The translations under genes were made by a program, and so were the position numbers. From Acidobacteriota bacterium (GTDB taxonomy: Bacteria > Acidobacteriota > Terriglobia > Terriglobales > SCQP01), in assembly GCA_027459505.1 (NCBI GenBank), contig DAIDIE010000013.1, positions 1 to 64,000 of the forward strand: a stretch of 64,000 nt of DNA. Reading direction: 5' to 3'. Shown in pieces: positions 1-64,000 of this stretch (the first letter of the stretch is position 1; each line of letters opens with the position of its first letter). The notes below the pieces were generated by a model, which made no database searches, was not told the DNA's origin, and saw only the letters and a program-made list of their open reading frames with translations.

Positions 1-26
1 TGAGGTGGACCCCAAACGCTGGACCA
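1..26 (+). repeat. IS terminal inverted repeat, transposase-distal end
   Basis: Matches the reverse complement of 1431-1456 at 22 of 26 positions; the inner 21 bases (6-26) match at 19 of 21. It begins with TG as IS3 ends do. The true end could lie a base or two outside the window. Confidence 0.8.
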
Positions 27-258
27 TTTTATGGCCGGATTACGTTAATGGTCGGCAGCGCCGGAGATAGGAGAAGGCGCGACCGCTTGGCCGCGCTTTC
101 TCAACCGTGTTTGGACCGGCAGCGGCGCTCGGGTCGCATCCCTGCGTTGCCCTATCCTCCGCTCCGGCGGCTTCAGTATAGGCCTGCCGGCTTGTTTCCT
201 CAACCGGATTGGCCTCAAGCGTTAAATCCCGGGGGCCAGGGGGCAGAGCCCCCAGTTG

Positions 259-1053
259 TCAACCAAGCGGGCCCGCTGCCCGTCCCGAGAAGATCTGGGC
301 GGGAGTAGCGTAGCCGAGGGCTTGGTGCGGCCGCGTGTGATTGTAGAAATCGAAGTAGGCGCCGATGCCGCGTTCGGCTTCGGCCACCCCGGCGTAATCG
401 TTGAGGTACACCTCCTCGTATTTGACGCTTCTCCATAGCCGCTCCGTAAAGACGTTGTCCAAGGCCCGCCCCCGCCCATCCATGCTGACCCGCACGCCAA
501 GCCGCAGCAGCGGCGCGTGGAACTCTTGGCAGGTGAACTGGCTCCCCTGGTCGCTGTTGAAGATCTCCGGAACGCCATGAACCATAGCCGCTTGCAGCGC
601 CTCCCGGCAAAACACGCCTTCCAGGCTGTTGGAGCAGCGCCAGCTGAGCACGTAGCGGCTGAACCAGTCCAGTACCGCGACCAAATAGATAAACCCGCCC
701 CGCAGGCGAATGTAGGTGATGTCGCTGCTCCAAACCTGCCCCACGCGGGCGATCTTGACGCCCCGCAGGAGATAGGGATAGATGCGATGGCCCGCGGCGG
801 CACGGCTCAGGTTGCGCTTCGGGTAAATCGCCTCCAAGCCCATCAGCGCCATCAGGCGCGCCACCCGCTTGCGGTTCACCGGCCACCCCCGCTGTTGCAG
901 CACCACGGCCATGCGGCGAGAGCCGTAAAACGGCGTTCGCGTGTATTGCTCGTCGATCCACCGCATCAGCCGCTGGTTCTCTTCCGGTTCGACGGCCGCC
1001 TCATAGTAGAGACTGGAGCGCGCCAGACCCAGCAGTTCGCACTGCCGGCGCAC
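259..1053 (-). CDS. IS3-family transposase OrfB (DDE integrase core)
   Basis: A 264-residue rve-type integrase core. The catalytic triad is visible: Asp in WSSDITYIRL, Asp in FNSDQGSQF and Glu in VFTERLWRSVKYEEVY. An HTH_21-like segment precedes it (TPFYGSRRMAVVLQQRG). The GTG at 1053 is only the first start in the open frame. The frame continues upstream with similarity-like sequence (LLCSTERRRLLIEPGH) as far as the A9 run, so the natural product is probably an OrfA-OrfB fusion. The catalytic domain looks intact. Whether this copy is active depends on the A9 run. Confidence 0.88.
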   Translation of the reverse strand: MRRQCELLGLARSSLYYEAAVEPEENQRLMRWIDEQYTRTPFYGSRRMAVVLQQRGWPVNRKRVARLMALMGLEAIYPKRNLSRAAAGHRIYPYLLRGVKIARVGQVWSSDITYIRLRGGFIYLVAVLDWFSRYVLSWRCSNSLEGVFCREALQAAMVHGVPEIFNSDQGSQFTCQEFHAPLLRLGVRVSMDGRGRALDNVFTERLWRSVKYEEVYLNDYAGVAEAERGIGAYFDFYNHTRPHQALGYATPAQIFSGRAAGPLG

Positions 1054-1096
1054 GCTGATCGATGCATGGCCCGGCTCGATCAGCAGTCGCCGCCGT

Positions 1097-1387
1097 TCAG
1101 TCGAACAGAGCAGCTTTTTTTTTGGTCCAGTCCAGCTCCACCTTGAGCCGGCCGATCTCCTCGTAGAGAGCCTGCTTTTCCCCTTCCTCGCTCGGGTCCC
1201 GTTTGGGCCGCCCGTCCTGAAACGCCTCCGGCAACACCTCGAGCGCCGCCCGCTTCCATTGCGATACCTGAATCGGGTGCACGCCGAAATGCCCCGCGAT
1301 TTCGTTAATCGTCCGCTCGCCTCGAATCGCCTCTACCGCCACCTTGGCCTTGAACTGAGGGCTGTACCGTTTGCGCGTCGTCGTCAT
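1097..1387 (-). CDS. IS3-family transposase OrfA
   Basis: A 96-residue protein with the N-terminal helix-turn-helix of IS3 OrfA (YSPQFKAKVAVEAIRGE, then HFGVHPIQVSQWK) and a C-terminal heptad-like segment (LYEEIGRLKVELDW). It binds the IS ends and is normally fused to OrfB by recoding. It ends just after a run of nine A (1123-1115 on the coding strand) read as three Lys codons. OrfB lies in the +1 frame, not the usual -1 frame, so fusion would need loss of one A, gain of two, or a +1 shift. Confidence 0.88.
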   Translation of the reverse strand: MTTTRKRYSPQFKAKVAVEAIRGERTINEIAGHFGVHPIQVSQWKRAALEVLPEAFQDGRPKRDPSEEGEKQALYEEIGRLKVELDWTKKKAALFD

Positions 1388-1430
1388 ACTTTCCCTTGTT
1401 ACGACACCGCCAAAACATTAACCTATTCCC

Positions 1431-1456
1431 TGGTCCAGTTTTTGGGGTCCACTACA
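1431..1456 (-). repeat. IS terminal inverted repeat, orfA-proximal end
   Basis: Partner of the repeat at 1-26. It lies about 45 bases upstream of the orfA start, where an IS3 left end is expected. Confidence 0.8.
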
Positions 1457-1783
1457 AACAGAACCATGACGACACGGCGCATAGGGGAAACCTCCAGCAG
1501 GAGAATACTGCAAGTGCATACAGTTGGCCAGCGCGACTGTGCGCCTCGTTGCCAAAGCGCAGCGGGGCTATGGGGAATCACAACAGCGCCTTCCTGGCTT
1601 TGTGTGGTATCTTTGCGCGACGCGGCGCTTCGAAGCCGCATTTTCAGTTAACCGGGGAGCGGTGACTCGCTTCTTGGACGGCCGGCAGGTTCAGCGTTCT
1701 GCAACTTGGGGAGAACACATGAGAACACGGAGCAGACACACTTGCCTCTCGACTTGGCAATAAATGTGGCCCGCGTGCCCCGC
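1457..1783. other. Gap between the IS and the first DUF4139 gene
   Basis: A 327-base stretch with no convincing gene. A TTG at 1706 opens the downstream reading frame early, but that extension lacks export or domain features. No clear sigma-70 promoter or terminator was found. Transcription of the DUF4139 genes could start here or from the IS end. Confidence 0.5.
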
Positions 1784-3694
1784 ATGAAGGCCCTTGCGAG
1801 AGGTCTCTGCCTGGCGCAGCTTGCGCTGACCCCGCCTTGTCATGCGCAGCACCCCAGCGGTTTACCACTGCGCCGCATCACGCTGTACAAGAGCGGCGTG
1901 GCTTGGCTGGAACGCTCAGGGGCGATCGCCGCCGGCCAGCCGCTGCGCTTGAAGGTGCCGCCCGAGGAAGTGAACTATATTCTCAAATCGCTACGCCTTA
2001 GCGGAGAACCCGGGAAAGCTCCTCCAACCATAAGTTATGGCGCAGCGGACTGGCTGCAGCAGTGGAAAGCCCAGCAACTTGTGTTTTCAGGCGGCGCTCC
2101 CTCGTTCTCCATTGTCCTGGAGCGTCTGGCAGGCGAAAGGGTCAAACTCACCGCCGGCGGACGCACTGCAACTGGCCGCCTGCTGAATTTCGACGCCCAC
2201 CCCGCGGCCTCATCCGAGCCCGGGTTCGCGGTAATGGCCGCCACTCCCAAAGGAGTGATCGCACTTTTTACCGATCATAGCTCGCAAGGCAATCCGGCTA
2301 AAGACCTCACAACCGTGCAGCTCCTGAGCAGTACCCAGGACAACGCGATTGAGCGTTACCTGCGGACTGAATCCCGCGCGTCACTGCAGCCGGGTAGAAG
2401 CTTGTTGCTGAACTCCACGAGCCCTCAGATGATTCACGCCTCGTATCTTCAGCTCGTGCCGGTGTGGAAGAGCAGCTACCGGCTGCGGCTTTTCTCAAAC
2501 GGCCGCAGCCGCCTCGAAGGCTGGGCCGTCATCAACAACGACACCAATGAGGACTGGCGGAATGTCCAGGTCGTGCTCGCTTCTGGCCGGCCACGCAACC
2601 AGCAGGTCTCGCTCTACGATCCCCAATACATCGTGCCCAAGAGCCGGCCCGGTCCGGGTGTCTACGTGGTTACGCCACGTTTCTGGCATTCCAATTTGAA
2701 CGAGATTACCTCGCCCCCGCAACCTTCGCTGGATTACTCCTATAACCTGCACGGGCCGTTTTCGCTCAAGGCACACCACGGGGCCATGGTTCCATTTTTG
2801 ATCGCGCAGCCCACTGCGCACCGCGCCTTCGCCTTCCCTTGGCCAGAAGGTGGGCTGGCCCGCGACACGATCGAGCTCACCAATCCTGGGCCCAACGCGC
2901 TGGCAGCCGGGGTGATCACCGTTTTCGCTGGTAACACCTATCTGGGAGAAGGACGCATCCATGCGCTCGCAGCGAATACAACCGAGCGCTTTTCCTTCGG
3001 GACCGACGACGGATTGACCATACGGCCACTCGATGACCCCTACAGTCTAGTCACTCAGAAAAGCAGGGATGTTCACGCTCGTAATGGCACGATTTCCGTT
3101 TACACGAAGCGCTGGCGGACCCGGCGCTTTCTCGTCAGAGCCTATGGGCAATACGCACATTCCGAGCCGCTGACTTTAGAAACGCAGTTTTCCTTACATG
3201 ATGATGGCTGGACCGCCGCGGGTCCCCAGCAACTGCGGTGCCAGCCAAACGGCGACTGTATCGCCCACTTCAGGATCACACAGCCGCGGCAAATTATTAC
3301 GGTAACGCAGAGCCGCACCAGTACAGAGACGGACGTCCTCGACGCCGGAGCGGTCGATCGGATCGACTCCGATGCCCTGACGCCCGCCGCGGCACGGCGA
3401 GCCTTGGCGCCACTGATGGCAAGCCTTCGCACCTGTGTTGCGGACCGGAAGGCGATTGGGACGCTCAGGCGCCGCCTTCGCCGCCTTGAGCGCCATGCTA
3501 TTCCCTTGCGGGCAGACATTTCCGTTATTAGTCAGATTCACGGACAGGATGACGTTTTGCGACGTTTTTCCGCCGAACTGGTTCGCATGCAGGCGCAAAC
3601 GCAAGACTTGGAGAAAGAGATCCAAGAGGAGCGATCACAATGTTCCGCGGCAAAGGTACAATTCCAGGCGGCCGCCCGGACACTGACCTTCTAA
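1784..3694 (+). CDS. Exported DUF4139-family protein, tandem copy 1
   Basis: A 636-residue protein of unknown function. The ATG at 1784 was chosen because it starts a signal peptide (MKALARGLCLAQLAL...HAQ). An N-terminal strand motif follows (ITLYKSGVAWLERSG, then EEVNYILKSLRL), then the DUF4139 core with VPVWKSSYRLRLF and INNDTNEDW near the middle. A C-x5-C pair (CQPNGDC) suggests a disulfide in the periplasm. The last 100 residues are Arg/Glu/Gln-rich and probably coiled coil, ending in Phe. DUF4139 proteins are related to MuiA (mucoidy inhibitor), but no biochemical role is established. The stop is overlapped by copy 2. No good Shine-Dalgarno precedes 1784. Confidence 0.8.
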   Translation: MKALARGLCLAQLALTPPCHAQHPSGLPLRRITLYKSGVAWLERSGAIAAGQPLRLKVPPEEVNYILKSLRLSGEPGKAPPTISYGAADWLQQWKAQQLVFSGGAPSFSIVLERLAGERVKLTAGGRTATGRLLNFDAHPAASSEPGFAVMAATPKGVIALFTDHSSQGNPAKDLTTVQLLSSTQDNAIERYLRTESRASLQPGRSLLLNSTSPQMIHASYLQLVPVWKSSYRLRLFSNGRSRLEGWAVINNDTNEDWRNVQVVLASGRPRNQQVSLYDPQYIVPKSRPGPGVYVVTPRFWHSNLNEITSPPQPSLDYSYNLHGPFSLKAHHGAMVPFLIAQPTAHRAFAFPWPEGGLARDTIELTNPGPNALAAGVITVFAGNTYLGEGRIHALAANTTERFSFGTDDGLTIRPLDDPYSLVTQKSRDVHARNGTISVYTKRWRTRRFLVRAYGQYAHSEPLTLETQFSLHDDGWTAAGPQQLRCQPNGDCIAHFRITQPRQIITVTQSRTSTETDVLDAGAVDRIDSDALTPAAARRALAPLMASLRTCVADRKAIGTLRRRLRRLERHAIPLRADISVISQIHGQDDVLRRFSAELVRMQAQTQDLEKEIQEERSQCSAAKVQFQAAARTLTF

Positions 3695-5631
3695 CAGTGG
3701 ACGGCAGCCCTATCAGGTGCATCGCTCGCGGCCGCGCACTGCTCCCACAGCGCGGTTGTGCCGCCGTCCTGGCCCTGCTTTCCTTTCTGACGACTGGCGC
3801 CCCGGCGTTTGGTCAAAAGGGCAGCTCACTGGTGCTACGCAAGGTCGTGTTCTATAAGAATGGTGTCGTCCGCCTGCGGCGCTCCGGCGAAATCGTACCG
3901 GAACGCCCTTTAACACTCTTCATACCACCTGCGCAAATGGACTATTTCTTGAAGTCGGCGATCTTTACAGACGATCGAGGACATACTATTCAAGGCCTTA
4001 GTTACCGGGCGGAGAATTGGCTTGATCAACACGCCAGTTCCGCCCCTCTGAAGCTAACCGGCAAGCTCGAACTTGCGGGTCTGCTGAACCAGGCGCCTGG
4101 CGCGCGCATCGAGATCACTCGGGCTGGTAGACCAGGAACCTTGACCGGCCGGCTCATAGACGCCACGTCTACCCGCAAGGGGATTCAGCTTCTGTTGTTT
4201 GCGGACAATGCGATCCGTAGAACACCGCTCCCAGAGGGCGCTTCGGTACGCTTTCTGAATGCGGAGTTCAACCGTGCTTTAAACAGAGGCCTGAAACAAC
4301 GCCTCGCCGCCAGGTTGAATCCCGACAGTAGGATCACCCTCCGGACCGGCGCTAGCCGCTCACTTGTGATGACCTACCTCCAGCGGGCACCGGTCTGGAA
4401 AACCACCTACCGGCTGACCCTGAATAGCGGTAAACAGGCCTCGTTGGAGGGATGGGCACTGATCAACAACGACAGCAACGAAGACTGGAGCAATGTTTCG
4501 GTCACGGTTGCGGCCGGGCGGCCGAGGGGCCGGGAGGTTTCGCTGTTTGCACCGCAATACCTGGCGCCGGAGCCCGAGCACGCCATCTCTGAATCGGGGT
4601 TCCCCATTCCAGTTTCTACTGGCGAATCGGCATTAGCGTTGCCACCCATCTCGCAAATAGAATCGTATGTCTTTCCCCATCCGGTCTCATTAGGCGCCCA
4701 CCACGGCGCGCTGCTGCCTTATCTAAGTGCCCGGATCTCAGCGGTGCCGGCGATTGTGTTTTTCGCGGAAAAGAAGTCGAGCGACGGCTTGAACGCAATT
4801 GATCTGCGCAACACGACTCCGGCCACGATGGACGGTGGAACGGTCACCGTCTTTAGAAAAAAGATGTACCTCGGACAAGGCGCAGTCCGCGGACTGGCCA
4901 GCGGCGCGAGACAGATTGTGACTTACGGCAGAGAGCGACGTCTAGTCTTGACCAACCTCTACCACGCGGGCCGGCCAATGGAGACGACCGCGAGCGAGCT
5001 TCACATTTCGCACGGCAGAATTGCCACCGGAACCGTCCGCACCCGGGTCTGGACCTTCTCGGTTCGATATCGGGGCAAGCGGCTGCCAGGGCCCCTAAAC
5101 CTGCTGATCGCGTTCCACCGGCCAGACCAAACATGGTCCATCCCGCATGCCGCTGCGCCCCCGTATTGCGAGCTGAGTGGAATGTGTCTCGCGCGGTTCA
5201 CCATCCGCTCTCCGCGCCAGCGGATCAGCTTTCGCGAACAATCAACCACCACCAGCGGCCATGCTGTTGGATCAGGAGATATTCCACTGCTGGCGCAATT
5301 TGCGAAGGCCGCGGACACGCCGGCCGCCGCACAGCGCCAGATTGAGCCCATTCTGAGCATTCGGAAGCAGCTCCGTGCCGCGGAGCGTTCCATTGCGATC
5401 ATCACAAGCAATATCCAGGAGCAGGAAGGCGCGGAGGCGGGACTCCGCGAGAACATCGAAGCATTCAGTTTGTTACGGGGAAACGCCGGCAGGGTTAACC
5501 AGCTGGTCACGCAACTCTCGGCAATTGACCTGCGCGTTCAACAGCTGCGCGGCAGGCGCCGCCAGATCCGCCGGGCGCGCACCAGGGCAAAACATGAACT
5601 GCATAGCGCTCTACTCGCTTTGAATTTCTGA
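3640..5631 (+). CDS. Exported DUF4139-family protein, tandem copy 2
   Basis: A 663-residue paralogue of its neighbours. The ATG at 3640 has a strong Shine-Dalgarno (AGAGGAG, 8-base spacing) and overlaps copy 1 by 55 bases. A GTG at 3697, three bases after the copy 1 stop, would give a more ordinary signal peptide, so the start is uncertain. Shared features are VVFYKNGVVRLRRSG, PAQMDYFLKSA, APVWKTTYRLTL, INNDSNEDW, a C-x5-C pair (CELSGMC), a coiled-coil-like C-terminus and a final ALNF. The stop TGA overlaps an ATG of the next frame. Function unknown; probably co-translated with copies 1 and 3. Confidence 0.8.
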   Translation: MFRGKGTIPGGRPDTDLLTVDGSPIRCIARGRALLPQRGCAAVLALLSFLTTGAPAFGQKGSSLVLRKVVFYKNGVVRLRRSGEIVPERPLTLFIPPAQMDYFLKSAIFTDDRGHTIQGLSYRAENWLDQHASSAPLKLTGKLELAGLLNQAPGARIEITRAGRPGTLTGRLIDATSTRKGIQLLLFADNAIRRTPLPEGASVRFLNAEFNRALNRGLKQRLAARLNPDSRITLRTGASRSLVMTYLQRAPVWKTTYRLTLNSGKQASLEGWALINNDSNEDWSNVSVTVAAGRPRGREVSLFAPQYLAPEPEHAISESGFPIPVSTGESALALPPISQIESYVFPHPVSLGAHHGALLPYLSARISAVPAIVFFAEKKSSDGLNAIDLRNTTPATMDGGTVTVFRKKMYLGQGAVRGLASGARQIVTYGRERRLVLTNLYHAGRPMETTASELHISHGRIATGTVRTRVWTFSVRYRGKRLPGPLNLLIAFHRPDQTWSIPHAAAPPYCELSGMCLARFTIRSPRQRISFREQSTTTSGHAVGSGDIPLLAQFAKAADTPAAAQRQIEPILSIRKQLRAAERSIAIITSNIQEQEGAEAGLRENIEAFSLLRGNAGRVNQLVTQLSAIDLRVQQLRGRRRQIRRARTRAKHELHSALLALNF

Positions 5632-5651
5632 TGAAGACAGGAGAATTCACC

Positions 5652-7484
5652 ATGCGACGCTCTTTTGCCATGTTGATCGCCATTCCCGTTGCCTGTGCCG
5701 CTCAGAGTGGCGCGCCACTCGCGCTCAAGCGGATCACATTTTACAAGAGCGGTGTCGCCGTGTTACAGCGCAGTGGGAAGATCACGCCCGGAAGCCCCAC
5801 AACCATCACCGTAGCGCCCAAGCAGATGGACTACCTGCTTAAATCCCTGCGCGTCACCGGCAGCGGCGGTGACGCGATTGAGGCTGTAAGGTTTAAAGCC
5901 GCCGATTGGTTGAACCAGCGTTCCGCGCTTTATCCCTTCTCGATTGAACCGGCTACTCCCCTCACCGGATTTCTCAGCCAACTGCCGGGAGCCGAAGTGC
6001 AACTCACGGTGGACGGCACGGCGCTGAGTGGCCAAATCGTGAGTGCCGGTAGTAGCAAGGCCAGCGGCGTTCCAACCCTGCTGCTTTTCACGTCCAACGG
6101 CCTGGAGAACGTGGACCTGAGAAGAGCATCGGCTGTGCGCCTGGTAAATGCAAAGCTGAACCGCCAGCTGACGCAATATCTTGGCGAGAACCTCCGTGCG
6201 CACCTGAATCCCAACAGCACCGTTGTGCTCGAAACCCGCGGCACCAGATCCATTCGGGCCAGCTACATTCAGCAGGCGCCAGTCTGGAAGAGCGCCTACC
6301 GCTTTACCTGGCTTCCCTCTGGCGGCACACTGCAGGACTGGGCGGTGATCAACAACGACACCAACGAGGACTGGAACAGTGTCCGCATCAGCGTTGCCAC
6401 CGGCAGCCCGCGGACGGAGAAAACCAACCTCTTCCAGCCTGATTACAGCACGGACGGTTCCCTTGAAGAGTACGACATGAACTCCGCCGCGCAGCGGAGC
6501 CAGCTCTCGCCGGAGCCATCGCGGCACTCCGTCTACACCTTTCCAAAACTGATCTCGCTGCAGGCCCACCATGCCACAATGCTGGCTTTCCCGAAGGCGG
6601 TTGTGGCCGCCCGGCGGGCTTTCGAGTTCGACGCCGGCAGCGATCACACCTATGCCACAAACGTGGTTGATCTGCAGAACACATCCGCCAACACACTGGA
6701 CGACGGTGTGATCACCGTTTTTGATGGCCAACGGTACCTCGGCCAAGGCCATGTCTCCCCGCTTGCTAGTGGCGCCCGCGAGCTGATCGCCTATGGGTAC
6801 GACGACTCCGTTCATTTAATTGATCAGGCAGATGGGGAGACTCTCTCCGATAGGAAGAACATCCATGCTAGTCATGGCAAATTGACGATCAAAGAGGTTA
6901 GAACGCGAAGCTGGGACTATGCGGTAAAGCTTACCGGACGCGGGCGAAATTCCACACCCTTTCCCCTTGATCTGATTTTTAAAAGGGCAGGATTCCACTG
7001 GACCATCGTTTCGCCCGCAACGGTGAATTGCGAGGGACTCTCCTGTAACGCCGCATTCACGATTTCGCGGCCAACCCAGGAGGTGGAGGTGCGTCAGCAG
7101 AGGGTCCGGCAGAGCCGTCACACGATCACCCTGGATGACGCTGCGGTTCTGGAACAAGAGTACTTTTCGGGGACGGAAGAGACCCGGCAACAACTTGCAG
7201 GAATCATCCATATCATCGAGTCCTACAAAGGAGCTGCTATGGCGATCGCTCAAGCGCAAACACGCGTTGGCAATCTTGAACTGCTCGAATCGCCGGTTCG
7301 CAAGAATATTCGCACTCTCAATTCGGTGAATGGGCAAGCCCAAACCGTCCAATCCCTCGCCGGGCAATTGGCAGCACTAAACCAGCAGGTGCTGCGGCAG
7401 CGCCAGCGCATCCAGCAGATTGAACAACAGAAAGCGTTGCTGGAGAAGCGCTTCAACGCTGCGTCCCATGCCCTGAACTTCTAG
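5652..7484 (+). CDS. Exported DUF4139-family protein, tandem copy 3
   Basis: A 610-residue third paralogue. The ATG at 5652 was preferred over the overlapping ATG at 5631 because AGGAG precedes it by 8 bases and it begins a compact signal peptide (MRRSFAMLIAIPVACAAQ). Family landmarks: ITFYKSGVAVLQRSG, PKQMDYLLKSLRV, APVWKSAYRFTW, INNDTNEDW, a C-x4-C pair (CEGLSC), a Gln-rich coiled coil and a terminal HALNF. It ends 18 bases before hutU. The three copies are clearly related but diverged, so the duplication is old and retained. Function unknown. Confidence 0.82.
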   Translation: MRRSFAMLIAIPVACAAQSGAPLALKRITFYKSGVAVLQRSGKITPGSPTTITVAPKQMDYLLKSLRVTGSGGDAIEAVRFKAADWLNQRSALYPFSIEPATPLTGFLSQLPGAEVQLTVDGTALSGQIVSAGSSKASGVPTLLLFTSNGLENVDLRRASAVRLVNAKLNRQLTQYLGENLRAHLNPNSTVVLETRGTRSIRASYIQQAPVWKSAYRFTWLPSGGTLQDWAVINNDTNEDWNSVRISVATGSPRTEKTNLFQPDYSTDGSLEEYDMNSAAQRSQLSPEPSRHSVYTFPKLISLQAHHATMLAFPKAVVAARRAFEFDAGSDHTYATNVVDLQNTSANTLDDGVITVFDGQRYLGQGHVSPLASGARELIAYGYDDSVHLIDQADGETLSDRKNIHASHGKLTIKEVRTRSWDYAVKLTGRGRNSTPFPLDLIFKRAGFHWTIVSPATVNCEGLSCNAAFTISRPTQEVEVRQQRVRQSRHTITLDDAAVLEQEYFSGTEETRQQLAGIIHIIESYKGAAMAIAQAQTRVGNLELLESPVRKNIRTLNSVNGQAQTVQSLAGQLAALNQQVLRQRQRIQQIEQQKALLEKRFNAASHALNF

Positions 7485-7490
7485 CCAGCC

Positions 7491-7496
7491 TACAAT
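7491..7496 (+). promoter_or_regulatory. -10-like TACAAT directly before hutU
   Basis: TACAAT lies exactly six bases before the hutU ATG, which has no Shine-Dalgarno. Transcription would then start on the A of the ATG, giving a leaderless mRNA. No good -35 was found at normal spacing. Confidence 0.4.
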
Positions 7497-7502
7497 GGGG
7501 TT

Positions 7503-9176
7503 ATGGCGAGCTCCGCCGATCTCGGCGCCCCGGCCCAGCCCATCCGCGCGGCGCGCGGACCATCCCGCACGGCCAAAGGTTGGGTGCAGGAGGCCGCGCT
7601 GCGCATGCTCATGAACAACCTCGATCCCGAGGTGGCCGAGCGTCCCCAGGAGTTGATTGTCTATGGCGGCACCGGCAAGGCGGCGCGCAACTGGCGCTGT
7701 TACCACGCCATCGTGCGCGCCCTGCTTGAACTGCAAGACGACCAGACGCTGCTGGTGCAGTCTGGCAAGCCAGTGGGCGTCTTCCCTACCCACCCCGGCG
7801 CGCCACGTGTTCTGATCGCCAATGCCAACCTGGTAGGTCACTGGTCCAACTGGGAGAACTTCAACGAACTCGACCGGCGCGGCCTCACCATGTACGGCCA
7901 GATGACCGCGGGAAGCTGGATCTACATTGGCTCGCAAGGCATTCTGCAGGGCACCTACGAAACGTTTGGCGCGGCGGCGCGGCGCCACTTCGGCGGTTCG
8001 CTGGCGGGCAAGCTGGTCGTCAGCGGTGGGTTGGGCGGCATGGGCGGCGCTCAACCACTGGCCGCCACCCTCAACGGAGCCGCCTTCCTCGGCATTGAGG
8101 CCGATCCGGAGCGCATCAAGCGGCGCCTGCGCTCGGGTTACTGCGACATGATGATCAACGACCTCGATGAGGCCGTGCGGATTCTCAAGCAGGCGGTGCG
8201 GCAGAAGAATGCCGTCTCCGTCGGCCTCATCGGCAATTGCGCCGACTTGATTCCGGAGCTGGCCCGGCGCGGCATTGTCCCCGACATCCTCACCGACCAG
8301 ACCAGCGCCCACGATCCGCTCAACGGATATATTCCCTCTGGCCTGGATGTCGCCCAGGCGGCGGAGCTGCGGCAAAAGCACCCAGCCGAGTACCAGCGGC
8401 GGGCGCTGCAATCCATGGCACGGCATGTGGAGGGCATGTTACGCCTGCGGGAATTGGGAGCGATTACCTTCGATTACGGCAATAACCTGCGCGCCATGGC
8501 CTATGAGGCGGGTGTGCGGGACGCTTTCCGCATTCCCGGTTTCGTGCCGGAGTACATCCGCCCCATGTTCTGCAGTGGCCGTGGACCCTTTCGCTGGGTG
8601 GCGCTGAGCGGTGAGCCGTCTGACATTTACCGCACCGATCAACTGGTGCTGGAACTCTTTCCGGAAGACGAAGTTTTGCGCCGCTGGATCACGCTGGCTC
8701 GCAAGCGTGTGCGCTTCCAGGGTCTGCCCGCGCGGATCTGCTGGCTGGGTTATGGAGAGCGCGCACGCTTTGGGCAGGAGATCAATCGTCTGGTCGCCAA
8801 AGGCGAACTCAAGGCGCCGGTGGTGATGGGCCGCGACCACCTGGACTGCGGCTCGGTCGCCTCTCCGTATCGCGAAACCGAGGCCATGGCCGATGGCAGC
8901 GACGCCATTGCAGATTGGCCGCTGCTCAACGCTCTGCTCAACACCGCCTCCGGCGCCGCCTGGGTCTCCATCCACAATGGCGGCGGGGTTGGTATTGGCA
9001 ACTCCCTGCATGCCGGGCAGGTGACGGTGGCGGACGGCAGCGCCGCGATGGAGGAACGTATTCTGCGCGTCCTCAATAACGATCCCGGCATTGGCGTGGC
9101 CCGCCACGCCGACGCGGGTTACGATGAAGCGCGCCGCTTCGCCGCGGCGCATCACATCAACATTCCCGAAGTCTGA
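7503..9176 (+). CDS. hutU: Urocanate hydratase
   Basis: A 557-residue cytoplasmic enzyme, the usual urocanase length. It hydrates urocanate to 4-imidazolone-5-propanoate, step two of histidine degradation, using tightly bound NAD. The NAD-binding glycine-rich motif [20 protein letters not shown] and the conserved [17 protein letters not shown] are present. The Cys in [10 protein letters not shown] (about residue 413) corresponds to the active-site Cys of the family. It heads a hutU-hutI-ftcD run. The start is set by conserved length and a -10-like box six bases upstream. hutH, the first step, is absent from the window. Confidence 0.97.
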
Positions 9177-9186
9177 ACGCGTATCC

Positions 9187-10428
9187 ATGTCCCGCCTTCT
9201 GCTCACCCACGCCACCCTATTTACGCTCTCCGGCGCCGGTCAGGCGCGCCGCGGCACTGCCATGCGCGAGCTTGGCCTGATTTCCGATGGCGCGCTGGTT
9301 GTGGAAGGCAGCCGCATTGAATGGGTGGGTCAGACTGCCCACATCCCTCGCGAATATTTCAATACGCAGGAAATCGACTGCAAGGGGCGCGTCATCTCGC
9401 CTGGTTTCGTCGACAGTCACACGCATCTGCTGTTCACCGAACCACGCTGGGACGAGATTGCCGCCCGCCACTCTTCCCTGCCCGAGTCCACCCCGCGTCC
9501 ACATAGCCTGGATCGCGGCATTCAGCGCAGCGCGCGCGAGTTTCGCGAAGCCTCTGACGGCGAACTGCTGGCCAAGGCGCGGCGCCGTCTGGTCGACCTG
9601 CAGGGTTTTGGAACCACCACGGTGGAGGCCAAGACTGGCTACGGTCTCACCAACGAGCAGGAGTTGCGCGCGCTGGAGCTGTTGCGGCGGCTTTCCGCGG
9701 AGAGTCTGGCGGCGGGGCTTCCGGAAATACATCCTACGCTGCTGGCCCATGTGCCCATGTCCGGGACCGCGGAGCAAACATTCGGCTGGGCGCCGCTCAT
9801 CCAACAGGCCAAGACGATGGGTGCCCGCTTTTTCGATGTTTATTGCGATCACGGCGCCTACACGCTGGAGAGCGCGCGCCGCCTGCTGCAGTGCGCCCAG
9901 GCCGCCGGATTGATGCTGAAGGTACACGCCGAACAGCTGCACCCCACGGGAGCGGCCAGGATGGCGGCCGCCCTGGGGGCGGTCTCCGTGGATCACCTGG
10001 AGCGGCTCCCCGCCGATGATCTGGGGACAGTCGCGCGTTCCGCGAGTGTGGCCACGCTGCTGCCCGGCTGCGCCTATTTCACCGGGCCGCCCTGGCCGCC
10101 GGCGCGCGAGTTGATCGACGCCGGCGCGGCGGTCGCACTGGCGACGGACTTGAATCCCGGCACCTGTCCGAGCCTGAGCATGCCGTTCATGCTGTCGCTG
10201 GCCTGCGCGCAGATGAAACTCACGCCCGCGGAAGCCTGGACGGCGGCCACCATCAATGGCGCCGCCGCTTTGGGAATGGCACAGGAGACCGGTTCTCTCC
10301 AGCCCGGTAAACGTGCGGATCTGGCCTGCTTCGAAACCTGCGACCTCCGTGAGGTCGTCTATTCCCCGGCATCGAACCTGTGCGTCTGGGTCATGCAGTC
10401 GGGCCGGATCAGGGAGCAAGCGCAATGA
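9187..10428 (+). CDS. hutI: Imidazolonepropionase
   Basis: A 413-residue amidohydrolase-superfamily enzyme that opens imidazolonepropanoate to N-formimino-L-glutamate. The metal-binding DSHTHLLF lies near residues 75-85, followed by KTGYGL, the second metal region KVHAEQL, and the Asp motif ALATDLNPGT. The ATG at 9187 (MSRLLLTHATLFTLSG) follows hutU by ten bases. The longer open frame upstream is shadow sequence inside hutU. The stop overlaps the next ATG (ATGA), indicating translational coupling to the formiminotransferase gene. Confidence 0.96.
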   Translation: MSRLLLTHATLFTLSGAGQARRGTAMRELGLISDGALVVEGSRIEWVGQTAHIPREYFNTQEIDCKGRVISPGFVDSHTHLLFTEPRWDEIAARHSSLPESTPRPHSLDRGIQRSAREFREASDGELLAKARRRLVDLQGFGTTTVEAKTGYGLTNEQELRALELLRRLSAESLAAGLPEIHPTLLAHVPMSGTAEQTFGWAPLIQQAKTMGARFFDVYCDHGAYTLESARRLLQCAQAAGLMLKVHAEQLHPTGAARMAAALGAVSVDHLERLPADDLGTVARSASVATLLPGCAYFTGPPWPPARELIDAGAAVALATDLNPGTCPSLSMPFMLSLACAQMKLTPAEAWTAATINGAAALGMAQETGSLQPGKRADLACFETCDLREVVYSPASNLCVWVMQSGRIREQAQ

Positions 10429-11942
10429 AACTGGTGGAATGTGTTCCCAATTTTAGTGAGGGCCGCGACCCCGCCGTTCTCGACGCCATTATTGAAAGCA
10501 TGCTGGCGGTGCCCGGCGTGCTGCTGCTGGGGCGCGAGATGGACGCCGACCACAACCGCTCGGTGGTCACCCTCGCCGGATTCCCCGCCGCCGTCGCCGA
10601 GGCCGCCGTGCGCGGCGCCGGCAAGGCCGCCGAACTGATTGACCTGCGCCAGCACCATGGCGAGCACCCGCGCCTGGGCGCCACCGACGTGATTCCCTTT
10701 GTCCCCCTGGAGCTCACGACCCTGGAGGAATGTGTGCGGCTGGCGGAATGGGCGGGCGAGCAGATATGGAAGCGCTTTGGCGTCCCCGTTTATCTCTATG
10801 AAGCCGCCGCGCGTCATGAACACCGCCGCAAACTTGAGGATGTGCGCCGCGGGCAGTTTGAGCAAATTCGCCAGCTCGCGGAAAGCGATGCGCGCTACCG
10901 GCCCGACTTCGGCGACGCGCGCCTGCATCCGTCGGCAGGCGCAAGCATTGTCGGAGCCCGCAAATTCCTGATCGCCTATAACATCAACCTGGACACCCCC
11001 GAGGTTGAAATCGCGCGCGCGATCGCCAAAAAGATTCGAACCTCAGGCGGGGGACTGCCGGCGTTGAAGGCCATGGGAGTTTACCTCGGCGCACGCAACT
11101 GCGCGCAAGTCTCGATGAACCTCACCGACTTTGAGCAGACCTCCCTGTATACCGTCTGGCAAGCCGTCAAAAAAGAGGCGGCGGCCCTGGGCGCGACCGC
11201 GGTGGAGAGCGAAATTGTCGGGCTGGTGCCGGCCCGGGCTCTGGAGGAGTGTGCGGCGGAGGCCCTCAAAATCCGTGTCTTTGAGCCGCAGATGGTGATT
11301 GAAAACCGCCTGCGGCAGGTCACCGCCAGCGAGCCGCTGCGCTGGGAACTCACGCTTCAGCCCTGGATGGACGCGCTCGCCTCGCATGCACCCACCCCCG
11401 GCGGAGGCAGCGCCGCCGCCGCTTGCGCCGCCATGTCCGCCTCGCTCGGCCAGATGGTGGCGGCAGCGACCCTGCGGCGCCTGCGCAAAACAGAAGCGGA
11501 TGCGGCCAAACTCGCCCGCCTGCAGAACCTTGACGGGGAGCTGGCCACGATTCGCGCTGACATGCTGCGCTCCACCGATCGCGACGCGCAGGCCTTTGAA
11601 GCTCTGCGCCAGGAACAACGCCGCTGGCGCAATTTCGAAGACAAGGATGACCGCGGCAGGGCCGAAGCCTACCAGCGGATGCTGGCGGCGACCCTGGCGG
11701 CCGCGGAAGTTCCCTTACAGGTGGCGGTTGCCGCGCAAAAACTGCTGGGGCTGCTGCAGCAGTTGCAACCGCTGCACTGGGAGCTGCTCGCCTCCGATCT
11801 GGTCTCGGCCCGCGCCTTTGCTGAGGCGGCGCGGACCGCCGCCATCGCCAATGTGGAAACCAATCTCGCCGACTTACCACCGGAAATGTCCGCCGCCGAA
11901 GGCCTCCGCGCCCAGCTCCGGCAGTTGCGACAGGCCGGTTAA
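10425..11942 (+). CDS. ftcD: Bifunctional glutamate formimidoyltransferase / formimidoyl-THF cyclodeaminase
   Basis: A 505-residue fusion. Residues 1 to about 295 are the formiminotransferase domain (start MKLVECVPNFSEGRD; conserved LIAYNINLDTPEVEIARAIA), moving the formimino group from formiminoglutamate to tetrahydrofolate. Residues from about 310 on are the cyclodeaminase domain (ALASHAPTPGGGSAAA), releasing ammonia and giving 5,10-methenyl-THF. The ATG overlaps the hutI stop. It completes the folate-linked histidine route to glutamate, so no hutG or hutF is needed. The two-domain form is usual in animals and found in some bacteria. Confidence 0.94.
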   Translation: MKLVECVPNFSEGRDPAVLDAIIESMLAVPGVLLLGREMDADHNRSVVTLAGFPAAVAEAAVRGAGKAAELIDLRQHHGEHPRLGATDVIPFVPLELTTLEECVRLAEWAGEQIWKRFGVPVYLYEAAARHEHRRKLEDVRRGQFEQIRQLAESDARYRPDFGDARLHPSAGASIVGARKFLIAYNINLDTPEVEIARAIAKKIRTSGGGLPALKAMGVYLGARNCAQVSMNLTDFEQTSLYTVWQAVKKEAAALGATAVESEIVGLVPARALEECAAEALKIRVFEPQMVIENRLRQVTASEPLRWELTLQPWMDALASHAPTPGGGSAAAACAAMSASLGQMVAAATLRRLRKTEADAAKLARLQNLDGELATIRADMLRSTDRDAQAFEALRQEQRRWRNFEDKDDRGRAEAYQRMLAATLAAAEVPLQVAVAAQKLLGLLQQLQPLHWELLASDLVSARAFAEAARTAAIANVETNLADLPPEMSAAEGLRAQLRQLRQAG

Positions 11943-12109
11943 GCGTCAGACGGCCGGCGTTGTATTCAAAGCAACGCCTCGGGACAGCTGGGCGGTGAGT
12001 TGAACTGAAGCGTACGCGCGATCCCCACCCGGATCGTGCGCCACCACGTCAACCGCATCGCCGGGCCAGGCGGGAGGGGTGGCTGACAACCGCATGCGCT
12101 CTGCCTTGC

Positions 12110-12115
12110 TAGACT
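12110..12115 (+). promoter_or_regulatory. -10-like TAGACT directly before the carboxyltransferase gene
   Basis: TAGACT ends six bases before the ATG at 12122 and no Shine-Dalgarno is visible. This is the same geometry as hutU and era. No strong -35 at standard spacing. Confidence 0.3.
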
Positions 12116-12121
12116 GTGTTC

Positions 12122-13780
12122 ATGAGCCAGCCGCTGGCCCTCTCGCTCGATCGCGACAGTGAGCGCTTCCAACAGAACCGCGCCGCCATGCTGCAACTGC
12201 TGGAGCCAGTGCGGCGCCAGGAGCAAGCCATCGAGCTGGGGGGCGGCAAGTCCGCTATCGCCCGCCAACACGAGCGCGGCCGCCTCACCGCCCGCGAACG
12301 CATCGCCAAACTGCTCGATCCCGCCAGCGCATTCCAGGAGATTGGCCTCTACGCTGCTTATGGCATGTACCAGGAATGGGGAGGCGCTCCCGCCGCGGGC
12401 GTCGTCTGTGGAACGGGAACGGTCAGCGGCCGCCTGGTGATGCTCATCGCCAATGATGCGACCGTGAAAGCCGGCGCCTTTTTCCCGTTGACCGCCAAGA
12501 AGGTTCTACGAGCGCAGAACATCGCCCTGGAGAACCGGCTGCCACTGATCTACCTCGTTGATTCAGCCGGTATCTTTCTCCCGTTGCAGGAGGACGTCTT
12601 TCCCGATACCGACGACTTCGGGCGCGTCTTCCGCAATAATGCGGTTCTCTCCGCGCGCGGCATTCCCCAGATCACCGCCATCATGGGCAGTTGCGTGGCT
12701 GGTGGCGCTTATTTGCCGGTGATGTGCGACACCGTGCTGATGACGCAGGGCAGCGGACTGTACCTCGCCGGGCCGGCGCTGGTGCAGGCTGCCATTGGGC
12801 AGAAGGTCTCCAGCGAAGAACTCGGCGGCGCTCACATGCATGCCACCCAGAGTGGCACGGTCGATTACGAAGAGCCCGACGACGAGAGCTGCCTGCGGCG
12901 CATACGCTCCCTGGTGGGGCGGTTCGGTCATCCGCCCTCCGGTCCTTTTGACCGCATTGCCACCGCGGAACCGCACTTCGCCGGCGAGGACCTTTACGGG
13001 CTGGTGAGCGCGGACGGGCAACGCCCTTACGAGATGCGCGACGTGCTCGCCTGTCTGCTCGACGATAGCCTCTTTGACGAGTACCGCCCCGAATTCGGCG
13101 CCACATTGCTGTGCGGCTTTGGCCGTATTGGCGGCTTCGCGGTGGGCATTGTCGCCAACCAGAAGCATCCCGTGCGGCGCGCCGATAAGCGCGTGGAATT
13201 TGGCGGCGTGATCTATCGAGACAGCGCGGAAAAAGCGGCGCGCTTCGTGATGGACTGCAACCAGAACCTGATTCCGCTGGTCTTTCTGCACGACGTGAAT
13301 GGCTTCATGGTGGGCAAGGAGGCGGAGGCCTCGGGCATTATCCGGGCCGGCGCCAAGCTGGTCAACGTGGTCTCCAACAGCGTGGTCCCCAAGCTGAGCG
13401 TCATTATCGGCGGCAGCTTTGGCGCCGGCCATTACGCCATGTGCGGCAAGGCCTACGACCCCCGCTTTCTGTTCGCCTGGCCCACCGCGCGCTACGCCGT
13501 AATGGGCGGCGATCAGGCGGCTTCAACCCTGCTGGATATCAGGATCAAGCAGTTGGAGCGCGAGGGCCGCACGGTAGGCGAAACCGAACGCAACGAGTTA
13601 CTGCAAACCATTCGCGCCACCTACGAAGAGCAGAGCGATCCGCGCTACGGCGCCGCGCGCTTGTGGATTGATGCCCTGATCGATCCCGCCGAAACGCGCT
13701 CCCGGCTGATCCATGCACTGGAAATCGCTGCCTTGAATCCGGAAGTTCCCGAATTCAAAACCGGCGTGTTGCAGACCTGA
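12122..13780 (+). CDS. Acyl-CoA carboxylase beta subunit (methylcrotonyl-CoA carboxylase type)
   Basis: A 552-residue biotin-dependent carboxyltransferase that transfers carboxyl from carboxybiotin to an acyl-CoA. It carries the two crotonase-fold halves typical of the family. Landmarks include GRLTARERIAKLLDP near the N-terminus, VDSAGIFLPLQEDVFPD, IMGSCVAGGAYLPVMCD and later SFGAGHYAMCGKAYDPRF. These resemble the 3-methylcrotonyl-CoA carboxylase beta chain of leucine breakdown more than the propionyl-CoA type, but the substrate is inferred. The biotin carboxylase/BCCP partner is not nearby. The ATG at 12122 was preferred to the GTG at 12116. Confidence 0.9.
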   Translation: MSQPLALSLDRDSERFQQNRAAMLQLLEPVRRQEQAIELGGGKSAIARQHERGRLTARERIAKLLDPASAFQEIGLYAAYGMYQEWGGAPAAGVVCGTGTVSGRLVMLIANDATVKAGAFFPLTAKKVLRAQNIALENRLPLIYLVDSAGIFLPLQEDVFPDTDDFGRVFRNNAVLSARGIPQITAIMGSCVAGGAYLPVMCDTVLMTQGSGLYLAGPALVQAAIGQKVSSEELGGAHMHATQSGTVDYEEPDDESCLRRIRSLVGRFGHPPSGPFDRIATAEPHFAGEDLYGLVSADGQRPYEMRDVLACLLDDSLFDEYRPEFGATLLCGFGRIGGFAVGIVANQKHPVRRADKRVEFGGVIYRDSAEKAARFVMDCNQNLIPLVFLHDVNGFMVGKEAEASGIIRAGAKLVNVVSNSVVPKLSVIIGGSFGAGHYAMCGKAYDPRFLFAWPTARYAVMGGDQAASTLLDIRIKQLEREGRTVGETERNELLQTIRATYEEQSDPRYGAARLWIDALIDPAETRSRLIHALEIAALNPEVPEFKTGVLQT

Positions 13781-13833
13781 CTTGTGCGGCGGCGCCGGGC
13801 GCGCGTTTTTTGCGTTTTTTTTAGGGGGGACCG

Positions 13834-15978
13834 ATGAAGCGGAAAATGATTCTTTTATTCGCCGGAGTTCTCGTGGGAACCATCAGCGCGCAAACCAAAG
13901 CACAGCCCAGGAAGCGGACGCGTTCCGCCGCGGCCCGCTTCGGGCCCTCCAACCCCTTCTACCGCGCGAGCGCGCTGCCCTTCCAGGCGCCCCCTTTCAA
14001 TAGCATCAAGGACTCCGATTACCAGCCCGCTTTGGACGCTGGCATGGCGCGGCATCTGCGCGAAATCCGCCGCATCGCCAATAATCCCGCGCCGCCCACA
14101 TTTGACAACACCCTGGTGGCGATGGAAAAGAGCGGTCAGCTCTATAACCGCGTGCTGAACGTCTTCAACGCGGTTACCCAGGCCAATACCGACTCCACGC
14201 TACAGAAGATCCAGGCCTACGAAGCGCCTCGCATGGCCGCGCACGACGACGCCATCCACCTCAACGCCAGGCTCTTCCATCGTATTGATGTTCTCTACAA
14301 AAAGCGGACCTCGCTCCACCTCGATCCGGAGTCGCTGCGCCTGTTGGAGTACCAGCACAAGGAATTCCTTCTGGCCGGCGCGGCCCTCTCGCCCGCGAAA
14401 AAAGCCGAACTGAAGAAGATCAACCAGGAGGATGCCAGCCTCTCCAACGCGTTTCAGCAGAAATTGCTGGCGGCGGCCAACGACTCCGCCTATGTGACGA
14501 GCGACCCCGCCATGCTGGCGGGATTGCCGGCGGGCAAAATGGCCGCCGCCGCGCTCGCCGCCAAAGAACGTCATATCCAAGGCTGGGTATTGCCGCTGCA
14601 GAACACCACGCAGCAACCCGACCTGACCTATCTCAAGGACCGCGCCACGCGCAAGGCGCTATTCGAAAAGTCCTGGAACCGCGCCGAACGCGGCGATAAA
14701 GACGATACCCGCGCCATCATTGCGCGTCTGGCGCAGATCCGGGCCCGCAAAGCCGAATTGCTCGGCTTCCCCAACTATGCCGCCTGGACCTTGCAGGATC
14801 AAATGGCGCGCACACCGCAGGCAGCCTTCGATTTCCTGAACGCGCTGGTTGGCCCGGCGACCGCCAAAGCCCGAAGCGAAGCCCATGACCTGCAGACGCT
14901 CATCGATCAGCAGCACGGCGGATTCACGCTCCAACCATGGGATTGGCGCTACTACGCCGACCAGGTCCGTGAACAACGCTTTCACCTCGACGAGAACCAG
15001 GTCAAACAGTACTTCGAATTAAATAACGTCCTGCGGAACGGCGTTTTTTATGCCGCCCACCAGCTCTATGGCATTACCTTCAAGGAACGCCATGACATTC
15101 CCGTCTACAACCCGGATGTGCGTGTCTTCGAGGTTTACGACAGCAACGGCAAGCCGCTGGCGCTGTGGTATGGAGACTACTTCCAACGCTCCAATAAACA
15201 GGGGGGCGCTTGGATGGACGTATTCGTTCAGCCCTCAACCCTGCTGGGCACGCAACCGGTGGTCTACAACGTCTGCAACTTCACCAAGCCGGCGCCCGGA
15301 GAACCGGCGCTGCTCAGCTTTGACGATGTCACCACCATGTTTCACGAGTTCGGGCACGCCTTACATGCCATGTTCTCCGGCACGAAATACCCCACCCTCG
15401 CCGGCACCAATGTGCCCCGCGACTTCGTGGAGTTTCCCTCGCAGTTCAACGAGCACTGGGCGCGCTATCCGGAAGTTTTCAACCATTACGCCCACAACTG
15501 GAAGACCGGGGAGCCGATGCCGGCGGATTTGGCCAAACGCGTGAAGCAAGCCTACAAGTTCAATCAGGGCTACAAGCTCACCGAGCTGCTCGCGGCCGCC
15601 GAGCTGGACCTCAAATGGCATACGCTGCCGGCCAGCGCGCCACTGCAAAACCCGGACACCTTCGAGGAACAGGCGCTCGCCTCGACGCATCTGCAACTGC
15701 GCGACGTGCCACCCCGCTACCGCTCCAGCTACTTTCTACATATCTGGAGTCTGGGCTACGCTTCCGGCTATTACGCCTACCTATGGACAGAGATGCTCGA
15801 TGACGCCGCCTACCAGTGGTTTGAGGATCATGGCGGTCTGACCCGCGCCAACGGCGACCGCTTCCGGCGGATGGTACTTTCGCGCGGCAACACCGAACCA
15901 CTGCAGCAAATGTACGATCGCTGGCTGGGCGGCAAACCAACGGTGCAGCCGATGCTGAAAGACCGCGGCCTGGACTAG
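13834..15978 (+). CDS. dcp: Periplasmic M3-family peptidyl-dipeptidase (Dcp type)
   Basis: A 714-residue zinc metallopeptidase with an N-terminal signal peptide (MKRKMILLFAGVLVGTISAQ), pointing to the periplasm. The zinc motif HEFGH is at about residue 503 (TTMFHEFGHALHAMFSG), with the downstream conserved FVEFPSQFNEHWA. It removes C-terminal dipeptides from peptides. Length matches Dcp. A G-rich Shine-Dalgarno (AGGGGGGA) sits just before the ATG. It is preceded by a T-rich stretch (13806-13822) that may partly end upstream transcription. Oligopeptidase A is the other M3 possibility, but that enzyme is cytoplasmic. Confidence 0.93.
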   Translation: MKRKMILLFAGVLVGTISAQTKAQPRKRTRSAAARFGPSNPFYRASALPFQAPPFNSIKDSDYQPALDAGMARHLREIRRIANNPAPPTFDNTLVAMEKSGQLYNRVLNVFNAVTQANTDSTLQKIQAYEAPRMAAHDDAIHLNARLFHRIDVLYKKRTSLHLDPESLRLLEYQHKEFLLAGAALSPAKKAELKKINQEDASLSNAFQQKLLAAANDSAYVTSDPAMLAGLPAGKMAAAALAAKERHIQGWVLPLQNTTQQPDLTYLKDRATRKALFEKSWNRAERGDKDDTRAIIARLAQIRARKAELLGFPNYAAWTLQDQMARTPQAAFDFLNALVGPATAKARSEAHDLQTLIDQQHGGFTLQPWDWRYYADQVREQRFHLDENQVKQYFELNNVLRNGVFYAAHQLYGITFKERHDIPVYNPDVRVFEVYDSNGKPLALWYGDYFQRSNKQGGAWMDVFVQPSTLLGTQPVVYNVCNFTKPAPGEPALLSFDDVTTMFHEFGHALHAMFSGTKYPTLAGTNVPRDFVEFPSQFNEHWARYPEVFNHYAHNWKTGEPMPADLAKRVKQAYKFNQGYKLTELLAAAELDLKWHTLPASAPLQNPDTFEEQALASTHLQLRDVPPRYRSSYFLHIWSLGYASGYYAYLWTEMLDDAAYQWFEDHGGLTRANGDRFRRMVLSRGNTEPLQQMYDRWLGGKPTVQPMLKDRGLD

Positions 15979-15995
15979 GCGGCACGGCCTCCAGG

Positions 15996-16997
15996 CTATT
16001 TGTTCACTGAGGCTTGCGTCAGCTCCCGCCACAGCTCCGCGCGGATGGGGATACCCAGCGCGAGGTTCTCCGCCCGCGTCTGCAACACCCTCTGGCCGGG
16101 ATAGCGCACCTCTGCGCCCGCGGACAACAGCGAGTCCACGATGGCGTCCGCAATCGCGGCCGCGTCCTGCCCCGGCTGAAGCGCCTGAAAGGAGAACGCC
16201 AGAAACACCTGCGATTGACCGCTCTCCCGCAATATGTCGTGGGGAATCTGGTGCGTCGCCAAACCGCCCGAGAGCAAGGCCGCCATCATATCCAGCACCA
16301 GCGCCAGTCCCGAGCCCTTCCAGTAACCAATCGGCAGCGGCCGCCCGGAAGCCTCAATGGCCGCCGGGTCGCGGGTCAAATGCCCTTCCGCGTCAAAACC
16401 GCCCTCCACTGGAAGCTCTTTGCCAGCGAGCCGGTGAGTGGCCAGCGCGCCATAGGAAAACTGCGACATCGCCATGTCCAACACAACATGGCCCCCGGGA
16501 CGCGGTACCGCGATCACCAGCGGATTGTTTCCCACCGCCGCCTCGGTTGCGCCCCAGGGCGGCAGGTTGGGCAAAGTATTGGTCCAGCAAATGCCGATCA
16601 CGCCCGCTTCGGCGGCCTGCCAGCCATAGCTGCCTCCCCGCATCCAATGATTGGTGTTGGCCAGCGCCACACACCCCAATCCATACTCCCGGCTGAGCTC
16701 GATGGCGCGATCCATGGCGGCCTCGGCGTTGAGGTTGCCGGCGCCGCGCCGCCCATCCCAGCCCTCAAGCGCACCAAAGCGCCGTACGGAAACCGCGCTG
16801 GCGGCAACATCTACAAGACCGTTGCGGATCGTCTCCAGAAAGCGCGGAAAGCGCTCTACCCCATGGGAATACACGCCGTCGCGGCTGGCCTCGGCGAACA
16901 GTTGCGCGCAACGGCGCGCCCGTTCCGCGTCAAAACCCAATCGGGTAAGGATTGCGGTCAAGCAGGAAACCACTTCAGCAAAGGGAATACGGAGCAT
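15996..16997 (-). CDS. dlgD: Ldh-family NAD(P)H dehydrogenase, 3-dehydro-L-gulonate 2-dehydrogenase type
   Basis: A 333-residue member of the malate/L-lactate dehydrogenase (type 2) family, not related to Rossmann LDH. The catalytic region GVYSHGVERFPRF, the NHWMRGGSYGWQAA motif and MGYWKGSG-like PIGYWKGSGLALVLDMMA resemble YiaK/DlgD, which reduces 2,3-diketo-L-gulonate in sugar-acid breakdown. The specific substrate is inferred from motif likeness only. It converges on dcp with a 17-base gap. No partner sugar-acid genes are adjacent. Confidence 0.85.
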   Translation of the reverse strand: MLRIPFAEVVSCLTAILTRLGFDAERARRCAQLFAEASRDGVYSHGVERFPRFLETIRNGLVDVAASAVSVRRFGALEGWDGRRGAGNLNAEAAMDRAIELSREYGLGCVALANTNHWMRGGSYGWQAAEAGVIGICWTNTLPNLPPWGATEAAVGNNPLVIAVPRPGGHVVLDMAMSQFSYGALATHRLAGKELPVEGGFDAEGHLTRDPAAIEASGRPLPIGYWKGSGLALVLDMMAALLSGGLATHQIPHDILRESGQSQVFLAFSFQALQPGQDAAAIADAIVDSLLSAGAEVRYPGQRVLQTRAENLALGIPIRAELWRELTQASVNK

Positions 16998-17124
16998 AGT
17001 GTTAGGAGCGCGATCAATGCGGCATGGCCGCTTTTATTCCACCCGCTTCGGTGTCCGGCCCCACTCCGAGCCGCGCAGCGCGGCTAGGGCTCCCGGTCGA
17101 AGCTTTTTGTACCCTGATGCCATG

Positions 17125-17154
17125 TTGACACCGATATTCGAACAGCAGTAGCGT
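17125..17154 (+). promoter_or_regulatory. Sigma-70-type promoter for a leaderless RHH gene
   Basis: A perfect -35 TTGACA (17125-17130), an 18-base spacer and TAGCGT (17149-17154) as -10, ending six bases before the ATG at 17161. Transcription would start at the A of the start codon. There is no Shine-Dalgarno. Confidence 0.55.
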
Positions 17155-17160
17155 TGGCCT

Positions 17161-17487
17161 ATGGGCCGGGTCGTGTTTACTTTGAAAATTGAGACGGAGG
17201 AAAGGGCTGCGCTCGAGAATCTGAGCAGCAAAGAGGGTCGCACTATTGACCAACTCATCCGCGAAGCATTGAGGAGTTTTTTGCTCCGCCACAGACCCTC
17301 CGAACCAGGACTCGAAGGCGTCGTTGAGAAGTTGCGCTCATACCGCGAGCGGGATACTGAGGGCAACCGTGCGCGTGAGGCCTTTATCGAAGCCGAAGCT
17401 AGCATTCCCGATCCAATCCAAGGCGTGCTGACGGAGGGCTCACTGGGCCCGGCACAAACTAAAATCCGAGAGATGTTGGATGCCTAG
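17161..17487 (+). CDS. Ribbon-helix-helix (Arc/CopG-like) small protein, antitoxin-like
   Basis: A 108-residue acidic protein beginning with a beta strand (RVVFTLKIETEERAALENLS) and two helices (EGRTIDQLIREALRSFLLR), the pattern of an Arc/MetJ ribbon-helix-helix DNA-binding domain. The C-terminal part is helical and ends GPAQTKIREMLDA. It overlaps the start of a deleted fic gene by eight bases, so it was probably the regulator or antitoxin of a Fic cassette. If the toxin is dead, this gene is an orphan. The pairing comes from recalled family context and is not proven. Confidence 0.7.
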   Translation: MGRVVFTLKIETEERAALENLSSKEGRTIDQLIREALRSFLLRHRPSEPGLEGVVEKLRSYRERDTEGNRAREAFIEAEASIPDPIQGVLTEGSLGPAQTKIREMLDA

Positions 17488-17690
17488 CTGGGATGAGGAC
17501 AGCACCCAGCTGCGCCAGAATCTCAGCTAACTTCGTCGCTGTGCGTTATGGGCTTCCGCCATTTGTTCGATTACGCCCTCGACCGAACTTTGCCTATGAA
17601 GAGGCTGCTGCGAAAGCCATGGAGCACGATTGGAAGCCAACGGCAATCGTGCTTCGCCGGCTGCTGAACGCTTTTCTTGCCGATCTTTAA
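17480..17690 (+). pseudogene. Remnant of a Fic-family gene with a large internal deletion
   Basis: The ATG at 17480 opens a 16-residue peptide (MPSWDEDSTQLRQNLS) that resembles a Fic N-terminus and stops at TAA. From about 17526, in another frame, comes a typical Fic C-terminus: ANFVAVRYGLPPFVRLRPRP, then AAAKAMEHDWKPTA. The central part with the catalytic HPFx(D/E)GN(G/K)R motif is missing. The junction is near 17523-17530. The frame ends in a TAA overlapping the stop of the convergent M20 gene. The 65-residue open frame from 17493 is just this fragment. Confidence 0.65.
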
Positions 17691-19072
17691 AGATTACGTT
17701 CCGGTATCGCCAGGTTCTCCCAAAAGCGCATCACGCTGGCAATGCCGCGGTAATAGTTCGGCAAGGAGAATTTTTCGTTGGGCGCGTGCAGACCGTCGTC
17801 CGGCAGTCCAAAGCCCATCATCACCACCGGCACGTGCAGTTGCTTGCCCATCAAGGCCACGATGGGGATCGAACCGCCAGAGCGGACAAATACCGGCTCC
17901 TTGTCGAAGACAGCGCTCAGCGCGCGCGCCGCCGCCTGCACAAAACGGTTGCGCGGATCCAAGACCACCGCTTCGGCCAGGCTCAGCACCTTGACTTGCG
18001 AGCTGAAAGCCGGCGGCGTTAACTCCTTCACCCGCCGCTCGAAGGCATCACGAATTTTTCCCGGATCCTGGTTGGGAACCAGCCGCATGCTGATTTTGGC
18101 GCTGGCGCGCGCCGGGATGACCGTCTTGGCGCCCGCTCCCGTAAACCCGCCCGGCATGCCATGCACCTCCAGGGTGGGCCGTGCCCAGGTGCGCTCCAGC
18201 ACGGAGTAGCCGCTCTCGCCGGTCAGGGCGGCGGCTTTTACTTCGTTTTTCAAATAGTCCTGCTCGCTGAAAGGCAACCGTTCCCAGCTCTGCTTCTCCT
18301 CCGGCGCCGGCGCCTGCACGTCGTCGTAGAATCCGGGAATATCGACCACGCCATCCGCCCGTTTGAGCCCGGCGATGATGCGGGCCAGCGCTTCAAACGG
18401 ATTGGGAGCGGCCCCGCCATACAAGCCGGAGTGCAGATCGGAGGCGGCGCCACGCACCTCCACTTCGGTGTAAACCATTCCCCTCAGGCCAATATCGAGC
18501 GAGGGCAGCTCCGGCGCGAAAAAGGCGGTATCGCTCACCAGGCCAACATCGCATTGCAACCGCTCCGCATGCCGCCGCACGAAATCGTCTATCGCCTCCC
18601 CGCCAACTTCCTCTTCACCCTCAAAGATGAAGCGCACATTCACCGGTAACTTACCCGTGGACTTCATCAGCAACTGCGCGGCTTTCAGTTGCAGCAGCAG
18701 TTGTCCTTTGTCGTCGGCGGCGCCGCGAGCATAGATGTTCTCCCCGCGCACGGTCGGTTCAAACGGGGGCGTCTGCCATTCATCCAGCGGATCGGGGGGC
18801 TGCACGTCGTAATGCGCGTAGCAAAGCACCGTCGGCGCTCCAGGCGCATGCAGCCAATCGGCGTACACCAGCGGATGACCGGCGGTAGCAATCTTCTCAA
18901 TGTGCTCCATGCCGGCCGCGCGCAGTTGTTCGGCTACCCAATCGGCGGCCCGCTCCACATCAACGCGGTGCTCCGGCAAGGTGCTTACAGATGGAATACG
19001 CAGGAAGGCCTTCAGATCTTCCAGGCATGCGGCTTTTTCCTTTTCCACCAGGGCAAGAGCTTGGCTCGACAT
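17687..19072 (-). CDS. M20-family dipeptidase
   Basis: A 461-residue di-zinc peptidase of the M20/CNDP-PepV type. Zinc and catalytic motifs are visible: YAHYDVQPPDPLDEW, ARGAADDKGQLL and FEGEEEVGG. A dimerisation domain follows (SDLHSGLYGGAAPNP). It probably hydrolyses dipeptides or larger amino-acid conjugates in the cytoplasm; no signal peptide is seen. The ATG at 19072 (MSSQALALVEKEK) was chosen over the open-frame start at 19126 because AAGGAG lies five bases upstream. The stop overlaps the fic remnant. DapE-like succinylase activity is less likely given its length. Confidence 0.9.
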   Translation of the reverse strand: MSSQALALVEKEKAACLEDLKAFLRIPSVSTLPEHRVDVERAADWVAEQLRAAGMEHIEKIATAGHPLVYADWLHAPGAPTVLCYAHYDVQPPDPLDEWQTPPFEPTVRGENIYARGAADDKGQLLLQLKAAQLLMKSTGKLPVNVRFIFEGEEEVGGEAIDDFVRRHAERLQCDVGLVSDTAFFAPELPSLDIGLRGMVYTEVEVRGAASDLHSGLYGGAAPNPFEALARIIAGLKRADGVVDIPGFYDDVQAPAPEEKQSWERLPFSEQDYLKNEVKAAALTGESGYSVLERTWARPTLEVHGMPGGFTGAGAKTVIPARASAKISMRLVPNQDPGKIRDAFERRVKELTPPAFSSQVKVLSLAEAVVLDPRNRFVQAAARALSAVFDKEPVFVRSGGSIPIVALMGKQLHVPVVMMGFGLPDDGLHAPNEKFSLPNYYRGIASVMRFWENLAIPERNL

Positions 19073-19171
19073 GCGGGCTCCTTCGTTGCGGCAAGCGGAA
19101 GCGCGGCGGGCGCTCCTTTCATTCATGATAGCGGAGCGAACGCCCTGAAGGAGTGCGGTTGTTGGGCCTGC

Positions 19172-19199
19172 CGCCCCTGGGCGAGGAGCCGCAGGGGCG
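19172..19199 (-). terminator. GC hairpin downstream of the GH30 gene
   Basis: Perfect 8-base arms CGCCCCTG and CAGGGGCG with a 12-base loop, between two minus-strand genes. No T tract follows, so it is at best a weak or factor-dependent terminator. Confidence 0.3.
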
Positions 19200-19273
19200 C
19201 CTTGGACGCGCGGAACCCGCGCATCAGTTCGGGGTGCGGCCCGGTGCGCCCTGCTCAGCTTGACGGCCTGCAG

Positions 19274-20731
19274 CTAGCTCCAGGCCAGGGTCGAAACCGA
19301 ATCGGCTGGCAGCACAAGCTCCGCCTGATGCGCTCCGTTGCGTACCGCGATGCGGCGTGGCGAGGCCGTGGTATTGGTTAATACCAGCGCGTAACCGCCG
19401 TCCGAGTTGCGAGCGGCGACATGGCTTAAACCCGGCTCCCCACCTTCGGAGGCGATCACGCGGGCGCCTCGCCGCATGGTTCGAGCGTAGTGATTGAACG
19501 CGTAGTACTGGCCGCTGTAGGTCACCTTTTTGGTGTGCGAGTTCACCGTCGCGACCCCACCACAACTAAAAGGCCCAATATTGGGTTTGCCGTTTTCGTC
19601 CAGCACCAGATTCCAGGCAATGATGCAGCGCGGCCCATTGCGCAGAACGCCGGTAAAGGTCTCGCTCCATTTCGCCCAGTCGGTAGCGTAGTCGGGAGCG
19701 GTAATGTCGGGTCCACCCTCGGTCCAGTACATCTTGACTTCGGGATGGGCGGCAACCACCTTCTGCATCCATTCCGGTTTGCCGACGTAGCCGTGCCAGG
19801 CAATGGAATCGGTGTAGTTGCGCACCTGCGGATCATCCAATTCGCAAATCGCCCGGCCCCACAAGTTGTAGTTGTGGTCGATCAGCCAGATCTCCGTCTT
19901 CAGACCGGCGGTGCGCAGCGCGGGGCCGAGATGCTGCCCCACATAGGCCACTTCGATCTCCTGCGGAAACAGGCAGGCGGGCATGCGGTGGTCCTGATCG
20001 GTATCGACTTCGTTTTGCGGCGTGATCGCGTTGATTTCTACCCCCGCCGCTTGGTAAGCCTGCAGGAATTTCACCATGTACTGCGCATAAACCGGCAACA
20101 GGTGACGGCTGATGGTCCCGCCCAGCATGGTGTCGCCGCTCTTCATCCAGTTGGGAGGGCTCCAGGGCGAAGAGAGCAAAAACAGTTCCGGATTCAGCCG
20201 CCGCGCCTGGCGCAGCGTGGGCAAAATGTAGGCCTCGTCATGCGCAATGGAAAAACGCTGCAGGCCCGGGTCGGGAGCGCCCTCATCAAAGCTGTAGAGC
20301 GTGCGCGCGTAATCGCTGGATCCCACACATGTACGGCAAACGCTGAAACCCATCTCGCTGGGCGAGAAAAACTGATGCATCAGCTCGGCCCGCGCACCCG
20401 CCGGCATCTGGCTGATGTTGTAGCAAGCAGAGTCGGTCATAGCCGCGCCAAAGCCCAGAATGCTCTGTGCGGCCCGCTCCGGATACAAAACCACCGTCTC
20501 CCCCAGAGGCGCCGCGGAGGAAACGGGTCTCCAGGTGGGCGCGTTGGAGACCACATAGCGATGCTCCGCATCGGTCAGGTAGAGACGGGAAGCTTGTGGA
20601 GCTGGGGTATTGACGCCGCCGCCCTGAGACGCTGAAGCATCCAATGCCCGTGCCCGGCGAGCGGCGGCAGTTGCGAGAGTGGTGGCGGCGGCAGTGGCTT
20701 TCAGAAAGCCGCGACGGCTATGCTCAGTCAT
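19274..20731 (-). CDS. Tat-exported glycoside hydrolase family 30 (glucosylceramidase-like)
   Basis: A 485-residue retaining glycosidase. The N-terminus has a Tat signal (RRGFLKA then an Ala-rich stretch to about residue 35), so it folds before export. The body is a GH30 TIM barrel with a C-terminal beta domain. The acid/base Glu is in TPQNEVDTDQ (about residue 239), the nucleophile in YWTEGGPD (about 338). GH30 enzymes act on beta-glucosides, glucosylceramide, xylan or beta-1,6-glucan; the substrate cannot be told from this sequence. AAGGAG lies seven bases before the ATG. It stands alone, divergent from the membrane glycosyltransferase. Confidence 0.92.
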   Translation of the reverse strand: MTEHSRRGFLKATAAATTLATAAARRARALDASASQGGGVNTPAPQASRLYLTDAEHRYVVSNAPTWRPVSSAAPLGETVVLYPERAAQSILGFGAAMTDSACYNISQMPAGARAELMHQFFSPSEMGFSVCRTCVGSSDYARTLYSFDEGAPDPGLQRFSIAHDEAYILPTLRQARRLNPELFLLSSPWSPPNWMKSGDTMLGGTISRHLLPVYAQYMVKFLQAYQAAGVEINAITPQNEVDTDQDHRMPACLFPQEIEVAYVGQHLGPALRTAGLKTEIWLIDHNYNLWGRAICELDDPQVRNYTDSIAWHGYVGKPEWMQKVVAAHPEVKMYWTEGGPDITAPDYATDWAKWSETFTGVLRNGPRCIIAWNLVLDENGKPNIGPFSCGGVATVNSHTKKVTYSGQYYAFNHYARTMRRGARVIASEGGEPGLSHVAARNSDGGYALVLTNTTASPRRIAVRNGAHQAELVLPADSVSTLAWS

Positions 20732-20918
20732 TTCGGTGCTCCTTGAGTCCGCGTCACTTTTTACCCGAGAACCGGTACTGTTCAGGCGACGGCTTGGCTG
20801 CTATTTGCCGCGGAGGTTGATGGTGGAAACAAGCATTTCATTGTGAACGTATATGGGCAGTGGGGCAGCTATACCAAAGTCTAGGCCGCCGCCCTTCCCA
20901 GATACTAGAGGTAACCTT

Positions 20919-20993
20919 ATGGTCGATATTGAGCCTTGCGGTTGCCATCATCAGGAGGGGCTGAGCTTTTGCCCAAACCACCCTGAATGCTAG
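20919..20993 (+). CDS. Possible 24-residue Cys/His-rich microprotein
   Basis: A short open frame in the 293-base divergent gap (20732-21024). GAGG lies eight bases before the ATG at 20919. The product starts MVDIEPCGCHHQEGLSFC and ends NHPEC. Four Cys and three His among 24 residues could bind one zinc ion, loosely like an AN1-type C...HH...FC..H pattern. It could also be chance or a relic of a longer zinc protein. Nothing else coding was seen in this gap. Confidence 0.28.
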   Translation: MVDIEPCGCHHQEGLSFCPNHPEC

Positions 20994-21024
20994 ACTACGT
21001 CGCACCCCAGGCAAGCCGCTCCCT

Positions 21025-22926
21025 ATGAAAACGACGCCCTCCGATCAGGCCGCTGCCAATATTGCGAGCTCTTCCCCTCCCGATAGAAGGCCGTGGCAAT
21101 GGCTGGCCGCCGGATTCCTGCTGACCTTTATGGCGGCGCTGTTGGGCTGGACGCTGGTGCACGATTCCGTCTGCACGGATGAGGTGGCGCACATCGCCGC
21201 TGGCCTGAGCTATGCGCAGAAACTGGACCTGCGTTTAAACCCCGAACACCCTCCGCTGGTCAAACTTTTAAGTGGAATCGTGCTCAGCCTCCGCGGTGTC
21301 CAACCGGACTATTTCAGTCCGTTCTGGCAGCTCTCCGGAAGCGGCGATTTCTCTCATTTGTTTGTCGCCCAATGGGCGATGGGCAACTGGCTGCTCACGC
21401 GTTGGAGCCGGCCTGACGTGGTGTTGTTTTGGGGACGATTGCCGGATTTTGCAATTACTCTATTGCTGGCGCTGGCCATCTTTTTCATTGCCCGGCGTCT
21501 TGGTGGGATCTGGGGAGGGCTGCTCAGCCTGGCGCTGGCGGTCAGCACCCCGGTGTTTCTCGCATTTGGCGCCAAGGTGCTGACCGATGTCCCGATTGCC
21601 CTCATGGCGCTTTTGACGCTTTGGCGGTTGGGCGCACTTTGGCAGCATCCGGGGAAGCGCAATCGCCTTCTCTTTGCGCTCACCTTCGCGGGCGCGCTGC
21701 TGAGTAAGTATTCCGCCGCCCTGCTGGTGCCCGGCTTCATTGCCATCTGGATTGGCATGCGCTGGCTGCCGGAAGGCGGCGGCGGAGAGCGCACGCGAGC
21801 GTGGCGCCGTCCGCGCGTGCGCGCCATGGGACGCGGGGTGCTGGAAGCGTTTCTGCTGGTGTATGGAATCGACCTGCTTCTTTCGCTCCTGCAGCCCGCT
21901 ATGGAAGTGTTTTTCTTTAAGCCGCTTCCTCACTGGGCTATTCACTGGTGGTTGTTGCCCTTAGAGACCAACCTCATGGGTCTGCTGAGCGTGCTCATGA
22001 TGGCTCACCACAGTGCCTATCTGTTTGGCCGCAACCTGAATCACGGTGTCTGGTACTACTATCCCGTTCTGTTGCTGCTCAAATCGACTCCCGGCTTTGT
22101 TTTGACGGCTCTATTGGCAGCAGCTCTCGGAATCGGACGCCGGATTCGCGGCGCTCCACGCCTGATCGCCCCGGAATTGCGTCTGCATTGGCGCGCGCTC
22201 TGGATGGGCGGAGCCATTTTTGCGGCTTTGTGTATTATCAGCAACGACGATCTGGCCTTCCGTTATTTCATCGTTCCGGTGGCGATTCTCCTGGTCTTAC
22301 TGGCCCCGCTTGCCACCGCAATACAAAGGATGACGCCCCGCGCCAGAATCACAGCCCTCTGCATCACCCTAATGCTGGCCGGCAGTTCCCTGCTCAGCGT
22401 CTTGTACGCCGCTCCCTTTTTCGTTCCCTACTACAATGTGTTCGCCGCGGGCCGGCCCACCTATTATCTTGCCGGAGACGCCAATGACGACTTCAATCAG
22501 TCCACCCCGGAAGTCCTGGCGTTCGCGGCGCGGCATCAGGTACGGCATTTACCCTACGACTACTATGGCATTACGGTTGACATGCCCGCGCTCTACCCCA
22601 ACTTGAACCTCTGGTCTTGCCAGTCTGCGCCGCCGGCGCGAACTCGCTGGGTAGCAGTGTCGGCCGCCATGCTGCTGCAGGTGCACAACTGCGGCTGGTT
22701 GCTTCGCTATCCCCATGAATCGCTGGGCGGCGGCGCTGTTTACGCGTTCCGCTTGCCCCCCGTGCTGCCGCCTGCCGGGATGCCTGGTGGACCAACCGCT
22801 CCCCAAAACGTGCGGCACGTGATTCCCAGCATCCCGAACATGCGGGAGCAGCTGATACGGGTAATGCACGATCCGGCAAACTTTGGTTTCTTTTCCATGT
22901 CGCCGAGAAAAACGACGGGCAAATAA
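21025..22926 (+). CDS. GT39-like (PMT/ArnT superfamily) membrane glycosyltransferase
   Basis: A 633-residue polytopic inner-membrane protein with about ten or more predicted helices. The first periplasmic loop has the GT-C acidic motif (CTDEVAHIAAGLSYAQKLDL, then NPEHPPLVKLL), as in protein mannosyltransferases and ArnT, which use polyprenyl-phosphate sugars. The C-terminal soluble part includes DANDDFNQSTPEVL. It would transfer a sugar to lipid, glycan or protein outside the cytoplasm; donor and acceptor are unknown. No Shine-Dalgarno is seen. It stands alone between GH30 and era. Confidence 0.83.
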   Translation: MKTTPSDQAAANIASSSPPDRRPWQWLAAGFLLTFMAALLGWTLVHDSVCTDEVAHIAAGLSYAQKLDLRLNPEHPPLVKLLSGIVLSLRGVQPDYFSPFWQLSGSGDFSHLFVAQWAMGNWLLTRWSRPDVVLFWGRLPDFAITLLLALAIFFIARRLGGIWGGLLSLALAVSTPVFLAFGAKVLTDVPIALMALLTLWRLGALWQHPGKRNRLLFALTFAGALLSKYSAALLVPGFIAIWIGMRWLPEGGGGERTRAWRRPRVRAMGRGVLEAFLLVYGIDLLLSLLQPAMEVFFFKPLPHWAIHWWLLPLETNLMGLLSVLMMAHHSAYLFGRNLNHGVWYYYPVLLLLKSTPGFVLTALLAAALGIGRRIRGAPRLIAPELRLHWRALWMGGAIFAALCIISNDDLAFRYFIVPVAILLVLLAPLATAIQRMTPRARITALCITLMLAGSSLLSVLYAAPFFVPYYNVFAAGRPTYYLAGDANDDFNQSTPEVLAFAARHQVRHLPYDYYGITVDMPALYPNLNLWSCQSAPPARTRWVAVSAAMLLQVHNCGWLLRYPHESLGGGAVYAFRLPPVLPPAGMPGGPTAPQNVRHVIPSIPNMREQLIRVMHDPANFGFFSMSPRKTTGK

Positions 22927-23274
22927 GGACAACTGCTGGTGAGGAGTCAACCAGGGCGGGGGAACGAAAAGAGCCACGGCCTTGTCTCCTGAGCCGCCCG
23001 CCGGCATTGCTTTCCGTTGGGTCGCTGGCACGTTCTCCAGTGAGACCGTGAAGCCGCCAATGCCGGGCTCCTCCCCAGCGCGAGATGGCCGCCCTTCCCA
23101 CCTCAACAAAGTGCGCTTTGTTTGGGACCCCGGGAGAATTTCGCGGCCCTCCACCTGCGACGGGCCCCTGCAACGGCGTTGTCTGCCGTTGCTGGGCGGG
23201 AATCTTCTCCTACCGGGAGGACTCGGTGGCTCGCTCTAAACGTGCTCCAGACAGGCGCCCCCTATAATAAGTAG
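22927..23274. repeat. Intergenic stretch holding a dispersed-repeat copy
   Basis: A 348-base gap before era with no credible gene; the minus-strand open frames of about 200 codons here have no recognisable protein character. CCACGGCCTTGTC (22974-22986) and the 24-mer at 23216-23239 recur at 41121-41133 (11/13) and 41153-41176 (22/24). There they lie only 20 bases apart, against 229 here, so the second copy looks internally deleted. This suggests a non-autonomous or REP-like element. Confidence 0.45.
23263..23268 (+). promoter_or_regulatory. Consensus -10 TATAAT directly before era
   Basis: A perfect TATAAT ends six bases before the era GTG, which has no Shine-Dalgarno. The transcript would start on the start codon. 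The -35 region is weak. Confidence 0.5.
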
Positions 23275-24396
23275 GTGAGCGCCTCCCCCAACTTTGTCTC
23301 CGGATTCGTGGCCCTCGTGGGCCGCCCCAATGCGGGCAAAAGTACGCTGCTGAACCAGATCCTTGGCCGCAAGGTGGCTATCGTCAGCCCTCATCCCCAG
23401 ACCACCCGCACGCACTTGCTGGGAATCCTTGACGCTCCCGCCGGCGCGAAGCATCCCGCCGCACAGGTGGTTTTCGTCGATACCCCGGGCGTCCACAAGG
23501 CCCGCACGCCGCTCAACCGTGAAATGATGCGTCATGTGCGCGCCGGCCTGGAGGGCCGCGATCTGGCCTTGCTGCTGGTGGACGTGACCCGCACATTCGG
23601 CGAAGAAGACGCCTTCGCGCTCGATCTGCTGCGCCCGAGAAAGGCACGTACCGAGCGCGACAACGGGCAAGAAGATCCGGAAGATGGACCCCTCGTCTTC
23701 GATGATCCCAGCGATACGGCGTCACCTGAAACTGGCGCGATCGGCGGATCAGCAGTCGAAGATGAAACTGGTAATGGTGAACGGGAGGACCTGACGCCGG
23801 AGAATTCCGCGCCCGATGCCCCCACGACGGACACGCCCCGCGCCTTCCTGGTCCTGAACAAGGTGGATGCGCTCCCCGACAAGCGCCAGCTCCTCCCCAT
23901 TATCGAAGAATACCGGCAGCGCTTTCCTTTCCTGGAAGTCTTCCCCATATCGGCCCGCACCGGCGAGAACGTGCCGGCACTGCTTGACGCGATCCTGTGC
24001 CACCTCCCGCCTGGGCCGGAATATTTCGCTCCCGGGCAGGTCACTGATCAACCGGAACAATTTCAAGTTGCGGAACTGATTCGCGAAAAAGCCATGGTGT
24101 TGACCCGCGAAGAGGTGCCGCATACCATCGCGGTGCAACTGGAGCGCTATGATCGCACAGGGGACAAGTTGCGTATCGCCGCCGTCATTTTCTGTGAGCG
24201 CCCCGGACAGAAGGCCATCCTGATCGGCCGGGGGGGCGAGATGATGAAACGCATTGGAATCCAGTCCCGGGAAGATATTGAGGCGCTGCTTGGAGTGCGT
24301 GTCTTCCTGGAATTGCACGTGCTGGTGCGCGAGCACTGGCGGCATGATCCGCGCTTTTTATCGCGCCTGGACTGGCGAGAGGGTAGCGAACTATGA
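23275..24396 (+). CDS. era: GTPase Era with a 68-residue acidic insertion
   Basis: An essential GTPase that matures 16S rRNA and the 30S subunit. G1 (GRPNAGKST, residues 17-25), G3 (DTPG, 69-72), G4 (NKVD, 195-198) and G5 (SAR) are all present. A C-terminal KH domain ends the protein (GQKAILIGRGGEMMKRIG). It has 373 residues against about 300 in typical Era. The excess is a low-complexity acidic segment at about residues 121-188, between the helix after G3 and the strand leading to G4. It starts at GTG. The stop overlaps the nrdR start (ATGA). Confidence 0.96.
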   Translation: MSASPNFVSGFVALVGRPNAGKSTLLNQILGRKVAIVSPHPQTTRTHLLGILDAPAGAKHPAAQVVFVDTPGVHKARTPLNREMMRHVRAGLEGRDLALLLVDVTRTFGEEDAFALDLLRPRKARTERDNGQEDPEDGPLVFDDPSDTASPETGAIGGSAVEDETGNGEREDLTPENSAPDAPTTDTPRAFLVLNKVDALPDKRQLLPIIEEYRQRFPFLEVFPISARTGENVPALLDAILCHLPPGPEYFAPGQVTDQPEQFQVAELIREKAMVLTREEVPHTIAVQLERYDRTGDKLRIAAVIFCERPGQKAILIGRGGEMMKRIGIQSREDIEALLGVRVFLELHVLVREHWRHDPRFLSRLDWREGSEL

Positions 24397-24857
24397 AATG
24401 CCCGTTCTGTGGCCACCCGGAAGACAAGGTGGTCGACTCCCGGGAGAGCAAAGAAGGCGAGGCGATCCGCCGCCGGCGCGAGTGCATCGCCTGCCAGAAG
24501 CGCTTCACCACCTACGAGCGCATCGACGAGATTCCCTACATGGTGGTCAAGAAAGACGGACGGCGCGAGCGCTTCGAACGCCAGAAGGTGCTCAACGGCT
24601 TGTTGCGCGCTTGCGAAAAGCGCCCCGTGCGCATGGGCGAGTTGGAAGCGATTGTCAATGAAGCGGAAGCCTTGGTGGTGGATTCACAGGATCGCGAGGT
24701 CACCACCAAGGAAATTGGCGAGCTCATCATGAGCCGCCTGCGCACCCTCGACAAAGTGGCCCACGTCCGCTTCGCCTCCGTTTATATGGACTTCAAGGAT
24801 GTCAAGGAGTTCATGGACGAACTGAAAGGCCTGCTGCAACGCGACTCCGGCAGGTAA
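24393..24857 (+). CDS. nrdR: Transcriptional repressor NrdR
   Basis: A 154-residue repressor of ribonucleotide reductase genes. An N-terminal zinc ribbon (CPFCGH ... CIACQKRF) is followed by an ATP-cone domain ([20 protein letters not shown]), which senses ATP/dATP. Length is typical. The ATG overlaps the era stop, so the two are co-translated. The run era-nrdR-glnD reads as one operon. No nrd genes or NrdR boxes were noticed in the window. Confidence 0.97.
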
Positions 24858-24877
24858 ACCGATCCGGCACCCGCGCT

Positions 24878-27520
24878 ATGAGCGTACCCGCCCCCTTTGA
24901 AGAGCTCTTGCCGGCCGCGCGTCTGGAACGCCTGGCCTTGGATTACGTCGCTCGTCTGGGCGAACTGGAAGCGTCATTCTTTAATGACTGGGACGGATTG
25001 GCGGGCATTCGCCAGCGTACTGCGGCGGTCGATCATCTGGTGCGCACCGTCTTCCGCGCCTTTTATCCGGATGAGGGCGGAATGGCACTGTGCGCGGTTG
25101 GCGGCTATGGCCGCCAGGAACTTTTTCCCAGTTCCGACGTCGATCTTCTGTTGCTGGTCAGTCAGGCCCCGGAAAGCGTCGATCCCAATCGCCTGCGGGC
25201 CTTTCTGCAGGCGCTCTGGGATGCGCATTTGCGGGTGAGTCATAGTGTCCGCACCCCCGCCGAATGCGGCGTGCTGCACGAAGACAACCTCGAATTCAAC
25301 CTTTCTGTACTGGACATTCGGCCGCTGGCCGGTGACGCCCAATTGGAAGAGAAGGTTCGCCGGGAATTTCTGCCCCGCCTGCTGCGCCGGGAACGCGAGC
25401 CGCTGTTGCGCCACCTCAGCCAACTGATTGGCGAACGCTATGCGAAATTCTCCAACACCGTCTACCACCGCGAACCCAACCTGAAAGACGCTCCCGGCGG
25501 CCTGCGCGATCTGCAGGCGCTTGGCTGGTGGCGCACTCTGGCGCTTACGGAAGACGTGCTGCTCCCGCACGCGGATCGCTGGCCCGAGCATGGACGGCTG
25601 CACATTCGCGCCGCGCAACGCTTTCTAGCCATGGTCCGCTCCTTCCTGCATTACGCGCAAGGGCGCGACGTGAACGTCTTCAGTTACGACATGCAGGAGC
25701 GGCTCGCCACCGAGCAGACCTCCCATGGCCAACGTCCGCCCGAAGACTGGATGCGCGAGTACTTCAGTCACGCCCGCGGTGTCCATCGCCTGTTGCGGCG
25801 CCAACAGGACCTTTCCAAGCCGCGCCGCACCACGCTGTTCCGCTATGTCATGCAACGCAAAAACTCCATTGCCACCCCGGACCTTCAGATCAATGCCGGG
25901 CAGGTGGAGTTTCGTGATTCCCACCGCGCCGCGCATGATCCGCGCCTGCTGGTGGAGGCCGTGCGCTTTGGCGTTGCCAATGGCGCCTCCCTCAGCGATG
26001 CCGCCGAGGCGCTGGTGCGCGAGACCCAGGCGTCGGCGGCGGCCTACTTCCGCGAAGGCGATCAGACCTGGAAACTGCTGAGTTCCATCCTGTGCGGCCC
26101 CAGACCGGCGGAGGTCCTCTTAGCCCTGCACGATTGCGGACTGCTCATTTCCCTCATTCCCGAGTTTTCCGCCATCGATTGCCTGGTGCAACGCGACTTC
26201 TATCATCGCTACACCGTTGACGAACACACGCTGCAAACCATTGCAGGCCTCACCAACCTCGCCGAAAACAGCCGCGATCCCAACCTCGACGAGCGCCGCC
26301 GCCGGCTTGGCGAACTCTATCTCGAGTTGGACCGCCCGGAACTGTTGCTCTGCGCGTTGCTGTTGCACGACATTGGCAAGGGCCTGCCCGGCGATCATGT
26401 CTTCACCGGACAACAGACCGCCAGCGAGATTCTGCACCGCTGGCGCATGGAGCCCCAGGATCGCGATACCGTCCTGTTTCTTATTGCTCAGCACCTGGCG
26501 CTTTCCAACGGCATGCGGCGCGATATCTTCGATCCACAAAACCTGATTCAGATCGCCGACCTGGTGGGCACCGAAGACCGGCTCAAGATGCTGGCCCTAT
26601 TGACCTGGGCCGACATCCAGGCCGTCCATCCTGACGCTCTCACGCCCTGGAAAGAAGAAAATCTGTGGCAGCTCTACGTCGGCGTCTACAACCAGCTCAC
26701 CCACGGCGTCGATCGCGATCGCATTGGAGCGCCAGCGGCGCATAGCAGTCCCCAGGTCGTCAATGCCGAGTCGCTGCAGCGCGCTCGCGAACTTTTGGCC
26801 GCGGCCGGCTCGATGCTGAACAGTGAAGCTGATCTTGCCGCGCTGGCCACCTATCTGGAGGGCTTTCCCCGGCGTTACCTGCTGGCCCGCAGCCCCGGCT
26901 CCATTCTCCGCCACTTCCAGATCTCGCAGCAGCTCCAGACAACGGGCGCGATTCCTCTGCTCCGCGAGCGTGGAGATCATTACGAGCTGGCCGTCATTGC
27001 TCGCGACCGTCCCAAACTGTTTGCGATGTTAACCGGGGTACTCTCCGGCCACGGCGCCAACATTTTGAAAGCGGAAGCATTCTCCAACCAGCAAGGAATT
27101 GTAGTGGACAGCTTCCGCTTTACGGACTTGCACCGTACCCTGGAGCTCAACCCGGAAGAGACCGAACGGCTAAATCTCAAATTGCAGGATGAACTCAGCC
27201 GGCCCGTCGACCTGGAGCGTCTGCGCGCTCCCGCACGGCGTTGGGTGGCACGCTCGCGAGGACCCGAGATTCCTACTCGGATTAGCTTTACCCAGGAGGG
27301 CAATCGCACGCTGCTGGAGATTGTCGTGCGCGACCGCCCGGGTCTGCTTTTCGACATCAGCCGGGTGCTGGCTGAACAGCATTGCGATATCAGTGTGGCT
27401 CTCATCGATACTGAATTGGCCAAGGCCATTGATGTCTTTTACTTGACTGCTAACCAGCAGCCACTCTCCCAGGAGCTCCAGCAATCTCTGGAAACAGAGC
27501 TGATTGTGGCCTTGCAGTAG
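24878..27520 (+). CDS. glnD: Bifunctional PII uridylyltransferase / uridylyl-removing enzyme GlnD
   Basis: An 880-residue nitrogen sensor. It has the nucleotidyltransferase motif [19 protein letters not shown] (about residues 73-91), a uridylyltransferase helical region, an HD hydrolase domain ([16 protein letters not shown]) and two C-terminal ACT domains ([37 protein letters not shown]) that sense glutamine. It adds UMP to PII proteins when nitrogen is low and removes it when high. It follows nrdR by 20 bases with no clear Shine-Dalgarno. PII and glutamine synthetase genes are not in the window. Confidence 0.96.
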
Positions 27521-27667
27521 CGCGGACCACAGTGGACGCGAGTGGCTCAGAGAGCAACCTCACTCAAACAGTGGGGCGTCCAACTGGGTTAAGTGGATAC
27601 CAAACTACACGATGAACGCAGGGCTTGGCTCTGCTATCCATCTGCCACTTAGGGAGGGAAAAATACT

Positions 27668-28438
27668 ATGAGGTCAAGCCTGATCCGTTCAAGCGTAGCC
27701 TTGGGGGCCATCCTTGGGATGGCAATGCCGATGTTCGCCTCCAGTTCCGACAGGACACAGGATGCGTCCCGAGCGCGCAACGCCGCCAAGATCTTCCGCT
27801 CGATCATGAACACGCCGGACAAAGCCATTCCCGATGAGATTCTCGAACATGCCCAGTGCATCGCCATCATCCCCGGCGAAAAGAAATTCGCGTTGGGTTT
27901 GGGCGGCCAATATGGCAAAGGGCTGGTAACCTGCCGCCGCGGCGCCGGCTGGAGCGCTCCCGCCTTCATCCAGGTGGGCGGCGCCAGTTGGGGATTACAG
28001 CTCGGCGGTCAGTCCACCGACATCGTGATGGTGTTCCAGAACCAAAGCGGTGTGCAACACATGCTGAGCAATAAATTCAAGATCGGCGCCGACGCCAGCG
28101 CTGCCGCCGGGCCGGTCGGCCGCCATGCCGCTGCTGCCACCGACATCAGCATGCATTCCAAGATTCTGACCTATTCGCGCAGCCGCGGCGCCTTTGCCGG
28201 CGTGAGCCTGGCGGGCGACGTGGTACAACCCGACGATACGGGCAACCGCGCCATGTATGGCACCAGCGATGTGAACCATATCCTCGCCAGCCACGCCGTT
28301 CCCCCTGCCGCCCGCCCACTGATTGCGGAACTAAGCCGTTTCCGCGTCAACTCGGCGGCGGAAGAGCATGACGTAAAGCCGGTCAAGACGCGCAAGTATC
28401 ACCACAAGAAAAGCACCGCAAAAAGCGACCAGTACTAA
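27668..28438 (+). CDS. Secreted SYLF-domain (YSC84-related) lipid-binding protein
   Basis: A 256-residue protein with a signal peptide (MRSSLIRSSVALGAILGMAM...ASS). The SYLF domain follows: IPDEILEHAQCIAIIPGEKKF, then GKGLVTCRRG, QVGGASWGLQLGGQSTDIVM and the late SRGAFAGVSLAGDVVQ. Eukaryotic SYLF proteins bind phosphoinositides and actin; the role of bacterial exported versions is unknown, probably envelope-related. The Lys/His-rich tail may stick to nucleic acid or membrane. A strong Shine-Dalgarno (AGGGAGGG) precedes the ATG. The stop abuts the thiO stop, and its terminator lies inside thiO. Confidence 0.88.
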   Translation: MRSSLIRSSVALGAILGMAMPMFASSSDRTQDASRARNAAKIFRSIMNTPDKAIPDEILEHAQCIAIIPGEKKFALGLGGQYGKGLVTCRRGAGWSAPAFIQVGGASWGLQLGGQSTDIVMVFQNQSGVQHMLSNKFKIGADASAAAGPVGRHAAAATDISMHSKILTYSRSRGAFAGVSLAGDVVQPDDTGNRAMYGTSDVNHILASHAVPPAARPLIAELSRFRVNSAAEEHDVKPVKTRKYHHKKSTAKSDQY

Positions 28439-29518
28439 TCAGCACTGATTTCCGGCTCTTACCCCCAACTCCCGGCCCGGCGCGAAAGCGGCGAGTGGCA
28501 GTTGGGGGCTTTTCTTTTCCAGCGCATCCGCCAGCACAACCGCCGTGACCGGCGCCATCAGGATGCCATCACGAAAATGCCCCGTAGCCAGCCAGTAGCT
28601 GGAGTCTTCCCACTGCCCCAGATAGGGCAATTCATCCGGAGTTGCCGGCCGCAAGCCCGCCCAACTGCCTACCAGCTCAGCCTGTTGCAATAAAGGCAGC
28701 AACGCCGTGGCGCGCAATCGTAGTTGCTCAATCACATCCGGCTGCACCGATTTGTCGAAGCCGGCATCCTCCAACGTAGCGCCGATGACGACGTTGCCAT
28801 TGCGCCGCGGCGACATGTACACGCGATCACCAACCAGCACGCGCGGCAAGGTCTCGCCCGCCGGCAATCGCATTTCCAGGGCCTGGCCTTTGCGCGGTAT
28901 AACGGGCAAGTCCACCGGCAGCCGCATTTGGCTCGCCCACGAGCCGGCGGCGTTCACCACTGCTGCCGCGCTGCGGCAGCTGCCATCGGCAACCCGCACC
29001 CACGCGCCCTCCGCCGTGCGGCCAACTTCTGTAACCGGTGAATCCTCCGACAGCCGCACGCCCAGTTGCAGCGCGGCTGCCCGCAACGCGCTCATCAACT
29101 GACGGTTATCGACATAATGATCGTCCGGAAAATAATAGGCCGGCCCTTCGAAGCGGACCCCGGGCGCCAGGCGGCGCAACTCCTCCCCACTCAGCGCCGG
29201 ACCACGAGGATGGGCATGGGCATTCGCCCCCAGCAGCACGGTTCCGCACTGCCCATAATCGATGGCGAGCCCAGTCTCCGTTTGCAATTGCCGCACAAAC
29301 GCGGGGTAAAGCCGTGCGCTGGCTACAGCCAACGTCGCATAGGGCGAGTCCGGCGCCATTTGCGTTGCCGCCAGCATGCCTGCCGCCGCCCCGGAAGCTT
29401 CATTGCCGCAGCGGCCGCGTTCGTGAAGCTCGACGGTCAACCCACGCCGCCGAAGTTCGCACGCCAGACTCAAACCGATTACGCCGCCGCCGATAATGAG
29501 GACGTCTGTTGCAGGCAT
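28439..29518 (-). CDS. thiO: FAD-dependent glycine oxidase ThiO-like protein
   Basis: A 359-residue DAO-family flavoenzyme. The dinucleotide-binding motif DVLIIGGGVIGLSLACELRR is at the N-terminus, and the GSWAGLRPATPDELPYLG and TGHFRDGILMAPVTA motifs near the end are characteristic of ThiO. ThiO oxidises glycine to iminoglycine for the thiazole of thiamine. No other thiamine genes are nearby, so another amino-acid oxidase activity is possible. The ATG at 29518 was preferred to a TTG at 29527; a TAAAAT box ends eight bases before it. Confidence 0.88.
   Translation of the reverse strand: MPATDVLIIGGGVIGLSLACELRRRGLTVELHERGRCGNEASGAAAGMLAATQMAPDSPYATLAVASARLYPAFVRQLQTETGLAIDYGQCGTVLLGANAHAHPRGPALSGEELRRLAPGVRFEGPAYYFPDDHYVDNRQLMSALRAAALQLGVRLSEDSPVTEVGRTAEGAWVRVADGSCRSAAAVVNAAGSWASQMRLPVDLPVIPRKGQALEMRLPAGETLPRVLVGDRVYMSPRRNGNVVIGATLEDAGFDKSVQPDVIEQLRLRATALLPLLQQAELVGSWAGLRPATPDELPYLGQWEDSSYWLATGHFRDGILMAPVTAVVLADALEKKSPQLPLAAFAPGRELGVRAGNQC
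28462..28518 (+). terminator. Terminator of the SYLF gene, embedded in the thiO 3' end
   Basis: Perfect 9-base arms CCCCCAACT (28462-28470) and AGTTGGGGG (28500-28508) enclose a GC-rich inner region and are followed by CTTTTCTTTT. It serves plus-strand transcription but lies within the last codons of the convergent thiO gene. Confidence 0.65.
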
Positions 29519-29591
29519 AGAACTCAATTTTAAAGCCCGTCAGTCCACCCCGCGGATGACCACAGTCACAGCGGACCACTCCAACCGACGA

Positions 29592-30368
29592 CTAGGAAGC
29601 TTGGCGAGGATACTGCGGGGCCCTATTTGAGGAGCTGGATGTGCTGGTCTTGACCGGCTGCGCCGCCGGCGTCTCTACCGCGCGGATGATCAGCCGTTTG
29701 GGCGCCGGACCAACCCAGTAGGTGGGATAGCAGGTCACCAGCGTCAGCTCTGGGGTGCTTTGGACCGCCGGATCGGGCCCCAACAAATCCGTGCGGTCGG
29801 GCGTGACGATTTTCTTCCAGGCGACCCGGAAGGTAAACGTCTTACCGTCGCGCTGCACTTGAATTGGGTCGCCGGGATGCAGTTCAACCACATGCCTGAA
29901 AAACGTGTCACGATGCCCCGCGACTACACTGTTTCCCACACGTCCCGGCAAGGGCGTGCTGCGCATCCAGCCTGGTCCAGCCAAAAGCGAGGTGTAATCG
30001 GTGCCCGGAACGATGATGTCCTTCAGATCGATGGTGGGCATCACCAGCCGCATGATCGCGTTGGCGCCCTGATCGTCCGCAACCGCCTGTCCCGACAGGC
30101 GCGCCTGCCGCGCCTGTTGTTGCTGCCGTTCAAATCGCTGCTGTAAGGCGCGCTGTTGATAGCCCATGTAGCCGTACTGCGCCCCCGCCGCAATGAGCAG
30201 GGCAAGGCCGCTGAAGGTCAGCACTCTGGCAAGATCCAGGCGGAACGAAATGCGGCTCCCCCCCTTTTCGTGGCCAGCCCGCGCATGCTTTGCTGACGGT
30301 CGCAAGGATTGCCAAGCTGCAGTCAGCCGCGCCCGTACTCCAGACAGATCCCAATGGGGCATAAACAC
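29592..30368 (-). CDS. Class-D-like sortase
   Basis: A 258-residue membrane-anchored transpeptidase. One N-terminal transmembrane helix (VLTFSGLALLIAAGAQYGYM), a Gln/Arg-rich linker and the sortase barrel follow. The catalytic His is at about 152 (VVAGHRDTFFRH), Cys at 213 (LTLVTCYPTYWVG) and Arg at 225 (KRLIIR). The TLVTCYP and PKRLIIRA contexts fit class D. Sortases are best known in monoderms; here the host is a diderm. No neighbouring product has an LPXTG-like sorting tail. GTG at 30368 or ATG at 30362 could be the start. Confidence 0.9.
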   Translation of the reverse strand: MFMPHWDLSGVRARLTAAWQSLRPSAKHARAGHEKGGSRISFRLDLARVLTFSGLALLIAAGAQYGYMGYQQRALQQRFERQQQQARQARLSGQAVADDQGANAIMRLVMPTIDLKDIIVPGTDYTSLLAGPGWMRSTPLPGRVGNSVVAGHRDTFFRHVVELHPGDPIQVQRDGKTFTFRVAWKKIVTPDRTDLLGPDPAVQSTPELTLVTCYPTYWVGPAPKRLIIRAVETPAAQPVKTSTSSSSNRAPQYPRQAS

Positions 30369-30402
30369 TGTGATGCCCCATCCCGGCTTGGGGTTGAAGA
30401 GG

Positions 30403-33400
30403 CTAGCGGCTCGCGCCCATGCCGCCTGTCGCCGCGGGCGTTACGGTTGGTTCCCCGCCAATATGGCGCGTGTTGTACTTCAGACGGTACTTCAAATGCC
30501 AGAGCGGCTCATTAAAGGGCGTCCACTCGTGGGCCGGATAGTTCACACCATGCAGCGGCAGTGGACGAATCGAGTTCCGGTTGTAGTCCAGAAACTCGGT
30601 CCCTTTGGTGAAGCCGTCGGCGCAAAAGAAAAACGTCCGCACCCATCCCGGTCGCAGCACCGGAAGCCGGCGCGCGTCGAAGTGCAGTGCCACCTCGTCC
30701 CCAGGCGCCATGATTGCGTACTCGTCGTCTACCGACTTCAGCAACGGCCGTATGTCTCCGTAGCGAGTGTAGTCGCCGGCCGGAGTGGCAAAGTGGACGT
30801 CCGTCAACTCGTTGTAGACGTAGCTCTCCGGCGAACGCCGTACCTCGGCGGGAAAACCGTAATGCCGCAGAGTGGCGCGCTCCGGCTGCAGCCGCGTGAC
30901 CTTCAGCCCCACCTCGGGAGCGTTGAGGCTTAGTTCCGCGCGATCCCAGTAGATGGCCAGATTGGTCCTTATGCGAATCCGGTGATCGCCCTTCGGGAAC
31001 AAGTGCAAGTACGGAGTGAGATCGACAACGATCCAGCGCGGCAAACCCGCCGGCATGCCGAGTGACGCTTTCACCACCCGCCATCCGCCTCGTCCATTGG
31101 GAATCTCCAGGTCGGGAACATTCATGTTGATGCCAGCGTGGTATGCCGTCCACACCGTATTCGGGAAATAGTAATCGGTCCAGCCATGCAGCAGAAGCTG
31201 CGCGGAATGAACACCGCGCAGGGTACCCAGGCCAAGCGTAAGCGAATGTTCCCCAACGACTTCGCGCAAAGCCGAATGCGCCTTGATCGGAATGGTACGG
31301 CCCCGCCTCAGATCGGGCAGCGCGTTGCGGCCGCTCTCGTCCACGGCGCTCACCGGGAGCCGCAACTTCTTCACCGGCCAGAGATGAAACCGTGGCGCAG
31401 TTCCATCTGGCTGATACTTGTCGTTGGTGAACACGTCCGTGCCGGCCGGATGATCCACCGCCATCAGGTGTACCTGATCCAGGTAAACCACTTCCGCCAT
31501 CTGATCGTTAAACCGGAAGTCATAGCCGCCGTGACGCTCGCGCACGGCGCTGGCTGGGATTTTCAGACATTCCGAGGTTTGCGGCTGATCGTATTCACTG
31601 GGACTCACCCATTCACCGACCACGCCTGGCCCAACAATATCATCGACGAACGCAAACCGCCGTCCATCCCAGCTATACAGAATGGGACAGGAACCACCTT
31701 TGCGGTCCAATTCCCGGTAGGTTTTCTCCGCCACATGCCCGGGGATCTCGTCCTGGTCCACACCGGTGGGCCAGAGGATGCGAACCGTATCGATCTCCTG
31801 CTGTCCCAATCCAAACAACGCGCTCGTCGAGTTCTCCCCGAGGTACCCCGAGCCACCTTCCACCTCGAGTTTTTGCCAGAGTCCGCCGGCGCGAATGCTC
31901 TCCTTGTTGCCAATGCCGAGGCTATTGTCCTTGAGTCCGTGCACGATGAGCCGGAAAGAATGGTTCGCGGTGGCGCCCTGGTTGCGCAAATAAATTGGCG
32001 AGCCTCCGGCTTGGGTCACCAACAGATCGGGCGCCCCCTGTCCGGACAGATCGACCGCCAGCAGGGTTCGCGGATTCTTCACCACGACGTTGGCCAAACC
32101 CGTCTCCGCGCTGGCATCCGCAAAGCCGCCGTCGCCCAGGTTTCGATAGAGAAAAATGCGATCTTTTCCATCGACACGGCCCACAAAGGCCACGTCGACA
32201 AAACCATCATTGTCAAAGTCGATCGCGGTTGCGCCCCAGGCGCTCTCCACCTTGCTGTTGATCGCTGGAAGCGGCACTGGAACAAAGCGTCCCGTACCCG
32301 TATTGCGCAGGAGCACGGGCGGCCCGTGACGGCGGGTCAGAAACAGATCCATCCAGCCGTCCTTGTTGTAATCCAGCGCAATCACTCCCCGCGCGTCCTG
32401 GGTGGCCGCCGCCGGCCAGGGCGCCAGCGGTTCAAAGCGACCGTTTCGCAGGTTGCGATAAAGGCTGGCCGGACCGTCGCGGCGCGTCAGGACAATATCA
32501 ACTGCATGGTCGTTATCGAAGTCGGTTGCCAGGATACCGGAATAGGAGCCCGGCTTCTGTCCGATTCTGGACTTCACCGCCTCCGCTGCGAACTTGCCCG
32601 TTCCCAGGTTGCGGAACACCTGTGCCGTCCCTTTTGCGCCCGAATCGCTGACCACGATGTCCAGAAAGCCGTCGTGATCGAGGTCGACAAAGGCCGCCGC
32701 GCGGTTCTCGCCGGCGCTCTTCACGCCACTCGCCGCGCCCACCTCCTTGAACTTGCCATTGCCCTCGTTGTGAAAAAGAAGGATGTGGTGCGGCTCGGTC
32801 ACCAGCAGGTCCGCTTTGCCGTCATTGTCGTAATCGCCAACGCTGCAGGCAATGCCATGCTCGGTCCGCTCCAGCCCGGAACCGGCGGTCACGTCCTGTA
32901 AATGTCCGCCACCCAGGTTGCGATACAGCGCCGGGCGCCCGTTGCTGTTGACCAGAAACAGCCCAGGACGTCCATCGCCAAAGGCATCGATCACGCACGC
33001 CCCGGGACCAGCGGAATCGTCGGGATCGCTCGCCCCATCTTTAAACGTCAGACCCACGGCTTTGCTGTCATCGACGAACTTCACCGCCACCGGGTGGGGC
33101 TTGACTTGCAAGTTGCGCGGCACCAGCGCAATCACTTTGCCAAAGTCACCTTCGCTGCCGTACACCGTTCCCTCGGAAGTATTGAGCGGAAGTTGCCGCA
33201 GCGCCTGAAAACGCCGCAGGTAGAGCATGGCGCGGGCGCTATCCCCTTTGGCGCGATAGGCATTGGCCAAACCAAAAACCGCCGAGACGTTATACGGGTT
33301 CGCGCGCACAGCGCGATCGTAGTAGATGATGGCCTGGTTGTACTGCCGCAGATGAAAGCTGCAAAAGCCGGCGTAGTAGTTGGCGTCCTTGTCCCCCGGT

Positions 33401-33804
33401 GCGCGCACCAGAACCTGGCGGAACTCGCGTAGAGCGGTCGTGTAATCACCCGTATTCTTGGCGATCAGCCCCAGCGTGTAATGGGCGTGCAGGTTGCCGG
33501 CATCGTGCCGCAATACCGTGCGAAGCGTGGCCTGCGCCTTGCTGTTGTGCCCCGCCGCGTATTGCGCAATGCCCAGGTTGACGCGCGCCTCCGTAAAGCC
33601 TGGCGCCGCCGCCAACGCAGCGCGAAACTGCGCGCGCGCCGGGGCAAACTCGTTGCGCCCCATGTAGGCCACACCCAAATTGTTCGCGTGCAGCGCGCGT
33701 TGCCAACCGGAAGCCGGCGAGGATGCGCTTGCGGCGGGAACGGCAAACGCCAGAGGGGAAAGCCCGCAACTCACAAACAGGGCGCAGAGGAAGGCACGAA
33801 ACAT
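30403..33804 (-). CDS. Large exported TPR / FG-GAP (VCBS) / ASPIC-UnbV protein
   Basis: A 1133-residue secreted or periplasmic protein. The ATG at 33804 starts a signal peptide (MFRAFLCALFVSCGLSPLAFA); the longer open frame upstream looks non-coding. Residues about 30-205 form TPR repeats (ALHANNLGVAYMGRNEFAPA and so on). About 240-610 are FG-GAP/VCBS repeats with Ca-binding-like D-x-D-x-D-G loops (DYDNDGKADLLV, DLDHDGFLDIVV, DFDNDGFVDVAF). An ASPIC/UnbV segment follows (GLGQQEIDTVRILWPTG). The last 430 residues resemble long CRTAC-type proteins. Probably beta-propeller-mediated binding; function unknown. Confidence 0.85.
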   Translation of the reverse strand: MFRAFLCALFVSCGLSPLAFAVPAASASSPASGWQRALHANNLGVAYMGRNEFAPARAQFRAALAAAPGFTEARVNLGIAQYAAGHNSKAQATLRTVLRHDAGNLHAHYTLGLIAKNTGDYTTALREFRQVLVRAPGDKDANYYAGFCSFHLRQYNQAIIYYDRAVRANPYNVSAVFGLANAYRAKGDSARAMLYLRRFQALRQLPLNTSEGTVYGSEGDFGKVIALVPRNLQVKPHPVAVKFVDDSKAVGLTFKDGASDPDDSAGPGACVIDAFGDGRPGLFLVNSNGRPALYRNLGGGHLQDVTAGSGLERTEHGIACSVGDYDNDGKADLLVTEPHHILLFHNEGNGKFKEVGAASGVKSAGENRAAAFVDLDHDGFLDIVVSDSGAKGTAQVFRNLGTGKFAAEAVKSRIGQKPGSYSGILATDFDNDHAVDIVLTRRDGPASLYRNLRNGRFEPLAPWPAAATQDARGVIALDYNKDGWMDLFLTRRHGPPVLLRNTGTGRFVPVPLPAINSKVESAWGATAIDFDNDGFVDVAFVGRVDGKDRIFLYRNLGDGGFADASAETGLANVVVKNPRTLLAVDLSGQGAPDLLVTQAGGSPIYLRNQGATANHSFRLIVHGLKDNSLGIGNKESIRAGGLWQKLEVEGGSGYLGENSTSALFGLGQQEIDTVRILWPTGVDQDEIPGHVAEKTYRELDRKGGSCPILYSWDGRRFAFVDDIVGPGVVGEWVSPSEYDQPQTSECLKIPASAVRERHGGYDFRFNDQMAEVVYLDQVHLMAVDHPAGTDVFTNDKYQPDGTAPRFHLWPVKKLRLPVSAVDESGRNALPDLRRGRTIPIKAHSALREVVGEHSLTLGLGTLRGVHSAQLLLHGWTDYYFPNTVWTAYHAGINMNVPDLEIPNGRGGWRVVKASLGMPAGLPRWIVVDLTPYLHLFPKGDHRIRIRTNLAIYWDRAELSLNAPEVGLKVTRLQPERATLRHYGFPAEVRRSPESYVYNELTDVHFATPAGDYTRYGDIRPLLKSVDDEYAIMAPGDEVALHFDARRLPVLRPGWVRTFFFCADGFTKGTEFLDYNRNSIRPLPLHGVNYPAHEWTPFNEPLWHLKYRLKYNTRHIGGEPTVTPAATGGMGASR

Positions 33805-34040
33805 AGGCGATCGGTATCCTTGCTGGGAGCTGATCCCATTGTAGGGGAGAGAAGCCTCCGGCCGGGGCCGAATGCTACCATGGGGTTCGTCGCCCAGCCT
33901 CTTTGCGGCCTGATCGCCGGTGGCTTTACCAGTCGCTCGCGGGTGCGGCAACTGGGAGGCTACTCCGGACTTGGGCTGCCACCGCGGCCTGCGATTTCGA
34001 GCTGTCCATTCGTTCGAAGCGGCCCGCTGCTTTTTTCGCC

Positions 34041-35000
34041 ATGAGCCTAGAAACCGCCAAAAAAGTTTTGCAGATCGAGGCAGAGGCCATTCAGAGGCTG
34101 GTCCCGCGGCTGGACGCCGGCTTTCTGCAGGCCATCGATCTGCTCATGGGCTGCACGGGCCGCGTCGTGGTCAGTGGCATGGGCAAGAGCGGCATCATTG
34201 GCAAAAAGATCGCCGCCACCCTCAGCTCCACGGGAACCCCTTCCCTGTTTCTCCATCCGGCCGAGGCATTGCACGGCGATCTGGGCATGCTGGTCGCCGG
34301 CGACGTGGTTATCGCGCTCTCTTACAGCGGCGAGACGCAGGAGATCCTGAACCTGCTGGCCATGGTCAAGCGCCTCAACCTCCGGCTCATTGCCCTTACC
34401 GGTGGCCCATCGTCAACTCTGGGGCGCGCCGCCGACCTGGTCCTGGACGTAAGCGTGGCCAACGAGGCCTGCTCGCTTGGCCTCGCGCCTACCGCGTCAA
34501 CGACCGCGGCACTGGCCATGGGAGACGCCCTCGCCATCGCGCTGGCCGAACGCCGCGGCTTCACCGCGGAAGACTTTGCCGGCCTGCACCCGGGCGGCAA
34601 GTTGGGCAAGCGCCTCACCCCGGTTTCCGAACTCATGCACCGCGGCGAACGCCTCCCCTGCGTCGCGCCCGCCACGCCCCTGCCCGCGGTCATCTATGAA
34701 ATGAGCCGCAAGGGCTTCGGCGTCACCGCCGTGGTCGATGAGGGCGAGAAGCTGCTCGGGATTATTTCCGACGGCGATTTGCGCCGCCTGTTGGAAAAGC
34801 ACGGCGCCGCCGCCGTTCAAATGTGCGCCGGGCAAATCATGAACCCCCATCCCCATACGATTGCGCCGCATCAACTCGCGCCCGTCGCCTTGCACGAACT
34901 GGAACGCTACCGCATTACCTGTCTGCTGGTCACCGGCCCCGATCAGTGCTTGTTGGGCCTGGTCCATCTCCATGACCTATGGACAACCGAATTGATGTAA
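34041..35000 (+). CDS. kdsD: Arabinose-5-phosphate isomerase KdsD
   Basis: A 319-residue enzyme converting ribulose-5-phosphate to arabinose-5-phosphate, the first step of Kdo synthesis for LPS. A SIS domain (GRVVVSGMGKSGIIGKKIAATLSSTGTPS split across about residues 35-65; SYSGETQEI) is followed by two CBS domains (LPAVIYEMSRKGFGVTAVVD and the C-terminal repeat). The ATG at 34041 (MSLETAKKVLQ) fits the family; the upstream open-frame extension does not. Followed after 34 bases by kdsC, so the two form a Kdo operon. Confidence 0.95.
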   Translation: MSLETAKKVLQIEAEAIQRLVPRLDAGFLQAIDLLMGCTGRVVVSGMGKSGIIGKKIAATLSSTGTPSLFLHPAEALHGDLGMLVAGDVVIALSYSGETQEILNLLAMVKRLNLRLIALTGGPSSTLGRAADLVLDVSVANEACSLGLAPTASTTAALAMGDALAIALAERRGFTAEDFAGLHPGGKLGKRLTPVSELMHRGERLPCVAPATPLPAVIYEMSRKGFGVTAVVDEGEKLLGIISDGDLRRLLEKHGAAAVQMCAGQIMNPHPHTIAPHQLAPVALHELERYRITCLLVTGPDQCLLGLVHLHDLWTTELM

Positions 35001-35034
35001 ACGCGCCGCGAGCGCCGCGGCGGCTGGAGAACAT

Positions 35035-35646
35035 GTGAGCGAATTGCGATCAACGGAATTGGGCGAAGCGCGTCCTGGCGCCTGGGAACGTGCTGGGCGT
35101 ATTCAACTGGTCATCTTTGATGTCGATGGCGTTTTGACCGACGGCACCATTTGGTTCGCCCCCCTGCCAGTGGCTGCCACCGGCGATGCGGCAGCTCCCG
35201 CCTTTAGCCTGCTTGAGATCAAGGGCTTCAGCGCACATGATGGAGTGGGGATTTCGCTGGCCCGCATGGCCGGTTTGCGCACGGGCGTGATCACCAAACG
35301 CCATACCGAAGCCGTCGCCGCCCGGGCTCGCGATTTAAAGATGGACTTCGTCCGCCAGGGTATCGAGCACAAACAACGTGAACTGGAGGCCGTCGCCCGC
35401 GAAGCTGCGTTGCCGCTGGAGCAGATCTGTTGCGTCGGCGATGACCTGATCGATCTGCCCATGATGCGACTCTGTGGACTGGCGGCCGCTCCCGCCAACG
35501 CCCGCCCGGAAGTGCAGCGCTTTGCGCATTTTGTAACCCGTTCTACCGGCGGAGCCGGCGCCGCGCGCGATGTCATCGAGTTTGTCTTGCAGGCCCGCGG
35601 TATTCAGCAGGAAATTTTGGAACGCTTTTTGCAGGCGCGCTCCTGA
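35035..35646 (+). CDS. kdsC: 3-deoxy-D-manno-octulosonate-8-phosphate phosphatase KdsC
   Basis: A 203-residue HAD-superfamily phosphatase that makes free Kdo. The nucleophile motif FDVDGVLTDGTIWF starts at about residue 25, with GLRTGVITKRHTE and CVGDDLIDLPMM as later HAD motifs. It has no cap domain, as usual for the tetrameric KdsC. The GTG at 35035 is used as start. The N-terminal 20 residues are longer than in many homologues. A 15-residue insert (PLPVAATGDAAAPAF) sits just after the first motif. It partners kdsD. Confidence 0.94.
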   Translation: MSELRSTELGEARPGAWERAGRIQLVIFDVDGVLTDGTIWFAPLPVAATGDAAAPAFSLLEIKGFSAHDGVGISLARMAGLRTGVITKRHTEAVAARARDLKMDFVRQGIEHKQRELEAVAREAALPLEQICCVGDDLIDLPMMRLCGLAAAPANARPEVQRFAHFVTRSTGGAGAARDVIEFVLQARGIQQEILERFLQARS

Positions 35647-35776
35647 GCGCCCACGCTTCTCCTGAAGCACCTGAGCTCGCGGATGGTTCGCGGATGGTCC
35701 GTTGTATCGTTGTACCCGCCCTGCCCCTTAGCAACGTTTTCAGTTTAGAGACTTCAGCCGGAGAGGACGTTCGCGC

Positions 35777-37036
35777 GTGACATCACACGGCCCCATCACC
35801 TGGCATTGGCTGCTCATCCTCCCCACGCTTGGCGCCATGGTCTACGTGCAGCGCTTCTGGTTTTATGAAACGCGGCGCTGGTGGCTGGCGCTGGTGTCCG
35901 GCCGTCAATCCGCCGCCTCCGCCGTGCGCTGGCATCGCGCCGCGTTTCTTGCTTTTCTTGCCGGCCTGCTGCTGGTATCGGCGACTCATCATTACCGGGT
36001 ATCCGCCTGGGACTATTGGCTCACGGTAGCCGTGGCCATTTACCTGGTCACCAGCGTGCTCGCCGCCTTGCCGCTGATGTTGTTGCGTTGGAGCGAGAAA
36101 CGCGCGGGGCAGAGACAGTGGCATTGGTGGCGTGCTCCGGAAGTGACCATACCTCGCGACACCGCCGCCCAACAACCGCGGCCTGAGGGCACGGCACGCC
36201 CGGCCGCTGGCCGCCGCCGCTTTCTACAACTCGCCAGCGGCGCCCTGGTGGCCGCACCTTTAGCGGCCAGCGCCTATGGCTTTGCCGGCGAACGCCTCGA
36301 CGTGCAGTTGGACCAGGTGCGCCTGCCGCTGGGGCCGCTCGCGGCTGGCGCACGCGGCCGCACCATTGCGCAGATCTCCGACATTCACATCAGCCCCTAT
36401 TTCTCCGCCCTCGACCTGCGCCGTGTGGTGGACATGGTCAACGAGCTGAACGCCGATGTCGTCATCATCACCGGAGACTTTGTCACCTTCGCCGGCGAAT
36501 CCCAGTATGACTGCGTGCGTGAATTGCAGCGGCTGCGCGCCAGGACTGCGCGTCTGGGTTGCCTGGGAAATCACGAAGTTTATACCCACACCCAGGACAG
36601 CATCACTGCTCTATGCGCCGAACGCGACATTGACGTTCTCCGCCAGCGTGCCCGGCCGGTGCGCCTGGGCAACGCCACAGTGAACTTCACCGGCATTGAC
36701 TTTCTGTTTCCCGGGTTTGAGAACAGGGTGCGGCGTATCGCACCACTGCTGGCCCACGATCAGGCCAACGTCCTGCTCTCGCATAATCCCAATGTGTTCG
36801 ATCACCTGACCGGCATGCCAGTCGACGCCTGTCTCTCCGGACATACCCATGGCGGACAGATTCGCCTCGACCTGCTGGGCTTGGACGTAACTCCGGCACT
36901 GCTGATGAGCCCTTACGTGGCTGGCCGCTTTCAGCGTGGCCGTACAACTTTGTACGTGAATCGTGGGCTGGGAACGATCGGTGTTCCTATTCGCCTCGGT
37001 GCGCCGCCGGAAATCACCCTATACGAAGTTTCCTGA
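35777..37036 (+). CDS. Membrane-anchored metallophosphoesterase (YkuE-like)
   Basis: A 419-residue calcineurin-type phosphoesterase. The first 105 residues carry about three transmembrane helices. A linker then has a Tat-like RRRFLQLASGALVAAP stretch, now internal. The catalytic domain has the metal motifs AQISDIHISPYFS, ITGDFVTF, LGNHEVYTH, LSHNP and SGHTHGGQ. Members hydrolyse phosphodiesters such as UDP-diacylglucosamine or unknown envelope lipids; the substrate here is not known. GTG start at 35777. Confidence 0.88.
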   Translation: MTSHGPITWHWLLILPTLGAMVYVQRFWFYETRRWWLALVSGRQSAASAVRWHRAAFLAFLAGLLLVSATHHYRVSAWDYWLTVAVAIYLVTSVLAALPLMLLRWSEKRAGQRQWHWWRAPEVTIPRDTAAQQPRPEGTARPAAGRRRFLQLASGALVAAPLAASAYGFAGERLDVQLDQVRLPLGPLAAGARGRTIAQISDIHISPYFSALDLRRVVDMVNELNADVVIITGDFVTFAGESQYDCVRELQRLRARTARLGCLGNHEVYTHTQDSITALCAERDIDVLRQRARPVRLGNATVNFTGIDFLFPGFENRVRRIAPLLAHDQANVLLSHNPNVFDHLTGMPVDACLSGHTHGGQIRLDLLGLDVTPALLMSPYVAGRFQRGRTTLYVNRGLGTIGVPIRLGAPPEITLYEVS

Positions 37037-37321
37037 TTCGGCGAAGAAGTTACGCATCCCAATTCGAGCCGCTTGGCTGAGCCGCGGCGCGAAATTTTCG
37101 CCTCTTGCCGCGGTCACTCGCATCTAAACCACACAGACCGCAAAAACGGCGCCAGCCAGTCGGCTGCGCCGCAGCGCCACTGTGGCGCGCCACCTTTGCT
37201 GCACCACTCCTGCTGGCGGGCCGCTGCACAAACCTCCACCGCTTTTGCAAATGGCAGGCCAAATGCAAAGAGCTGGTGAAGGGCGCTGCGGGCGGAGCAC
37301 TGCCCTGACGGGGAGACGCGT

Positions 37322-38455
37322 TTGACACCTCTAACTATGGAACCTGTGCGTGAGCCGCAGCCCGACCTGCACACTCCAGCTGCAGCCCGTGTGCCGAGCT
37401 TCGCACTACTGCCCAAAGCCCGGCGCCGCACCCGTGCCTTCTCGCTCAGCTTGCTTGGCCAGATTGTCTTCTTGTTGCTGCTCATCATCATTGGCGAGCG
37501 CCTGGCGCGCCAGGTTCATCTTTTGCAAGCGCAACAGAAGTACATCATTTACACTCCCGCCAAGCCGCTGCCCCAACCCAAACCCATTCAGGTGCCGCCG
37601 CCCCGCGAGTTGGCAAAGATTCTGCCCCCGCCGGTGCTTCCACCACCCGCGCATACCCTGACGCCGCCGGCGCCGGTCCCGCAACCTAAGCGGCCACAGC
37701 CGCAAATCCAGCAGCCCCAACCGCGGCCGCAGCCCAAGCCGCTGCCCGTGCCCAAACCGCAGGTACACACCGGTCTGTTTGCCAGCGTGAAACCCGCACA
37801 GCAGATTAATCGCCCACAGGCTGCCGTGCACAGCGGATTGTTCCCCGGAAGCAAGGCGCAGGCCACCCTGCACGCGCCCCGCGCCCAGGTGCAGACGGGC
37901 GGCTTCGGCAGCGAAGGCGGCGTGCCCGCACACACCAGCCCGCATGGGCGCGGCGCCAAGCTGGGCATGTTTGGCGCTCCCGAGGGCCCCGGCCATGGCA
38001 ATGGCACCGCTGGCGCACACGGACTGCGCGGCACCATTGCCAGCGCCGGCTTTGGCAGCGGCATCGCGGGCTCCGGTAGCGGAACGCAGGGCCACGGCGG
38101 CGGCGGCGTCCACACCGGTGGTTTTGGATCCACCATCGCCAGCGGGGCCAGTTCGCCCGCCGCCCGCGCTCCCAGCGGCCCGCAGCACCATCCCGTGGTG
38201 GTGCTGGCCAAGCCTAAACCGGCTTACACCGCCGAGGCGCGCCAGCTGCGCATTCAAGGCTCGGTGCTGCTGAACGTAATTTTCAAGGCCAATGGCCAAG
38301 TCCAGGTTCTTGGCGTTTTGCGTGGCTTAGGACACGGGCTGGACCAGTCCGCTGAGCAGGCCGCGCGCGCGATTCGCTTCCGGCCCGCCCGCGATGGGAA
38401 CACGCCAGTCGACGAGCACGCTCACATTGAGATCGTATTCCAGTTGGCTGATTAG
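37322..38455 (+). CDS. TonB-family energy-transducing protein with HTG-F repeats
   Basis: A 377-residue protein with a short cytoplasmic N-terminus, one transmembrane helix (LLGQIVFLLLLIIIGERLA), a Pro-rich periplasmic spacer (residues about 80-145) and a C-terminal TonB domain (KPKPAYTAEARQLRIQGSVL, then RFRPARDGNTPV). The middle holds repeats of the type V-H/Q-T/S-G-L/G-F (VHTGLFAS, VHSGLFPG, VQTGGFGS, VHTGGFGS) in a Gly-rich region. The TTG start has GGGGAG five bases upstream; an ATG at 37337 is an alternative. No ExbB/ExbD is adjacent. The 285-base gap before it shows no gene. Confidence 0.87.
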   Translation: MTPLTMEPVREPQPDLHTPAAARVPSFALLPKARRRTRAFSLSLLGQIVFLLLLIIIGERLARQVHLLQAQQKYIIYTPAKPLPQPKPIQVPPPRELAKILPPPVLPPPAHTLTPPAPVPQPKRPQPQIQQPQPRPQPKPLPVPKPQVHTGLFASVKPAQQINRPQAAVHSGLFPGSKAQATLHAPRAQVQTGGFGSEGGVPAHTSPHGRGAKLGMFGAPEGPGHGNGTAGAHGLRGTIASAGFGSGIAGSGSGTQGHGGGGVHTGGFGSTIASGASSPAARAPSGPQHHPVVVLAKPKPAYTAEARQLRIQGSVLLNVIFKANGQVQVLGVLRGLGHGLDQSAEQAARAIRFRPARDGNTPVDEHAHIEIVFQLAD

Positions 38456-38478
38456 CCAGCTTCGTTGGAGATATACAA

Positions 38479-40284
38479 ATGCGAACCCTTTCTTGCACCC
38501 TGACCGGCATCATGCTTTGGGCGGGGACCGCGCTTCTCGCCCAATCCCCCGCCTCTGGCGCTCCCCCATCGCCGGCCCCGCGGAACTCCACGCAAGCTGC
38601 GGCGCAGCCCGCCGCCAGCGCCAGCGCCACCACCCCCGCCGGCGATGTCGACCGCTCCAGCCTGGCGCCCGCCAACCCCGCTCCGCTGGCCCCGGCTCAG
38701 GTCATGAATGCCATCTTCCGCAACGAGCAGCAACTGGTGCGGCAGTTGCACCTCTACCAACCACGCGTCGAGACCTACGTGCAGACCGAGCGCAAAGACA
38801 ATGAACTCGGCGAGGTCCCCACCGGCGATCACTACTTCCTGGGTTGGGCCGACTTCAGCCATGGCATCAATGAACACTCCTTCATGCAGCAGCCCGGCCT
38901 GCTCAAGTCCATCTGGAACGACTTGGCGCACTTCTACAGCATGGATTTCCTGCCCCGCGGCTTCCTGCAGATGATCGTCGTCGATCAGGACCAGTTCGAT
39001 CCGCAACACTACACCCTGACTTACGAACGGCAACAGTTTCTCGGTGACGTGCGCTGCCTCGTTTTCGACGTCACGCCGCGCGTGAAGGATCAGGGGAAGT
39101 TCCAGGGCCGCATCTGGGTCGAAGACCAGGGCTATCACATTGTGCGCTTTAATGGCACTTACACCCATGCGCCGGTGTTCGGTACCTACTTCCATTTCGA
39201 TTCCTGGCGCATCAATGCGAAGCCCGGTCTCTGGTTGCCCGCCTACATTTACAGCGAGGAGTCCGACAAACAATACTCTGTTCTTGACCGTAAGCTGCGC
39301 TTCCGCTCGCAAACCCGCCTCTGGGGGTATGACCGCAAGGTCAATGAGGGCCAGTCCGAGCTCGCCAGCGTCTTAGTGCAGTCGCCTGACGCGCAGGATC
39401 AGAGCCGCTCCGCCAACGACGCCAGCCCCGTCGAGGCGGAACGCATGTGGCAGCGCGAGGCCGAAGACAACGTCTTGAACCGCCTGCAGAAAGCCGGCTT
39501 GATTGCCCCGCCGGGACCGGTCGACAAGATCCTCGAACAAGTGGTCACCAACCTCGAGGTCACCAATAACCTCGACATCCAACCCGCCGTCCGCTGTCGC
39601 GTCTTGCTGACCACGCCCCTGGAGTCGTTCACGGTCGGCCACACCATCGTCATTAGCCGCGGCCTGCTCGACGTCCTCCCCGACGAGCCCAGCCTGGCCA
39701 TGATGTTGGCCCACGAGCTCGGCCATATCGTTCTCGATCATGGCATCGATACAAAATACGCTTTCTTTGATCGTATGCAGTTCCCCGACCAGAAGACCTT
39801 CCGCAAATTCGATCTTGCTGAAAATCCAAAGGAAGAAGCCGCTGCCGACAAGGAAGGCTTGAAGCTCCTGGAGAACTCGCCTTACAAGAACAAGCTTGCC
39901 AATGCCGGGCTCTTCCTGCGCGCCCTCGCCAACCGCGCTCCCGACTTGCCGGCGCTGGTCAGCCCTCACCTGGGCAACAAGTTTGTGCTCAAGGGCCGGG
40001 TGGAGCGCATGGACGCTCTCATGCAAAAAGCCCCGCAATTGCAGACGCGCAATGTCAAGCAGATTGCCGCGCTGCCACTTGGTAGCCGCATCAAAATGAA
40101 CCCCTGGAATGACGACATCCAGATGATTCAGGCCCCGCCCGTGGCCCTGCTTTCGGCGCGTGAAAAAATGCCCTTCGAGGTCACACCCTTCATGCCGCAC
40201 CTGAGCTACATCGATGCGACACAACCTCAAGTGGCCGAGTCGTCCCCTCAATCTGCGGCTCAATCTACCAGCCAAGCCCAATAG
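38479..40284 (+). CDS. Exported M48-family metalloprotease with an N-terminal LolA-like region
   Basis: A 601-residue protein with a signal peptide (MRTLSCTLTGIMLWAGTALLA) and an Ala/Pro-rich linker. Residues about 75-290 resemble an outer-membrane-lipoprotein sorting-type beta domain (GRIWVEDQGYHIVRFNGTYT). From about 345 comes a zinc protease with HELGH in MMLAHELGHIVLDHG at about residue 413 and the downstream Glu in KEEAAADKEG. BepA/LoiP-like M48 enzymes handle outer-membrane protein quality control. It follows the TonB-like gene by 23 bases and has GGAG eight bases before the ATG, so the two are probably co-expressed. Confidence 0.85.
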   Translation: MRTLSCTLTGIMLWAGTALLAQSPASGAPPSPAPRNSTQAAAQPAASASATTPAGDVDRSSLAPANPAPLAPAQVMNAIFRNEQQLVRQLHLYQPRVETYVQTERKDNELGEVPTGDHYFLGWADFSHGINEHSFMQQPGLLKSIWNDLAHFYSMDFLPRGFLQMIVVDQDQFDPQHYTLTYERQQFLGDVRCLVFDVTPRVKDQGKFQGRIWVEDQGYHIVRFNGTYTHAPVFGTYFHFDSWRINAKPGLWLPAYIYSEESDKQYSVLDRKLRFRSQTRLWGYDRKVNEGQSELASVLVQSPDAQDQSRSANDASPVEAERMWQREAEDNVLNRLQKAGLIAPPGPVDKILEQVVTNLEVTNNLDIQPAVRCRVLLTTPLESFTVGHTIVISRGLLDVLPDEPSLAMMLAHELGHIVLDHGIDTKYAFFDRMQFPDQKTFRKFDLAENPKEEAAADKEGLKLLENSPYKNKLANAGLFLRALANRAPDLPALVSPHLGNKFVLKGRVERMDALMQKAPQLQTRNVKQIAALPLGSRIKMNPWNDDIQMIQAPPVALLSAREKMPFEVTPFMPHLSYIDATQPQVAESSPQSAAQSTSQAQ

Positions 40285-40308
40285 CTCCAAGCCTATTTTG
40301 AAACTCGA

Positions 40309-40340
40309 GGGGTGGGAGCAATCCCGCCCCCTTTTTTTTT
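40309..40340 (+). terminator. Rho-independent terminator after the M48 gene
   Basis: A 9-base stem (GGGGTGGGA with TCCCGCCCC, one G-U pair) closed by a GCAA tetraloop and followed after one C by nine T. This is the clearest terminator in the window and ends the TonB/M48 unit. Confidence 0.9.
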
Positions 40341-40441
40341 GCCTCCCACCCTGTGCTGGATCTCTCCACCTGCCAGCCTGTAGAGCACGCACCCGCCCTT
40401 TTCGCCAACTCCGGTCCGTTTGTTCGGCATCGAATCAATCT

Positions 40442-41083
40442 ATGCTGCCCGCCCACAGTGGATGGCTGATGAGCTTCTACTACTTCTTTCTCCACCGGGG
40501 CTTTTGGGGCGTTTTTCTGCTCAGCACGCTCGACTCCAGCTTCTTGACCCTGCCCGTCGCCAACGATGTTGCCGTCATCGTCCTCTCCTCTCTCCATCAC
40601 GAGCGCATGTGGCTCTACGCCCTCTCCGCCACCCTGGGCTCCATCCTGGGTTCCTACGTGATGTACTGGACGGGCAGAAAAGGTGGCGAGAGCTTCATTG
40701 AAGCTCATGTCTCCCCTCAGCGCTTTGCTCGCATGCGCGAGAGGGTTTCTCGCCGGGGGCCGTTCGTGCTGGCCGTTCCAGCCATTATTCCCCCGCCGTT
40801 TCCCTTCACCGCCTGGCTGCTCGCAGCCGGGGCGCTCGATGTTCCACGGGAACGCTTCATGGGCGCCATCGGCGTCATGCGCGGCGTGCGATTCTTTGCG
40901 GAGGGCATTCTCGCCTTGTTTGTGGGCCGCCAGGTCGTCGCCTGGCTCAAGATGCCAAGCTTCCGGATCTTCATTGACGTGCTCGTCGTGATCGCGATCC
41001 TGGCCAGCGCCTATTCCATCCTGCAACTGGTTCGCTCCACGCGGCGCGTGCCAGGACCCGAGCAAAGCAGCCGGGCAGCTTAA
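40442..41083 (+). CDS. DedA/VTT-family membrane protein
   Basis: A 213-residue inner-membrane protein with about five hydrophobic segments and the VTT/SNARE-associated pattern: reentrant-like GSYVMYWTGRKGGESF and RRGPFVLAVPAIIPPPFPFT. DedA proteins act as lipid scramblases or transporters (undecaprenyl phosphate, phospholipids) and support membrane-potential homeostasis. The usual conserved Arg/Pro motif is partly altered (PAIIPPPFPFT instead of FxRxxPxxR). The ATG at 40442 was chosen; 40469 is also possible. The longer open frame runs back into the M48 gene and across its terminator, so is unlikely. Confidence 0.85.
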   Translation: MLPAHSGWLMSFYYFFLHRGFWGVFLLSTLDSSFLTLPVANDVAVIVLSSLHHERMWLYALSATLGSILGSYVMYWTGRKGGESFIEAHVSPQRFARMRERVSRRGPFVLAVPAIIPPPFPFTAWLLAAGALDVPRERFMGAIGVMRGVRFFAEGILALFVGRQVVAWLKMPSFRIFIDVLVVIAILASAYSILQLVRSTRRVPGPEQSSRAA

Positions 41084-41120
41084 ACAAGCGGACCTTGACG
41101 GCAACGAGGACGGCAACGAG

Positions 41121-41176
41121 GCACGGCCTCGTCAGGTCGCCCGCTCCCATTTGGAGGACTCGGCGGCTCGCTCCAA
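41121..41176 (+). repeat. Short copy of the dispersed intergenic repeat
   Basis: GCACGGCCTCGTC (41121-41133) and GGAGGACTCGGCGGCTCGCTCCAA (41153-41176) match the outer blocks of the repeat at 22974-23239. It lies between two convergent genes. Confidence 0.45.
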
Positions 41177-41194
41177 CCTAAGCGATTGCTTTCG

Positions 41195-41689
41195 TCAGTC
41201 CCGCATTTCTGCAAGGCGAAAGGCGGCAATGCCAAAGGCGACACTGACGTTCAGAGAACGCTTCGTTCCCCGCATTGGAATGTAAACACTCGTATGCGCC
41301 CGCCCTATGGCGCCGGGACTGACCCCATCCACTTCATTGCCGACCACCAAAGCTAACGGCCAGCGCGGGCGAAATTCGTGCAGCGGAATAGCGGACGGGC
41401 ATTGCTCCAGCACCACCAGCTCGTACCCGCGCCGTTCCAATTCGTCCAGCACGCCCCCAATGTGCCAGGCGTGCCGCCAGGGAACGCTGTGCTCCGCCCC
41501 GAGAGCTACCTTGTGGATCTCCGCACGCGGTGGGTACCCCGAATAGCCACACAAGAATAAATGGCTGATGCCCGCTCCATCGGCGGAACGGAACAAGGCG
41601 CCCACATTGTGCAGGCTGCGAATGTTTTCCGCCACCGCGACAAAGGCGCCAAACTCGATCAGCTCAGTTGACGCTCCCGTCTCACCCAT
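41195..41689 (-). CDS. TrmH-family (SPOUT) RNA 2'-O-methyltransferase
   Basis: A compact 164-residue protein consisting of the SPOUT knotted domain only. Motif 1 is ENIRSLHNVGALFRSADG, motif 2 LALVVGNEVDGVSPG and motif 3 IPMRGTKRSLNVSVAFGIAAF, the trefoil-knot SAM site. These methylate ribose in tRNA or rRNA; with no N-terminal RNA-binding domain the target cannot be assigned (TrmL-like tRNA modification is one option). It faces DedA and is divergent from metH. Confidence 0.9.
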   Translation of the reverse strand: MGETGASTELIEFGAFVAVAENIRSLHNVGALFRSADGAGISHLFLCGYSGYPPRAEIHKVALGAEHSVPWRHAWHIGGVLDELERRGYELVVLEQCPSAIPLHEFRPRWPLALVVGNEVDGVSPGAIGRAHTSVYIPMRGTKRSLNVSVAFGIAAFRLAEMRD

Positions 41690-41754
41690 CCCCAGATCAT
41701 CCTCTTAAGTCCGCAAATGCCCGCAGTTCAATGACTTGCCGGGCTCCATTCAAG

Positions 41755-41760
41755 TACAAT
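41755..41760 (+). promoter_or_regulatory. -10-like TACAAT near the metH start
   Basis: TACAAT ends ten bases before the metH ATG, which lacks a clear Shine-Dalgarno, implying a leader of only a few bases. There is no room for a cobalamin riboswitch in the 81-base gap to trmH. Confidence 0.35.
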
Positions 41761-41770
41761 AGATATTCTC

Positions 41771-44700
41771 ATGAGCTTCTCTGCACAACGTGTAACCGCC
41801 CTGAAAAATGCGCTTCAGGAGCGCATTCTGGTGCTCGACGGCGCCATGGGGACCATGATTCAGCAGCGCCATCTCACCGCTGCCGATTTTGGCGGGGCGG
41901 CGCTGGAAGGCTGCAATGAAAACCTGGTCCGTACGCGGCCCGACGTGATCTCCGATATTCATCGCGCCTACCTGGAAGCCGGCGCCGATATTATCGAGAC
42001 AAACACCTTCGGGAGCACCCGCCTGGTGCTGGCGGAATACGATCTGCAGGACGCAGCTCAGGAGATCACCACCGCCGCAACACGTTTGGCTCGCGCCGCC
42101 GCTGACGCCTTTTCCACGCCTGCCAAGCCCCGCTTTGTCGCGGGCTCCATCGGCCCCACCACCAAAGCCATCAGCGTGACCGGCGGGGTTACGTTCCAGG
42201 AGTTGCGCGACAACTTCTATGCCCAGGCCACCGCTCTGTTGGAGGCTGGCGCCGACCTGCTGCTGGTGGAAACCTGCCAGGATACCCGCAACATCAAAGC
42301 CGCATTGTTGGCGATTGAGCAACTGGGCCGCGAACGCGGTTGGGATATTCCCGTCATGGTCTCGGGAACGATTGAAAGCACCGGAACCATGCTCGCCGGC
42401 CAGACCGCCGAAGCCTTGTGGGTTTCGCTGGAACATTACCCGTTGCTCTCGATTGGTTTGAACTGCGCCACCGGCCCGGAGTTCATGACCGATCACCTGC
42501 GCACCTTTCATACCCTGGCCACCTGCTACGTTTCGTGCTATCCCAATGCCGGCCTGCCCGACGAGGAGGGGCGCTACCTGGAAACCCCCGAGTCGCTGGC
42601 GCGCCAGGTGGAAAAGTTCGCCGACCACGGCTGGGTAAATTTCGTCGGCGGCTGCTGCGGCACCACCCCGGCGCACATCGCCGCACTCGCCGCGATGGTG
42701 GCGGGCAAAAAGCCTCGCGTTCCCGCCCCACCCGCCCATCGCGCCGTCTACAGCGGCATCGAGGTCATTGAGGCGGAACCCTCGGCCCGGCCGCTCATCG
42801 TGGGCGAACGCACCAACGTGATTGGCTCGCGCGCCTTCAAACAGCTCATCGCCGCCGAGAAATGGGATGAGGCCACCGAAATCGCGCGCCGTCAGGTCAA
42901 AAACGGCGCCCACATCGTGGACGTCTGCCTGCAGAGCACCGATCGCGATGAAGCCGCTGACATTGCGCCGTTTTACGAAAAGCTCTCTGTAAAAGTCCCG
43001 GTGATGATCGACACCACCGACCCCCGCGCGGTGGAACTCGCTTTGACCTATTGCCAGGGCAAGAGTCTGATCAATTCCATCAACCTGGAAGACGGAGAGG
43101 AAAAGTTCGAGCGCGTCTGTCCTCTCGCCCGCAAGTACGGCGCCGCCCTGGTGGTCGGCTGTATTGACGAGGACAAGCAACAGGCTCAAGCCTTCACCCG
43201 GGAAAGAAAATTGCAGATCGCGCGCCGTTCGGTGGATCTGCTCACCAGCAAGTACGGCATTCCCGCCGAAAATATCATCATCGATCCCCTCGTGTTCCCC
43301 TGCGCCACGGGTGACGAGAACTACATTGGCGGCGCTGTCGAAACCATCGAGGGCGTGCGGCTCGTCAAGGAAAACATCCCTTACGTGGCGACCACGCTGG
43401 GCGTCTCCAACATCTCCTTTGGCCTTCCCGCCGCGGCGCGTGAAGTGGTCAATTCCGTGTTTTTGTATCACTGCACCAAAGCCGGCCTCGACCTGGCGAT
43501 TGTGAACGCGGAAAAAATCGAGCGGTTCGCCTCGATTCCAGCGGAAGAGCGGACCTTGGCCGAGAATCTATTGTTCAATTGGCCGCTCGAAAATGTCCCG
43601 GAGGGCCATCCCCAGGCAGAGCTCCTGCGCAGCGCTCCCCGCGACTGGCGCGAACAGAGCCGCGACCAGAAAGTCGCCATCAACCAGTTCCACATCGCCG
43701 CCATTGCCGAGCACTTCCGCGGCGTGGTCAAGGAGAAGCGCGTCTCCGGCGAAGCCCTCCCTCTCGACGAACGCCTGGCCCGCTACATCGTTGAGGGCAG
43801 CAAAGACGGCCTCATCGCCGATTTGGATCTTAAGCTCGCCGAAGGCGCCACGCCGCTTGCCATCATCAATGGCCCCCTGATGACCGGCATGAACGAGGTG
43901 GGCCGCCTCTTCAATAACAACGAGTTGATCGTCGCCGAAGTGCTGCAGTCCGCCGAAGCCATGAAAGCCGCGGTGAATCACCTGGAGCGCTTCATGGAAA
44001 AAAGCGAGTCTTCCATCAAAGGCCGGGTGGTGCTGGCCACCGTCAAAGGCGACGTGCACGATATCGGCAAGAACCTGGTGGAAATCATCCTCAGCAATAA
44101 CGGCTATGAGGTCATTAACCTGGGCATCAAGGTGCCGTCCGAGGCGCTGATCTCGGCGTACCAGCAATACCGCCCGGACGCCATTGGATTGTCGGGGCTG
44201 CTCGTCAAAAGCGCGCAGCAAATGGTACTTACCGCCGAAGACCTGCGCGAGGCGGGCGTCGAGGTTCCCATCCTGGTCGGAGGCGCCGCGCTCTCCGAGC
44301 GCTTCACCCGTTCCAAAATCGCTCCCGCCTATCCCAGCCTCGTCTGTTACGCCAAGGACGCGATGACCGGCCTGCGGCTGATGAATGAGCTGAAAACGCC
44401 CGAGTTGCGCCCCGCGCTGATCGAGCGGCACGCGCCCATTACGCTCGCCTCCGCGACCGATGCAGCGGCTGCAAGCGCGCCCCAATCCGAGCGGCGCAGC
44501 GCCAAAGTCGCCGCCGATCTGCCCATTCCCCCGGTGCGGGACCTGTCCCGCCACCAGCGCGACATCCCGCAGATTCGCGAGCTGTGGAGCTATATCAATC
44601 CGATGATGCTGTACCGGCATCACCTGGGATACCGCGACAATTTCGAGAAGGCGCTGGCGGAACGTGAACCGCGCGCACTCGAGCTCTACAACATGGTGGA

Positions 44701-45346
44701 GGAGCTCAAGCGCGAAGCCGCCAACTTCATGAAGGTGCGCGCCGTCTGGCAGTTCTTCGAGGCCGAACCGGAAGGCAATCGCGTTCACCTGTTCGCGCCC
44801 GGCGCCGGCGCTCCACTGCACACCTTCACCTTCGAGCGGCAGCGCCGCCCCGATGGCCTCTGCCTGGCCGACTACGTGCTCCCGCCCCGCGACGGTCAGC
44901 GGGATCACATCGCCGTGCTCGTGGTGACCGCCGGCGAGGGTATCCGCGAACGCGCGGAAGAGGCCAAGCAGCAGGGCCGCTATGTCGAGTCCCACGGCCT
45001 GCAGGTGCTGGCCCTGGAAACCGCCGAGTGTACCGCCGAATGGCTGCATCGCCGCATCCGGGAAGATTGGGGCTTCCCCGACCCGCCCGAATTGACCATG
45101 AAAGAGCGCTTCACTTCACGCTATCGCGGCAAGCGCTATGCCTTCGGCTATCCCGCCTGTCCCAATATCAATGATCAGGCGGGCATCTGGAAACTGCTGC
45201 GGCCGGAAGAGATCGGCGTTCACCTGACCGAAGGCATGATGATGGAGCCGGAGGCCAGCACCAGCGCGCTGGTCTTTCACCACCCCGCCTGCTCCTATTT
45301 CGCCGTCAGCGACGAGGCCGCGGGGCGCATGGCAGGCAGTGCCTGA
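41771..45346 (+). CDS. metH: Cobalamin-dependent methionine synthase
   Basis: A 1191-residue modular enzyme that methylates homocysteine using 5-methyl-THF. The homocysteine domain (RILVLDGAMGTMIQQ; zinc Cys in GLNCATGP and GGCCGTTPAHI) covers residues about 1-325. The pterin-binding domain (ERTNVIGSRAFK) starts at about 345. The B12 domain has the axial His in DVHDIGKNLVEI (about residue 763). The C-terminal AdoMet reactivation domain (ELWSYINPMMLYRHHLGY; RYAFGYPACPN-like KRYAFGYPACPN) completes the protein. All modules are present in one chain. It stands as a single gene. Confidence 0.97.
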   Translation: MSFSAQRVTALKNALQERILVLDGAMGTMIQQRHLTAADFGGAALEGCNENLVRTRPDVISDIHRAYLEAGADIIETNTFGSTRLVLAEYDLQDAAQEITTAATRLARAAADAFSTPAKPRFVAGSIGPTTKAISVTGGVTFQELRDNFYAQATALLEAGADLLLVETCQDTRNIKAALLAIEQLGRERGWDIPVMVSGTIESTGTMLAGQTAEALWVSLEHYPLLSIGLNCATGPEFMTDHLRTFHTLATCYVSCYPNAGLPDEEGRYLETPESLARQVEKFADHGWVNFVGGCCGTTPAHIAALAAMVAGKKPRVPAPPAHRAVYSGIEVIEAEPSARPLIVGERTNVIGSRAFKQLIAAEKWDEATEIARRQVKNGAHIVDVCLQSTDRDEAADIAPFYEKLSVKVPVMIDTTDPRAVELALTYCQGKSLINSINLEDGEEKFERVCPLARKYGAALVVGCIDEDKQQAQAFTRERKLQIARRSVDLLTSKYGIPAENIIIDPLVFPCATGDENYIGGAVETIEGVRLVKENIPYVATTLGVSNISFGLPAAAREVVNSVFLYHCTKAGLDLAIVNAEKIERFASIPAEERTLAENLLFNWPLENVPEGHPQAELLRSAPRDWREQSRDQKVAINQFHIAAIAEHFRGVVKEKRVSGEALPLDERLARYIVEGSKDGLIADLDLKLAEGATPLAIINGPLMTGMNEVGRLFNNNELIVAEVLQSAEAMKAAVNHLERFMEKSESSIKGRVVLATVKGDVHDIGKNLVEIILSNNGYEVINLGIKVPSEALISAYQQYRPDAIGLSGLLVKSAQQMVLTAEDLREAGVEVPILVGGAALSERFTRSKIAPAYPSLVCYAKDAMTGLRLMNELKTPELRPALIERHAPITLASATDAAAASAPQSERRSAKVAADLPIPPVRDLSRHQRDIPQIRELWSYINPMMLYRHHLGYRDNFEKALAEREPRALELYNMVEELKREAANFMKVRAVWQFFEAEPEGNRVHLFAPGAGAPLHTFTFERQRRPDGLCLADYVLPPRDGQRDHIAVLVVTAGEGIRERAEEAKQQGRYVESHGLQVLALETAECTAEWLHRRIREDWGFPDPPELTMKERFTSRYRGKRYAFGYPACPNINDQAGIWKLLRPEEIGVHLTEGMMMEPEASTSALVFHHPACSYFAVSDEAAGRMAGSA

Positions 45347-45449
45347 GAATTTCGTGTTCTTCTGCGCGCGATTCATCCTGGGCCACTCCGGCTTCTTGCA
45401 GCCCTGAGCTCGCCGGGAGCCCTGCCCCCCAGTGCGGGGCGGAAAACCG

Positions 45450-46526
45450 ATGCCGAAATCGATTCCATGGCACAAGGTGCGCCACGGCCTGATCCTTGCC
45501 CCCAACTGGGTGGGTGACGTGGTCATGAGCCTGCCGGCCCTCGAGGCTCTGCGCCGCGCGCTGCCCGCAACACAACTCAGCATCGCCGCGCGTGACCACC
45601 TCCTGCCGGTCTTGCAGGCGGCTCAATTGCAGTTCGCCTTGCATTCCCTGCCGTCGCAACCCGGCCTCGGCTCCCTTACCGCGTTGCGCCGTGCGCTCCG
45701 CGGCCAACGGCCGGATTTGTCCATTGCCTTTCCCAACTCCTTTCACGCCGGTTTGCTGCTGGCGGCCAGCGGCGCCTCCATCCGCGCCGGTTATGCGCGC
45801 GACGGCCGCAATTTCTTGCTCAGCCACCCGGTCACCATAACCAGCCCTCGCGCCCCCGGCCAGACCCACGAATCTTTTTACTATTTCGATCTGTTACGGA
45901 AGTTGGGCCTTATCGAGCAACTGCCCCAGGAAACGCACGCGCAACTGCTCGCGGATGAGAGTTTGGTCGAACAATGGAACGCACGCCTGGGAGCCAGCCG
46001 TCCGCGCGTCGCCATTCACGCCGGCGCCAGTTTTGGCGGCGCCAAGCGCTGGCTCCCGGAACGCTTCCTTGAACTGGGGTGGCAACTGCAGCAGCGCCAG
46101 CATGCGCAGATTATCTTGATCGGGTCCGCGGCCGAGCGCGCTCTCGCCACCGAAATCGCCTCCGGCCTCCAGCCCCTTCGCACCGTCAATCTCGCCGGCC
46201 AGACCTCGTTGCCGCAACTCTTGGCGCTGCTCGGCGGCTGCGACCTCGCCATCTGCAACGATTCCGGCCCCATGCACCTCGCCGCCGCACTGGGCACTCC
46301 CGTCGTCGCACTCTTCGGACCAACCAACTACCTCGAGACCTTCCCGCTGCTCCCGCCTTCGTCCCCGGCGAATCAGGTAGACCTGGTCCGCGCCGAAGGA
46401 ATCGAGTGCAGCCCCTGCAAACTGCGTGAATGCCCCATCGACCACCGCTGCATGACAAGCCTGACCACCGCCATGGTGCTCGCCGCGGCGGAGAACATGC
46501 TCGCCCGCACCGCTCCGCGCGCCTGA
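45450..46526 (+). CDS. waaF: GT9-family heptosyltransferase (WaaF type)
   Basis: A 358-residue GT-B glycosyltransferase for LPS core assembly, adding heptose from ADP-heptose on the cytoplasmic face. The N-terminal LILAPNWVGDVVMSLPALEA and C-terminal CDLAICNDSGPMHLAAALGT followed by VVALFGPT are typical of heptosyltransferase II. The ATG at 45450 was chosen over an upstream GTG. A GC-rich inverted repeat (GCCCC...GGGGC) lies just before it. It links functionally to kdsD/kdsC. A WaaC-type role cannot be excluded. Confidence 0.9.
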   Translation: MPKSIPWHKVRHGLILAPNWVGDVVMSLPALEALRRALPATQLSIAARDHLLPVLQAAQLQFALHSLPSQPGLGSLTALRRALRGQRPDLSIAFPNSFHAGLLLAASGASIRAGYARDGRNFLLSHPVTITSPRAPGQTHESFYYFDLLRKLGLIEQLPQETHAQLLADESLVEQWNARLGASRPRVAIHAGASFGGAKRWLPERFLELGWQLQQRQHAQIILIGSAAERALATEIASGLQPLRTVNLAGQTSLPQLLALLGGCDLAICNDSGPMHLAAALGTPVVALFGPTNYLETFPLLPPSSPANQVDLVRAEGIECSPCKLRECPIDHRCMTSLTTAMVLAAAENMLARTAPRA

Positions 46527-46551
46527 CACTCTGCGCCTTTTGCCAAACCTG

Positions 46552-46968
46552 TTACACCGCTTCCTTACTTATCTGCGCCTCTCCTTCTTCTCCGGTCAGC
46601 TCATATTCGTTGAACCGCAGCTGGTCCCCTACCCGGGTGCGGCTGCGAAAAACGCTGTGCACCGCCAATTCCAGCGCACTGTGCGCACGCAGCACCGGAG
46701 TCGTCATCCGGAATGGCCGCACATATTCGCGCACGGCGACCACCCGCGCGCTCCGGTCCACCAGAATCAGGTCGATCGGAAAACGCATGCCGACGGTATG
46801 GATGGAATTGCAGGGAATGATCCACAAGCCCGCCCCGGCCGGCAACTGCCGCGTGCGCAACAGTCCCACCACCCGCGACCCAAACGAATCCGCCAGCCGC
46901 ACGTGCAGCGCCAGCAGGGTGTCACGCGTCTCGTTGTAAACGAACACTCGCTTGCCGCTCATCATCAT
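46552..46968 (-). CDS. DUF192-family protein at the end of the tad operon
   Basis: A 138-residue protein with the DUF192 core: DSFGSRVVGLLRTRQLPAG, a central MRFPIDLILVD and the late ALELAVHSVFRSRTRVGDQL. Three ATG codons in a row (46968, 46965, 46962) follow GAGG; the last has the best spacing. DUF192 genes often sit beside Tad pilus loci, but their role is unknown. No signal peptide is evident with this start. The longer open frame to 47049 overlaps no conserved sequence. Confidence 0.8.
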   Translation of the reverse strand: MMMSGKRVFVYNETRDTLLALHVRLADSFGSRVVGLLRTRQLPAGAGLWIIPCNSIHTVGMRFPIDLILVDRSARVVAVREYVRPFRMTTPVLRAHSALELAVHSVFRSRTRVGDQLRFNEYELTGEEGEAQISKEAV

Positions 46969-47053
46969 CCTCGCGGAGCTTGGGAAAACTTCCGGGCTTG
47001 GCAGCGGCGCCGCGGTCGTTCGCCGCCCGGCGCCGCCGCGAAATCGCAAAACA

Positions 47054-47152
47054 TCAGCGCGGCGCCCGCGTGCGCATGCGGGCCACCAGGATCAGCAGAA
47101 CGACCACCGCCATGACTCCGGAAACCACCCGGATCAGGGTTACGTTGTCCAT
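47054..47152 (-). CDS. 32-residue single-pass membrane microprotein in the tad operon
   Basis: A very short gene between tadC and the DUF192 gene. A near-perfect Shine-Dalgarno (AAAGGAGG) lies seven bases before the ATG at 47152. The product starts MDNVTLIRVVSG, has one hydrophobic helix (VMAVVVLLILVA) and a basic tail (RMRTRAPR), predicting N-out/C-in insertion. It follows tadC by about 40 bases in the same direction. It may be a small subunit or regulator of the pilus platform; I recognise no family. Confidence 0.62.
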   Translation of the reverse strand: MDNVTLIRVVSGVMAVVVLLILVARMRTRAPR

Positions 47153-47191
47153 CGCATTTACCTCCTTTCTCTGTTTCCAGCGGACTCGTGC

Positions 47192-48112
47192 CTAATGCAG
47201 CCGCGAAAAACCTTTCATCAGCGTGATGATCGCGGGCACCGCGGTGACAATGAAAATGCTGGGAAAGATAAACAGCACCAGCGGGAAGACCAGCTTGATG
47301 GTGGTCTTCGCCGCCAGTTCCTCGGCCTGCTGCCGCCGCTGCGTCCGCAGCGCCTCGGAAAAAACGTTCAGGGTGCGGGAGATGGGCGTGCCAAAGCGGT
47401 CGGTCTGCACCAGCATGTTCACAAATGACTGAATGCTGCTCACCGGAACACGCTCCGCCAGTTGCCGCCAGGCCTCCAGCCGCGGCTTGCCGGCGCGCTG
47501 CTCGTGATGCACCTGCAGCAGTTCCTGCGCCAGATCCGGATGGGATAGCGCCAGTTCCTGACTCACACGCAACACCGCCTGGTCCAGCCCCAGGCCCGCC
47601 TCCACACAAATAGCCAGCAGATCGAGCGCGTCCGGCAGGCTCAGACGAATGCGCTCGCGCCGCGCCACAATCGCCTGGTTCAGCCACATTTCGGGAGCGA
47701 AATACCCCCCAAGACCCGCCAGCACGAGATAGAGGAAATTCATCTCCCGCGCCAGCAGGCTCACCAGCAGGATCAGCAGCAGCGGCAGCACCAGCCGGGC
47801 CGCCAGAAAAACCTCCGCCTGCCGTTGCTGGCGGTATCCGGCCAGCGCCAGACGCCGCCGCAGTTCCGGACTCGCTTTGCCCCCCAGCAGCGCCCGCCAC
47901 TGCGCCACCTGCTCCAGCAGCCGCTCGCTGGCGACGCGGGAAGCGCCGCCCTCGGCGAGGAGCCCGGTTTCAGGCGCCGCCTCACGCGCCGTCTGCGTCA
48001 CCGCAAGCAGCCGTTTCTCCGCAAACAGCGCCCGCGTCAGGTACAGCATCAGCGCAAAAACCACGCCCGCAATCAATAGTCCGATCCCCAACACACTGAC
48101 CAGCATCGCCAT
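47192..48112 (-). CDS. tadC: Tad pilus inner-membrane platform protein TadC (T2SSF family)
   Basis: A 306-residue membrane protein. The ATG at 48112 overlaps the tadB stop (TAATG). An N-terminal helix (VSVLGIGLLIAGVVFALML) and a helix pair (LVLPLLLILLVSLLA; LYLVLAGLGGYFAPEMWL) precede the T2SSF domain (SLPDALDLLAICVEAGLGLDQAV). A final helix has LVLFIFPSIFIVTAVPAII. TadB and TadC form the platform that couples the TadA ATPase to pilin extrusion. Confidence 0.93.
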   Translation of the reverse strand: MAMLVSVLGIGLLIAGVVFALMLYLTRALFAEKRLLAVTQTAREAAPETGLLAEGGASRVASERLLEQVAQWRALLGGKASPELRRRLALAGYRQQRQAEVFLAARLVLPLLLILLVSLLAREMNFLYLVLAGLGGYFAPEMWLNQAIVARRERIRLSLPDALDLLAICVEAGLGLDQAVLRVSQELALSHPDLAQELLQVHHEQRAGKPRLEAWRQLAERVPVSSIQSFVNMLVQTDRFGTPISRTLNVFSEALRTQRRQQAEELAAKTTIKLVFPLVLFIFPSIFIVTAVPAIITLMKGFSRLH

Positions 48113-49065
48113 TACACCTTGATCTGGATAATCTTGCGCATCGCCACAACGCCCAGCAGCATCATCACCAGGCCCGCCTCCAGCACATGCCGCCCCAGCT
48201 TGTCCTGAAACAGTTGCTCCTCGTAGCCGCGGTTGATCAGCATCAACACTCCGAAGATCACAAACGGCAACAGGCACAGCACCCATCCCGTCACCCGCCC
48301 CTGCGCCGTGTAGATCCGGATCTGTCCGCGCAAACGCATCCGTTCCCGGATGACCGCCACCGCCTTGTCGAGAATCTGCGACAGGTTGCCCCCACTCTCG
48401 CGTTGCACCAGCACCGAAGTCACCAGCATGCGCATGTCGTCCAGCGGGACGCGTTGCGCCAGTTGGAGAAAGGCCTCCCGCGCCGGTAGCCCCAACGTCT
48501 GCTGTTCATAGACTTCGCGGAATTCCCCGCGCACCGGCTCCGGCATCTCCTCGGCCACCATGCGCAGCGCCGAACTGACGGTATGACCCGCCTTCAAGGC
48601 GCGCGACATCAGGTCAATGGTGTCGGGCAACTGCGCCGACAGCCGCGCAAAACGCTGCATCCGGCGCAGTTGCAGCAGAGCCACCGGCACAGCTCCGGCT
48701 GACGGCGCGGCCACAAGCGTCAGTTCCCACGGCGCTCGCAGCAGCACCAGCACAAGCGCCCCTCCCCCGCCCCACAGCCCGCATTGCCAGACCACGCGCT
48801 GGGCGCTCACCGTAGCCCCCGCCTGCCGGATCAGCCGCCGCAATCGCTCGCCCAGCCCCGCGCCCAGCCAGCCAGCTTCGGCAGAATCGGCTAACGTCAC
48901 CCCTTCCGGCTGGCTCGCCTCCGCCGCTGACGCTTGGCCGCCAATCAGCTCCAGTTGCCGCGCCACCTGCCGCTCGCGCGCGCTCGGCCGCAACACCATC
49001 CACGCCACCGGCAGCGCCAGCAGCAGCAAAACCACGAAAATCAGTACCGCCACAAAAACCGGCAT
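48112..49065 (-). CDS. tadB: Tad pilus inner-membrane platform protein TadB (T2SSF family)
   Basis: A 317-residue paralogue of TadC with an N-terminal helix (FVAVLIFVVLLLLALPVAWM), a central T2SSF domain (LPDTIDLMSRALKAGHTVSSAL, positions about 150-170; VLVQRESGGNLSQILDKAVA) and C-terminal helices. It sits between tadA (21-base gap) and tadC (overlap) in the standard Tad order. Confidence 0.93.
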   Translation of the reverse strand: MPVFVAVLIFVVLLLLALPVAWMVLRPSARERQVARQLELIGGQASAAEASQPEGVTLADSAEAGWLGAGLGERLRRLIRQAGATVSAQRVVWQCGLWGGGGALVLVLLRAPWELTLVAAPSAGAVPVALLQLRRMQRFARLSAQLPDTIDLMSRALKAGHTVSSALRMVAEEMPEPVRGEFREVYEQQTLGLPAREAFLQLAQRVPLDDMRMLVTSVLVQRESGGNLSQILDKAVAVIRERMRLRGQIRIYTAQGRVTGWVLCLLPFVIFGVLMLINRGYEEQLFQDKLGRHVLEAGLVMMLLGVVAMRKIIQIKV

Positions 49066-49086
49066 GGCCGCCCCTCTTCGCCCCGC

Positions 49087-50451
49087 TTACACCGCCTGGT
49101 CGGTGTCAAACCACTGCGCCGGCACCGGAATGCCAGAACTCACCAGCCGCTCGGCGAACTTGGGCCGGATGCCCGTCGCCCGGAAGCTGCCCAGCACGCG
49201 CCCCCCCGCCCCAATCCCCCGCCGCACAAACACGAACACCTCCTGCATGCTCACCACCTCCTCCTCCATGCCCGTGATTTCCGTGACGTGCGTGATGCGC
49301 CGCGTGCCGTCGCTTAAACGCGTGATCTGCACCACCAGGTTCACCGCCGACGCGATCTGCTGCCGTATGGCCCGCTCGGGCAAATTCAGGTTGGCCATCA
49401 TCGCCATGGTCTCGATACGCGCCACCGCGTCGCGCGGGCTGTTGGCGTGCACGGTGGTCAGCGAGCCGTCATGCCCGGTGTTCATCGCCTGCAGCATGTC
49501 CAGCGCCTCCTCGCCGCGCACTTCGCCCACCACAATCCGGTCGGGCCGCATACGCAGAGCGTTGATCAGCAACTGCCGCTGCCGCACCGCTCCCTGCCCC
49601 TCCACGTTGGGCGGACGGCACTCCAGCCGCACCACATGGTGCTGCTTCATCTGCAGTTCCGCCGAGTCCTCAATCGTCACAATGCGCTCGCGATCGGATA
49701 TCACCCCGGAAAGAACGTTCAACAGCGTCGTCTTCCCCGCTCCCGTGCCGCCAGAAATCACGATGTTGAGCCGCGCCCGCACCGCCCCGCGCAGCAGCTC
49801 CAGCATCGGATCAATCAGCGTTCCGTTGTGCAGCAGATTCTCCTCACTCAGCGGAATGCGTGCGAACTTGCGAATGGAAAGCACCGGACCATCAATCGAC
49901 AGCGGCGGAATAATCACGTTCACACGGCTGCCATCCGCCAGCCGCGCGTCCACCATCGGTGAAGCCTCGTCCACCCGCCGCCCCACCGCCGAAACGATCT
50001 TTTCAATGATGTGCATCAGGTGGGCGGCATCCTTGAAACGCACTTCCGTTAACTGCAGTACGCCGGCCCGCTCCACGTACACGGTCTCGTGGTTGTTCAC
50101 CAGGATGTCGTTGATGGCCGGATCCGCCAGCAGGGGCTCCAGCGGCCCCAGCCCAAAAACCTCGTCCAGAACCTCCCGCCCCAGCCGCTCCCGCTCACCG
50201 CCGCTCAAGGGCAGGTTGAGCGCCTGCACCAGCTCCCGAATCACCGCCAGCACCTGCTGCCGGACATAGGCTTCCTGGCTGCTGGCCACCCGCTCCAGAT
50301 CCAGGCGGGTCAGCAGCTCACGGTGAATCGCGGTTTTCAGTTCCTGAAAAAACAGTGGATCGTCCGGCGACGCCGCTGCCAGTTCCTGCAGGCTGCGCCC
50401 CGCCGCCGCCGGGCGGTTCACGTTCGTGGAATGTATCGGCCTGCTCGCCAT
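49087..50451 (-). CDS. tadA: Tad pilus assembly ATPase TadA/CpaF
   Basis: A 454-residue hexameric secretion ATPase of the GspE/VirB11 superfamily. The Walker A motif [14 protein letters not shown] is at about residue 230, followed by the Asp-box-like [10 protein letters not shown], Walker B ([19 protein letters not shown]) and the His-box ([17 protein letters not shown]). The N-terminal region ([20 protein letters not shown]) is the CpaF-type helical domain. It powers pilus extension and probably retraction. Confidence 0.96.
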
Positions 50452-50496
50452 GACGCCGCTCCCCCATCTCGACTTCTAACGCCGCGCGCGCGGCGT

Positions 50497-51720
50497 TCAG
50501 CCGCTGCGCCGCTCGCCAGCCCGCGCCACCGGCTCTTCCAGCAGCGCGGCCGCCAACCGCTCCACCCCGCGCGCCAACTCGCTGCCGTTCCTCCCCAGCC
50601 AGCCGCCCAGCGCGCGCCCCGCCCCGTCGCCTCCCAACCCTTCCTCCAGAGCGTGCGACATCTGCTCGTACTGGTTGGGTATGCTGGCAAACAACTTGCT
50701 CTTCAACGCCTTCTCGATTTGTTCCGGGTTGAAGTGCGCCTCCTTGCGCTGCCGGTTCAGGACCAGGCGCAACTGCCGCGCCAGCACCTCACTCTGTTCG
50801 AACTGTCCCAGCAGACGCGCCGTGTTGCGCAGCGCCGCCAATTCCGGCGTGGTCACGATATAGACCTCGTCGCAACTGGCCGCCAGAGCGCCCAACGCCA
50901 TCTCCGCCGGCGCGTCCGCCAGCACCTCTTCGTAAAGCGTGCGCAGAAAATCCAGCGTGCGCAGCAGCGCCTCGCTCTCCACCGGACGGGGCGCCTGCCC
51001 TCCCTCCGGCGCCGCCAGCAAATGCAGACCGCTGGCGTGCGGCCGCACATAGCTCTCCACCAGCGCCCGGTCCAGCCGCTCGGGACGCTCCGCCAGCTCG
51101 AACAGGTGATAGCGCTGCCCCGCCAGTCCCAGATACAGCGCCGCGTCGCCAAAGCCCGCGTGCAGATCCACCAGCAGCACCTTGCGCCGGTGCCGCCGCG
51201 CCAGCGTCACCCCTAAATGCGCCGCCAGCGCTGTCACCCCCACCCCGCCTTTGCCCGCCGTCAGCACCCGCAAACGCCCCAGCCGCCGCTCGCGCCGGCC
51301 CCGCACCCGTCGCACCGCCTGCAGAAACTCCTCCCCCTGCAGCGGCTTGCCCAGATACTCGCCACAGCCGCTGCGCATGGCCTGCAGGATCGCCTCCGGC
51401 CGCGCCTGCGCCGATACCGCAAACAGCGCCATTCCCGGGTAGTGTTCCTTCAACAGCGCCGCCGCCCGGCTTGCCTCTTCCGGCGCCTCATCAAAATCCA
51501 GCAGGCAAAGCTCGGGCGGCGCGGCGCTCTCCCACGCCACCGTGCCGCCCCAACTCCGGCCCAACTCCAGACGGATTTCCTGCACCAGCCGCACCGCGCC
51601 ATCGCGCCCCGCCAGCTCGCGCACCCGGCGCACTGAATCCGCGTCCAGGTTCAAGGTGGCCAGCGTCAGTTGCTCGCCGCGCACCGGCGGGAATGATGAT
51701 GCCGCGCTTGGTTTGTTCAT
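50497..51720 (-). CDS. tadZ: Tad pilus localisation protein TadZ/CpaE (MinD-like ATPase)
   Basis: A 407-residue protein with an atypical receiver-like N-terminal domain (about 1-135) and a MinD/ParA-type ATPase. The P-loop is deviant: TAGKGGVGVTALAAHLG has Val in place of the second Lys, as is common in TadZ. The next strand VLLVDLHAGFGDAALYLGL is conserved. TadZ places the pilus machine at the pole. It follows the secretin gene by four bases. Confidence 0.92.
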   Translation of the reverse strand: MNKPSAASSFPPVRGEQLTLATLNLDADSVRRVRELAGRDGAVRLVQEIRLELGRSWGGTVAWESAAPPELCLLDFDEAPEEASRAAALLKEHYPGMALFAVSAQARPEAILQAMRSGCGEYLGKPLQGEEFLQAVRRVRGRRERRLGRLRVLTAGKGGVGVTALAAHLGVTLARRHRRKVLLVDLHAGFGDAALYLGLAGQRYHLFELAERPERLDRALVESYVRPHASGLHLLAAPEGGQAPRPVESEALLRTLDFLRTLYEEVLADAPAEMALGALAASCDEVYIVTTPELAALRNTARLLGQFEQSEVLARQLRLVLNRQRKEAHFNPEQIEKALKSKLFASIPNQYEQMSHALEEGLGGDGAGRALGGWLGRNGSELARGVERLAAALLEEPVARAGERRSG

Positions 51721-51724
51721 AGCG

Positions 51725-53395
51725 TCAGCGCCTCGGCTTTTTCACCAGCGGCGCTCCCCTCTTCGGCAGCCCGCGATCAAACTTGCGCGGGTTGAGATAG
51801 CCCATCGCCGGCGCCGGCGGCCGCGGCACGCTGGCAACTCCGCCCACCGGATCGATGATGTGCGGCTGTACCAGCACCATCAGCTCACTGCGGCTGCGCA
51901 CGTCGGAATGGGATTGAAAAATCTTCCCCAGTACCGGCACCGAGGCAATCCCCGGCATGCGGCGCAATTCCGCCGTGGTGCGCTGGTCCAGCAGCCCCGC
52001 AATCGCAAACGGCTGCCCATCGCGCAACTCGATGACCGTTTTGGCGCGCCGCGTGGAAATCGCCGGAATCGTGAAACCCTCGATTGTCACCGCGTTGCTG
52101 AAATCCAGCGCGCTCACCTCCGGCGCCACCCGCAGACGCACCACATTGCCGGGCTCAATCGTCCCCACAAAACGCAGCCGCACCCCAAAGGGCCGGAACT
52201 CGATGGTGACCGCGCCTATATTCGCGCCCCCCTGCACCACCGGAAACGGGAACTCCCCGCCCGCCAGAAAGCTGGCCGGCTGTCCCGGCAAAGCGATCAG
52301 ATTGGGCTCGGCCAGAATCTGCAGAACGTTTTTCTGCTCCAGGTCCTGCACCAGCGCGCCAAAATTTAAATCCGGCCGGAAGAAAAAAATGTTCAGCAGG
52401 TTGGTCAAACCGAATTCGGTGCTGCTTCCCTTGAGCGGCGCCCCGATAATGCCGCGCACCTTCAGCCCGCTGCTGTCGGCGCCACCCACCGTTCCAAACT
52501 GCTGCGTCGAGGTCACCCCCGGGGTGTTGAACGCGCCCGTCGACAGCAGGTTCACCCCAAACTGATTCAGCCGCGTGCGATCGACCTCGACAAAACGCAC
52601 TTCCAGCAGAATTTGCCGCTGCCGCGGCGGCGCCACCTGCAACGAGTTCACCACCGACTTCGAGTAAGCTTTGGCCATCTTCACCAGCGCCGCCGCCGTC
52701 GCCGCATCGGGCACCGTGCCACTGAGCAGAACATGCATCCCGTCCGCCCGCGCCTGGATCGGCAGACCGCGATAGCTGGTCCGGATGGTCTCCTGCAGCG
52801 CATCCACATCGAGGTTCACCTCGACCGTCAACATGCGATAGGAACCATCGCCGCGCCACAGAAAGACGCTGCTGCTCCCCGGCTGCTTGCCCTCCAGCAC
52901 CACCTGCGCCGGTCTGGTCGCCACCGCCGCCACCACCACGGGATTGCTCACCAGAATGCGCCGCCACGGTCCCCGCCCACTCACCACGCTGGAGGTGCCC
53001 ACATGCAACCGCACCAGCTCCGGCGCTGGCATTGCCGGCTCCGCTTCGTCTCGCACGCCAACCGGCGGTGTCGCCCGACTCCCGTCCCGGCCCACCTCGG
53101 CTCGTCGCGCCAACAGCCGCCGTCTCGCCAGCCGCTCGGACCCAGCCGCCAGCGCGTGCCCCAGCTCTGATGCTCCTCGCCCTGATGGCACAGCCACCAG
53201 CGCCCCTGCCGTGGCCGACTCCACGCTGGCTTGCGCCGCAACCGCCTCCGGCAGCAGCCCCAGGCTCAGCGCCAGCACAGCAGCCGCCATGACTGCCCGC
53301 CCGCAAGCTCCCAGCCATCGTTCCCAGCGGCGCCGGCACGGATTGCTCCGCCTTCCGCGCGGCCAATGCCGCCCGCCACCGTTGCCATCCTTCAT
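51725..53395 (-). CDS. cpaC: Tad pilus outer-membrane secretin CpaC/RcpA
   Basis: A 556-residue secretin. A signal peptide lies at about residues 35-55 after a long basic N-terminus. Then come a pilus N-domain (ILVSNPVVVAAVATRPAQVV), a BON-like segment (LLSGTVPDAATAAALVKMAK) and the secretin domain (LLEVRFVEVDRTRLNQFGVN; LAEPNLIALPGQPASFLAGG; PFAIAGLLDQR). It forms the outer-membrane pore for the pilus. AGGAGA lies eight bases before the ATG. Confidence 0.95.
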   Translation of the reverse strand: MKDGNGGGRHWPRGRRSNPCRRRWERWLGACGRAVMAAAVLALSLGLLPEAVAAQASVESATAGALVAVPSGRGASELGHALAAGSERLARRRLLARRAEVGRDGSRATPPVGVRDEAEPAMPAPELVRLHVGTSSVVSGRGPWRRILVSNPVVVAAVATRPAQVVLEGKQPGSSSVFLWRGDGSYRMLTVEVNLDVDALQETIRTSYRGLPIQARADGMHVLLSGTVPDAATAAALVKMAKAYSKSVVNSLQVAPPRQRQILLEVRFVEVDRTRLNQFGVNLLSTGAFNTPGVTSTQQFGTVGGADSSGLKVRGIIGAPLKGSSTEFGLTNLLNIFFFRPDLNFGALVQDLEQKNVLQILAEPNLIALPGQPASFLAGGEFPFPVVQGGANIGAVTIEFRPFGVRLRFVGTIEPGNVVRLRVAPEVSALDFSNAVTIEGFTIPAISTRRAKTVIELRDGQPFAIAGLLDQRTTAELRRMPGIASVPVLGKIFQSHSDVRSRSELMVLVQPHIIDPVGGVASVPRPPAPAMGYLNPRKFDRGLPKRGAPLVKKPRR

Positions 53396-53440
53396 TTCTG
53401 TTCTCCTGAAAAGCGCTCCGCGTCGCGTCTGCGGCAGCGT

Positions 53441-54211
53441 TTAGAAGTGCACCACCACGCGCTTGCTGCCCTCAATCAGCAGCAGCCCGGGATGCACGCG
53501 CGGCCGCCGGCCGCGCCTGGCGGTGACGGGAAATGCGACTAACTGGCTCAAGCGCGTGGGAATCGGACGCAGATGCTGCGTATCGGCCCCGTTGCGCAGC
53601 ACAAACTGAATGCTGCCCTGCGTGCTGGCCATCAGCAGCTTCTGCGCCTGCGGCGGCTTCAGCAGCAAGGTCACCACGTTCACCGCGTGCGGTTTGCCGC
53701 GTGGGTCCGGCTCCACCTGCTCGCCGGCGGTCAGCACCTCGGCGTTCTGCAGGATGGTCTGCGTCACCGGCCCGGTCTGCTGGGGCGGCAGATTATTGAA
53801 GGTCACCAGCACGTCCACATGACAGCCGGGATAAAGAAAACCGGCCACCCCGACAATGTTGTTGGAGCGCACCGAGGTCGCCCGCATCCCCGGCGGAATC
53901 CGCGGCGAAAGCCCCAGCCCGGAGCCGGGCTCGGCCAGCGTGTGCGCCAGCAGCGGTTGGCCGCTCTGCAGCGGGTAGATCAAGGGCCGCCCCAGCGCCG
54001 CCGGCAGCTTGTCCAGGCTATCTTGCAATGGCAGCGAAGCGGGCCACTGCGCCAGCTTCACGTCCTGCGCGGTCAACGCTACACCCGCCGGCAAGTCGTG
54101 CGCCGCCACCACCACCTGCCGCCAAGCCAGATGCGGCGCGTTGCGCCGCAACAGCCGGTACAGCACCAGCGTCGCACCGCCCGCCAGCAGCAGCGCGGTC
54201 AACAAGGCCAT
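53441..54211 (-). CDS. cpaB: Tad pilus assembly protein CpaB/RcpC
   Basis: A 256-residue periplasmic protein anchored by one N-terminal helix (MALLTALLLAGGATLVLY). A SAF domain (VVVAAHDLPAGVALTAQDVK) precedes the RcpC/CpaB domain (VAGFLYPGCHVDVLVTFNN; TILQNAEVLTAGEQV). It works with the CpaC secretin, probably touching peptidoglycan. No clear Shine-Dalgarno is seen at the ATG, and the frame has no other start before an upstream stop. Confidence 0.93.
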   Translation of the reverse strand: MALLTALLLAGGATLVLYRLLRRNAPHLAWRQVVVAAHDLPAGVALTAQDVKLAQWPASLPLQDSLDKLPAALGRPLIYPLQSGQPLLAHTLAEPGSGLGLSPRIPPGMRATSVRSNNIVGVAGFLYPGCHVDVLVTFNNLPPQQTGPVTQTILQNAEVLTAGEQVEPDPRGKPHAVNVVTLLLKPPQAQKLLMASTQGSIQFVLRNGADTQHLRPIPTRLSQLVAFPVTARRGRRPRVHPGLLLIEGSKRVVVHF

Positions 54212-54235
54212 CAGAAATCTGCGCGCGTTCGTATA

Positions 54236-54775
54236 TCACCCCCGCCAAAGCGCTGTGCCCAATACCCAGCCCGCGCCCAACGCCATCGCCACCCCGTACG
54301 GCAGCCGCAGTAAGGCGGCGTTGGTCAGATTCAGGCGCTCATGCGGCGCCAGCCGCCGCCGCGCCAGCCACGCCAGCAGCTGCCCCGTATTGCGCAGCGT
54401 CGCCAGCAACCGCCCCCGCCAGAGCACCAGCAGAAGCGCGATCGCCGCTCCCGCCAGCGCCGTCGCCACCACCTCCCGCAGCGCCAGACCGCCGCCCGCC
54501 AGCGCGCCCACCGCCGCCATCAGCTTCACATCCCCGCCACCCATTCCGCCCAGCAAATACACGGGCAACAACATGCCCCCACCCAGCAGCATTCCCCCCA
54601 ACGCCTGCAGCCACCCCGCCGCCCCCTGCGTGAGACCGTGCAGCAACAACCCCGCCAGCACCGCCGCATACGTCAAACGGTTGGGAATGCGCCCGCTGCG
54701 CACATCCCAGCCCGCCCCCAGCACGGCCGCCAGGCTGGCCCCCAGCAGAAACCAGGTTTGCAACTCCAGCGTCAC
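54236..54775 (-). CDS. tadV: Prepilin peptidase TadV/CpaA (A24 family)
   Basis: A 179-residue polytopic aspartic protease that cleaves Flp and TadE-type prepilins. The two catalytic Asp are at about 24 (GWDVRSGRIPN) and 82 (GGMGGGDVKLMAAVG). GTG at 54775 was chosen because AGGAGA is six bases upstream; the longer frame to 54802 is also open. It lacks the N-methyltransferase domain of PilD, as TadV should. A strong hairpin separates it from flp. Confidence 0.92.
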   Translation of the reverse strand: MTLELQTWFLLGASLAAVLGAGWDVRSGRIPNRLTYAAVLAGLLLHGLTQGAAGWLQALGGMLLGGGMLLPVYLLGGMGGGDVKLMAAVGALAGGGLALREVVATALAGAAIALLLVLWRGRLLATLRNTGQLLAWLARRRLAPHERLNLTNAALLRLPYGVAMALGAGWVLGTALWRG

Positions 54776-54804
54776 GCGCTCTCTCCTGGCGATCCGGACC
54801 ACCC

Positions 54805-54834
54805 GGCGGCGGCGCGCCTTGCCGCGCCGCCGCC
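54805..54834 (-). promoter_or_regulatory. Perfect 12-base GC hairpin between flp and tadV
   Basis: Arms GGCGGCGGCGCG and CGCGCCGCCGCC enclose a 6-base loop, 21 bases after the flp stop. No T tract follows. It probably stabilises the short flp mRNA 3' end or attenuates read-through, giving far more pilin than machinery. Confidence 0.6.
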
Positions 54835-54855
54835 CAGTGGCCCACGCCGCTGCTC

Positions 54856-55038
54856 TTAAACGTACTGCCCCAGAATCGTGCCCACCTTGGTGAAGGCACT
54901 GTTGATCGAAGCCGCCAAGGTGCTCATGCCGGCGGTCGCGGCAAAGGCCACCAGCGCCACTATCAACACGTACTCAATCAAGCCCTGGCCGGACTCGTCC
55001 TGGTCCAGCCGCTGTAGACGTTGCAGAATCCTCGACAT
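54856..55038 (-). CDS. flp: Flp-type major pilin
   Basis: A 60-residue prepilin, first gene of the tad operon. A short basic leader ends in the cleavage site SG/QGLIEYVLIV, with the conserved Glu(+5) and Tyr(+6) of Flp pilins, so the mature pilin starts at Gln18 and has 43 residues. A hydrophobic helix follows, then a small Ser/Thr-rich tail (SINSAFTKVGTILGQYV). AAGGAG lies eight bases before the ATG at 55038. A sigma-54 promoter about 50 bases upstream is proposed. Confidence 0.94.
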   Translation of the reverse strand: MSRILQRLQRLDQDESGQGLIEYVLIVALVAFAATAGMSTLAASINSAFTKVGTILGQYV

Positions 55039-55099
55039 CGATTGCGCTCCTTTTCCGCCCCCCGGCTCCAGCCGGGTTGCAGCTTGCTGGGGAGAGCGC

Positions 55100-55116
55100 T
55101 GCAGCAACGTTGCCAA
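55100..55116 (-). promoter_or_regulatory. Predicted sigma-54 (-24/-12) promoter of flp
   Basis: On the minus strand 55116-55100 reads TTGGCAACGTTGCTGCA. Against YTGGCACGRNNNTTGCW it keeps the full TTGGCA and TGCA blocks at exact spacing (GG at 55114-55113, GC at 55102-55101) and has C instead of the first T of TTGC. The predicted start is near 55090, giving a leader of about 50 bases. Confidence 0.65.
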
Positions 55117-55328
55117 AGCGACGGTGGAGGCGCCCCGCCGCCGCGAAATCTGTCTTTCGTCCCCATTCCTCCGCCGCCGGCGCGCCCCGCCGCTGGCGCC
55201 AGCCACCTGCCTGCGCCCCCTCCGTCCGCCCGCGGCCCGGCCCCGCGCCCCGCGTTCCGCGCGGACCTCCCCGACGCCGTCACGCGGTGCTGTGCTGTGC
55301 TGCGTTGGTGACGCTCTAGCCGGTGCAG

Positions 55329-55346
55329 TGTCACCGGATGGTGACA
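55329..55346. promoter_or_regulatory. Perfect dyad, candidate activator site upstream of flp
   Basis: TGTCACC, GGAT, GGTGACA: 7-base perfect arms about 250 bases upstream of the predicted flp start. Further half sites GGTGAC (55307-55312) and GTCAC (55279-55283) lie between it and the promoter. It overlaps no gene and is a natural enhancer candidate for the nearby NtrC-type regulator. Confidence 0.5.
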
Positions 55347-55352
55347 GCGCCG

Positions 55353-57071
55353 CTATTGCCCGGCGCCCAACTCCGCCGGGCAGCCGCTTCCCACTGGCGC
55401 CAGGAACAGGAACCGGTCGCCGCGCGCCGAGCGCAGCAGGGCGCATACCCGCCGCCCGCTCAACAGCTCCGGCGCCGCCTCCACCGGATCGAATGCCGCC
55501 GCTCCGCTCCGCGGCCACGACTCCTCCAGCCGCTCAAAAAAGTTGAGCTGGTACAGCACCGGCGTTGCCGGCTGCCGGCCCCACTCCCGCGCCGCCGCGC
55601 GGAACTGCTGCCGCGTAAACATGCCGGGCTGCAGATAATCAAAGCGCGAGGGCTCGCGGGTCGCCGTCAAAAAGTTATAGAAAGGCAGATAGGGAAACAC
55701 AATCAGGCGCCCACCCCTCCGCAGGTGGCGGAGTTGATACAACAGCGCCTCTTCCCCGGGCGCCGCCACGACCCGGCCCCGCCGCGTGGCGATCGTTTGC
55801 GTGCCCCCCATCCCCAGCGCCAGCAACAGCGCCACTGCAAACGCCCCATACGAACTCAGCAGCGGCAGCGTCAGCCATCGCCGGATCGCCCGGAAGCGGC
55901 TGCTGCCCCATAACGCGACCCATGGCAGCAGTAAGAGCGGCTCCAGATACACAAAGTGCACAGCGTCGCAACGCCCCAGCAGGATACCCGTCAGAACGCC
56001 ACTTTCCGCGGCGCAGATCACCGTCTCCGCGGCATGACGGTTGCCCTTCCCCCGGCTTAGGTTGGCGTGCCGCAGCGCGCCACAGAACAAAAGCAGTGGA
56101 CCCAGAAACGCCAGCCAGGGCAGCCACAAGCTGGGCGCCACCACCCAGAATGAAAACAGCCGGTGCGCCCACCCGCCGCCCCACAAGATCGTGCGGCTCC
56201 GCGCCGTCCAATCCGGATCGCCCAGCCGCACCAGGTTTGCCCCGCTGTAATGACCTAACGGCCAGAACCAACAGGCCAGCGCAGTCGCAAGGGTGTGCTT
56301 TAGTCTCAGCACCGCCAGGGTGGCCGCCAATGGCAGGCTCCAGCCCAACCCAAACCACAGCCCTGCGGAAATGCTGGACGTGCTCCGCCCCTCCCGTCGC
56401 GCGCGGAGTGCCAGCAGCGTGCCCCCCAACAACAGTCCAAACAGCAGTCCCGCTCCAACCGACTGCTCAAACAGCACTGTTAAGCCGGTCAACATACCCG
56501 CCGCGGCAGCCCAGACACACTCCGCCCGGCGCGAAACCGCGCCCGTTGCCGCCGCCGCCGCTGCAATCGCAACCAGGACCAACAGAGTCGCGAACCAGTT
56601 CGGCAACACCAGAAAGCGAAACGGCAACGCGCTCCCCATGACTACAAGTGCGAACCACAAAGCCGTTCCGCGAGACGCCACGCGCCGCCCCAGAGCGTAA
56701 CTGGCTGGGTTGACTCCCGCCCCCGCCACAACCAGCGTCCAGCGCGCCACGGTGAAGCTCCGGCCAAAAAGGCGAAACACTGCCGCCAATAGATAGAACA
56801 CGCCCGGCGTGTAAAACGTAAAGAAATCGCGGTAGGGGAGTTGGCCATGCGCCACCCGCACCGCTCCCTGCAGGAAAATGCCTTCGTCCGGGTCGAGCCG
56901 TGTAAAACGGCGGAAACAAGACAGATAGGCCGCCCCGAGCACAAAAAGCCCGAGCATGACGGCGGCGTCGCTTTGCCACCAGCTCCGCTTCACCGCGCCC
57001 TCTTGCGCCGCCCCCGGCCACAGCGCGGCCATGGCGCGAGTTCCGGCGATGGCGGTTGCGGTCGTCAGCAT
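55353..57071 (-). CDS. GT-C-like polytopic membrane protein upstream of flp
   Basis: A 572-residue protein with about ten transmembrane helices. The first loop has the GT-C acidic motif RLDPDEGIFLQGAVRVAHGQ followed by PYRDFFTFYTPGVFYLLA, as in GT39/GT83-like lipid-linked sugar transferases. The C-terminal soluble part is Arg-rich. It lies directly upstream of the flp regulatory region on the same strand and follows another GT-C-like gene by 42 bases. A role in glycosylating pilin or envelope is an inference from position. The start is uncertain. Confidence 0.72.
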   Translation of the reverse strand: MLTTATAIAGTRAMAALWPGAAQEGAVKRSWWQSDAAVMLGLFVLGAAYLSCFRRFTRLDPDEGIFLQGAVRVAHGQLPYRDFFTFYTPGVFYLLAAVFRLFGRSFTVARWTLVVAGAGVNPASYALGRRVASRGTALWFALVVMGSALPFRFLVLPNWFATLLVLVAIAAAAAATGAVSRRAECVWAAAAGMLTGLTVLFEQSVGAGLLFGLLLGGTLLALRARREGRSTSSISAGLWFGLGWSLPLAATLAVLRLKHTLATALACWFWPLGHYSGANLVRLGDPDWTARSRTILWGGGWAHRLFSFWVVAPSLWLPWLAFLGPLLLFCGALRHANLSRGKGNRHAAETVICAAESGVLTGILLGRCDAVHFVYLEPLLLLPWVALWGSSRFRAIRRWLTLPLLSSYGAFAVALLLALGMGGTQTIATRRGRVVAAPGEEALLYQLRHLRRGGRLIVFPYLPFYNFLTATREPSRFDYLQPGMFTRQQFRAAAREWGRQPATPVLYQLNFFERLEESWPRSGAAAFDPVEAAPELLSGRRVCALLRSARGDRFLFLAPVGSGCPAELGAGQ

Positions 57072-57073
57072 GC

Positions 57074-57121
57074 TTTCGTCACCATGCTTTCACCATGCCC
57101 TTCACCATGCTTTTCACCATG
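57074..57121. repeat. Short tandem repeat of TTTCACCATGC
   Basis: Four ACCATG cores at 57081, 57092, 57104 and 57116, spaced 11-12 bases, span the gap between the two GT-C-like genes. On the minus strand each unit contains both ATG and TGA, and the first TGA ends the upstream gene. Confidence 0.6.
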
Positions 57122-58709
57122 CCTCGCCCACGCGTAAGCGCGGCTGAGCCGCTTTCACAAACGTTCGCCGGCGCAGCAGCACCGCGTGTTTTCCCCAACA
57201 CACAACCTCCCACTCCCGGTCAGCCATGAGGTACCGCGTCAGCGGCTGACCCGGAGGAAACAGCACATAATCAATGCCGTAGCTCCGCAGCACTCCAGAC
57301 ACATCCTTGAGTTGCAGCAATGACAAGTAATCGCGCAGCACGCCGGCGTACTCGAATATGTCCACGCGGCTGTCAATAAACACCGGAATGCGAGGCTGCT
57401 TCCAGCCAACGTATCCCCCCCACTCGTAGTAATTCAGCAGGTTTCCTTGCAAGCTCTGGCTGCCCAGCTCGTTCAAGGATGCTTGCGGAAAGTGGGCGGC
57501 CACCTCCTTCCGCAGCTCTTGCCGGCCGGGATAATACCAGCAGGCGAGCACGCCAAGCCCTACAACAAACACCCCGTTCACCCACCCGCGGTCGCGCTGC
57601 CGGTCATATGCGGGCAGGAAGTCCAGCACCACGGCAATACCGGGAGCCGCCAGCAGCGCAAAAAAGAACAAAAAGCGCTCGTAGCTCAGTCCGCAGAACA
57701 AGGCGAATCCGCTCAGCCCCAGTTCCCCCAGCTCCCAGCGCCGCTTCCGCAGCAAGGTGGAGAGCAGCCAAACCGCGCCCAGCAATAACAGCAGGCGCCC
57801 GCGCGGACTATGGAAATCCACCGGCATCCACTCCTGCACATGCTGGGTATTGAGGGGCTGATGAAAGGCCAGGTCCAGCGGATAGAGCACCAGACGCCAT
57901 CCCCAGGGATTGATAAACAACGCCGCTACGCTACACGCCAGGGTTGCCCCCAAAGCGCGCAACTGAGGCCCGCTCCAGCGCCGCGCCCACACCAGGCCCC
58001 AGTCTCCCTCCCAGAATCCCGCGGCGATAAAGCCGGCCAGCACCAACAGGCCCAACGCCCAGCTCCCGTGCAGATTGATCCAAAGACAAAACAGGCCGGG
58101 AACGGCATACAGCATTCCCGTCTTTCCTGCGCGCCAGCCCTGCAGCAAAAGCAGCAGCACCAGCAGGCACAGGTACCCCAAAAGGATTGTTCTCGGCCCA
58201 AAGTTCACCGAGGCCAGCGCCACACAAATCACTCCTGTGACTGCGGCGGCCTTGATATTTCTTGTCCGCCAGTAGGCGAGCCCAGTCATACCGAGACAGA
58301 TGACTTCGAGGAGCACCAACATCAGGAATTCGACTCCTTCTAAACCGCCCCACCGGTATGCAAGATAGAAGATAGCTTCGGCGAGCCACTCGTGATCCAT
58401 CCATGGGTGCTGGCGCACGGTAAATGAGTAAGTATCGACACGGGGCAAATGCTGCTGGGCCACAATGGCCTGCCCGTCGCGCAGGTGCCACCACAAATCG
58501 GGATCGGGCAGGTTCCCCCGCGCAATCAACAACACGGCGGTCGCGACCACGGCCAGCAGGACGAGATGAAACGGCAACCAGAGACGGCGCGCGCCACCTG
58601 TCTCAGTGGCGCGGCGCGCCAACGGTGCACACGAGAGCGTTGCGCCGCTGGCGGGCGCGCTTGGGCTGCTGCGAGCAACGGCGGGAGAGGAAAGGGACAG
58701 CGGCATCAC
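57114..58709 (-). CDS. Second GT-C-like polytopic membrane protein
   Basis: A 531-residue membrane protein with about ten helices and a 45-residue Ser/Ala-rich cytoplasmic N-terminus. Its first loop carries LPDPDLWWHLRDGQAIVAQQ and later PWMDHEWLAEAIFYLAY, an arrangement like GT-C enzymes but of a family I cannot name. The C-terminal globular part has IPVFIDSRVDIFEYAG. It is the first gene of the minus-strand pair, divergent from the sigma-54 regulator. No function is established. Confidence 0.7.
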   Translation of the reverse strand: MMPLSLSSPAVARSSPSAPASGATLSCAPLARRATETGGARRLWLPFHLVLLAVVATAVLLIARGNLPDPDLWWHLRDGQAIVAQQHLPRVDTYSFTVRQHPWMDHEWLAEAIFYLAYRWGGLEGVEFLMLVLLEVICLGMTGLAYWRTRNIKAAAVTGVICVALASVNFGPRTILLGYLCLLVLLLLLQGWRAGKTGMLYAVPGLFCLWINLHGSWALGLLVLAGFIAAGFWEGDWGLVWARRWSGPQLRALGATLACSVAALFINPWGWRLVLYPLDLAFHQPLNTQHVQEWMPVDFHSPRGRLLLLLGAVWLLSTLLRKRRWELGELGLSGFALFCGLSYERFLFFFALLAAPGIAVVLDFLPAYDRQRDRGWVNGVFVVGLGVLACWYYPGRQELRKEVAAHFPQASLNELGSQSLQGNLLNYYEWGGYVGWKQPRIPVFIDSRVDIFEYAGVLRDYLSLLQLKDVSGVLRSYGIDYVLFPPGQPLTRYLMADREWEVVCWGKHAVLLRRRTFVKAAQPRLRVGEAW

Positions 58710-58781
58710 GCAAAGCGCCGCGCACGCCTCTCACCAATGTGGCCGCAGTAGAGGCCACGGGACAGCAATTGGGCATAAAGA

Positions 58782-58802
58782 GGCGGCGGTCCACCCGCCG
58801 CC
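58782..58802 (+). promoter_or_regulatory. Hairpin in the leader of the sigma-54 activator gene
   Basis: Perfect 8-base arms GGCGGCGG and CCGCCGCC with a 5-base loop end 15 bases before the GTG start, close enough to affect ribosome access. A second small dyad (TGGCC...GGCCA, 58740-58757) lies upstream. Confidence 0.4.
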
Positions 58803-58817
58803 GCGGGAGCAGGACAA

Positions 58818-60254
58818 GTGACTCAACAGACCTCCGGCGCGCTAACGTTGCTGGTGATTGCAACCGACCCCGCACTATCCTCTTCGCTTCCCATGATCTT
58901 GGGAGCGGACTACCGCTGCGACTTCTACCCGCACCCGCTGGCCGCCGTCGAGCGTCTGCACACCCTGCCGCGGCAGCCGGTTCTGCTGCTGGAATGGGGC
59001 GCGGATCAGACCTCCAATCAAACACGCCTGAGCGCGTTGACCGCCCTGGCGAACATGCCCCCGGTGATTGTTCTCAGTTGGGACCGGGAACGCGAGAGCG
59101 CGCTGGCCGCCGCCCGCCTGGGCGCCAGTGATTTTCTTCCCCAGCCACTCGACGCTCAAGAACTCCGCTTCGCTCTGACCCGCGCCTTTCGGACTGTGGC
59201 GCTGCGCCGTGAACTGTCGCGCGCGCGCCAGGCAGCCGCCCCAACCGCCTTACCCGGCATGTTGGGCGAGGGCGCCCGCATGCGGCAACTGCAAACCACC
59301 GTTGGCAAAATGGCGACGGTCTGCAGCACGGTGCTGATTACCGGCGAGAGTGGCACTGGCAAGGAACTGGCGGCGCGCGCCATTCACCGCATGGGTCCGC
59401 GGGCGCAGCGCCCTTTTGTCGCCTTCTCCGTCTGCGACTTGCCGGAAAGCCTCCTTGAAGCGGAGCTCTTCGGCTACGAGCGCGGCGCCTTTACCGGCGC
59501 GCTCCAAAGCCGGGCCGGCCGCTTCGAGGAGGCGCAGGGCGGGACGATTTTTCTCGATGAAATCGGCGATCTTGCCCTGCCTCTTCAATCCAAACTCCTG
59601 CGCGTTTTGCAGGAGCGCACCGTTCGGCGCCTGGGCGCCAGACGCGAAACCCCACTCGACGTGCGCGTCATCTGCGCCACCCATCGCAACCTCCCCGCCA
59701 TGGTGCGGGCCGCGAGTTTCCGTGAGGACCTGTTCTTCCGCATTTCCGTACTGCAACTCGACTTGCCGCCGCTGCGCGAGCGCATCGAAGAAATACCGGT
59801 CCTGGCCGAGGCGTTCGTCCGCGACTTTGCCGTTACCCATGGCAAGTCGGCCCGCGGCATGAGCCCCGGATATCTGCGCGCCCTGCTGACCGCACCCTGG
59901 CCCGGCAACGTGCGTCAGCTCCAGAACGTCATCGAAAGAAGTGTGGTGATGTGTGACGGCAACTGCCTCGAAGTGGAGGACCTCCCGCCCGAGTTGCAAC
60001 CAGCCAGCCGTCCGCTTCCCGATGCCGGGATCAGCTTCCACAGCGCCGTCCAAAGCTACAAACGCGAACTGGTGCGCGCGGCTCTGCGCTCTCATCGCGG
60101 CAACAAATTGCGGGCGGCGCGCTCCCTCGCCATCAGCCGCGGCTACCTGCACCGCATCCTCCATCAGTTGGGCCTTGACGCGGAGTTCAGCGAGCCTTTC
60201 GCTCAGGAAAAGGAGCCCCGGCCGCAACCCGCCCCCGCCCGGCTACCGATCTAG
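58818..60254 (+). CDS. Sigma-54-dependent activator (NtrC family) with a degenerate receiver
   Basis: A 478-residue regulator. Residues 1-125 have the receiver fold, but Glu59 (LLLEWG) stands where the phospho-acceptor Asp belongs, and the conserved Lys is Gln109 (FLPQPLD). The AAA+ domain (145-380) is complete: Walker A GESGTGKE (176-183), ERGAFTGAL for sigma-54 contact, Walker B IFLDEIGDL and the arginine region FREDLFFR. A Fis-type HTH ends the protein (RAARSLAISRGYLHRILHQL). It is divergent from the GT-C genes and next to the tad locus, whose flp promoter looks sigma-54 dependent. Confidence 0.92.
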   Translation: MTQQTSGALTLLVIATDPALSSSLPMILGADYRCDFYPHPLAAVERLHTLPRQPVLLLEWGADQTSNQTRLSALTALANMPPVIVLSWDRERESALAAARLGASDFLPQPLDAQELRFALTRAFRTVALRRELSRARQAAAPTALPGMLGEGARMRQLQTTVGKMATVCSTVLITGESGTGKELAARAIHRMGPRAQRPFVAFSVCDLPESLLEAELFGYERGAFTGALQSRAGRFEEAQGGTIFLDEIGDLALPLQSKLLRVLQERTVRRLGARRETPLDVRVICATHRNLPAMVRAASFREDLFFRISVLQLDLPPLRERIEEIPVLAEAFVRDFAVTHGKSARGMSPGYLRALLTAPWPGNVRQLQNVIERSVVMCDGNCLEVEDLPPELQPASRPLPDAGISFHSAVQSYKRELVRAALRSHRGNKLRAARSLAISRGYLHRILHQLGLDAEFSEPFAQEKEPRPQPAPARLPI

Positions 60255-60284
60255 TCTCCTTAATCCCATCGCGCGGAGCTCCTC

Positions 60285-60878
60285 ATGCACCACCGTCTTA
60301 CAAAAACCTCGGAAGGCCGTTGCGAGCGCGAGCGCAGTGAGCGCGGGCAGAGCTTGGTGGAAAGTGCCATTCTCACTCTCTTCCTGGTCTTCCTCATGCT
60401 CAACACCGCCAACTTCGCGTACTTCTTCATGGTGGCCCTGCACCTGACCGGCGCGCCCCGCAGTGGCGCTGAATACTCCATGCTCGGCTTCGCCACCCCC
60501 GGCGCCCTCTCGCTGGCCGCCGCCGGCCCCAGTAGCAGTTCCACATCCGTCAGCTGGCTTACTTACCAGGACATGACTGGCGCCCTGCCCAACGCCTCGG
60601 GCGCCGCCCTTCAGGTCTGCTCGCAGGCCCTCGGAGTCACTGCCGGGGTGGCGGGCTGCCAAAGCTTTGGCGGACCAGCCAACTTTCCCGGGCCCGGCAC
60701 CGATCCGGAGACCCCAAACTTCATCATGCAGCGCGTCGACGTCAGTTACACCTTTCAGCCGCTGGTGCCCGGCACACTCTTCAACCTCGGGCTGCTGCCC
60801 TCGTCTTTGTGCAGCGGCAGTCTTACGGCATTTAGCTGCACCTTTCACGGCTACGCCGAAATGCGCGCCATGAATTAG
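60285..60878 (+). CDS. TadE-type pseudopilin 1
   Basis: A 197-residue minor pilin-like protein. The prepilin-type site ERG/QSLVESAILTLFLVFLML has Glu at +5, suggesting processing by TadV. A long Ala/Gly/Pro-rich exported tail with several Cys follows. GGAG lies seven bases before the ATG. It sits 30 bases after the sigma-54 activator and starts the plus-strand TadE/G run. Confidence 0.85.
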   Translation: MHHRLTKTSEGRCERERSERGQSLVESAILTLFLVFLMLNTANFAYFFMVALHLTGAPRSGAEYSMLGFATPGALSLAAAGPSSSSTSVSWLTYQDMTGALPNASGAALQVCSQALGVTAGVAGCQSFGGPANFPGPGTDPETPNFIMQRVDVSYTFQPLVPGTLFNLGLLPSSLCSGSLTAFSCTFHGYAEMRAMN

Positions 60879-60889
60879 CGAGACTCCCC

Positions 60890-61357
60890 ATGCCCTGCCT
60901 CCGCCGCGTTTCCTTCTCTCCCCACTCCCCCACCCAGGGACAGGCCAGTGTCGAATTCCTGCTCAGCATCATCTTCCTGCTCTTGATCATCTTCGGGGGC
61001 TTTGAAACGGTGATGCTGCTCTACACCTACAACGCCGTCGGCGGCGCCGCCAAAGAGGGCTTGCGCTATGCCGTGGTCCACGGCTGCGGCGCCACTAGCG
61101 CCACCTGCAGCGGCTCCTGCTCACCCGCCTGCGCCGACACCGGAGCTGCCAACGTCTCCGCTGTTGTCAAAAGTTATGCCCAGCTCTCCTTCCACGATAT
61201 CTCCAGCATGAATGTCAGCGTCTCCTACCCCGATGGCGGCGCCTCTTCTCCCGATCGCGTGCGCGTCACCGTGCAGTACCCTTACCGGCCACTGCTCAAT
61301 CTGGGCTGGCCCACCGTCACTGTCGATAGTGCCGCGGAGGGACGAATCATCAACTGA
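60890..61357 (+). CDS. tadE: TadE-type pseudopilin 2
   Basis: A 155-residue TadE-like protein with cleavage site TQG/QASVEFLLSIIFLLLIIFGG (Glu +5, Phe +6). The exported part has paired Cys (CGATSATCSGSCSPAC) that probably form disulfides. TadE/TadF pseudopilins are needed for Flp pilus assembly. Twelve bases separate it from the previous gene. Confidence 0.9.
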   Translation: MPCLRRVSFSPHSPTQGQASVEFLLSIIFLLLIIFGGFETVMLLYTYNAVGGAAKEGLRYAVVHGCGATSATCSGSCSPACADTGAANVSAVVKSYAQLSFHDISSMNVSVSYPDGGASSPDRVRVTVQYPYRPLLNLGWPTVTVDSAAEGRIIN

Positions 61358-61372
61358 CCCGGAGTAAATCCC

Positions 61373-62953
61373 ATGCAACCCGCCGCATCAATTCCTCGTA
61401 GAAACCGCAGGCAACCAGGGCAAGCCAGCATTTTTGTCGCCCTGATGCTGGTGTTTTTCCTGGTTGGCTTTGTGGGCTTCGGCGCCGATATGACCGATCT
61501 GTGGTTTCACCGGCAGCGCGCGCAGACCGCGGCCGACGCCGCCTGTGGCGCCGGCGCCATGGACATGCTGGCTCTCTCGCAGGGCATCGCGCTGCCCTCC
61601 ATGGGCTTCACGCCTGGAACCCCATTCGATTGCGCCAACGCCTCCAGTGCAGCGCCCTGCGTTTACGCCGCCGCCAATGGCCAGGACGGCGCCGGTCTGC
61701 AATCCGGTCCGTCCAGCGATGTCGCGGTCAGCTTTCCCGGCAGTGTCCCCAGCGTGACCACGCCTCCAGCCAGCCTCGCCCCCGTTCCCTTCATGCGCGT
61801 CGACGTCACCGATCGCGTTCCCACTATCTTTGCCGGCGTCTTCTCCGGCTCGCGCACCGCCGACGTCCGCGCCATGGCCGAATGTGGATTGGTCCTGGCG
61901 AACTCCCCCGAACCCATCGTGGTGCTGCATCCCAACGAAGCGCAGTCGCTGCAGGTGCAGGGCAATCCGGATATCGCCATCGAGGGCGGCCCCAACAAGA
62001 GTATCGAGGTGAACTCCACCAGTCCCACCGCGGTCGTTATCGGTGGCAGCGCCCTTATCGACCTTAGCAAGGGCGGCCCCAATTACACGGGCAGCAACCT
62101 GGGCGTCTTCGGCGGACCATCCACCGCCCCCGGCGGCTTTCTCGCGGGCAGCACTGGCGGCTGGCAATCTCCCGCCAGTCCCGTCGCTGATCCCTTCAGC
62201 ATGCTCGCCGCCCCAACCCTTCCCGCCTCCAATGGAGTGGTCACCAATGTCGCCTATGGCGTGAACGGCTGCCCGGACACAACCGGCTGCCAGGAGTACA
62301 CCGGGGGATACTACCCGTCCGGCATCCAGGTGAAAAACACCACCGCAATCTTCGATCCCGGGCTTTACTATCTGGTTGGCGGACTGCAGTTACAAGCCAA
62401 CTCCAACGTCCGTCCCAGCACCGCCGCCGGCGACGGCACCTACGGAACTACGTTCTATTTCTCCGGAACCGGTTCTGTGACTGTCTGGTCCAACTCCGGC
62501 ACCCGCGCCATTGACGCCTTCGATACCAGCCGTGCCACCTGCCCCGCCGGGCCCGCCCCCAACCCTCCCCTGCCCGCGACCATGCAGGGCAACATTCTGA
62601 TGGGACCCTGCGGCGGCGTCTACGGCGATCCCCTCCAGCAATACCGCGGCATCCTGTTTTTTCAGGACCGTGCCGCCGCCGCCAACGCCAGTTGGGGCGG
62701 CGGAGGGCAGTTCCTCCTCGCCGGCACCATGTACTTCCACCAGTGCAACGCCGCCGGAACCGGGGCCAATTGCGTCGCACCCCCCGCTGGCTACAATACC
62801 GTCTTCAGCCTGCAAGGCAATTCCGGAAGCGGCACCTACGTGCTCGGAGAAATCATCGCCGACACTCTCTACCTGGGTGGCACCTCGGGAATCACCATGC
62901 AGCTGAACCCTTCCGCCACCTACAGCGTGCTGAAAGTGAGCCTGTTGCGCTAA
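61373..62953 (+). CDS. tadG: TadG-like pilus protein
   Basis: A 526-residue protein with an N-terminal TadG/TadE-like helix (RQPGQASIFVALMLVFFLVG) and the FGADMTDLWFHRQRAQTAAD segment typical of the family. A long exported Gly/Ser/Thr-rich region follows, with a beta-rich pattern (PEPIVVLHPNEAQSLQVQG) and no von Willebrand domain that I can see. It shares the G-Q processing-like context with the two preceding genes. GGAG lies nine bases before the ATG. It may be a tip or adhesive component. Confidence 0.85.
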   Translation: MQPAASIPRRNRRQPGQASIFVALMLVFFLVGFVGFGADMTDLWFHRQRAQTAADAACGAGAMDMLALSQGIALPSMGFTPGTPFDCANASSAAPCVYAAANGQDGAGLQSGPSSDVAVSFPGSVPSVTTPPASLAPVPFMRVDVTDRVPTIFAGVFSGSRTADVRAMAECGLVLANSPEPIVVLHPNEAQSLQVQGNPDIAIEGGPNKSIEVNSTSPTAVVIGGSALIDLSKGGPNYTGSNLGVFGGPSTAPGGFLAGSTGGWQSPASPVADPFSMLAAPTLPASNGVVTNVAYGVNGCPDTTGCQEYTGGYYPSGIQVKNTTAIFDPGLYYLVGGLQLQANSNVRPSTAAGDGTYGTTFYFSGTGSVTVWSNSGTRAIDAFDTSRATCPAGPAPNPPLPATMQGNILMGPCGGVYGDPLQQYRGILFFQDRAAAANASWGGGGQFLLAGTMYFHQCNAAGTGANCVAPPAGYNTVFSLQGNSGSGTYVLGEIIADTLYLGGTSGITMQLNPSATYSVLKVSLLR

Positions 62954-63018
62954 TGCGCTACCCGACGGACCAGGGGTTCATCGCTGCCGAACATAAGCCG
63001 GCGTGCGGCTCTCGCCTT

Positions 63019-63960
63019 TTAGCCGGCCTCCAGTGCTTCACGCACATGCACCAGCGCCTCCGCCTGTATTGCCGGCTCGTCGCCAAAACCGCGCAGCCAG
63101 TGCATCCCTAACTCCCGGCGGAACCAGGTCATTTGCCGCTTGGCGTAATGGCGCTGTTCCTGCTGCGCTTCCGCCAGCGCCGCGGCCGGGCTGGCGCCGC
63201 GCAAGATAATGTCGCACGCCTGCTTGTAGCCGTGCGCCTCAAACATGCGCAGGTGTGCCGGGTAGCGCTCCAGCAGCGCGCGCGTCTCTTCCTGGATCGG
63301 TCCCGAAACGCTGGCGCCCGCGAACATCGCCTCCGCCCGATGGTTGATGCGCTCATACAATGCCGCTCTTGCCGGATCCAATCCCAGACGAATGGGCCGC
63401 GCCTCCGTAAATGCCGTGGGCGCGCGCTCACCCCAAACCTCCCGCAGTGACCTTCCCGCGCGCAGCCGCACCTCCAGCGCCCGAATCACTTTGGGGGTGT
63501 CGCGCACGGCTATGCGCGCGGCGCTCTCCGCATCCAACTGCCGCAATAAGCGGTGTAACCATTCCGGCCCCCGCTCGACCACGCGGGTTCGAAGGCGCTG
63601 CCGCAAGGCTTCATCTTTCTCCGGCAACTCCGATAAGCCCTCAAGCAGCGCACGCAGGTAAAAGCCCGTGCCTCCCACCAGTAGCGGCAGCGCTCCGCGT
63701 TGATGAATATCCCTGACCCGCTGCCGGCCGCGCCGCGCGTATTCGCCCGCAGTGAACCACTCTTCGGGAGACACCTCCCCGACCAGGTGATGGGGCACCG
63801 CGGCCAACTCCTCCGCCGAGGGCTTCGCGCTACCAACATCAAAGTCTTTGTAGACCTGCATGGAGTCGAAGTTCACGATCTCCACGTTGCCCAAGGCACG
63901 CGCTAGACCCAGCGCCAGGGCTGTCTTCCCACTTGCCGTGGGACCAGCAATGACCACCAC
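63019..63960 (-). CDS. miaA: tRNA dimethylallyltransferase MiaA (5' end may extend past the window)
   Basis: A 313-residue enzyme adding an isopentenyl group to A37 of tRNAs reading UNN codons. The P-loop AGPTASGKTALAL, the DSMQVYKD motif and LLVGGTGFYLRALLEG are present, as is the C-terminal TWFRRE. The GTG at 63960 (VVVIAGPTASG) could be the start, but the frame stays open to the window end (about 13 more codons), so the true start may lie outside. It converges on tadG. Confidence 0.95.
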   Translation of the reverse strand: MVVIAGPTASGKTALALGLARALGNVEIVNFDSMQVYKDFDVGSAKPSAEELAAVPHHLVGEVSPEEWFTAGEYARRGRQRVRDIHQRGALPLLVGGTGFYLRALLEGLSELPEKDEALRQRLRTRVVERGPEWLHRLLRQLDAESAARIAVRDTPKVIRALEVRLRAGRSLREVWGERAPTAFTEARPIRLGLDPARAALYERINHRAEAMFAGASVSGPIQEETRALLERYPAHLRMFEAHGYKQACDIILRGASPAAALAEAQQEQRHYAKRQMTWFRRELGMHWLRGFGDEPAIQAEALVHVREALEAG

Positions 63961-64000
63961 GGGATAAGAGGCCGTGCGGTTCGGCTGGACAGTGCGAGAT

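Follow-up and report, generated by a model that had tools for sequence, protein, structure and literature searches.

Positions 1784-7484 of the 64,000-nucleotide stretch of DNA analysed here (the window) hold three genes for exported DUF4139-type proteins in a row, and the locus raises the question of how such a set arose and what its members do. A preliminary description of this DNA had read the retention of all three genes, together with coupled translation, as a sign of a hetero-oligomeric envelope complex with no known function. The question reaches beyond this one bacterium, as DUF4139 proteins are widespread and almost unstudied.

Organization of the tandem array

Three long and intact open reading frames of about 1.9 kb each were found on the plus strand (Table 1). 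As evident from full-length alignments, their products are 31-35% identical to each other in pairs, and each carries a signal peptide, an NND-x-NEDW core, a Cys pair, a C-terminal coiled-coil hairpin and a final Phe. The earlier account of three diverged, head-to-tail exported paralogues with these features in common was thus borne out by the reading frames, the signal peptides and the alignment. Because the signal peptides ended, on inspection, in Ala-X-Ala-like sites with no clear lipobox, we read the copies as putative substrates of the Sec pathway and signal peptidase I.

In whole-protein scans against the DUF4139 profile (PF13598; curated cut-off 31.8 bits), copy 1 scored 35.2 bits and lay above the cut-off, and copies 2 and 3 and a fourth copy described below lay beneath it with 30.1, 24.6 and 18.7 bits, respectively. 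Scored on its DNA stretch, copy 2 reached 32.3 bits. The DUF4139 matches of all four copies had E-values below 0.002, and every one of the 48 members of a wider alignment matched the same domain. Against DUF4140 (PF13600), copy 3 scored 20.7 bits, short of the cut-off of 27 bits, and copies 1 and 2 gave no match.

Table 1. Positions of the features discussed in the text, numbered from the first base of the window.
Feature	Position	Strand	Basis or remark
IS3-type insertion sequence, TG...CA tips, imperfect 26-base terminal inverted repeats	1..1456	-	repeats, tips, transposases, target duplication
IS transposase orfB (HTH_21, rve)	259..1053	-	domain search
IS transposase orfA (HTH_Tnp_1)	1097..1387	-	domain search
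Copy 4, 5' fragment (MRRVVMVLF...)	1457..1482	-	remainder is contig C20 from base 141 (L026)
One copy of the target duplication	1457-1459		inside the copy 4 5' fragment
Intergenic region separating the divergent copies 4 and 1	1483..1783	.	both promoters expected here
SD GGAGG of copy 4	1491..1495	-	duplex -10.0 kcal/mol
14-codon leader ORF MRTRSRHTCLSTWQ with good SD, stopping 20 bases upstream of the copy 1 ATG	1719..1763	+	SD duplex
Copy 1, exported DUF4139-type protein, 636 aa	1784..3694	+	ORF, Pfam, alignment, model
Cys pair of copy 1 (C486, C492)	3239..3259	+	alignment
SD GAGGAG for copy 2 ATG 3640, within copy 1	3626..3631	+	duplex -8.3 kcal/mol
Copy 2, exported DUF4139-type protein, 663 aa	3640..5631	+	ORF, Pfam, alignment, SD
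Alternative GTG start of copy 2, giving 644 aa	3697	+	SD duplex
Cys pair of copy 2 (491/497 counted from 3697)	5167..5187	+	alignment
SD AGGAG for copy 3 ATG 5652	5639..5643	+	duplex -7.4 kcal/mol
Copy 3, exported DUF4139-type protein, 610 aa	5652..7484	+	ORF, Pfam, model, SD
Cys pair of copy 3 (C460, C465, counted from 5652)	7029..7046	+	alignment; short insertion common to the four copies
Urocanase gene (hutU), 18 bases past copy 3, heading the hutU-hutI-ftcD run	7503..9176	+	domain search, context

The arrangement of the three genes depends on their translation starts, which were compared by scoring SD duplexes. Copies 1 and 2 had been described as overlapping by 55 bases. This overlap is favoured by the good SD of ATG 3640, although the alternative GTG 3697, two bases past the stop of copy 1, also forms a duplex, at -3.2 kcal/mol. 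The one-base overlap that had been read between copies 2 and 3 (TGATG) was not upheld. ATG 5631 has no SD (duplex +0.4 kcal/mol), whereas ATG 5652 is preceded by an AGGAG SD and followed by a clean signal peptide; because the SD sits at ATG 5652, we regard the overlap as an artefact of start choice. The most likely start of copy 3 is ATG 5652, which leaves a gap of about 20 bases to copy 2. Of the coupled translation proposed for the array, the part that concerns copies 1 and 2 remains probable.

The ATG of copy 1 has no SD of its own, and no sigma-70-type match was found in the intergenic region upstream of it. We also observed a short leader ORF ahead of this SD-less start, which might provide a coupled start or leader regulation. 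Downstream of the array, window positions 7503-11942 hold hutU, hutI and a formiminotransferase-cyclodeaminase gene, and judging by their position these histidine-degradation genes may share a transcript with the array.

A fourth copy split by an insertion sequence

The locus had been described as a triplication. Three tandem copies are present, but the set comprises four, the fourth lying on contig C20 of the same genome and being split by an insertion sequence (IS). The window contig (C33) starts exactly at the left tip of this IS, which is 1,456 bases long and has the features of the IS3 family: an orfA with HTH_Tnp_1, an orfB with rve, TG/CA tips, inverted repeats (arms at 5-26 and 1431-1452, extendable to the tips) and a 3-bp duplication. 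With window positions 1-1,500 as the query, the first 140 bases of C20 proved to be the reverse complement of window positions 1-140, and the left end of C20 carries a fourth homologue that has no usable start there.

The triplet AAC lies beside the IS on both flanks, that of C20 and that of the window. Left and right flanks can be paired in 15 ways, and three shared bases occur in just two of these pairs: C20 with C33, and the start of C13 with the end of C29. When the C20 and C33 flanks were joined, copy 4 read MRRVVMVLFALSLACAGQG..., stayed in frame for 638 residues and had GGAGG upstream. Because joining the flanks yields both the AAC target duplication and an in-frame signal peptide, we conclude from the sequence that the IS entered the signal-peptide region of copy 4 and so divided the gene; the C20-C33 junction itself we infer across an assembly gap rather than read through. 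With the IS placed between C20 and the window, the ancestral locus was therefore a divergent four-gene cluster, with copy 4 on one strand and copies 1-3 on the other. The insertion amounts to a natural knock-out of one member.

A distant locus for the fourth copy was also considered and was ruled out, since the first 140 bases of C20 belong to the IS, and both the duplication and the reading frame pair this contig with the window. Ends of the IS recur at contig ends of C1, C12, C13, C20, C24 and C29 of the same genome, and the IS accounts for several assembly breaks. Additionally, the start of C13 and the end of C29 share the 3-bp duplication GTT and probably adjoin, and positions 2519-2858 of C24 (G000) are a diverged copy (88%) of the right end of the IS.

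Origin, distribution and divergence of the four copies

Phylogenies of the copies against their relatives supported a common origin: in trees of 67, 30 and 29 rows, the four copies formed one clade with support values of 100/99, 100/99 and 100/100, respectively. A grouping of copy 4 with the homologue in G001, the only one of this type in the same family, was rejected as an orthologous relationship (AU p 0.0003), and AU p-values of 0.2-0.36 do not settle the order of duplication among copies 1-3. Given the length of the branches, some groupings could be artefactual, which lends weight to characters that are independent of the tree. In particular, each of the four copies has the Cys pair with its short insertion, N234, D236 and H306, and none of these features occurs in the 44 relatives compared, G001 among them; in one alignment, gap placement displaces a Cys in copy 4 (its second) and in copy 2 (its first), and in the other these residues line up. 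Many further residues are common to copies 1-3 and absent from copy 4, so the three are closer to each other than to the fourth. The NND core noted at the outset is present in the copies, although it is a private variant rather than the form typical of the family.

The searches covered 60 relatives and 399, 396 and 397 genomes of the class, phylum and order, respectively; these samples overlap and comprise roughly 1,000 distinct genomes. Homologues occurred in many of them, and no comparable cluster was found among the candidates scored, which in the large searches were the best three per genome. An initial contig search with copies 1-3 alone as queries had returned no relative. Within the same family, one of the 13 other genomes (G001) held a recognisable homologue of the type, in single copy. 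Across the 209 loci that were fetched, many of them short or redundant, the gene was single at 202. The exceptions were the two window stretches themselves, two genes interrupted by a frame break, a locus in SbA3 (L134) with a second copy 2.7 kb away, and a locus in G422 where two very different members overlap by ATGA.

No neighbouring gene was broadly conserved around the relatives' loci. In five same-family genomes, hutU had no family member upstream, and a sixth had too little flanking sequence. A conserved operon with the hut genes was looked for in the relatives and was not found, and adjacency of hutU and tsaD was set aside as a marker of an empty site: the two genes lay on different contigs wherever both were found in the relatives. 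By these comparisons the cluster is a real, lineage-specific and fast-evolving expansion of an under-studied family, adjoining the hut operon; it is larger than first noted and damaged by an IS, and we hold this anatomy and history to be very likely.

The cluster, or its founder gene, could have been acquired by horizontal transfer at a synteny breakpoint beside hutU, a reading that concerns origin only and is compatible with any function. It is consistent with the absence of a gene of this type from 12 of the 13 other same-family genomes, the remaining one not being grouped with copy 4, with the differing neighbours of hutU in relatives, and with a GC content of 56-60% compared with 63% for the window. 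However, the GC difference is modest, the genome searches revealed no donor, and the IS, which entered copy 4 once the cluster was already in place, was not what brought the cluster in. Acquisition is a serious possibility, if short of likely.

Two further readings concern what the copies now do. Redundant copies might be drifting and being lost under relaxed constraint, with no new function. The branches leading to the copies are long, at 1.3-2.5 changes per column where the median is 0.26-0.63. Many otherwise invariant residues are gone: of 39 columns with essentially no variation among relatives, the copies retain 26-28, compared with 99% in a typical relative. An IS, moreover, already lies within copy 4. 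Nevertheless, three frames remain open and have kept their signal peptides, about 70% of the most conserved columns persist, and the derived residues are common to all four copies, from which a changed role followed by constraint would be expected; we find pure drift quite unlikely. The proposed complex would make copies 1-3, and formerly 1-4, distinct subunits of an obligate hetero-oligomer in the envelope, joined through their coiled-coil hairpins. The tandem order, the SD-supported overlap of copies 1 and 2, the intactness of all three frames, the differences in charge from copy to copy and the pair in G422, in which two other family members are coupled through ATGA, are compatible with it. 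On the other hand, the hairpins of all four are net positive and not complementary in charge, the other copies persisted when copy 4 was lost, and the relatives' locus is usually a single gene. Retention of all copies, which had been the argument for a complex, is weak in this respect because no other searched genome has the cluster, copy 4 is broken and relatives usually hold one gene. An obligate complex is, in our judgement, unlikely.

We favour a reading in which one exported gene was duplicated into a divergent cluster whose products have an envelope role, and assign this explanation as a whole a probability of about 0.5. In this reading the ancestor was a single gene for a Sec-exported protein composed of an N-terminal DUF4140-like domain, a small Sm-like barrel, a DUF4139 beta region and a C-terminal antiparallel coiled-coil hairpin. 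It was duplicated at least three times in the acidobacterial lineage, leaving copy 4 on one side and copies 1-2-3 on the other, beside the hut operon, before copy 4 was lost through the IS3-type insertion in its signal peptide; the cluster, the shared origin of its members, their rapid divergence and the loss of copy 4 are evident from the sequence. Copies 1-3 would share a transcript, translation of copy 2 would be coupled to that of copy 1, and each product would be cleaved by signal peptidase I at its Ala-X-Ala-like site and act outside the cytoplasm. There, the lineage-specific Cys pair may close a disulfide on a beta hairpin, the copies may assemble with themselves or with each other through the helices of the coiled-coil hairpin, and these divergent, mostly basic proteins may differ in the anionic targets that they bind in the envelope or at the surface. 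The copies carry +1.5 to +6.0 net charges per 100 residues compared with a mean of 0.1 in relatives, although copy 3 falls within the relatives' range. Such a genome, where one gene has become four and the cysteines and core motif are private to the set, gives a starting point for telling what may vary in these proteins from what must stay.

Predicted structure, function and known relatives

Models of copies 1 and 3 (pLDDT 77 and 84, pTM 0.54 and 0.58, respectively) revealed the same order of parts: an alpha/beta domain at the N-terminus is followed by a small barrel, then by a long all-beta region that holds a disordered loop, and finally by a two-helix hairpin. We also observed that residues 97-173 of copy 3 (about window 5940-6170) resemble an Sm-like/Hfq-type barrel with a middling Z-score of about 7.5, a likeness from which we claim no relationship. 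By sequence, the only matches to solved structures were to coiled coils, and VIA-align matches of the model fell mostly on the coiled-coil hairpin and carry little meaning.

Foldseek ranked a chain of human OST-A (6s7o_E) first, with an E-value of 2.5e-5 and a probability of 0.96, and yeast OST chains (6ezn_A and 6c26_1) third and fourth; the output gives the name of the complex only, and we take these chains to be ribophorin I/Ost1. The TM-scores of these matches were 0.11-0.16 (0.15 for the top hit, with an rmsd of 26.6), and a second structural comparison with the ribophorin I fold showed a Z-score of 8.0 over 284 residues with an rmsd of 23.9. At the level of sequence no homology to ribophorin I was found: a search of the bacterium's own genome with the ribophorin I profile (PF04597) gave no match at E-values up to 10. 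The resemblance of the models is a lead only. That DUF4139-type proteins are prokaryotic relatives of ribophorin I/Ost1, multiplied here into a co-translated, disulfide-bearing envelope assembly, strikes us as very improbable; if true, the likeness would be informative about how a subunit of the eukaryotic glycosylation machinery arose.

A full-text literature search on DUF4139 returned only passing mentions of the domain, so the earlier statement that these proteins have no known function is nearly right. It needs one amendment, as one relative found, MuiA of Pseudomonas aeruginosa, has been studied and is the nearest of that kind; it belongs to the same broad domain family. MuiA has been linked to cell-envelope stress, biofilm and swarming (PMC10418997), and its expression accompanies that of the SbrI regulon when the envelope is stressed (PMC10418997; PMC7603352). 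Copies 1-3 scored 31.4, 39.9 and 21.2 bits against the MuiA subfamily profile (TIGR02231), and because these scores lie far below its cut-off of 112.6 bits, which places the copies outside the subfamily, the transfer of a MuiA role is weak. Among possible roles we tentatively favour that of structural or ligand-binding envelope proteins broadly like MuiA, with its surface behaviour linked to envelope stress; the copies would be partly interchangeable and form no obligate complex, a combination that we rate as somewhat unlikely in its full detail.

Compared with known systems, the copies differ from the DUF4139 and DUF4140 families of Pfam in the C-terminal position of the coiled-coil hairpin and in their additional Cys pair. 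They show weak similarity to MuiA at the level of the TIGR02231 profile, and their likeness to ribophorin I/Ost1 of the eukaryotic oligosaccharyltransferase is one of predicted fold, with low TM-scores and no sequence match. The DUF4139-type genes of Bryobacteraceae and other Terriglobia encode proteins of similar length (about 650-700 aa) with an identical order of domains, and are roughly 20-33% identical to the copies. Unlike the copies, these genes are usually single, and their products are near neutral in charge, lack the Cys pair and have the core DNTTGEDW where the copies have NNDTNEDW. The tandem arrangement itself has a counterpart in the overlapping pair of G422 (L231 4887-9187). In BLAST comparisons the two members of that pair fall with different branches of the family, and a CarboxypepD_reg domain is present in the second; for these reasons we regard the pair as a different duplication. 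Judged by gene order and sequence, co-translated pairs of this family have arisen more than once.
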